Virus record (IMG/VR): IMGVR_UViG_3300037137_000682
Coordinates: 1 to 20,642 of that record
Strand: one strand, 5' to 3'
Source of the DNA: a virus
Length of the DNA: 20,642 bases
Made by a program: the position numbers and the translations under genes
Notes under the pieces: generated by a model
Told to the model about the DNA's origin: nothing
Seen by the model: the letters and a program-made list of their open reading frames with translations, nothing else
The model's database searches: none
In this document: positions 1-20,642 of the stretch, piece after piece
Numbering within the stretch: the first letter of the stretch is position 1
Layout of the letters: each line of letters begins with the position of its first letter

Positions 1-39
1 GGCCCAGCTCCTGGTCAAGCTTTGAGATTAGCGATATGA
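1..39 (+). CDS. 3' end of an upstream gene, possibly large terminase subunit (partial)
   Basis: Only the last dozen codons are in the window. In frame 1 they read GPAPGQALRLAI followed by TGA at 37-39, which overlaps the next ATG (36-38) as ATGA, the coupling style used repeatedly in this operon. Phage gene order normally puts the large terminase just before the portal region, so terminase is a positional guess; the residues themselves show nothing diagnostic. Frame 2 also ends nearby (TGA at 23-25), so the reading frame is not certain. Confidence 0.35.
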   Translation, partial: GPAPGQALRLAI

Positions 40-284
40 ACGAATTTAATAATTACGATGTTAAAAGAGTAGAAAAATGCGTATCTGAATTGCGATTGCA
101 TTTTGATACTGTACAAATATTTTGTACTCGTTCTGATGATACCGGTGATAGCACACAGAACATACATAGCGGTCGAGGTAATTGGTTTGCCCGATACGGA
201 CAAGTGAAAGCCTTTGTACATGACCATGAAATAGGTTATATTAATGCTATAAAGCAAAAAAGTCAAGAAGATACAGAAATTTAA
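36..284 (+). CDS. Small conserved-type phage protein between terminase and portal (hypothetical)
   Basis: This encodes 82 aa with no recognised catalytic motif. It begins with an acidic/polar helix-like segment (MNEFNNYDVKRVEKCVSEL). A compact core follows, with the phrase VQIFCTR near residue 26 and a glycine/aromatic segment GNWFARYGQVKAFVHDHE near residues 48-65. Short proteins with this kind of GNWxARYGQV segment are, from memory, common beside terminase and portal genes of siphophages, and their function is not established. The ATG at 36 was chosen because it overlaps the TGA of the upstream frame; the same frame is open to the window edge, so an earlier start cannot be excluded. The stop is followed after two bases by the ribosome site of the portal gene, indicating one operon. 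Confidence 0.7.
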   Translation: MNEFNNYDVKRVEKCVSELRLHFDTVQIFCTRSDDTGDSTQNIHSGRGNWFARYGQVKAFVHDHEIGYINAIKQKSQEDTEI

Positions 285-296
285 CAAGGATTGAAT

Positions 297-1799
297 ATGT
301 CAAATGAAAGTGGATTGCCAACAGCATCGCAGTTAGTACCTGATAGCAGTATATACAATAACCCAACAACAGGCATACTACAGGATTATACAGGATACAA
401 AGATTACCGCACGGTTAATCAGTATGACTTTCTGGAGCAAACGTTTGAGGGGTCGCGGCATTATCGAGATTGCGGTTATTTACAGTATACCGATAGGGAA
501 ATGTTTTATCAGACGCGCAGGAAAATAAGTTATTATGTTAATGTTTTTAAACCGATCATCAATGCTATGGTTGATCCTTGCTTTCAAGGCGAGATCAGGC
601 GCGAAACTACAAACGAACTATTTGAGGCTTTCATTGACAACTGCGACAACGCCGGAACGTCGCTCAATACGTTTATGAAAAACGCTATTAAACATGCGCG
701 GCTGTTCTCACTCAATTTCATCGTGATGGATAATCTCACGGCTGATGTTGTGGCACAAGCGCAGACTGCAGAGGAGATGAAAGCACAACGCGCATTGCCG
801 TACATCTACGAGCGCAAGCCGCAACAAGTGAAAAATCATGTTTGCGACGCGCAGGGCAAGCTGGTATCAATCACGTTTTACGACAAGTACGAGGAAGTGA
901 AAACCGGTGATAAAACAGAGTGCCGCCAGTATTTCAGGCAATGGGATAACCAGAACTGGAAGTTGTTTTACATTGTCAGAACTGATGGCAAAGAAATTAC
1001 CATCGTAGAAGAAGAAGGAATACACGGTCTCGGTGTTATCCCGGTGGTAATTATCACGGCCTTTGCTTCCAGTGCGAAAATTAAAGAGTTTCCCGATCCG
1101 CAATTTTACAATTTAGCAGTACTGGTACATGGCCTGTTTAATAAAGAGTCGCAGGTTAATTTCATGGAGATTATGCAGACGTTTAGCATCCTCGTTACAA
1201 GCGGGTTAGGTGCAGGAGCGAAGTCGCTTGGCCCTGCTACTTTCCTCGATTGCGGCACTGATAGCAAATGGCCTCCACAGTACATTGCGCCTTCACAAGA
1301 GGGTATCAAAACGCTGGTAGATAACTGCGAACGGCTCAAGGGCGAGATAAAGGACGAGGCTAAACAGGCTGGTGTAGTGGGTGTGGTGGAATCGAAAAGC
1401 GGGATTGCAAAAGAATGGGATTTCCGAGCAGAGGAACAGGTACTCAAGGAAACAAGCGAGTGCGGGGAAGAAACAGAGGAAGACCTGGCGGTGTTGTTTG
1501 GTCTGTATATCGGCAGCGATATACCGTATGATGTAGAATATCCGCATTCATTTAGCCCTACTGCTGATAACGACGATATTACAACTGCATTATTGATACT
1601 CAAGGAGTTCCCGCCAGAATCTGTTAAAAAACTATTGTGGCTTGATATTGCAGAGCGCAGATGGAAAAATGATCCTGAGAAATTGCAGGAAATAAAGGAT
1701 GCTCTTGAGGCTGATTTGATAGAAGCAACAGAGATAAAGAAAATGCAACTTAGTGAATCTATGACATTAACTAATCAAGGTGATGCAATAGGTGAATAA
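297..1799 (+). CDS. Portal protein
   Basis: This encodes 500 aa, a normal length for a siphophage portal, the dodecameric ring at the capsid vertex through which DNA enters and leaves. The sequence has the typical portal pattern: an N-terminal region with YYVNVFKPIINAMVDPCF, a mixed alpha/beta domain around residues 150-260, and a long C-terminal helical region rich in charged residues with a stretch like ERLKGEIKDEAKQ (clip/stem-crown type). It resembles the DUF4055-type portal group more than lambda gpB, but that family choice is from memory. The ATG at 297 is preferred over the TTG at 291 because AAGGA at 286-290 lies six bases upstream of it. The 3' end overlaps the next gene by eight bases. 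Confidence 0.85.
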   Translation: MSNESGLPTASQLVPDSSIYNNPTTGILQDYTGYKDYRTVNQYDFLEQTFEGSRHYRDCGYLQYTDREMFYQTRRKISYYVNVFKPIINAMVDPCFQGEIRRETTNELFEAFIDNCDNAGTSLNTFMKNAIKHARLFSLNFIVMDNLTADVVAQAQTAEEMKAQRALPYIYERKPQQVKNHVCDAQGKLVSITFYDKYEEVKTGDKTECRQYFRQWDNQNWKLFYIVRTDGKEITIVEEEGIHGLGVIPVVIITAFASSAKIKEFPDPQFYNLAVLVHGLFNKESQVNFMEIMQTFSILVTSGLGAGAKSLGPATFLDCGTDSKWPPQYIAPSQEGIKTLVDNCERLKGEIKDEAKQAGVVGVVESKSGIAKEWDFRAEEQVLKETSECGEETEEDLAVLFGLYIGSDIPYDVEYPHSFSPTADNDDITTALLILKEFPPESVKKLLWLDIAERRWKNDPEKLQEIKDALEADLIEATEIKKMQLSESMTLTNQGDAIGE

Positions 1800-2946
1800 G
1801 ATACAAAAAGCAGTATCTGATTTTGAGAAAAAAAACGGTGTATTGCTGAAAAAGGTTAGTGATGCACTGATTTCTACTATATCAGAAAATGATAGTGTAT
1901 CTGTAATATCAGATAAAATCACTAAGATATACACAAAGTACAATGTTAAAAAAGAGACTAAAAATTTACTGCTTAATTACATTGTTGAATCTGTATCTAT
2001 TGGAATTGGTACAGAAATAGCAGGAAAAAAGCGAGTAAATAGCTTTAAATATTGGTATGCAGAACACGCATACAATGCTGCTGGTGTACCGATTAAGACT
2101 ACACTAAATTCTATTACTGATATACTGGCAGTAAAAAAAGAAATAACGCGATCACTTGCTGCCGGGAGTTCGTGGCGTAAGGCTGCACAGGATTTATCAG
2201 ATAAAAAAATAATAATATCTGATGTGGCAAAAGATGTACAAAGTATTATAGACAAAGCGAGGGGTGTATATGGCCTCACGAATAGCTCGGAAGCTTACCA
2301 AGAGTACAAAAAAGAGATTAGCATTGTGCAGCATAGAATTAATCGCCTCACAGATCAAGATACCTCAAAACTTAAAAGGGCTTACCAAAACATACTGGAT
2401 ATTACAAATAAATCAAGCGCTGCACAAGTTGAAAATGCCATTAAATACGCATCATATTTCAAAGAACGATACAATACCGAAAGAATAGCACGTACTGAAA
2501 TGGCAAGGGCTTATGGTGACGCTGCTTTTAGCGATGCGATTTACACTGACGATATTGTTGGAATACAATTTAATTTAAGTGATAGGCACGTTGAGTTTGA
2601 TATATGCAATTTTCACTGCGAAGCTGATTTATACGGAATGGGTGCTGGGATATATCCAAAGGAACGCGCTCCAGAATATCCATTTCATCCTAATTGCCTT
2701 TGCAATATATCAACAATATACAACGGTGAAGTTCCAGATAAATCGGGTAGTGATTATGATCCTAAGCAGGGTAAAAAATATCTGGAAAAATTATCGGATC
2801 AAGATCGTAAGGATTTAATGGGAATAAAAGGCGCGGAGGCGTTTGCTGACAGCCCCAAAACGTGGGAGAAGAATCTGCGCAATTGGAACGGCCAGGAAAA
2901 TAAAGAGGCGACTATACCAGAAAGCGTATTGTATGGGGAAAAGTAA
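1792..2946 (+). CDS. Minor head protein, Mu gpF / SPP1 gp7-like
   Basis: This encodes 384 aa with a GTG start inside the end of the portal gene. AAGGTGA at 1777-1783 gives a proper ribosome site, eight bases before the GTG. The C-terminal half carries the family signature: ARTEMARAYGDAAFSDA (about residues 230-246), then a D-R-H...C-x3-C segment (DRHVEFDICNFHC), then PEYPFHPNCLCNIS, the HPNCxC cysteine/histidine cluster that closes the domain. The N-terminal half is helical and lysine-rich. Proteins of this family sit in few copies near the portal and are injected or aid head assembly; the exact job here is inferred from family and position. The tail region near 2830-2946 is followed directly by an overlapping small gene. 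Confidence 0.88.
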   Translation: MNKIQKAVSDFEKKNGVLLKKVSDALISTISENDSVSVISDKITKIYTKYNVKKETKNLLLNYIVESVSIGIGTEIAGKKRVNSFKYWYAEHAYNAAGVPIKTTLNSITDILAVKKEITRSLAAGSSWRKAAQDLSDKKIIISDVAKDVQSIIDKARGVYGLTNSSEAYQEYKKEISIVQHRINRLTDQDTSKLKRAYQNILDITNKSSAAQVENAIKYASYFKERYNTERIARTEMARAYGDAAFSDAIYTDDIVGIQFNLSDRHVEFDICNFHCEADLYGMGAGIYPKERAPEYPFHPNCLCNISTIYNGEVPDKSGSDYDPKQGKKYLEKLSDQDRKDLMGIKGAEAFADSPKTWEKNLRNWNGQENKEATIPESVLYGEK

Positions 2947-3094
2947 AAAGTTCGTGCCTGACACTCCAAAGGTTAAGCTGCCTAAAAAGCGGGTTAAGCC
3001 GGCGCGGTACATGAGCGATAGCGAGCCTGTTTATCGTGTTGAACAATCGGTAACAATGCCCGAAGATGAGATAAATTATCTTGATTATATATAA
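2933..3094 (+). CDS. Small basic protein, 53 aa (hypothetical)
   Basis: The ATG at 2933 lies inside the last codons of the minor head gene (14-base overlap). The product begins MGKSKKFVPDTPKVKLPKK, is very rich in lysine and proline in its first half, and ends in an acidic tail with EDEINYLDYI. The ribosome site is weak (AGAAAG-like), so translation is probably coupled to the gene before. The frame is open further upstream, but an earlier start would bury it deep in the minor head gene. A basic first half and acidic end could suit a head-associated or nucleic-acid-contacting peptide; no family is recognised. The last codons overlap a direct repeat and a promoter-like region follows. Confidence 0.55.
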   Translation: MGKSKKFVPDTPKVKLPKKRVKPARYMSDSEPVYRVEQSVTMPEDEINYLDYI

Positions 3095-3114
3095 ATTACC
3101 GATTTATCTTGATT
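3076..3114 (+). repeat. Direct repeat TTATCTTGATT, two copies
   Basis: The 11-base word TTATCTTGATT occurs at 3076-3086 and again at 3104-3114, 28 bases apart (between two and three helical turns). The first copy ends the coding part of the 53-aa gene and the second contains the -35-like box of the putative promoter. It could be an operator pair or a chance duplication in AT-rich DNA. Confidence 0.4.
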
Positions 3115-3137
3115 TATTTTACGAAATAGCTTATTAT
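3109..3137 (+). promoter_or_regulatory. Putative sigma70-type promoter upstream of the decoration gene
   Basis: TTGATT at 3109-3114 and TATTAT at 3132-3137 are separated by exactly 17 bases, a near-consensus arrangement. They lie in the 95-base gap between the 53-aa gene and the 218-aa gene, about 50 bases before the ATG at 3190. Together with the terminator at 4055-4096 this would make a separately transcribed two-gene unit. The region is AT-rich, so chance matches are possible. Confidence 0.5.
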
Positions 3138-3189
3138 TATTAATAGGCAGTACCAACGGCTACCAAAAACATTTTCACGGAGGCGTTTT

Positions 3190-3846
3190 ATGGCAGTAAA
3201 ACTTTTAGGCAATGCAATCCAGCCTACTGATAACGCAGTAGGATACAATCTGACAATCGGTACGTTTACAAGCGCGGCAGTTAATACTGATCCGCTAAAT
3301 AAGCTCAATTCCGCTAAAACAAAAAGTGTGGATATATGCGCTGATGATGGTGGTGCAAACTTTGGCACTACTGATTTGCGTACCGTACGGGCGCGACTGT
3401 TGCTTACTACTGCACAGAGTGGTGCATCGTCTTATGGCGCTATTATGGGGCAGGTAAAAAATACAGCGGCTTGTACATCAACCGGAAATAAATTTGGAGT
3501 TAAGGGATACTATGAGGCTACCAGTACGGCAACGGTATCTAACCTGTCGTGCGGTGTACTTGGTATGATTGATGTGCCTACGAGCGGCGTAATTGCGGCG
3601 AGCGCGGTTGTATCCGCGTTTAATGCGGCCTCGGTATCGCTTGCCGGTACTCATACGGGCAATGCTGTTGGTTTGCAGGTGAGTACCCCTGTAGCAGGTG
3701 CGTGGGATGCGGCGTTGTCGGTAACTGTTGCTGGTGGTTCGGCAGCAAGTGGATCAACCGCTGCCGATGGTACAATCATCGGCAAGGTTAAAGTTTTAAT
3801 TGACGGTGTTGTAGGGTACATTAACTGTTATCCTACCCCTCACTAA
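3190..3846 (+). CDS. Probable head decoration / virion surface protein (218 aa)
   Basis: The ATG is preceded by a strong ribosome site (GGAGG at 3179-3183). The product is poor in charged residues and rich in Ala, Gly, Ser, Thr and Val, with alternating hydrophobic patterns suggesting an all-beta fold. Landmarks are VRARLLLTTAQSG (about residues 67-79), ATSTATVSNLSCGVLGMID, FNAASVSLAGTHTGNAVG, and a C-terminal strand pair GKVKVLIDGVVGYINCYP. A family with this layout, ending in a short K-V-x-I-D-G-x-x-x-Y-I hairpin, is from memory frequent next to coat genes of uncultured phages and is thought to be a virion protein. Decoration is inferred from composition, strong translation signal, own promoter candidate and position before the scaffold and coat genes. 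A head fibre is the main alternative. Confidence 0.6.
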   Translation: MAVKLLGNAIQPTDNAVGYNLTIGTFTSAAVNTDPLNKLNSAKTKSVDICADDGGANFGTTDLRTVRARLLLTTAQSGASSYGAIMGQVKNTAACTSTGNKFGVKGYYEATSTATVSNLSCGVLGMIDVPTSGVIAASAVVSAFNAASVSLAGTHTGNAVGLQVSTPVAGAWDAALSVTVAGGSAASGSTAADGTIIGKVKVLIDGVVGYINCYPTPH

Positions 3847-3847
3847 T

Positions 3848-3991
3848 ATGATAACCATCGAATTACTTGATACGCGATTTGTTGAATTGACCGATGAGTT
3901 AAAGCGGGTGGAAGGTGCGATTCGTGAGAATAGGCAGATGCGGGATTGGTTGGCATCTCAACCTGTTAAGGAAGAAAAGAAGAAAAAATAA
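3848..3991 (+). CDS. Small coiled-coil protein, 47 aa (hypothetical)
   Basis: The ATG follows the stop of the decoration gene after one base. The product starts MITIELLDTRFVELTDELKR, has a helical heptad-like centre (L, V, I spaced among E, K and R) and ends in a lysine-rich tail EEKKKK. Size and composition match small helical peptides often found beside phage head genes. There is no clear ribosome site, so coupling to the decoration gene is likely. The function is unknown; an accessory or assembly peptide for the decoration protein is a guess from the two-gene unit. The terminator lies about 60 bases after the stop. Confidence 0.6.
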   Translation: MITIELLDTRFVELTDELKRVEGAIRENRQMRDWLASQPVKEEKKKK

Positions 3992-4054
3992 TTCTTTGAA
4001 ATAATCGGGCAGTAATTATCCTTTAGCGGGGAGAGTTATTGCAGTTTTGACTTA

Positions 4055-4096
4055 GGGCAATGTAAGGTGCTTACACATCGGACATTGCCCTTTTTT
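4055..4096 (+). terminator. Intrinsic (rho-independent) terminator
   Basis: GGGCAATGT at 4055-4063 pairs perfectly with ACATTGCCC at 4082-4090, followed at once by six T residues (4091-4096). The loop is 18 bases. An alternative small hairpin, TGTAAG (4061-4066) with CTTACA (4070-4075), shares three bases of the left arm and could compete with the terminator stem. The descending arm plus T-run is partly duplicated: ATTGCCCTTTT occurs at 4084-4094 and 4097-4107. Confidence 0.85.
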
Positions 4097-4114
4097 ATTG
4101 CCCTTTTATATACT
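4085..4114 (+). promoter_or_regulatory. Putative promoter overlapping the terminator
   Basis: TTGCCC at 4085-4090, inside the right arm of the terminator, is followed after 18 bases by TATACT at 4109-4114. Transcription would start near 4120, just ahead of the leader sequence, and would supply the scaffold and coat genes cut off by the terminator. The -35 box is a weaker match than the -10 box. Confidence 0.4.
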
Positions 4115-4127
4115 CCCTTGAGGAGAA

Positions 4128-4164
4128 ATGTAGTATGTCCATGAGACACAAAACACGGCCTTGA
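4128..4164 (+). promoter_or_regulatory. Leader region with a minimal ORF and a nine-codon ORF
   Basis: GAGGAG at 4120-4125 looks like a ribosome site with no long gene behind it. The nearest start is ATG at 4128 followed directly by TAG (a start-stop mini-ORF). A second ATG at 4135 opens a nine-codon frame, MSMRHKTRP, ending in TGA at 4162-4164. The TGA falls in the loop of a hairpin (CGGC 4156-4159, GCCG 4165-4168) just ahead of the scaffold gene's own ribosome site at 4169-4174. This arrangement suits a translated leader coupled to the scaffold gene, but translation is not shown. Confidence 0.35.
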
Positions 4165-4182
4165 GCCGAAAGGATGGAATGT

Positions 4183-4863
4183 ATGGATTTGAATGAAGTG
4201 GTTGGCTCTTTGACAGACGATCAAAAGGGAATTGTACTCGCGGCAATCGAGGCTGAGAAGTCACGCGGCATTGAAGCGGCTAACAAAAAAGGCGCAGAAA
4301 ATGCCAGGTTGCGCAGGGAAACAGAAGCATATCGCAATGCTATTCGTAACACATTTGAAATAGACGTTACGAGTGCCGACGAATTACCTGATGTGCTATC
4401 ACGATTCAAAACAAAAACAGTAGCCAGCGGAGAATACGTACCTATAAAAGATTTTGAGTTGCTAAAGAAACAGATTTCAGAGCGGGATGCTAAAATAGAA
4501 GCGGCTAACCGTGATCTGCGCAACTCAAAAACAGCAGAAAAGCTGAACAAGGTTATATGCGATCATTTTCACGCTGCTGATTATCTTATTAAAGACCTCA
4601 TTGCACAAGACAGGGTTAGGTTGACAGAATCTGGCGATGTGGTTTTTGTTGATGGTGATGAGGAAATAGAAGCAGCAAAAGGAATTGAAAAGCTGAAAAA
4701 ATCACGACCTGACCTTGTAAAAAACACATCAAAACCCGGAAGCGGAGGCGCTGGTGGGTCTAAAGATAAAAAAAATGAAAAATCAATATCATTAGATGAA
4801 TTTAACAACCTTTCTGGTTTAGAGCGTAACAGGCTCATGGCAGAAGGGTACAAACTAACATAA
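4183..4863 (+). CDS. Scaffold protein, phage GP20-like
   Basis: This encodes 226 aa. The ATG at 4183 is preferred over the ATG at 4174 because AAAGGA at 4169-4174 then lies eight bases upstream. The order of parts is typical of siphophage scaffolds: an N-terminal helix (MDLNEVVGSLTDDQKGIVL), a long charged helical/coiled-coil region (residues about 20-55 and 85-125, e.g. DAKIEAANRDLRNSKTAEKL), a small domain, and a low-complexity Gly/Ser/Lys linker (GSGGAGGSKDKKNEK) before a C-terminal helix with LSGLERNRLMAEG, which in such proteins contacts the coat. It lies directly before the coat gene with a 13-base gap. Scaffolds guide procapsid assembly and then leave. The family label is from pattern, not a search. 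Confidence 0.8.
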   Translation: MDLNEVVGSLTDDQKGIVLAAIEAEKSRGIEAANKKGAENARLRRETEAYRNAIRNTFEIDVTSADELPDVLSRFKTKTVASGEYVPIKDFELLKKQISERDAKIEAANRDLRNSKTAEKLNKVICDHFHAADYLIKDLIAQDRVRLTESGDVVFVDGDEEIEAAKGIEKLKKSRPDLVKNTSKPGSGGAGGSKDKKNEKSISLDEFNNLSGLERNRLMAEGYKLT

Positions 4864-4876
4864 CAAGGAGTGCATT

Positions 4877-6037
4877 ATGGCAGCAGGCGATTTTACCATG
4901 ACAAGCATTGCCCCGGTACTTTACTCGGCAGCGCAGACAGTTTCACAGGAGCCTATAGGTTTCCTCAATTCAATTTCTACCACGTTTGACGACAAAGGTG
5001 TTGCCAAAGGCGATACCATTTACGTTCCGTATACCGCGAAGAATACGGTTGCTGAATACACGCCTGCGGCTTATGCTGCACTCGGTACTGCGGCCACTGC
5101 AAGCAGTATCGGCGTGGGTATCAGTAATTCTTACGTGGATTCTTGGAGCGTTAGCGGTGAGCAGGAGAGGTCACTTCTTAACGGTGATAACGGCGCTGAA
5201 TGGTTGCGTCTCAAGACCGAAAACGCAATGCGTACAGTTCGCAATGCGATGGAAGTACTCGCGTTTACCGCCGTGAAAAACGGTTCATCCAGAGCGAACG
5301 GCACGGCAGGCACGACACCTTTCGCAAGCGATCTTACGGCACTTACTGCCGCTAAGAAAATCCTGGTGGACAATGGCGCACCGCTTTCTGATCTGCAATG
5401 CGTTATGAACTCCGATGCGGCGATGAATCTGTCGAATCTTGGAATTTACAACCAGGCTATGATTGCAGGAAGCGACACGGAACGGCGTACTGGCCGGTAT
5501 CTTCCTCAGCATGGTTTCAACATCAGCGTATCCGGTGGGATTTCTTCACATACCGCCGGAGCAGGTACTGGCTACGATCTCACATCTGCTTCGCATCCTG
5601 TTGGAACGACGACGCTCATTACTGAGAGCGGAACAGTTAATGCTACCGGTTTTGTAGCTGGTGATGTTATTACTAAAGCCGGTGGAACCACTGACGCGAA
5701 TAAATACGTTATTAATACAGGTCTTGTTGCAACAAGTGGAAATCTTGTAATCAATAGGCCGGGTCTTGTGGTAGTTGGTGCTGATGCTGATGAATTGACA
5801 ATCGGTGGATCGTACACAGGCGCATTCTGCTTTGAGCGTTCTGCTGTTGTTGGTGTTGTGCGTCCCCCGCTGATCCCAGCGAGCGCCATTCTTCAGACTC
5901 AGCTTGTTACGGATCAGTTCGGTCTTACGTATCTGTTTGTCCGTTGCATAGGCGATGGCATCATCACCTATCGAATACACCTCTGCGGTGGTTTCAAGGC
6001 TGTGCAGAATGAACACATTGCAACTATTCTCGGATAA
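4877..6037 (+). CDS. Major capsid (coat) protein, P22-coat-like HK97 fold
   Basis: This encodes 386 aa behind a strong ribosome site (AAGGAGTG at 4864-4871). The N-terminus (IAPVLYSAAQTVSQEPIGFL, then GDTIYVPYTAK) and the following helix with ERSLLNGDNGAEWLRLKTENAMRTV resemble the P22 gp5 type of coat: N-arm, then E-loop strand, then spine helix. A beta-rich, Gly/Thr-rich stretch at about residues 230-315 (from AGTGYDLTSA to ELTIGGS) may be an inserted domain of the P22 I-domain kind. The protein ends with A-domain strands and HIATILG. Position after the scaffold supports the call strongly; the P22-like subgroup is less certain. Confidence 0.82.
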   Translation: MAAGDFTMTSIAPVLYSAAQTVSQEPIGFLNSISTTFDDKGVAKGDTIYVPYTAKNTVAEYTPAAYAALGTAATASSIGVGISNSYVDSWSVSGEQERSLLNGDNGAEWLRLKTENAMRTVRNAMEVLAFTAVKNGSSRANGTAGTTPFASDLTALTAAKKILVDNGAPLSDLQCVMNSDAAMNLSNLGIYNQAMIAGSDTERRTGRYLPQHGFNISVSGGISSHTAGAGTGYDLTSASHPVGTTTLITESGTVNATGFVAGDVITKAGGTTDANKYVINTGLVATSGNLVINRPGLVVVGADADELTIGGSYTGAFCFERSAVVGVVRPPLIPASAILQTQLVTDQFGLTYLFVRCIGDGIITYRIHLCGGFKAVQNEHIATILG

Positions 6038-6047
6038 GGATAAAAAC

Positions 6048-6341
6048 ATGATAACTGTACGATGGATTGACGGTAACAGGACAAAACAGATAGAAGATTC
6101 CAGACTTGCTGAATATCTATCGTATGGTTGGATTGTGTGCGATGATAATGCTAAACAGGAACCGGTAGAAATGCCGGTTCCTGTTGTTTTAACTGAGCAA
6201 GAGCCGTATGTTGATAATACAGAATACGGTAAAATAGTTGCTGTTAATCCTGAACCTGAAAAAGAAATCGGTTCAAATGTTGATAAGCTTGAGGCAGCAA
6301 TGAAAAAACACAAGCGCGGTCGTGGCAGGCCTAAAAAATAA
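6048..6341 (+). CDS. Small protein with AT-hook-like C-terminus (97 aa)
   Basis: The ATG at 6048 has AAGGA at 6036-6040 upstream, overlapping the coat stop codon. The first 35 residues (MITVRWIDGNRTKQIEDSRL...YGWIVC) look like a small compact domain. The centre is acidic and proline-rich, with a PVEMPVPVV segment. The C-terminus is KKHKRGRGRPKK, where RGRP flanked by basic residues matches the AT-hook, a minor-groove DNA-binding element. Short connector-region proteins of phages sometimes end in GRPKK, so this may be a head-completion protein contacting DNA at the portal; that role is inferred. The gene contains a perfect 12-base inverted repeat. Its stop overlaps the next ATG by one base. 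Confidence 0.65.
   Translation: MITVRWIDGNRTKQIEDSRLAEYLSYGWIVCDDNAKQEPVEMPVPVVLTEQEPYVDNTEYGKIVAVNPEPEKEIGSNVDKLEAAMKKHKRGRGRPKK
6154..6185 (+). repeat. Perfect 12-base inverted repeat inside a gene
   Basis: AACAGGAACCGG at 6154-6165 pairs perfectly with CCGGTTCCTGTT at 6174-6185 across an 8-base loop, followed by GTTTT. This is the strongest hairpin seen inside any gene of the window and lies about 120 bases after the coat stop codon. It could act as a weak terminator, a barrier to 3' exonucleases or a processing site that sets coat mRNA level; the T-run is too short for a confident terminator call. Confidence 0.6.
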
Positions 6342-6781
6342 TGGAATTAAAAGTTACCATTGACTTGGATAGTTTTCTCAAAGCGTTTAATGCTATACCT
6401 GATATTGCAAAAAAAGAAATGACTCAGGAAATAGCTGGAGTTAGCAAGTCAATACAGAATCAAGCACGTACCGTTCATAGATTTAAAACGAAGTCCGGTA
6501 ATCTTGCAAAATCAATTTGGTATACGATTAGGAATAAAGGATTATCCGCAGAAATATTTTTGAATGAAAGTACTGCACAATACGGAAAATATGTGCATGA
6601 TGGAACAAGAGCGCATACTATAAGACCACAAAGTGGAAATAAAGTGTTCGCCAAAAAAGTCAATCATCCAGGTATTAAACCTGATCAATTTTTATACGAA
6701 GCTGCACAAGTAAAAGAGCCTGATTTTATCATTAAAATGAATACTGCTGTTGATCGTGTCATTAAATTAGCGGGGTTCTAA
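6341..6781 (+). CDS. HK97 gp10-like head-tail / tail completion protein
   Basis: This encodes 146 aa. The middle and C-terminal part carry the gp10 pattern: FKTKSGNLAKSIWY (about residues 47-60), then YGKYVHDGTRAHTIRPQSG (81-99) and a closing HPGIKPDQFLYEA (108-120) with the H-P-G-x-K-x-x-x-F-L core. The N-terminus begins with a short amphipathic helix containing FLKAFNAIPDIAKK. Proteins of this family act at the neck, completing the head-tail junction. The start overlaps the previous stop (TAATG), and the stop abuts the next ATG with no gap, so the connector genes are translated as a coupled set. Confidence is high from motif plus position. Confidence 0.85.
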   Translation: MELKVTIDLDSFLKAFNAIPDIAKKEMTQEIAGVSKSIQNQARTVHRFKTKSGNLAKSIWYTIRNKGLSAEIFLNESTAQYGKYVHDGTRAHTIRPQSGNKVFAKKVNHPGIKPDQFLYEAAQVKEPDFIIKMNTAVDRVIKLAGF

Positions 6782-7201
6782 ATGGCATATACTGCAAAAT
6801 ACATAGCGTTTACAGATATAACAGATAGTGTTGTCCGTGATTTTGTTCAATCTGGAGCGGAAGATGGACGGCATGATATTTGGATGGAGAACACTGACCT
6901 TGAACTTGAGGCGCTTGCGCTTGAGCGTGGCGTTGTTTCTACGAGTATATATGAAACTCCATTAAGTTACAGGATAAAAGAATATGCGATTGCATATTTT
7001 TGTTTCCTTGTATGTCAAGATTGTACTTCTGAAAATAATGTTGAGGTGCCTGAAAATGAAAGCTATTTCAAAAAATTGATATGGTATAAAGAGCGTTGCG
7101 AATTGCTTAAAAGTCAGATCACAAAAGAAATGTTTATGAATACAGCGCAATCACTCTCTCCTTATCAAATGGTGCAAACAGGAATTTTATACAGATCATG
7201 A
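6782..7201 (+). CDS. Head-tail connector/adaptor candidate
   Basis: This encodes 139 aa and starts directly after the previous stop. The product is largely helical: an N-terminal segment MAYTAKYIAFTDITDSVVRD, a helix with LELEALALERGV, then RIKEYAIAYFCFLVCQDC and a final helix with WYKERCELLKSQITKEMF. Size, helicity and position between a gp10-like gene and a tail terminator candidate match the adaptor proteins (HK97 gp6 / SPP1 gp15 type) that extend the portal, but no sharp motif is seen. The stop overlaps the next start as ATGA. Confidence 0.6.
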   Translation: MAYTAKYIAFTDITDSVVRDFVQSGAEDGRHDIWMENTDLELEALALERGVVSTSIYETPLSYRIKEYAIAYFCFLVCQDCTSENNVEVPENESYFKKLIWYKERCELLKSQITKEMFMNTAQSLSPYQMVQTGILYRS

Positions 7202-7659
7202 CAGCAAGAGCAACAACTATATCTGGAGAGATTGCAACTATTATCAGTGGTATGACCACTGTTGGCGGGTATAACTATACATGGGGAACAATCAACCAGG
7301 CTGATCGTGCGCGTGTGAGTGCGTATCCGTGCGCGTTGATAAGGTATAATACAGAAACAGCGGTTGAGGGGATTAACGGGCTGTATGGATTTCAAGAGGC
7401 TGAAGTAATAATAAGTGTTGATTATCGTATCACTCCAACCCTGACAGTACAACCAGAGATCACAGCTGACAGTGCGCTTGATATGGCATTGGCTGATTTA
7501 ATAAAAGTATTCGGCGCTAACAATACTGGATATTTGCCATTGAGTAAAGAGGCTGTATTGTCGTTTAAGAGCAGCGAGAAAATACCAGATAAGCGTGGCA
7601 ATACGTATCATCCGACAAGTTTAGTGACTAAATGGAATTTGTTTTATCATAATAGTTGA
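7198..7659 (+). CDS. Tail terminator / tail completion candidate (gpU-like)
   Basis: This encodes 153 aa and overlaps the previous stop (ATGA). It begins with a helix MTARATTISGEIATIISGM, followed by strands including ARVSAYPCALIRYNTE and EAEVIISVDYRI, a helix with LDMALADLIKVFG and a final strand VTKWNLFYHNS. The helix-then-beta-sheet order, length and location just before the tail tube gene fit tail terminators, which cap the tail tube and fix its length. No catalytic motif is expected. The assignment rests mainly on synteny and pattern. Confidence 0.6.
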   Translation: MTARATTISGEIATIISGMTTVGGYNYTWGTINQADRARVSAYPCALIRYNTETAVEGINGLYGFQEAEVIISVDYRITPTLTVQPEITADSALDMALADLIKVFGANNTGYLPLSKEAVLSFKSSEKIPDKRGNTYHPTSLVTKWNLFYHNS

Positions 7660-7670
7660 GAAAACAAAAT

Positions 7671-9239
7671 ATGTCATTTCCTATACTCTGGTGGAAAGCC
7701 GAAGATAACCCGAACGAATCCCAAGCCGGGGTTAACGCTGTTTGGAACACTACCACCGCGTACGCAACGGGTAAAGTAGGTAAGGCATTTTCTTTTTCTT
7801 TCGGGTTAGGTGATAACTACGGATTATCAACTGTAAATAATGCGCTTTTTAATTTTGCGGCTACGGGTTCGTTCTCGATACGTTTATGGTTAAAGCTTGC
7901 CGATACGATTATAGGCAATCCAGGGACGTTCGTAGTAAAAGGACTGTATGCTCAAAATAAAAACTACGGTATCGGTATAAACACCTTGAATAATCTTTTC
8001 TTTTATTATAATAATTCAACAGCGGTGAATACCGGGTATACTATAACCGATACAAATTGGCATGACCTTTTATTTACGTATGCAAATGGCAAATGGAATA
8101 TTTACGCCGATAGTGTGAATGTAACGAGTGCGACTATCTTAGCGGGAACGTATTTAATATCAAACACGGATCTATCGTTAATTTTTGCACAAGCATATTA
8201 TAGCGACTTTCAGGGGTTGCTTGATGAAATAAGAATTTATGATAGTGTTATTACACCTAATAACCAGGATGGGCCTATGGTACCTACTTTTCAAAAGCTT
8301 AATTTGCTTACTGCCAAAGTGCAATCTGCACTTGGATCTAAAGCAACGCCAGCGGCAGCAGATTTCATAACTGTTGACGATAACTTTTCACTTGACTATA
8401 AAAAAGAGTTCGCAGAGCAAGCGCTCGCGCAAGGGATATTTGGAAATCCTCAGGCTGTTGCCGGGATGAGTTTGGTTGATGTAAAGGTAACGCTCCCTAT
8501 TATTCCAACCGGATCGGCCACTGTCCCCAATGTCGGCGGGTTCCTTAATTGTTGCGGTATGGTGTATGCACTTGCGACAAAAAAACATTCATGGGCACCT
8601 ACAAGCGTTATTGCGACTAACTGGAAAGATATGACTCTATGGGGTTATACTGGCGATAAAACTGCCGGTGATACTATTATCACCAAGGCTCATAGTGTTA
8701 TGTTCGACTATGAAATTAGCGGTGAGGTTGGGAAACCTTGCACTATAACATTTACTGGCAAAGGTGTTCCAGATGGCGCACCTGCTGCCGGAACTTATTT
8801 GACAGATACTATTGCAGCAATTAGTACTGTTCCGCCTGCTGTTCTCAAAAATGCGACTCAGACTATCAACGGTCTTGCTTTGCACATTCTAAAATTTTCT
8901 GTTAAAGGTGGTAATGATGTGCAGATGATCAAGAATATGGGAGATGAGAGCGGTAATTTGCAGAGTATGATTGTTAATAAAAAGGCATCGTGGTCAGTAA
9001 CCGCATACATGGAAGATGCAAGCTCTATTAATCCAACAACCGGAATGGCTGCTGGCACGCTTGCGACTACTACTATCAAGTTCGGTAGTGCTGCTGATAG
9101 TTATATCAGTATTACAAGCGGATCGAATAAAAGCGAGATACGCGAATGCAAGCAAAGCGTTGATAATGGTCTAATGGTATGGGAAATCACAGGATCATTC
9201 GTTGATAACGATTTTACAGTTGCTATCAATGACGCATAA
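7671..9239 (+). CDS. Tail tube protein with N-terminal LamG (lectin-like) domain
   Basis: This encodes 522 aa, far longer than a usual tube subunit. Residues about 1-200 form a LamG/concanavalin-like jelly roll: an N-terminal strand ILWWKAEDNPN, TGKVGKAFSFSF, GSFSIRLWLKL, NWHDLLFTYANGKWNIYADS and the closing GLLDEIRIYDSVITP, the most typical LamG ending. From residue 203 (MVPTFQKLNLLTAKVQSALG) the sequence is a siphophage tube protein: ADFITVDDNFSLDY, a G-x-x-VDVKVTLPI strand, FLNCCGMVYAL, and late strands ending GSFVDNDFTVAIND. The ATG at 7671 was chosen over the TTG at 7656, which overlaps the upstream stop and has no ribosome site. LamG domains bind carbohydrate or protein ligands; placement on the outside of the tail is inferred. 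Confidence 0.8.
   Translation: MSFPILWWKAEDNPNESQAGVNAVWNTTTAYATGKVGKAFSFSFGLGDNYGLSTVNNALFNFAATGSFSIRLWLKLADTIIGNPGTFVVKGLYAQNKNYGIGINTLNNLFFYYNNSTAVNTGYTITDTNWHDLLFTYANGKWNIYADSVNVTSATILAGTYLISNTDLSLIFAQAYYSDFQGLLDEIRIYDSVITPNNQDGPMVPTFQKLNLLTAKVQSALGSKATPAAADFITVDDNFSLDYKKEFAEQALAQGIFGNPQAVAGMSLVDVKVTLPIIPTGSATVPNVGGFLNCCGMVYALATKKHSWAPTSVIATNWKDMTLWGYTGDKTAGDTIITKAHSVMFDYEISGEVGKPCTITFTGKGVPDGAPAAGTYLTDTIAAISTVPPAVLKNATQTINGLALHILKFSVKGGNDVQMIKNMGDESGNLQSMIVNKKASWSVTAYMEDASSINPTTGMAAGTLATTTIKFGSAADSYISITSGSNKSEIRECKQSVDNGLMVWEITGSFVDNDFTVAINDA
8266..8279 (+). promoter_or_regulatory. Candidate internal ribosome site and start codon for a short tube protein
   Basis: AGGA at 8266-8269 (within CCAGGATGG) stands seven bases before ATG at 8277-8279, which is in frame with the LamG-tube gene. 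The spacing is ideal, and this SD-ATG pair is better than the weak GAGAAAA before the full-length start. Initiation here would give a 320-residue protein that begins at the boundary between the two domains. Confidence 0.5.
8277..9239 (+). CDS. Possible short form of the tail tube protein from an internal start
   Basis: This is a nested, in-frame candidate of 320 aa starting MVPTFQKLNLL, the length expected of a plain siphophage tube subunit. It keeps the whole tube domain and drops the LamG domain exactly at their junction. The known precedent for mixed tube subunits is SPP1 gp17.1 and gp17.1*, where a frameshift adds an extra C-terminal domain to a minority of copies; here the extra domain would be N-terminal and selected by start choice. 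That the internal start is used is an inference from sequence only. Confidence 0.45.
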   Translation: MVPTFQKLNLLTAKVQSALGSKATPAAADFITVDDNFSLDYKKEFAEQALAQGIFGNPQAVAGMSLVDVKVTLPIIPTGSATVPNVGGFLNCCGMVYALATKKHSWAPTSVIATNWKDMTLWGYTGDKTAGDTIITKAHSVMFDYEISGEVGKPCTITFTGKGVPDGAPAAGTYLTDTIAAISTVPPAVLKNATQTINGLALHILKFSVKGGNDVQMIKNMGDESGNLQSMIVNKKASWSVTAYMEDASSINPTTGMAAGTLATTTIKFGSAADSYISITSGSNKSEIRECKQSVDNGLMVWEITGSFVDNDFTVAINDA

Positions 9240-9266
9240 CCTTAACAGCAAGAAAGGGGAATACGC

Positions 9267-9539
9267 ATGATACCCGTATCCTCAAAGGAAAGTATTGAAT
9301 ACGTTGACAGTGATAAAGTTGTATGGAAATTTAAGCCAAAGACAGGATCACTGGAAAAGGAAATGTTTGGAATTTACGATGAAAACATTGATTACAAAGC
9401 ACGTTTGACTGTTGTTGATGCTTTCATTGATAAAATCCTAATAACTCCTAAAGCTGATTATAACAGTGATGAGCAGGCTGAAATAATTAAGTATTGGAAC
9501 CTGGCGAACAGACTAACCACAGAGGAAAAAAAAAGTTAA
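9267..9539 (+). CDS. Tail assembly chaperone G
   Basis: This encodes 90 aa behind AAAGGGG at 9252-9258. It begins MIPVSSKESIEYVDSDKVVW with beta strands followed by helices (ENIDYKARLTVVDAFIDKIL, then EQAEIIKYWNLANRL), the usual make-up of the G chaperone that coats the tape measure before tube polymerisation. It lies between the tube and the tape measure, exactly where G/GT genes sit. The gene ends GAG GAA AAA AAA AGT TAA, so the ribosome meets a run of nine A residues just before the stop; slippage there makes the longer GT product. Confidence 0.8.
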   Translation: MIPVSSKESIEYVDSDKVVWKFKPKTGSLEKEMFGIYDENIDYKARLTVVDAFIDKILITPKADYNSDEQAEIIKYWNLANRLTTEEKKS

Positions 9540-9973
9540 TTGTCGCAGTTTTGATGCAATATAAACCGTTTTCATTGGCATATAATTGCGGAAATTGTGA
9601 TAAAAAACAGAAAAAAGATCGTGGATGCAATAGGAATGTAAAAAATAACCTACAAATTGACTGTACTTGTGGTGGGGTTGATGGATGTGAAATATGTTGC
9701 AGGCCATTGTCGAAAGGCAAGCGTAAGAAAATAAGCTGGGGTTGGTTTAATATTAATCGGTGTCCTGTTAGTTTTTGTAATGATATAAATATAAACAGAT
9801 TTATTCCTTACTTCTGGCATTTTAAGGCGACAAACAATATGTGCTATCCAGATGGACAAGGAAGATACGAACAGCCTTCAAAACTATTGGAGGCTTTTTC
9901 TATTTGTGGATTCATGGCTAACAAGCGTGAACAAATAGAAATTGATAACGCAAACAAAATGGCTAAGAAATAG
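9267..9973 (+). CDS. Tail assembly chaperone GT, made by -1 frameshift
   Basis: The run of A at 9526-9534 followed by G gives the heptamer A AAA AAA (9527-9533) in the G frame. A -1 slip after the AAA codon at 9531-9533 leads into the overlapping open frame, read from AAG at 9533-9535 to the stop at 9971-9973. The fused product is 235 aa: 89 from G, then 146 from T. The T part is rich in cysteine, with C-x2-C at residues 108/111, C121 and C133-x-C-x5-C-x2-CC at 133-145, suggesting metal binding. It also has a YPDGQGRYEQPSKLLEAF segment of the kind seen in T domains of other phages. A weak stem (9556-9563 with 9581-9589) follows the slip site. G/GT pairs of this kind are established in lambda-like tails. 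Confidence 0.82.
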
Positions 9974-9982
9974 GTTGATATT

Positions 9983-11590
9983 ATGGCTGAACATGACATT
10001 AATGTAAAATTAAATGTTGTAGATAATATGTCACAGCCTATTGCTGATGCTTCAAAGAAGGTCGATTCCTCACTGAAGCAGACAAAAGATTCATTTAAGG
10101 GTTTGGGTGATGAGATAAAGGGCAATTTTGTTAATGCTATTAAAGGCGCTGTTGTTGCTTATATTGGAATGCAGGGAATACAAAAAGTAACGCAATTTTT
10201 AAAAGAATCAAGATTAGAATACCAGGAATCTGTTAGAGTTCAAGCGCAACTCAGAACTGCGTTAGGATATACATCAACTGCATTAAATCAACAAGCGGAA
10301 GCATTAGGACAAAAATTAAAAGTTGACAACGAAGAAATTACTGCTGTACAGGTTAAAATAGCTAATTATGTTAAAAATGATGAAGCTGTAAAGCAATTAA
10401 CTCCAGCTATTCTTGATCTTGCTGCTGCAACTGGCATGGACATGGCAAGTGCGGCTAACATTGTAGCAAAAGCTATAAATGATGATTCAGATGAATTGGG
10501 TAAGTTTAAAATAGCGGTAGATGGCGCAAGAGGGAGCGCAGAAAGAACGCAATCTGTTATTGATGGATTAACTTCAAAATTTAAAGGTCAAGCAGAAGCC
10601 CTAACAACATCAAAGGATGGGTTTGATGAGATGGCTTTATCTTGGAAAAATTTTGAGGAAAAGGTTGGAGGAAGCAAGGTACTTAAATGGTGGGCTGATG
10701 GTGCTGCACGTATAGTTGATTTGTGGACTAATGGAATGGAAAAAGTATTGGGAGTAGATAAAAAAACAGCAGAATCAGAAGAAGAAGTTGCAAAAAACGC
10801 ATCTGATAAAAAGGTATCAATATTAAAAGCTGAACAAGATTTAAAAAATCAAATAAGACGCGATAACTTAGAAAAATACAAAAAAATTAAAGAGGAAGAA
10901 TACCAGGCTGCAATTGATTCTATTGAAATTGAGAAACAATTGAAGCAGGAAGAATATGATGCAACTATTCAATCACTTGAAATTGAAAAACAATTACAGG
11001 TTGAAAAAATAAATGGAATAATAAAAATACAAAATGCTGAGGCAGCAGCAAGACAGAAAAAAATTAATGATGATTTATTAATTAAAAAATCTGATAATGA
11101 AAAATCTAAAAATGCAGTAAATAATAGTCTTGGAATGGCTGCTCAATTATTTGAAGGCCAAAAAAAATATATAGGAGCATATAAGGCATTTGCAATATCT
11201 CAGGCTATAATGGATACCTGGGCAGCAGCTAATACAAACCTTAAAAGCGCACCTATGCCGTGGGGTGGTATTGCCGCTGGGTTTGCTGTTGCTCTTGGCC
11301 TTGCAAACGTAGCAAAAATATCAAATCAAAAATTTGAAACTGGAACGGCATTCGCTCCTGGTGGTATGTCGTTAATCAATGAACAGGGTGGGGAATATGT
11401 CAATTTACCGCGTGGATCGCAGGTATATAATAATACTCAGACTCGCAATATGACAACAAACGCGGCTCTTAATGTGACAATTATGGATAGTAGTGGTAAT
11501 ATTACCGAAACGATACGGGCTCAGTTACGTAGCGGCCAGGGTGATCAACTGGTGCGTGATATTCAAGCGAAAATGGCACGGCAATTATGA
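9983..11590 (+). CDS. Tail tape measure protein
   Basis: This encodes 535 aa, mostly alpha-helical. It opens MAEHDINVKLNVVDNMSQPI, contains a hydrophobic stretch around residues 46-62 (FVNAIKGAVVAYIGMQGI) and a long helical body. Near the C-terminus comes the segment KAFAISQAIMDTWAAANTNL, then PWGGIAAGFAVALGLANVAKI and FETGTAFAPGG, which is the standard tape measure ending. An 18-residue repeat is present in the body at 10892-10999. At roughly 0.15 nm per residue this length suggests a tail of about 80 nm, short for a siphophage. The gene is A-rich until about 11,220 and more balanced after that, as if the C-terminal part had a separate origin. The stop overlaps the next start as ATGA. Confidence 0.87.
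   Translation: MAEHDINVKLNVVDNMSQPIADASKKVDSSLKQTKDSFKGLGDEIKGNFVNAIKGAVVAYIGMQGIQKVTQFLKESRLEYQESVRVQAQLRTALGYTSTALNQQAEALGQKLKVDNEEITAVQVKIANYVKNDEAVKQLTPAILDLAAATGMDMASAANIVAKAINDDSDELGKFKIAVDGARGSAERTQSVIDGLTSKFKGQAEALTTSKDGFDEMALSWKNFEEKVGGSKVLKWWADGAARIVDLWTNGMEKVLGVDKKTAESEEEVAKNASDKKVSILKAEQDLKNQIRRDNLEKYKKIKEEEYQAAIDSIEIEKQLKQEEYDATIQSLEIEKQLQVEKINGIIKIQNAEAAARQKKINDDLLIKKSDNEKSKNAVNNSLGMAAQLFEGQKKYIGAYKAFAISQAIMDTWAAANTNLKSAPMPWGGIAAGFAVALGLANVAKISNQKFETGTAFAPGGMSLINEQGGEYVNLPRGSQVYNNTQTRNMTTNAALNVTIMDSSGNITETIRAQLRSGQGDQLVRDIQAKMARQL
10892..10999 (+). repeat. Tandem 54-base repeat in the tape measure gene
   Basis: Two adjacent 54-base units (10892-10945 and 10946-10999) encode EEEYQAAIDSIEIEKQLK and QEEYDATIQSLEIEKQLQ, matching at most positions. 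Tape measure length sets tail length, and gain or loss of such units changes it in steps of 18 residues (about 2.7 nm). The copies differ at the DNA level, so the duplication is not recent. Confidence 0.75.
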
Positions 11591-12441
11591 GTGTTACGCT
11601 AAGGACTATATCCCCATTGCCTGCTTATTCAATCACGATTAAGCAGCCTTATTTCATGTATTCTACTGTAATCCGCATGGGTTTACACTATTCACGTACT
11701 CAATCAGGATGGAAAATAGGTGATGATACCAGTACATACGATTCACGTATCTGTGAGATACCTACATGGATTTTAGACGCTACAGATCAGCTTGCACTCA
11801 ATACTTTTTTCAATGATGAGACAATAGGACGGGGTAATAATTTTCAACTTGAATTAGGTACGGCAAGCGGTTTTTTTCCGTTTGGAGCTGATAAGGGAGA
11901 TAGTACAAATTTTATATGCTCATTGGTTCAGTTTGATCGTAAAGGAGCGCAATTAAACCCATATTTACATCATCTGAATGCGTTAAAAATTGCTTACGTC
12001 AGCGGGCCATCGAGCGCGTATACACCAGCGGCAGCAGAATCAGAGGGAACACTACAGATCGGAACTGTGACTACATTGCGGCCAGTACAAACATTCCCGC
12101 AGGCATTGCAAGAGCAATCAATAATCCGTGAGGTATCACGCGGTGGTGTTGTTTCAAGCGTTGACTGCGGGACTACTGGAGACTATAACGAGACTGCGCT
12201 TGACCTTGAAGTAAGACCTGGTAATTGTGCTGCATTGATAACATATTTATTAAGTGCCAGAGGTGGAGATATTACGGTTGTAACTCCTTCTAATACGTGG
12301 CTATTTGGATTGCCTAATGATTATATGGGAACATATACAACTAAACTATTATCACCTGAATTAAAAATAGTTCACGATAATTATAATTTGTTTAAAATGC
12401 AGATTAAATTATGGATGAAATCAAACGATACTTTGCATTAA
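11587..12441 (+). CDS. Distal tail protein candidate (284 aa)
   Basis: The gene starts within the stop of the tape measure gene. The product is beta-rich, with SITIKQPYFMYSTVIRMGLHYSR near the N-terminus, PTWILDATDQLALNTFFND around residue 60, and a C-terminal strand set ending FKMQIKLWMKSN. The position directly after the tape measure and before a very large tail-tip gene is that of distal tail (Dit) proteins, which form the hexameric adaptor between tube and tip. No Dit-specific motif was recognised, so this rests on synteny and fold-like pattern. A 9-base gap separates it from the next gene. Confidence 0.55.
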   Translation: MSVTLRTISPLPAYSITIKQPYFMYSTVIRMGLHYSRTQSGWKIGDDTSTYDSRICEIPTWILDATDQLALNTFFNDETIGRGNNFQLELGTASGFFPFGADKGDSTNFICSLVQFDRKGAQLNPYLHHLNALKIAYVSGPSSAYTPAAAESEGTLQIGTVTTLRPVQTFPQALQEQSIIREVSRGGVVSSVDCGTTGDYNETALDLEVRPGNCAALITYLLSARGGDITVVTPSNTWLFGLPNDYMGTYTTKLLSPELKIVHDNYNLFKMQIKLWMKSNDTLH

Positions 12442-12450
12442 TGGTAAATT

Positions 12451-15279
12451 ATGGCAAATTTAATTATACAGGCTGTTGAAATAAAACTTGGTCAAGAATA
12501 CATAGAAGATACAAGCATAGGTCTTTATACCATATCTTCGCTATCGTATTTGCGATGGAGTGAAGCAACATTAACTGGAGTATCTGAAACCTGGAAAACA
12601 GGAATACTATTAAAAAATGGAATTGGAGATATTACCGAAAGCAGCAATTTAGAGCGTGGTGGAAATATCGCAGAATATTCTGGTTTAAATGTAGGTGTCG
12701 CTAATGCTGAAAGTATTATGCAATCACTTAAAGATTTGCAAATTAATTTAATTGGTTTGTCTGCAACAGTTACAGAATTTATAGGTACAATTGGCGATAG
12801 TGACGCGACAAGCAGAACTATTATTTTTACTGGAATTGTTGAAAATATTTTATGGGGCGATACTGAATTGGTTATATCTTTTAAAAACTCGTTATACAAA
12901 AGGGAAACAAACCTATCAATTACTAATGAAAACGATGTAACAACACCTGTATGTTTTGGACAATTAACCCCTACATCAAGCAGCGTTATTGAAAATATCG
13001 CTAAGTTTGTAAGAAAAATAGATAGCTATGATGAAACGGTATATACTAATGAATATTTTACTGGAACAAATCCAGAAATAAAAATATTTCCAGTTAATAA
13101 TTTGACATCTACTATTGATATATTAATATTCAGCAATGGAAATACATTAAGGAATGAAACATTAAGGCCAGATAATTGTTATATGTTGGTTAAAGATGGA
13201 ACAGGTGAGGGCCAGATTAGAAAAGTAAGTTATATAGTTACATCTGGAATTAATAATACTATAGCTTGTCAAATAGATAGCGTTTTTTATACTACGTTAT
13301 CAAGTACTAATGATAATACAAGATCGTGGGTACAGTTAATAGCAATCGACAGAGAATATACGTGTGATAGTTGGCCTTGCAAATCATTTACTAATAATTA
13401 TGGAACTGAAATAAATACCCCTCAATTACATATATACGAAGATGACAAATTTAACAGAATATCAGATTATAGCTTTTCTGTTGATTCAACAGACAATAAT
13501 AATTTAATAATAGACGGTCAACAATATAGTGAAGAAACTGGAATACAAAGCATTGACAGTGTTAAAAGTTTTATAATACTATCTGCAACAAGTTTAGAAA
13601 AAGAAACAGCATCAACGCTTGACTCTTATCCCATAGGCGGGAAACAAAAAGTCGAGGATGGTTTATACGCTAATAACGCTTCTAATTTTTCTTCTCGTGT
13701 TCATGTTGATTCTAACACATTAACTGATGCGGCAAAGGCATACGATAAAGACCCAACCACCTATGCTGATTATCATTCCAAATTTAGTGTAATCACCGTA
13801 CAAGAAACTTTTTGGAAGGTATTAAAATTCGGACTGCCTGCTATACCTAAAAATGTAAGCATAAACAAAATATATTTAGGTATTCATGCTCACGCAAATA
13901 GCCCAGCAAGTGCTTATAGCGTCAGCTTCCAATTTAAAAGATTTTTATATACAAAAACTACTGACGCATGCTTTTCTAAAACTACCGGTGACGTTGCAGA
14001 TATTGATGATTTACCAGATTTTTATTATGAAACTAATAAACCAAGTACTAATAATATTCATTTTTACAAACAGGTTGATTCTGATCCTGATTATAACGGG
14101 TATACTCTTTTTGAGTTATCTGGCGTATCGGCTGAAGAATACGAAACGTATTTAAATGGTGCTTTGATATTTGGGAGTACACTTGCTGTTCTTCCTTTTG
14201 GCTATAGAGAGGATTCAATTCATATACATGATATAGCTATAATTTTTGAGTTAAACTCCAGTACAATAAGCGAAAATATATATGCTCCTATTAAGGGGCG
14301 TATTTACAATGATACATGGGGATCAAGGAAAACGGCAGCGAACTTAATAGAGTATCCGCATGATATAATTGAGCATTGCAAGCGTTTACAGAATTGGAGC
14401 GAAATTCAGGCCTTTACTATTGCTGATTGGGGCCATGAGTACGCTGCTGATTCTTTGATTAAAACAGGAGCAACAGAGGGAAGTTTTGATAATTCTTATA
14501 TAACTACTCTAACTAATCAGGAATGCGCTTTTCAGATTACCGATAAAGATAAGGCCACAACAACAGCAATCACTAAAAAAATATGCGATACATTCGGCCT
14601 ATGTTCTTACATTAATTCTGATGGTTACGAATGTATAGCAACATTAGAATTAATTGCTCCATCTGAAAGTATTACGCTTGCTGATTGTATAGGAGGAATT
14701 GGGAACGTAATAGAGCCTAAAGTTGAAAATATTTTTTGTGAGCCTGTAATAAATTATCAATATAATCAAGGTTCTGAAAAATACGACAAGTCATTAAAGG
14801 TGACAAATATTGATGCAACAGCCTGGCAATCTTCTTATACTCCAGGGTATGAAGATGCTGACGGTGAGGTTGTTTGGAATACGTGTAAGGCCTTGTACGA
14901 TAAATATAGACAGGTTGAACAATGCCCACAAGATTTTTCAGATCAATATTGTATATCTGATTATGATACTGCTGTATTATGTGCTAAAAGGAAAATAGCA
15001 TGGATGGATAGGGCTCGGTTGCCTACAATACAGGTTGCTTATAGCAAAGGAAAAGATTATAATATATATAAGCACTTGATGATTCAATTGCCAAAGCACA
15101 CTAACAATGTATCGGTAGAATGTATAATTGAAAAGATAGTAAAAAGCAAGTCAAAAGGTATAGTTTCAATAAATTGTGTTATATTAGGTAATGTAGAAAA
15201 TGCATGGTATGATACGAGTGATAGTTCGGCAGAAAAACAGGATACGCCAGACACAGGAGATGAGATATATGACCAATAA
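12451..15279 (+). CDS. Large tail hub / tail-tip protein with a beta-sandwich insertion
   Basis: This encodes 942 aa in AT-rich DNA. Residues about 1-390 hold an N-terminal region (MANLIIQAVEIKLG, then IIFTGIVENILWG and LYKRETNLSI) of the kind found in tail-tip proteins of uncultured siphophages. Residues about 391-612 look like an inserted carbohydrate-binding-type beta sandwich: AAKAYDKDPTTYADY resembles the entry of discoidin-like domains, followed by strands such as FWKVLKFGLPAIP and YSVSFQFKRF. From about 615 (GRIYNDTWGSRKTAANLI) to the end is the hub-like part, with DIIEHCKRLQNWSEI and ARLPTIQVAY. A tail hub role is inferred from size and location between the distal tail candidate and the fibre genes. 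Its end overlaps the next gene by 11 bases. Confidence 0.6.
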   Translation: MANLIIQAVEIKLGQEYIEDTSIGLYTISSLSYLRWSEATLTGVSETWKTGILLKNGIGDITESSNLERGGNIAEYSGLNVGVANAESIMQSLKDLQINLIGLSATVTEFIGTIGDSDATSRTIIFTGIVENILWGDTELVISFKNSLYKRETNLSITNENDVTTPVCFGQLTPTSSSVIENIAKFVRKIDSYDETVYTNEYFTGTNPEIKIFPVNNLTSTIDILIFSNGNTLRNETLRPDNCYMLVKDGTGEGQIRKVSYIVTSGINNTIACQIDSVFYTTLSSTNDNTRSWVQLIAIDREYTCDSWPCKSFTNNYGTEINTPQLHIYEDDKFNRISDYSFSVDSTDNNNLIIDGQQYSEETGIQSIDSVKSFIILSATSLEKETASTLDSYPIGGKQKVEDGLYANNASNFSSRVHVDSNTLTDAAKAYDKDPTTYADYHSKFSVITVQETFWKVLKFGLPAIPKNVSINKIYLGIHAHANSPASAYSVSFQFKRFLYTKTTDACFSKTTGDVADIDDLPDFYYETNKPSTNNIHFYKQVDSDPDYNGYTLFELSGVSAEEYETYLNGALIFGSTLAVLPFGYREDSIHIHDIAIIFELNSSTISENIYAPIKGRIYNDTWGSRKTAANLIEYPHDIIEHCKRLQNWSEIQAFTIADWGHEYAADSLIKTGATEGSFDNSYITTLTNQECAFQITDKDKATTTAITKKICDTFGLCSYINSDGYECIATLELIAPSESITLADCIGGIGNVIEPKVENIFCEPVINYQYNQGSEKYDKSLKVTNIDATAWQSSYTPGYEDADGEVVWNTCKALYDKYRQVEQCPQDFSDQYCISDYDTAVLCAKRKIAWMDRARLPTIQVAYSKGKDYNIYKHLMIQLPKHTNNVSVECIIEKIVKSKSKGIVSINCVILGNVENAWYDTSDSSAEKQDTPDTGDEIYDQ

Positions 15280-16360
15280 AATAGCTTTTTTTGTGACTTT
15301 GATTGTAGTTGCAGTATTTTCAGGGACTACTAATGTAAGAATATATCATCAGGCTGTTGCCTCTCCTGCTAGTGTTCGGAATAAACAAATAGGTGTAAAT
15401 ACAGGGCTTGATGCTAATATTGGATATAAAATGTGGTTTGGCAAGGACGCTGATGGAAATGTGACTCAATTTTTAGCCAAGGATAAGAACGCTCGTGTAC
15501 TTTCCATGCGGCAGGATTCATCTTTTAGCAAAAAAGATACCAGCGGATTATATAAGGGAGATTCAGCATTTATCAGCGGATTAAAAGCGACACGAGCAAA
15601 TATTACTTCTAACCGTGGAGATACAATCTATTCAGTACGCGATACATCAAAATTAATGAAAGCAGATAGCGGTAATTTTTCAAAACTTGCAACCGGATCG
15701 CTGTCTATTGATACTGCTGTGGTGGGTCATGTTTTAACGCTTACAAAAAATAGCGGAACATATGCTACAAGCGGAATGATTTGGAACGATTCAGCAGAAG
15801 CGAGCTTTGAAAATTTTTCCAATGGAATAAAAGGAACATTTAACCGTTGCTTATTTGCTCAAGATGATATTACTCTCGACTCTAACTCAACAGGTGAAGT
15901 AAGTATGCGAGGGGACGATACTATTCATGGTTGGCTTCCCGGCTCTGATTCTCTACCTGCAAATTGGTTTAGGAGAGGCAAAAAATTAAAAATTATTATT
16001 CGTGGTATATATTCAAGTAAGGCTACGTCTCCCGGAACAATGACTGCCAAGTTAAAATTAAATGATACTATAGTGGCAACAACAGGAGCTATACCTTTAT
16101 CAAATGACCAGACAGACGAAACATGGTTATGCGAAGGCGCAATTTCTACCAGAGCTGTAGGGGCGTCGGGTTCTATTGTTTTCGTTTCGGCAATGCAGTT
16201 TGCAGTTGCGAACTTATGGAATAAAGCAAATTTCTATACATTAGGAAAAACAATTAATACAACTATAAAACAAAGACTCGATCTTACTTTGCAGTTTTCA
16301 ACTGCTGATGCTAAAAATAAGGCGCGTGTAATTCAATTTGAACTTGATGAGATACATTAA
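15269..16360 (+). CDS. Tail-fibre-like protein with N-terminal signal peptide
   Basis: This encodes 363 aa. The ATG at 15269 is supported by AGGAGA at 15255-15260, eight bases upstream. The N-terminus MTNKIAFFVTLIVVAVFSG is a hydrophobic stretch of signal peptide/anchor type. Next comes a segment like tail-fibre starts (VRNKQIGVNTGLDANIGYKM then FGKDADGNVTQFLAKD). Two loose repeats follow, DTSGLYKGDSAFISGLKATR and DTSKLMKADSGNFSKLATGS. A C-terminal beta-rich domain from about residue 190 (FNRCLFAQDDITLDS to VIQFELDEIH) may be receptor-binding. A fibre is the best guess by position and composition; the export-type N-terminus is odd for a virion part. Confidence 0.6.
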   Translation: MTNKIAFFVTLIVVAVFSGTTNVRIYHQAVASPASVRNKQIGVNTGLDANIGYKMWFGKDADGNVTQFLAKDKNARVLSMRQDSSFSKKDTSGLYKGDSAFISGLKATRANITSNRGDTIYSVRDTSKLMKADSGNFSKLATGSLSIDTAVVGHVLTLTKNSGTYATSGMIWNDSAEASFENFSNGIKGTFNRCLFAQDDITLDSNSTGEVSMRGDDTIHGWLPGSDSLPANWFRRGKKLKIIIRGIYSSKATSPGTMTAKLKLNDTIVATTGAIPLSNDQTDETWLCEGAISTRAVGASGSIVFVSAMQFAVANLWNKANFYTLGKTINTTIKQRLDLTLQFSTADAKNKARVIQFELDEIH

Positions 16361-16389
16361 TATTTATCAACAATTTTTAAGGAGGTTTT

Positions 16390-16794
16390 ATGCGTAATGT
16401 TTTTTGTTCTATTGCTGTGATTTGCTTTGCTTCTTTTCTGTTCGCACAGTCAGAAGGTGGTATAATCAATAAAAATACCAGCGGGAATACTGAATTATCA
16501 CCTTGGAATGCAGAACAGGCGCTTGCTTCTATAACTCAACCTTATACATGTAAAGATGCTGATTCAACAGCCGCAACAATCAGCACAAAATACGGTACAC
16601 ATTATAGGCTTGCTCAGATCAGAAACCTTAGCGGCACAACTCAGCACTATAAATGTTCATTCCTTACAACTGGAGATACAGCTCATTTTAGCGTACCATC
16701 GTATAGTGCAACTGGAAGAATACCATTTATTAAAAGAGTAATAATCGGCGCTATTGTCGATTCAACTGGATATGATTTTCTTTATAAGAATTAG
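16390..16794 (+). CDS. Small exported protein with signal peptide (hypothetical)
   Basis: This encodes 134 aa with the strongest ribosome site in the region (AAGGAGG at 16379-16385, four bases before the ATG). The N-terminus MRNVFCSIAVICFASFLFAQ is a textbook signal peptide: a positive start, a hydrophobic core and a small-residue end. The mature part has about 110 residues, is beta-rich and contains HYRLAQIRNLSGTTQHYKC and IPFIKRVIIGAIVDS. No family is recognised. It may be a partner of the neighbouring fibre protein, or a secreted or surface protein made during infection. Confidence 0.65.
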   Translation: MRNVFCSIAVICFASFLFAQSEGGIINKNTSGNTELSPWNAEQALASITQPYTCKDADSTAATISTKYGTHYRLAQIRNLSGTTQHYKCSFLTTGDTAHFSVPSYSATGRIPFIKRVIIGAIVDSTGYDFLYKN

Positions 16795-16800
16795 ATATAA

Positions 16801-17103
16801 ATGACAACTCCAAAAAACAATCTGTTGCTTAAAGTCGGGACTGTATCTTCTTCTTTGCTTGCCTGCTCTGCGCTTGTGGCTCTGGCATGGTCAACCTTGG
16901 CGACTCCTGATATACGCAGGCAGGTTGATATTGTTATACAGTCAGAAGTTGAGCCGTGGGTTAAAACGATAGATGCAAAGCAAAATAGGAACGATGTTGA
17001 CCATGATGCAATAATTAAAAAACTCGATCGTATGGAAAAAATGCAGCTTATACTGATGACTGACGACCAGAGGAAAAAGGTGCGCTTTTTACTGGAGAGA
17101 TAA
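16801..17103 (+). CDS. Small membrane protein, lysis-region candidate
   Basis: This encodes 100 aa. A single hydrophobic segment at about residues 11-34 (VGTVSSSLLACSALVALAWS) is followed by a polar, helical region with DAIIKKLDRMEKMQLILMTD and a basic end KKVRFLLER. One membrane segment plus a cytoplasmic or periplasmic coiled-coil tail fits holin-associated, anti-holin or spanin-like proteins. It starts shortly after the previous stop and is followed by the DUF5675-like gene four bases later. The role is inferred from context only. Confidence 0.6.
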   Translation: MTTPKNNLLLKVGTVSSSLLACSALVALAWSTLATPDIRRQVDIVIQSEVEPWVKTIDAKQNRNDVDHDAIIKKLDRMEKMQLILMTDDQRKKVRFLLER

Positions 17104-17107
17104 ATAA

Positions 17108-17497
17108 ATGAAATCTTCTCGTTTAAATCGTGACATTATGGGGCATAGTTGCATACTTGGAACTATGTTTGTAGATGGGATGCCGTTATATACGCTTGAA
17201 CGGCCTTGGCTTGACAACACGCATAATATCAGTTGTATCCCTACAGGCATATATAAATGTGTATATATGGATAGCTCTTTTGATGGTAGGCTGCGGAATG
17301 TTTATAGTGTGCGAAACGTGCCGGACCGTGAGGGAATATTGTTGCATTCAGGTAATTTTGTTGACGAAACACACGGCTGCGTTTTGGTAGGTCTTGGGAG
17401 AGATATTGAGAGCAATAAAATTATTAATAGCAAAAAAGGTATGGAAAAACTCATCGAATTAATGGGTGATGAATTTGATTTGATTATAAACCAATAA
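17108..17497 (+). CDS. DUF5675-like protein, lysis enzyme candidate
   Basis: This encodes 129 aa. The pattern is that of DUF5675: LGTMFVDGMPLYTLERPW (residues 17-34), CIPTGIYKCVYMDS (43-56), and the signature LLHSGNFVDETHGCVLVG (78-95) with H80 and T88-H89-G90-C91. The THGC element also resembles the [ST]HGC active-site core of YkuD L,D-transpeptidases, but the spacing from H80 is shorter than in that family. Located between small membrane proteins, it is the best endolysin candidate in the window, since no lysozyme, amidase or glycosidase is visible. The enzymatic activity of the family is not established. Confidence 0.7.
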   Translation: MKSSRLNRDIMGHSCILGTMFVDGMPLYTLERPWLDNTHNISCIPTGIYKCVYMDSSFDGRLRNVYSVRNVPDREGILLHSGNFVDETHGCVLVGLGRDIESNKIINSKKGMEKLIELMGDEFDLIINQ

Positions 17498-17511
17498 CGA
17501 AAGGTTTAATA

Positions 17512-17694
17512 ATGAAAAACGCAATGAAGCTATTGAAATCTCGGACATTCTGGTTTAACGCTATCACCGGAGCTATCACGGTTATTGACGCGCTCAATGG
17601 GAAAGTTATCCCGGTTGAAATATCCGGAGCGGTGGTAGCGATTGGGAACGTGGTCCTGCGCCTGCTGACGACTAAGTCGGTAAGCGAGAAGTAA
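17512..17694 (+). CDS. Holin-like small membrane protein (60 aa)
   Basis: The ATG at 17512 has AAAGG at 17500-17504, seven bases upstream. The product starts MKNAMKLLKSRTFWFNAITG, with a hydrophobic segment, then a second one in ISGAVVAIGNVVLRLLTTKS. The phrase FW-x-N near the start and N-x-V-L-R-L-L-T-T-K near the end match a family of very short phage proteins common in lysis regions. Two short membrane spans would make it a small holin, opening the membrane at the end of infection. The call is by pattern and position. Its stop overlaps the next ATG (TAATG). Confidence 0.6.
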   Translation: MKNAMKLLKSRTFWFNAITGAITVIDALNGKVIPVEISGAVVAIGNVVLRLLTTKSVSEK

Positions 17695-17897
17695 TGATTG
17701 CCGATACCAACGGAGTTGATTGTTTGCTGATCCGTGAAAACGAGATCGGCATATACGACACGGTGCAATACTGCGTGATTTACAGTTGCACAATTGGCAA
17801 TACGGTATCAATCAGGACGAAAGACGGGCAGGAAATGAAATTTGTTTTTCCAAAAGAAAAGTTTATTGAAAGGATTACAAAATGCCAGAAGAAATAA
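17694..17897 (+). CDS. Hypothetical small protein, 67 aa
   Basis: The gene begins with a one-base overlap of the preceding stop and ends 16 bases inside the next gene. The product starts MIADTNGVDCLLIRENEIGI and has a beta-rich layout with YCVIYSCTIGNTVSIRTKDG, a tight hairpin, and a basic end ERITKCQKK. It has no membrane segment and no recognised family. Its place inside the lysis cassette is the only clue to role. Confidence 0.5.
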   Translation: MIADTNGVDCLLIRENEIGIYDTVQYCVIYSCTIGNTVSIRTKDGQEMKFVFPKEKFIERITKCQKK

Positions 17898-18316
17898 AAG
17901 ATGTCGAAGCGAAAGATGCCAAACCGACAAGCAAAACAACGCTTGCGTTAATCGCTGCGGTTGCGTTACTCGGTGGGTTAGAGGTAACGGATATGGCTAC
18001 TGCTACACAGCAGAAGGACGCTATCATCAGCGAGTACCGCTCTGAGCGTGACAGTGCCGCGGTAAAGGGCGGCGTGACGGTTGTTGCCGATAAAGCGGTG
18101 GTGGACAAAGCGTGGAATCCCGGAGATAATGAGAAGTACTTGACAACCGGGAATACTCTCAAGCTCATGCTCGTTGACACGGTGACGAATCAAACGCTTT
18201 TCCTGAAACACTACAATGTTGGCGCTCGGTATCATATAGTACTCAAGGCGCAATTTTTCCCGGTGCCTGTAAATCCGCTGCCGGTTGAAGAGCCTGTATC
18301 TGAATTGGGGGACTAA
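17882..18316 (+). CDS. Membrane-anchored hypothetical protein, 144 aa
   Basis: The ATG at 17882 has AAAGGA at 17869-17874 upstream. The product has a charged N-terminal tail (MPEEIKDVEAKDAKPTSK), one hydrophobic segment (TTLALIAAVALLGGLEVT, residues about 19-36), a helical stretch with QKDAIISEYRSERDSAA and a beta-rich C-terminal part ending in a proline-rich tail PVPVNPLPVEEPVSE. The topology suits an inner-membrane anchored protein with an external domain, perhaps a spanin-like or fibre-associated protein. The DNA here is distinctly richer in G+C than the tail-hub gene. The stop is directly followed by the ATG of the next gene. Confidence 0.55.
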   Translation: MPEEIKDVEAKDAKPTSKTTLALIAAVALLGGLEVTDMATATQQKDAIISEYRSERDSAAVKGGVTVVADKAVVDKAWNPGDNEKYLTTGNTLKLMLVDTVTNQTLFLKHYNVGARYHIVLKAQFFPVPVNPLPVEEPVSELGD

Positions 18317-20642
18317 ATGAGAAATATTTTATTGATAATATTTGCGCTGGTAAGCGTAGCGTTTGGTACAAAAGATACATTTAAATTCGTATCTGACACG
18401 CTATGGTCAACAGCTGCCAATTGGTCAAGTGGAGCGATACCAGCAACAACAGATACTGTTTATTTTACAAGCGCGAGTAATGGGCTATGCGTGCAAGACA
18501 TAGACGATACAATAAAGTCATTGGTTTTTGTATCAGGCCATACAAATATTTTAAAAAGAAAAGTCAGTAATTTGTCTATAGCCGGAAATATTACCTTTAT
18601 CTCGGGGGACAGCATAAATACTGGAACGTCTACTATTACAATAACAGACGTTTGCACATTTACTTCAGCAAATAAAATACGAGTATATGATCTCACTATA
18701 AATTGTGCTGACTCTACAAAACTCGTCACGTTTGCCGACACGCTCAAAACTGCCACTGGTGGAGACTTTACCTTGACGCAAGGCAAAGCGACATTCAGCG
18801 GATACGGAATTGTAGCCGGTGGGGATGTATTGTTTAATAACGGGTGGAATAATTATGGCAATTTCATAACTATGGATGGCACGAATAGCACCTTACACAA
18901 TGAGGGTACGGTGGGAACGCAGACGGCAACGAGTTGTGTTTTTACGTTTAATTCGACAGGGCATACACTTGACTTAGATAAAGCTGCAAATAACAATTCT
19001 TATATTCTTGCGGCGAGTAGTGGCGTAACAATCACAAATGGGGTATCACAATCAGTAAACCCATCATCTGGGGCAGCATTGATAATTGGGAACAATGCAA
19101 CATTAACACACAATGGCGCTGGAATTACTTTTCGTCCAACTGGAACAGTTAATTTATGGACTATTGGAACCGGAGTTACGTTTAATGGCACTGGATCGTT
19201 TACTCATCTGGCCGCGGTCTCATCGGTAATTACTATTCCAGCGACTACATACACGGGGACGGGTACATTGACATTAACAATTAGTACCTCTACAGACGTC
19301 GACTTGGGTGGTAATTTTGTATGGAATGGAAATTTAATATACTCTCAATCATCAACATCAACTCGTTATTTTAAAACCAATAACTATGATTTTAATATTG
19401 GTGGTTCTCTTCTTGCGGGTACAACGTCCATAACCGCTACAGTAGTATGCAAATTCATTTATGGTTCTTCTGTCTGCCACATGAAGTCAATAGATTTTGC
19501 TTCACGAGACTCTTCCGGATCTACGTACGTTGATAGTATGATGTCGTCAACTCGCACTGTTTCTGGATCGTACTTGATAGGTAAAAATAAAACAATACGA
19601 CCTGGCACATCCACCGTCACCATAGATTCAACCGGATCAATCACCAGTGCAGGAAAACACTTTTGGGTACTGAAAAATGCGAGTTCCGCAACTCATCGTG
19701 TGACTTTGGTTGACTCAGTGCAAGCAGATTCTGCGTTTGAAAATAACAGTGGAAAACTGGCAGTAGGCGCGAATACAATCCGCACAAAAAACTATACCAA
19801 TATTTCGCCTGATAGCATGACCAGTACAGGCAATCTTATTCTTACAGGTAATTTCTTACGTAACACAACTGCCTCTTATGCAACTGGCGGTGGAATATTT
19901 TTTGATACCGCTACAAATAGATCACAAACTGTAACCGCCAATGGTGCACAATTGCGACAGATCACTTGTAAATGGCTTACATTTTTGGATAGTGCAAAGG
20001 TCAATAAATTAACGGTGAGTGATGCAGGAAAGATCACTATACCGGCAAGTGTTGGAGTAAGGGTTGATACTATTGGTAAGCTTGATGGGTCGGTCGGAGC
20101 GCAGGATAGTTTTGTTTCCAGTTCTCCCGGTACTCAGGCAAGGTGGTGGATACCGGGGCCGACTACTACGAGCCTATATAGATATTGGAAAGACATCAAT
20201 CAAATGGGTGGAACGTCTACCGCTGCGGCAACGAATACCAATGGCGGGAACAATTCAAACGTGCTGTTTCTGGGCACGCTCTCTTGCGCTCAATCGCCAC
20301 AGATTGACACGGTTGGCAAGGCGATAGTCACAATGGCGAATGTCCTAAGTTATGGTACTGCTGACAGTTTCAATTTTGCAGCACTCCCGGGTGGATTGTC
20401 GGGAAACAAAACAACCGGCCAAGTAACCGGCACTCCGACCACAATGACCGCAAAAGCGGGGTATCGGCTGGTTGCATACGGATCAAATAAAACTGATTCG
20501 GCGGTTGGATATGATACGATAACCGTGAAGGATGCTCTGCCGATCATCTCCTATACCTCACCTGCCATTGATACGGTGGGCAAGGCGGCCAGTTATACCG
20601 TAACCTCGACCGGAGGTGCCGTGGTATCATACGCGCTCACAA
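18317..20642 (+). CDS. Very large surface / fibre protein with signal peptide and Ig-like repeats (partial)
   Basis: This frame is open from ATG at 18317 to the window end (775 codons, no stop). GGGGGA lies just upstream of the start. The N-terminus MRNILLIIFALVSVAFG is a signal peptide. Next comes LWSTAANWSSGAIPATTDTV, an entry motif typical of secreted beta-solenoid proteins, then about 600 residues rich in Thr, Ser, Asn and Gly with strand-turn periodicity. The C-terminal part holds He_PIG-type Ig-like repeats: SPQIDTVGKA near residue 660 and SPAIDTVGKA near 748, 88 residues apart, with ALPGGLSGNKTTGQVTGTPT between them. This could be a receptor-binding fibre or a host-type adhesin carried by the phage. 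The 3' end is missing. Confidence 0.65.
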   Translation, partial: MRNILLIIFALVSVAFGTKDTFKFVSDTLWSTAANWSSGAIPATTDTVYFTSASNGLCVQDIDDTIKSLVFVSGHTNILKRKVSNLSIAGNITFISGDSINTGTSTITITDVCTFTSANKIRVYDLTINCADSTKLVTFADTLKTATGGDFTLTQGKATFSGYGIVAGGDVLFNNGWNNYGNFITMDGTNSTLHNEGTVGTQTATSCVFTFNSTGHTLDLDKAANNNSYILAASSGVTITNGVSQSVNPSSGAALIIGNNATLTHNGAGITFRPTGTVNLWTIGTGVTFNGTGSFTHLAAVSSVITIPATTYTGTGTLTLTISTSTDVDLGGNFVWNGNLIYSQSSTSTRYFKTNNYDFNIGGSLLAGTTSITATVVCKFIYGSSVCHMKSIDFASRDSSGSTYVDSMMSSTRTVSGSYLIGKNKTIRPGTSTVTIDSTGSITSAGKHFWVLKNASSATHRVTLVDSVQADSAFENNSGKLAVGANTIRTKNYTNISPDSMTSTGNLILTGNFLRNTTASYATGGGIFFDTATNRSQTVTANGAQLRQITCKWLTFLDSAKVNKLTVSDAGKITIPASVGVRVDTIGKLDGSVGAQDSFVSSSPGTQARWWIPGPTTTSLYRYWKDINQMGGTSTAAATNTNGGNNSNVLFLGTLSCAQSPQIDTVGKAIVTMANVLSYGTADSFNFAALPGGLSGNKTTGQVTGTPTTMTAKAGYRLVAYGSNKTDSAVGYDTITVKDALPIISYTSPAIDTVGKAASYTVTSTGGAVVSYALT

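Follow-up and report, generated by a model that had tools for sequence, protein, structure and literature searches.

An N-terminal LamG domain on a phage tail tube protein, with a candidate internal start for the plain subunit

When a lectin-like domain is encoded in frame ahead of a phage tail tube protein, is it carried by every subunit of the tail shaft or only by some of them? The question is raised by a 20,642-base virus record (IMG/VR IMGVR_UViG_3300037137_000682), the whole of which was analysed and is called the window here. Its genes are arranged from head to tail, with PHROGs assignments to portal, head morphogenesis, major head protein, tail completion and tape measure, and the tail features given below lie on the plus strand. 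A single open reading frame runs from TTG 7656 or ATG 7671 to 9239, between a 153-aa gene (7198..7659), which is 54-67% conserved in the related viruses L007 and L008 and is named a tail terminator or completion protein from its position, and a frameshifted gene pair (9267-9973). Its first 202 codons (7671..8276) encode a LamG (Laminin_G_3) domain, followed in the same frame by a 320-aa tail tube protein (8277..9239). We propose, with a probability of roughly 0.6, that this one gene gives rise to plain tube subunits and scarcer LamG-bearing ones, which would co-assemble into a mixed tube.

An earlier note on this DNA had described a LamG domain fused to the N-terminus of a tail tube subunit, and profile searches of both halves agree with that description. 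Residues 55-197 match Pfam PF13385 (Laminin_G_3) over profile positions 9-148 of 151, nearly the whole domain, with a score of 62.2 bits (curated cut-off 27.6; E 7.8e-17), and the LamG domain alone scores 64.6 bits; by phmmer, residues 28-198 match an arabinanase chain of solved structure (5hon; E 1.7e-5). The tube half can be linked by hhalign to an annotated tail tube protein, as set out below. The boundary at 8276 is exact, as unfused relatives begin their tube gene at the codon that follows it. All six records of the virus (the window and five contigs from five other metagenome data sets) carry the fusion with an identical joint and differing LamG alleles, and the fused frame is continuous in 7/7 fused records, the seventh being L007. 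The suspicion of an assembly artefact is contradicted, since five further records of the same virus carry the fusion. A full-length AlphaFold2 model (input of seven sequences, namely five of the six records of the virus, with L003 omitted, and two tubes) reached a pLDDT of 34.9 and was set aside.

The sole Pfam match of the tube half is Phage_tube_2 (PF18906), at 18.7 bits against a curated cut-off of 27 (E 0.0014); this family matches two of the three tube lineages, with a best E of 7.2e-4. A search with the L008 tube recovers a protein of Agrobacterium phage JP1 annotated as "tail tube protein" (E 4e-5), which itself scores 61.9 bits in PF18906, and a three-lineage tube profile aligns with JP1 by hhalign over residues 9-312 (probability 95.6, E 1.2e-8). 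The window tube is thus probably a distant PF18906 relative, tube-like in role yet outside the family cut-off. PHROGs and NCBIfam gave no tube match for the tube half, tblastn of the tube and of the LamG domain against cultured phages gave no match, and a tube profile search of PDB sequences returned chance matches alone. Two candidate relatives were rejected: in Synechococcus phage Ssp-JY42, the nearest relative by capsid (48%), the gene that takes the place of the tube could not be aligned (hhalign probability 0.3), and the tube of a Thiobacimonas phage gave a weak hhalign match (probability 11).

The identity of the tail tube is also supported by gene order, because it is followed by a chaperone frameshift layout and then by the tape measure, an order with a similar layout in cultured relatives. 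The putative short form of the tail assembly chaperone (lambda G-like, 9267..9539) returned no match in a profile search and is named from its position and the frameshift layout. A run of nine A (9526..9534) is a candidate -1 frameshift site that would join it to a lambda GT-like extension in the -1 frame (9535..9973; 65-71% identity in L008 and L007). This run is kept after GAGG in all three lineages, and the -1 frame behind it is open and conserved. The 535-aa tape measure protein (9983..11590) matches tape measure families in PHROGs, with a best E of 1.7e-6.

The tube alone was also modelled with AlphaFold2, from an alignment of 52 sequences (the window, L007, L008 and 49 of 80 contig relatives), and this model (pLDDT 70.5, pTM 0.76) was searched with VIA-align and with Foldseek. 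VIA-align places it closest to the tail tube of T5 (Z 21.8, rmsd 3.8, 289 aligned residues, 3-320 on 3-356), followed by those of P74-26 (Z 20.9) and SH-Ab15497 (Z 19.1), and residues 187-320 and 3-181 of the model separately match single-domain tubes. On the predicted structure, the tube half has the duplicated tube fold of T5 and P74-26, with two beta-sandwich domains per chain. The P74-26 tail tube, the closest fold class, has two tube domains, trimeric pseudohexameric rings and a smooth exterior; unlike the window protein, it has no extra domain according to the text available (PMC10034513). The ring had been expected to be a hexamer and is instead probably a trimer, because the predicted fold is of the duplicated T5/P74-26 class, which is trimeric in P74-26. 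As a rule of thumb, a tail measures about 1.5 Å per tape-measure residue and each ring about 40 Å, so that the 535-aa tape measure would correspond to about 20 rings of three, or about 60 subunits at most. LamG copies would be fewer than this if the fused form is the minor one.

The sequence around the joint bears on how many subunits are decorated. Inside the fused frame, an in-frame ATG (8277..8279) aligns with the position at which unfused tube proteins naturally begin and is preceded by a Shine-Dalgarno-like motif, AGGATG (8266..8271), with a spacing of 5 nt; L007 has CGGAGG and L008 has AGGAGG before its native start, both also at 5 nt. Calculated against the consensus anti-Shine-Dalgarno sequence, duplex energies are -7.0 kcal/mol at 8277 in the window, -9.5 at 6001 in L007 and -10.7 at the native start of L008, compared with -2.7 (at 7671 in the window) and -2.8 for the starts of the long forms. 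Counting the sites themselves, a motif as strong precedes only six of the 95 in-frame ATGs of the window and two of the 56 of L007. The motif is kept in both fused lineages, in spite of differing encoded peptides (NNQDGP and YEAEAP), and synonymous sites between the two lineages are near saturation (pS 0.70).

The long form has two candidate starts (7656..7673), and ATG 7671 has a weak Shine-Dalgarno sequence. The TGA of the upstream gene overlaps TTG 7656 (TTGA; ATGA in L003), and the upstream stop lies 11 nt before ATG 7671; in L007 the distance is 8 nt. This arrangement suggests that initiation of the long form is probably coupled to termination of the upstream gene.

Part of the internal signal may be due to chance, because synonymous recodings of the linker, with peptide and codon use held fixed, produced a Shine-Dalgarno motif at least as strong in 4557 of 20,000 cases (23%) for the window and 1226 of 20,000 (6%) for L007; these fractions, if independent, multiply to about 1.4%, which is suggestive but falls short of proof. 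The predicted mRNA structure at 8277 (-9.5 kcal/mol) is unexceptional, with 34% of 74 internal ATGs being as open or more so. The argument from the internal methionine is weakened by the packing role of the N-terminal methionine in P74-26, as the residue could be retained here for packing (as Met1 is there) and not as a start. Overall, we regard the sequence evidence for an internal start as moderate. The earlier note had pictured dozens to hundreds of carbohydrate-binding sites along the shaft; LamG is probably not present on every subunit, because the start codon of the tube and its Shine-Dalgarno-like motif survive inside the fused frame.

We read the locus as a tail tube gene preceded, in the same frame, by a cassette that encodes an adhesion-type domain. 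Ribosomes arriving from the upstream gene would start weakly at 7656 or 7671 and make the LamG-tube protein of 522-527 aa, and others, starting at the tube's own AGGA/ATG (8277), would yield the undecorated tube of 320 aa. Plain and fused subunits would co-assemble, and in a minority of them LamG would protrude as a knob from the exterior of the shaft. A mixture would be needed because in this class of tubes the N-terminal methionine lies at the subunit interface, so that a tube made wholly of fused subunits might assemble poorly. In P74-26, Met1 takes part in intraring contacts, and rings stack only once the N-terminus has left its socket, which thereby controls assembly (PMC10034513, in the part accessible to us). 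In T5, the tube N-terminus is involved in contacts between rings, and tubes no longer form when it is deleted (PMC8718954, likewise in the accessible part). By analogy with these tubes, a domain of 202 or 318 residues (the latter in L007) on a short linker should be hard to fit on all subunits. The LamG knobs would make weak, multivalent contact with host surface glycans; from the domain family and by analogy with the tube extensions of lactococcal 936 phages, such contact with surface or matrix glycans is the most likely function.

The strongest competing explanation, though in our view an unlikely one, is that the fused protein alone is made and that all subunits carry LamG, in the way that lambda and T5 tubes carry Ig domains, the internal Shine-Dalgarno motif and ATG being remnants. 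The unbroken frame of all seven fused records fits this explanation, as does the strength of the motif, which synonymous coding can attain by chance. Against it, the long-form start is weak whereas the internal-start motif is strong, and the motif is kept in both fused lineages although synonymous sites are near saturation. It is also harder to reconcile with the interface position of the N-terminus in the P74-26 and T5 accounts available, and the added domains here abut the tube on short linkers. That fused subunits are few and confined to the first or last ring, forming a LamG collar or tip or slowing tube growth, is improbable; the role of the P74-26 N-terminus in socket opening and ring assembly (PMC10034513, accessible part) would accommodate it, but the argument is one of analogy with P74-26. 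Still less probable is that LamG is separate in effect, as a precursor cut by a protease or as a long form left unassembled. Phage structural proteins are, in general terms, known to be processed, but a free protein would not need two unrelated domains in frame without a stop codon, and a cursory look identified no protease or cleavage site. A chimera of two genes is hardly credible, for although every record is a metagenome contig, the joint recurs in five contigs of five other data sets and an analogous joint is found in L007.

Searching viral contigs with the tube gave seven loci. Five of them, L002-L006, are the same virus as the window (tube 99.7-100% identical) and all have LamG. In L007 (tube 80% identical), a 318-aa domain unlike LamG occupies the same slot; it has no Pfam match, and its C-terminal end gives a sub-threshold NCBIfam choice-of-anchor Q match (E 0.0055). 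From the look of its sequence and from recall, this domain is probably a right-handed beta-helix adhesin. L008 (tube 67-68% identical) is without an extension and starts, after AGGAGG, at the methionine that is internal in the window. The same fusion thus recurs within the virus but does not extend to the two more distant relatives, which have an unrelated domain and no domain, respectively. On these comparisons, the N-terminal slot appears exchangeable, holding LamG, a different domain or nothing. Because the tube alignment pairs the window with L007 (80% versus 68%), the simplest history would be a single gain of the cassette followed by domain exchange. Further alignment searches with the tube or its neighbours recovered the same contigs again, and genome contigs gave no relatives. 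The collections searched hold two fused lineages only, which counts against the mixed-tube reading.

Within the virus population, the two parts of the gene vary to very different degrees. Across the six records, 40 of 606 LamG sites are variable, as against 4 of 960 tube sites; the neighbouring genes have 2/459 and 3/417 (two upstream genes) and 8/270 (the next downstream gene). Most LamG variation (31 of the 40 sites) falls within a tract of 135 sites (7905..8039), with six variable sites before it and three after. This tract has two main haplotypes (pS 0.30, pN 0.068, pN/pS 0.23), and allele exchange appears to account for most of its variation because the two haplotypes have silent differences too. 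With a pN/pS of 0.23 in the variable tract, positive selection on the LamG domain overall is not supported. Replacements within the haplotype groups are concentrated at codons 82-86, 116-120 and 167, and replacement versus silent changes number 13 versus 8 in group B and 3 versus 2 in group A, which are small counts. We also considered the tract as the target of a diversity-generating retroelement and rejected this, as the window has no second copy of the tract and the changes also fall at positions other than A; the search for a template repeat covered the 20.6-kb record. Variation of LamG between strains beside a near-invariant tube suggests that decoration of the shaft changes quickly in nature.

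More tentatively, and at somewhat less than even odds, we suggest that the N-terminal cassette is a swappable slot for tropism, in which the retained internal ribosome-binding site would set the ratio of plain to decorated subunits, such that domains could be swapped and LamG recombined with tube assembly left untouched.

The earlier note had also held that an N-terminal lectin-like domain on a tube is undescribed, and our surveys uphold this within their scope. In 17 of 17 cultured relatives compared, the annotated tube starts at the position of the internal ATG of the window; none has an N-terminal domain, and at most 49 codons are open before the start. These are 17 of the 18 distinct matching cultured phages, Rhodovulum phage RS1 (same score as RC1) having been left out. 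Among the best 80 of 573 viral-contig tube relatives, no N-terminal extension was found, with at most 28 codons open before the tube match; these serve as a control for the wider family and not as near kin, because they are nearer to a cyanophage tube. A scan of viral contigs for LamG motifs picked out at least 120; among the 120 listed, the tube profile matched two, both already-known records of this virus (3300031885_000208 and 3300032342_000178); phmmer found LamG (E 0.001) in just 8 of the 120, which makes this a weak survey. The Rhodobacter phages RcZahn, RcDurkin and RcTitan have Phage_tube_2-type tubes with large pieces inserted inside the tube sequence, and not ahead of it as in the window. 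RcTitan, in which the Pfam match begins at residue 239, was rejected as a case of N-terminal extension, as the canonical first strand precedes the insert by comparison with KL1 and LPPA15; the insert was read as internal from a shared DSN...AEEEC..QLP stretch, whereas MAFFT placed the gap elsewhere. In the text available from the literature searched, we found no tail tube protein described as bearing a LamG or lectin domain at its N-terminus, nor any description of exchangeable N-terminal tube decorations. Phage LamG domains are reported there in other proteins (PMC9127768, PMC8541153, PMC7504290, PMC12038007).

Decorated tubes are themselves already known, with domains that are C-terminal or inserted, some of them under frameshift control. 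Lambda gpV, T5 pb6 and YSD1_22 likewise have an extra domain on the tube exterior (a predicted position here), and T5 pb6 shares the duplicated fold predicted for the window tube; their domains are Ig-like and C-terminal or inserted, the placement of tube domains given in the accessible parts of reviews (PMC8718954, PMC9022992). In SPP1, gp17.1 and gp17.1* occur at about 3:1, a C-terminal FN3 domain being added by a +1 frameshift (PMC6316719, text available). The window gene is similarly predicted to make two products, with and without an exposed domain, for a mixed tube; unlike in SPP1, its domain is an N-terminal in-frame LamG with a putative internal start, and it lacks a C-terminal extension by programmed frameshift. 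In lactococcal 936 phages, TpeX tube extensions with carbohydrate-binding modules bind host cells (PMC6669499, text available). They resemble the present case in being a partial extension of the tube (predicted here) with modules that vary between relatives, and differ in that theirs are C-terminal and made by programmed frameshift. The closest parallel in translation comes from phage endolysins, in which in-frame internal starts yield two isoforms (PMC9430671, accessible part): one reading frame with two starts gives a C-terminal isoform beside the long form, as predicted here, but those proteins are lysis enzymes and not parts of the virion. N-terminal decoration would contrast with the view that the tube N-terminus is occupied by contacts between subunits, and competing start codons would be a further route for dosing decoration. 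If true, this would be a natural plan for displaying varied domains on a phage tail.

Elsewhere in these genomes, L007 has a 769-aa gene (10280-12589) inserted between the homologues of the window genes at 11587-12441 and 12451-15279. It has a signal-peptide-like start and weak matches to beta-roll and YadA head repeats, and from its sequence it appears to be another adhesin-like insertion in the tail module. In the window, an ORF at 15200-16360 without matches in family searches overlaps the end of a 942-aa gene; near MTNKIAFFVTLIVVAVFSG it contains a segment of membrane or signal type. Finally, genes at 3190-3846 and 5955-6341 are 59-100% and 78-95% identical, respectively, between records that are otherwise near-identical, a pattern by which mosaic exchange appears to reach the head region as well.

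Follow-up and report, generated by a model that had tools for sequence, protein, structure and literature searches.

The tail tube gene of the window, as we call the whole 20,642-nucleotide stretch of virus DNA analysed here (IMG/VR record IMGVR_UViG_3300037137_000682), is fused in frame behind a LamG domain and holds a Shine-Dalgarno (SD) sequence and an ATG at the boundary of the two parts. We consider it moderately probable that this internal start is functional and yields plain as well as decorated tube subunits from one gene. The tube gene of an unfused relative begins at the homologous site, which is also retained in a second fusion, where the tube follows another module. The relevant features, with residues counted from the ATG at 7671 (the internal methionine being Met203 of 522), are as follows.

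7198–7659, + strand: upstream gene in the tail terminator position, kept in L007 and L008 (synteny)
7656 (TTG) or 7671 (ATG) to 9239, + strand: full-length ORF, one continuous frame
7656–7658, + strand: possible full-length start TTG, without SD, sharing bases with the upstream stop codon (TTGA)
7671–7673, + strand: likely full-length start ATG, with the weak SD GAG (−2.7 kcal/mol)
7833–8261, + strand: LamG domain, Laminin_G_3 (PF13385), residues 55–197, E 7.8e-17
8266–8269, + strand: internal SD AGGA, in the register of AGGAGG of the unfused L008 and GGAGG of L007
8277–8279, + strand: in-frame ATG inside the ORF (Met203), homologue of the codon at which the unfused tube gene begins
8277–9239, + strand: tail tube domain and proposed 320-residue plain tube ORF; weak PF18906 score, fold matches to the T5 pb6 and P74-26 tubes
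9983–11590, + strand: tape measure protein gene, with PHROG tape measure matches

The first 202 residues of the ORF carry Laminin_G_3, matched with 62.2 bits against a curated cut-off of 27.6, and the last 320 form the tail tube. An AlphaFold model was built on 13 rows. Its tube part (residues 205–522) was well modelled, while the LamG part was poor and was not used. The LamG assignment rests on Pfam because this domain did not fold in the model. On Phage_tube_2 (PF18906), the tube part scored only 18.7 bits, under the 27-bit cut-off that was passed by its homologues in L052, L053, and Agrobacterium phage JP1. Its identity as a tube, which had been claimed from the sequence, was borne out by the fold. 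The modelled tube matched T5 pb6 (9iny) with a Z-score of 23.1 over 292 residues (model 206–522 on chain 3–356) and the P74-26 tube (8ed0) with a Z-score of 22.3 over 293 residues (model 207–522 on chain 1–347). The gene order also fits a tail tube, with a PHROG tail completion gene on one side and the tape measure on the other, and it is the same in phage JP1.

The tube fold aligns from residue 205–207 onto residues 1–3 of the T5 and P74-26 proteins, and Met203 therefore lies 2–4 residues from the natural N-terminus of the solved tubes. As Laminin_G_3 ends at residue 197, the internal ATG stands at the LamG/tube boundary, where the original prediction had placed it. Assembly of the P74-26 tube is gated by the N-terminus, the first residue of which, Met1, packs in the ring interface (PMC10034513); in T5, tube formation is impaired by deletion of the N terminus (PMC5717097). 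Subunits with a free N-terminus are therefore plausibly needed, and LamG ahead of Met203 on every subunit would be hard to reconcile with a tube of the P74-26 or T5 kind. According to the model, a plain form beginning at Met203 would have the natural N-terminus of the tube.

The coordinates of the internal site proved exact: AGGA is followed by seven bases and the in-frame ATG, and the ORF from this ATG codes for the 320 residues that had been proposed for the plain product. Pairing with the anti-SD was −5.9 kcal/mol at 8277, compared with −2.7 at the ATG 7671 and +1.5 at the TTG 7656, which agrees with the earlier claim that the internal signal is the stronger one. A crude initiation model, which is not an RBS calculator, gave the site rank 5 among 25 in-frame starts, with 7671 and 7656 well behind. 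The mRNA folding near the site showed nothing unusual. An in-frame ATG occurs at 1.6% of codons. Three related phages supplied 205 further internal ATGs for comparison, of which 4.4% have a signal as strong as that at 8277. An equal signal was found in 46% of synonymous recodings of the eight residues upstream. The AGGA of the window is thus unremarkable on its own and, as a single sequence, only suggestive; it is the comparison with relatives that carries the case.

Seven IMG/VR loci carry the tube of the window, five of them nearly identical to it, together with L007 and L008. We looked for fused relatives that had lost the SD and ATG and found none: each of the six window-type contigs has both, as does L007, which carries another domain at this place. 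The only difference in the spacer among the near-identical contigs is one synonymous change, in L002; these contigs are too similar to the window to reveal selection on the site. The tube of L008 is 68% identical to that of the window, is unfused, and starts at the same methionine directly after the upstream gene. Its start reads AGGAGG-N5-ATG, with AGGAGG at −11 to −6. The tube of L007 is 80% identical to that of the window and is fused at the same point to an unrelated domain of 318 residues, which has no Pfam match and is beta-helix-like as judged from its sequence pattern. Its same methionine is preceded by GGAGG-N5-ATG, with GGAGG at −10 to −6, and the AGGA of the window lies at −11 to −8. 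The stretches upstream of the start align without gaps, AGGAGGGTTAT in L008, CGGAGGCTCCT in L007, and AGGATGGGCCT in the window, with ATGGT next in each. What is now an internal site is therefore the original start of the tube gene, which an upstream insertion has brought inside the ORF.

In L007, the internal site is the best of its gene, ranking first of 21 in-frame starts in the crude initiation model. Its pairing energy is −9.5 kcal/mol, a value of −8 being reached by none of the 205 background internal ATGs, and 7% of synonymous recodings match its signal. The full-length start is weak in both fusions (−2.7 kcal/mol in the window and −2.8 in L007). Synonymous sites are nearly saturated between the tubes of the window and L007 (pS 0.68), although either fusion may be more recent. 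Both fusions have CCT directly before the ATG, and therefore they are not counted as two certain independent events; they may descend from one fusion with a later swap of the module. Further relatives were sought by scans of genome contigs with tube and tape measure alignments, which gave none, and by a pattern scan for IPTGSATVP, which gave no new tube relative. In the phages collection, the tube of the window had no match, and that of L008 matched JP1 only.

For the long form, evidence comes from the LamG part, whose pN/pS of about 0.15–0.3 between the window and the more distant window-type contigs indicates purifying selection. It is therefore probable that the LamG-tube form is made and has a use. 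The overlap of stop and start codons (TTGA at 7656 in the window, ATGA at the corresponding place, 5380, in L003) suggests coupled initiation of the full-length form. Most differences among the near-identical contigs fall in a short LamG stretch (window 7913–8035), which resembles a recombined tract. A diversity-generating retroelement was considered for this stretch and rejected, as the changes are not adenine-specific.

The main alternative is that the old SD and ATG are passively carried along, not yet decayed, in a tube built of full-length LamG-tube subunits, with any short product incidental. We regard this as possible but the less credible account. A site that is homologous to the ancestral start would exist without selection, the SD of the window is already one base off AGGAGG, and the close relatives are too alike for decay to be tested; moreover, older decorated paralogues in related phages lack such a site, as decay would also yield. 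Against it stands L007, which retains a strong GGAGG at ideal spacing within a coding sequence where few recodings are as good. The near saturation between the two tubes points the same way, though pS does not date either fusion, and the part that the free N-terminus plays in P74-26 and T5 tubes is hard to square with a domain in front of it on all subunits (PMC10034513, PMC5717097).

It is quite unlikely that the short form is nearly all of the tube protein and the long form a trace without a role in the virion: the upstream signals are indeed weak in both fusions, but the LamG is under purifying selection and related modules are found on tube paralogues of relatives. Least probable is a chance motif, in which a Gln-Asp codon pair happens to give AGGA next to an incidental Met. 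The frequency of equal signals among recodings of the window would allow it; however, the Met and the register of the SD are common to the unfused L008 and to L007, the homology to the L008 start largely refutes chance, and this Met stands at the natural beginning of the fold.

Under the reading that we prefer, a functional internal start, a LamG module of the surface-binding type would have been inserted past the upstream gene's stop and ahead of the RBS of the tube gene, in frame with the tube, and this RBS and ATG, now within coding sequence, would still work. Initiation at 8277, strong or moderate, would yield plain subunits of 320 residues, from which most of the tube is probably built. 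A start at 7656 or 7671, just past the upstream stop, would be used more weakly, possibly through coupling, and supply the LamG-tube subunit; we infer that this subunit would co-assemble with the plain one, either as a small share, interspersed as in SPP1, or as one special ring. The chances appear about evenly balanced for a broader proposal, in which the choice of start in one gene sets the ratio of decorated to plain subunits, N-terminal modules (LamG or beta-helix-like) can be swapped ahead of a retained tube start, and related phages use a second, decorated tube gene instead.

Two kinds of tube subunit from one gene are known from phage SPP1, in which gp17.1 and gp17.1*, a plain subunit and a form with an extra domain, occur at a ratio of 3:1, and the major tail proteins of Listeria phages PSA, A118, and A500 likewise have dual forms made by frameshift (PMC8718954, PMC5009743). 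The gene of the window would resemble these in coding for a plain and an extra-domain subunit, the second form here being predicted from sequence. It differs in that the extra domain of SPP1 is C-terminal and is reached by ribosomal frameshift into another frame, whereas LamG is N-terminal and shares one continuous frame with the tube, internal initiation being the proposed source of the plain form. In lactococcal 936 phages, MTP-TpeX, also from one gene, places a carbohydrate-binding module on a share of the tube subunits (PMC6669499). The predicted arrangement in the window is similar, with a binding-type module on some subunits, but the module of MTP-TpeX is C-terminal and made by programmed frameshift. 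The T5 pb6 and P74-26 proteins share with the window's model the tube fold over two beta-sandwich subdomains and an N-terminus at the same place; they differ in beginning at the tube, and the extra Ig-like domain of T5 is C-terminal (PMC8718954).

A parallel for the mechanism is found in endolysin genes (Lys170, LysP7951, and others), which have an in-frame internal RBS and start at a domain boundary; their full-length and C-terminal products from one gene, both shown by experiment, can co-assemble (PMC9430671). By the definition used for these genes (PMC9430671), the start is in frame, has an RBS, avoids conserved domains, and keeps a distance of more than 20 residues from both ends; Met203 lies after PF13385 and ahead of the tube fold, at more than this distance from either end. 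Unlike the tube, endolysins are lysis enzymes and not structural proteins of the virion, and the two products of the window gene are predicted ones. Among the open-access papers searched, none described a tail tube gene with internal initiation. The routes described there to a binding domain on some tube subunits are C-terminal domains and frameshifting, from which an N-terminal module with internal initiation would differ. If it holds, surface-binding modules could be swapped on the tail without loss of the plain subunit, and an SD and ATG at the natural N-terminus of a fold inside an ORF would be a signature that can be searched for.

More distant relatives were obtained by tape-measure and tube searches. 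Their plain tubes have 310–330 amino acids, each with its own SD, mostly a strong one. Three of them (L025, L051, and L052) have, besides the plain tube gene, a second tube-fold gene downstream of the tape measure gene; its tube domain (E about 1e-59) follows an N-terminal module.

L052, 12981–14516: LamG module, Pfam 22 bits (sub-threshold), 22% identical to the window LamG (E 2e-6)
L025, 6882–9413: beta-helix-like module, related to that of L007 (E 1e-5)
L051, 12663–14456: beta-helix-like module, related to that of L007 (E 1e-5)

No internal ATG with an SD was found at the boundary in these three decorated paralogues. Only one tube gene is present in the records of the window and L007, both of which are probably fragments. 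The group thus appears to have plain and decorated tubes in two arrangements, as two genes or as one gene with a putative internal start. The decorated paralogues are encoded past the tape measure gene, a position where the gene for a distal ring protein could lie, and they may make up such a ring instead of being mixed along the tube.

Large N-terminal extensions were also found, instead or additionally, on the tail terminator-like gene just upstream of the tube in three relatives.

L026, 5109–6179: extended tail terminator-like gene (repeats)
L027, 2765–6115: extended tail terminator-like gene
L053, 5844–8981: extended tail terminator-like gene (TIG domain)

In L026, a candidate internal start, GAGG-N6-ATG, lies a few residues inside the terminator part, and in L053 and L027 no ATG with an SD was found at the boundary. 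With one candidate among three, retention of the old start is therefore not general.

Two other sites in the window were recorded. A run of nine A at 9526–9534, between the genes 9267–9539 and 9494–9973, is the same in L007 and L008, and the sequence GAGGAAAAAAAAAGTTAA is identical in these three diverged phages. Downstream of the run, the ORF reads on in the −1 frame (KKKLIVA.L.QYKPFS) and lacks a well placed ATG common to the three. The run looks like the frameshift of a tail assembly chaperone (gpG/gpGT type) or a slippage site. Finally, the otherwise near-identical contigs diverge sharply in patches at about 5000–5200 and 6000–6200 of the window, which fall within and just past the major head protein gene.
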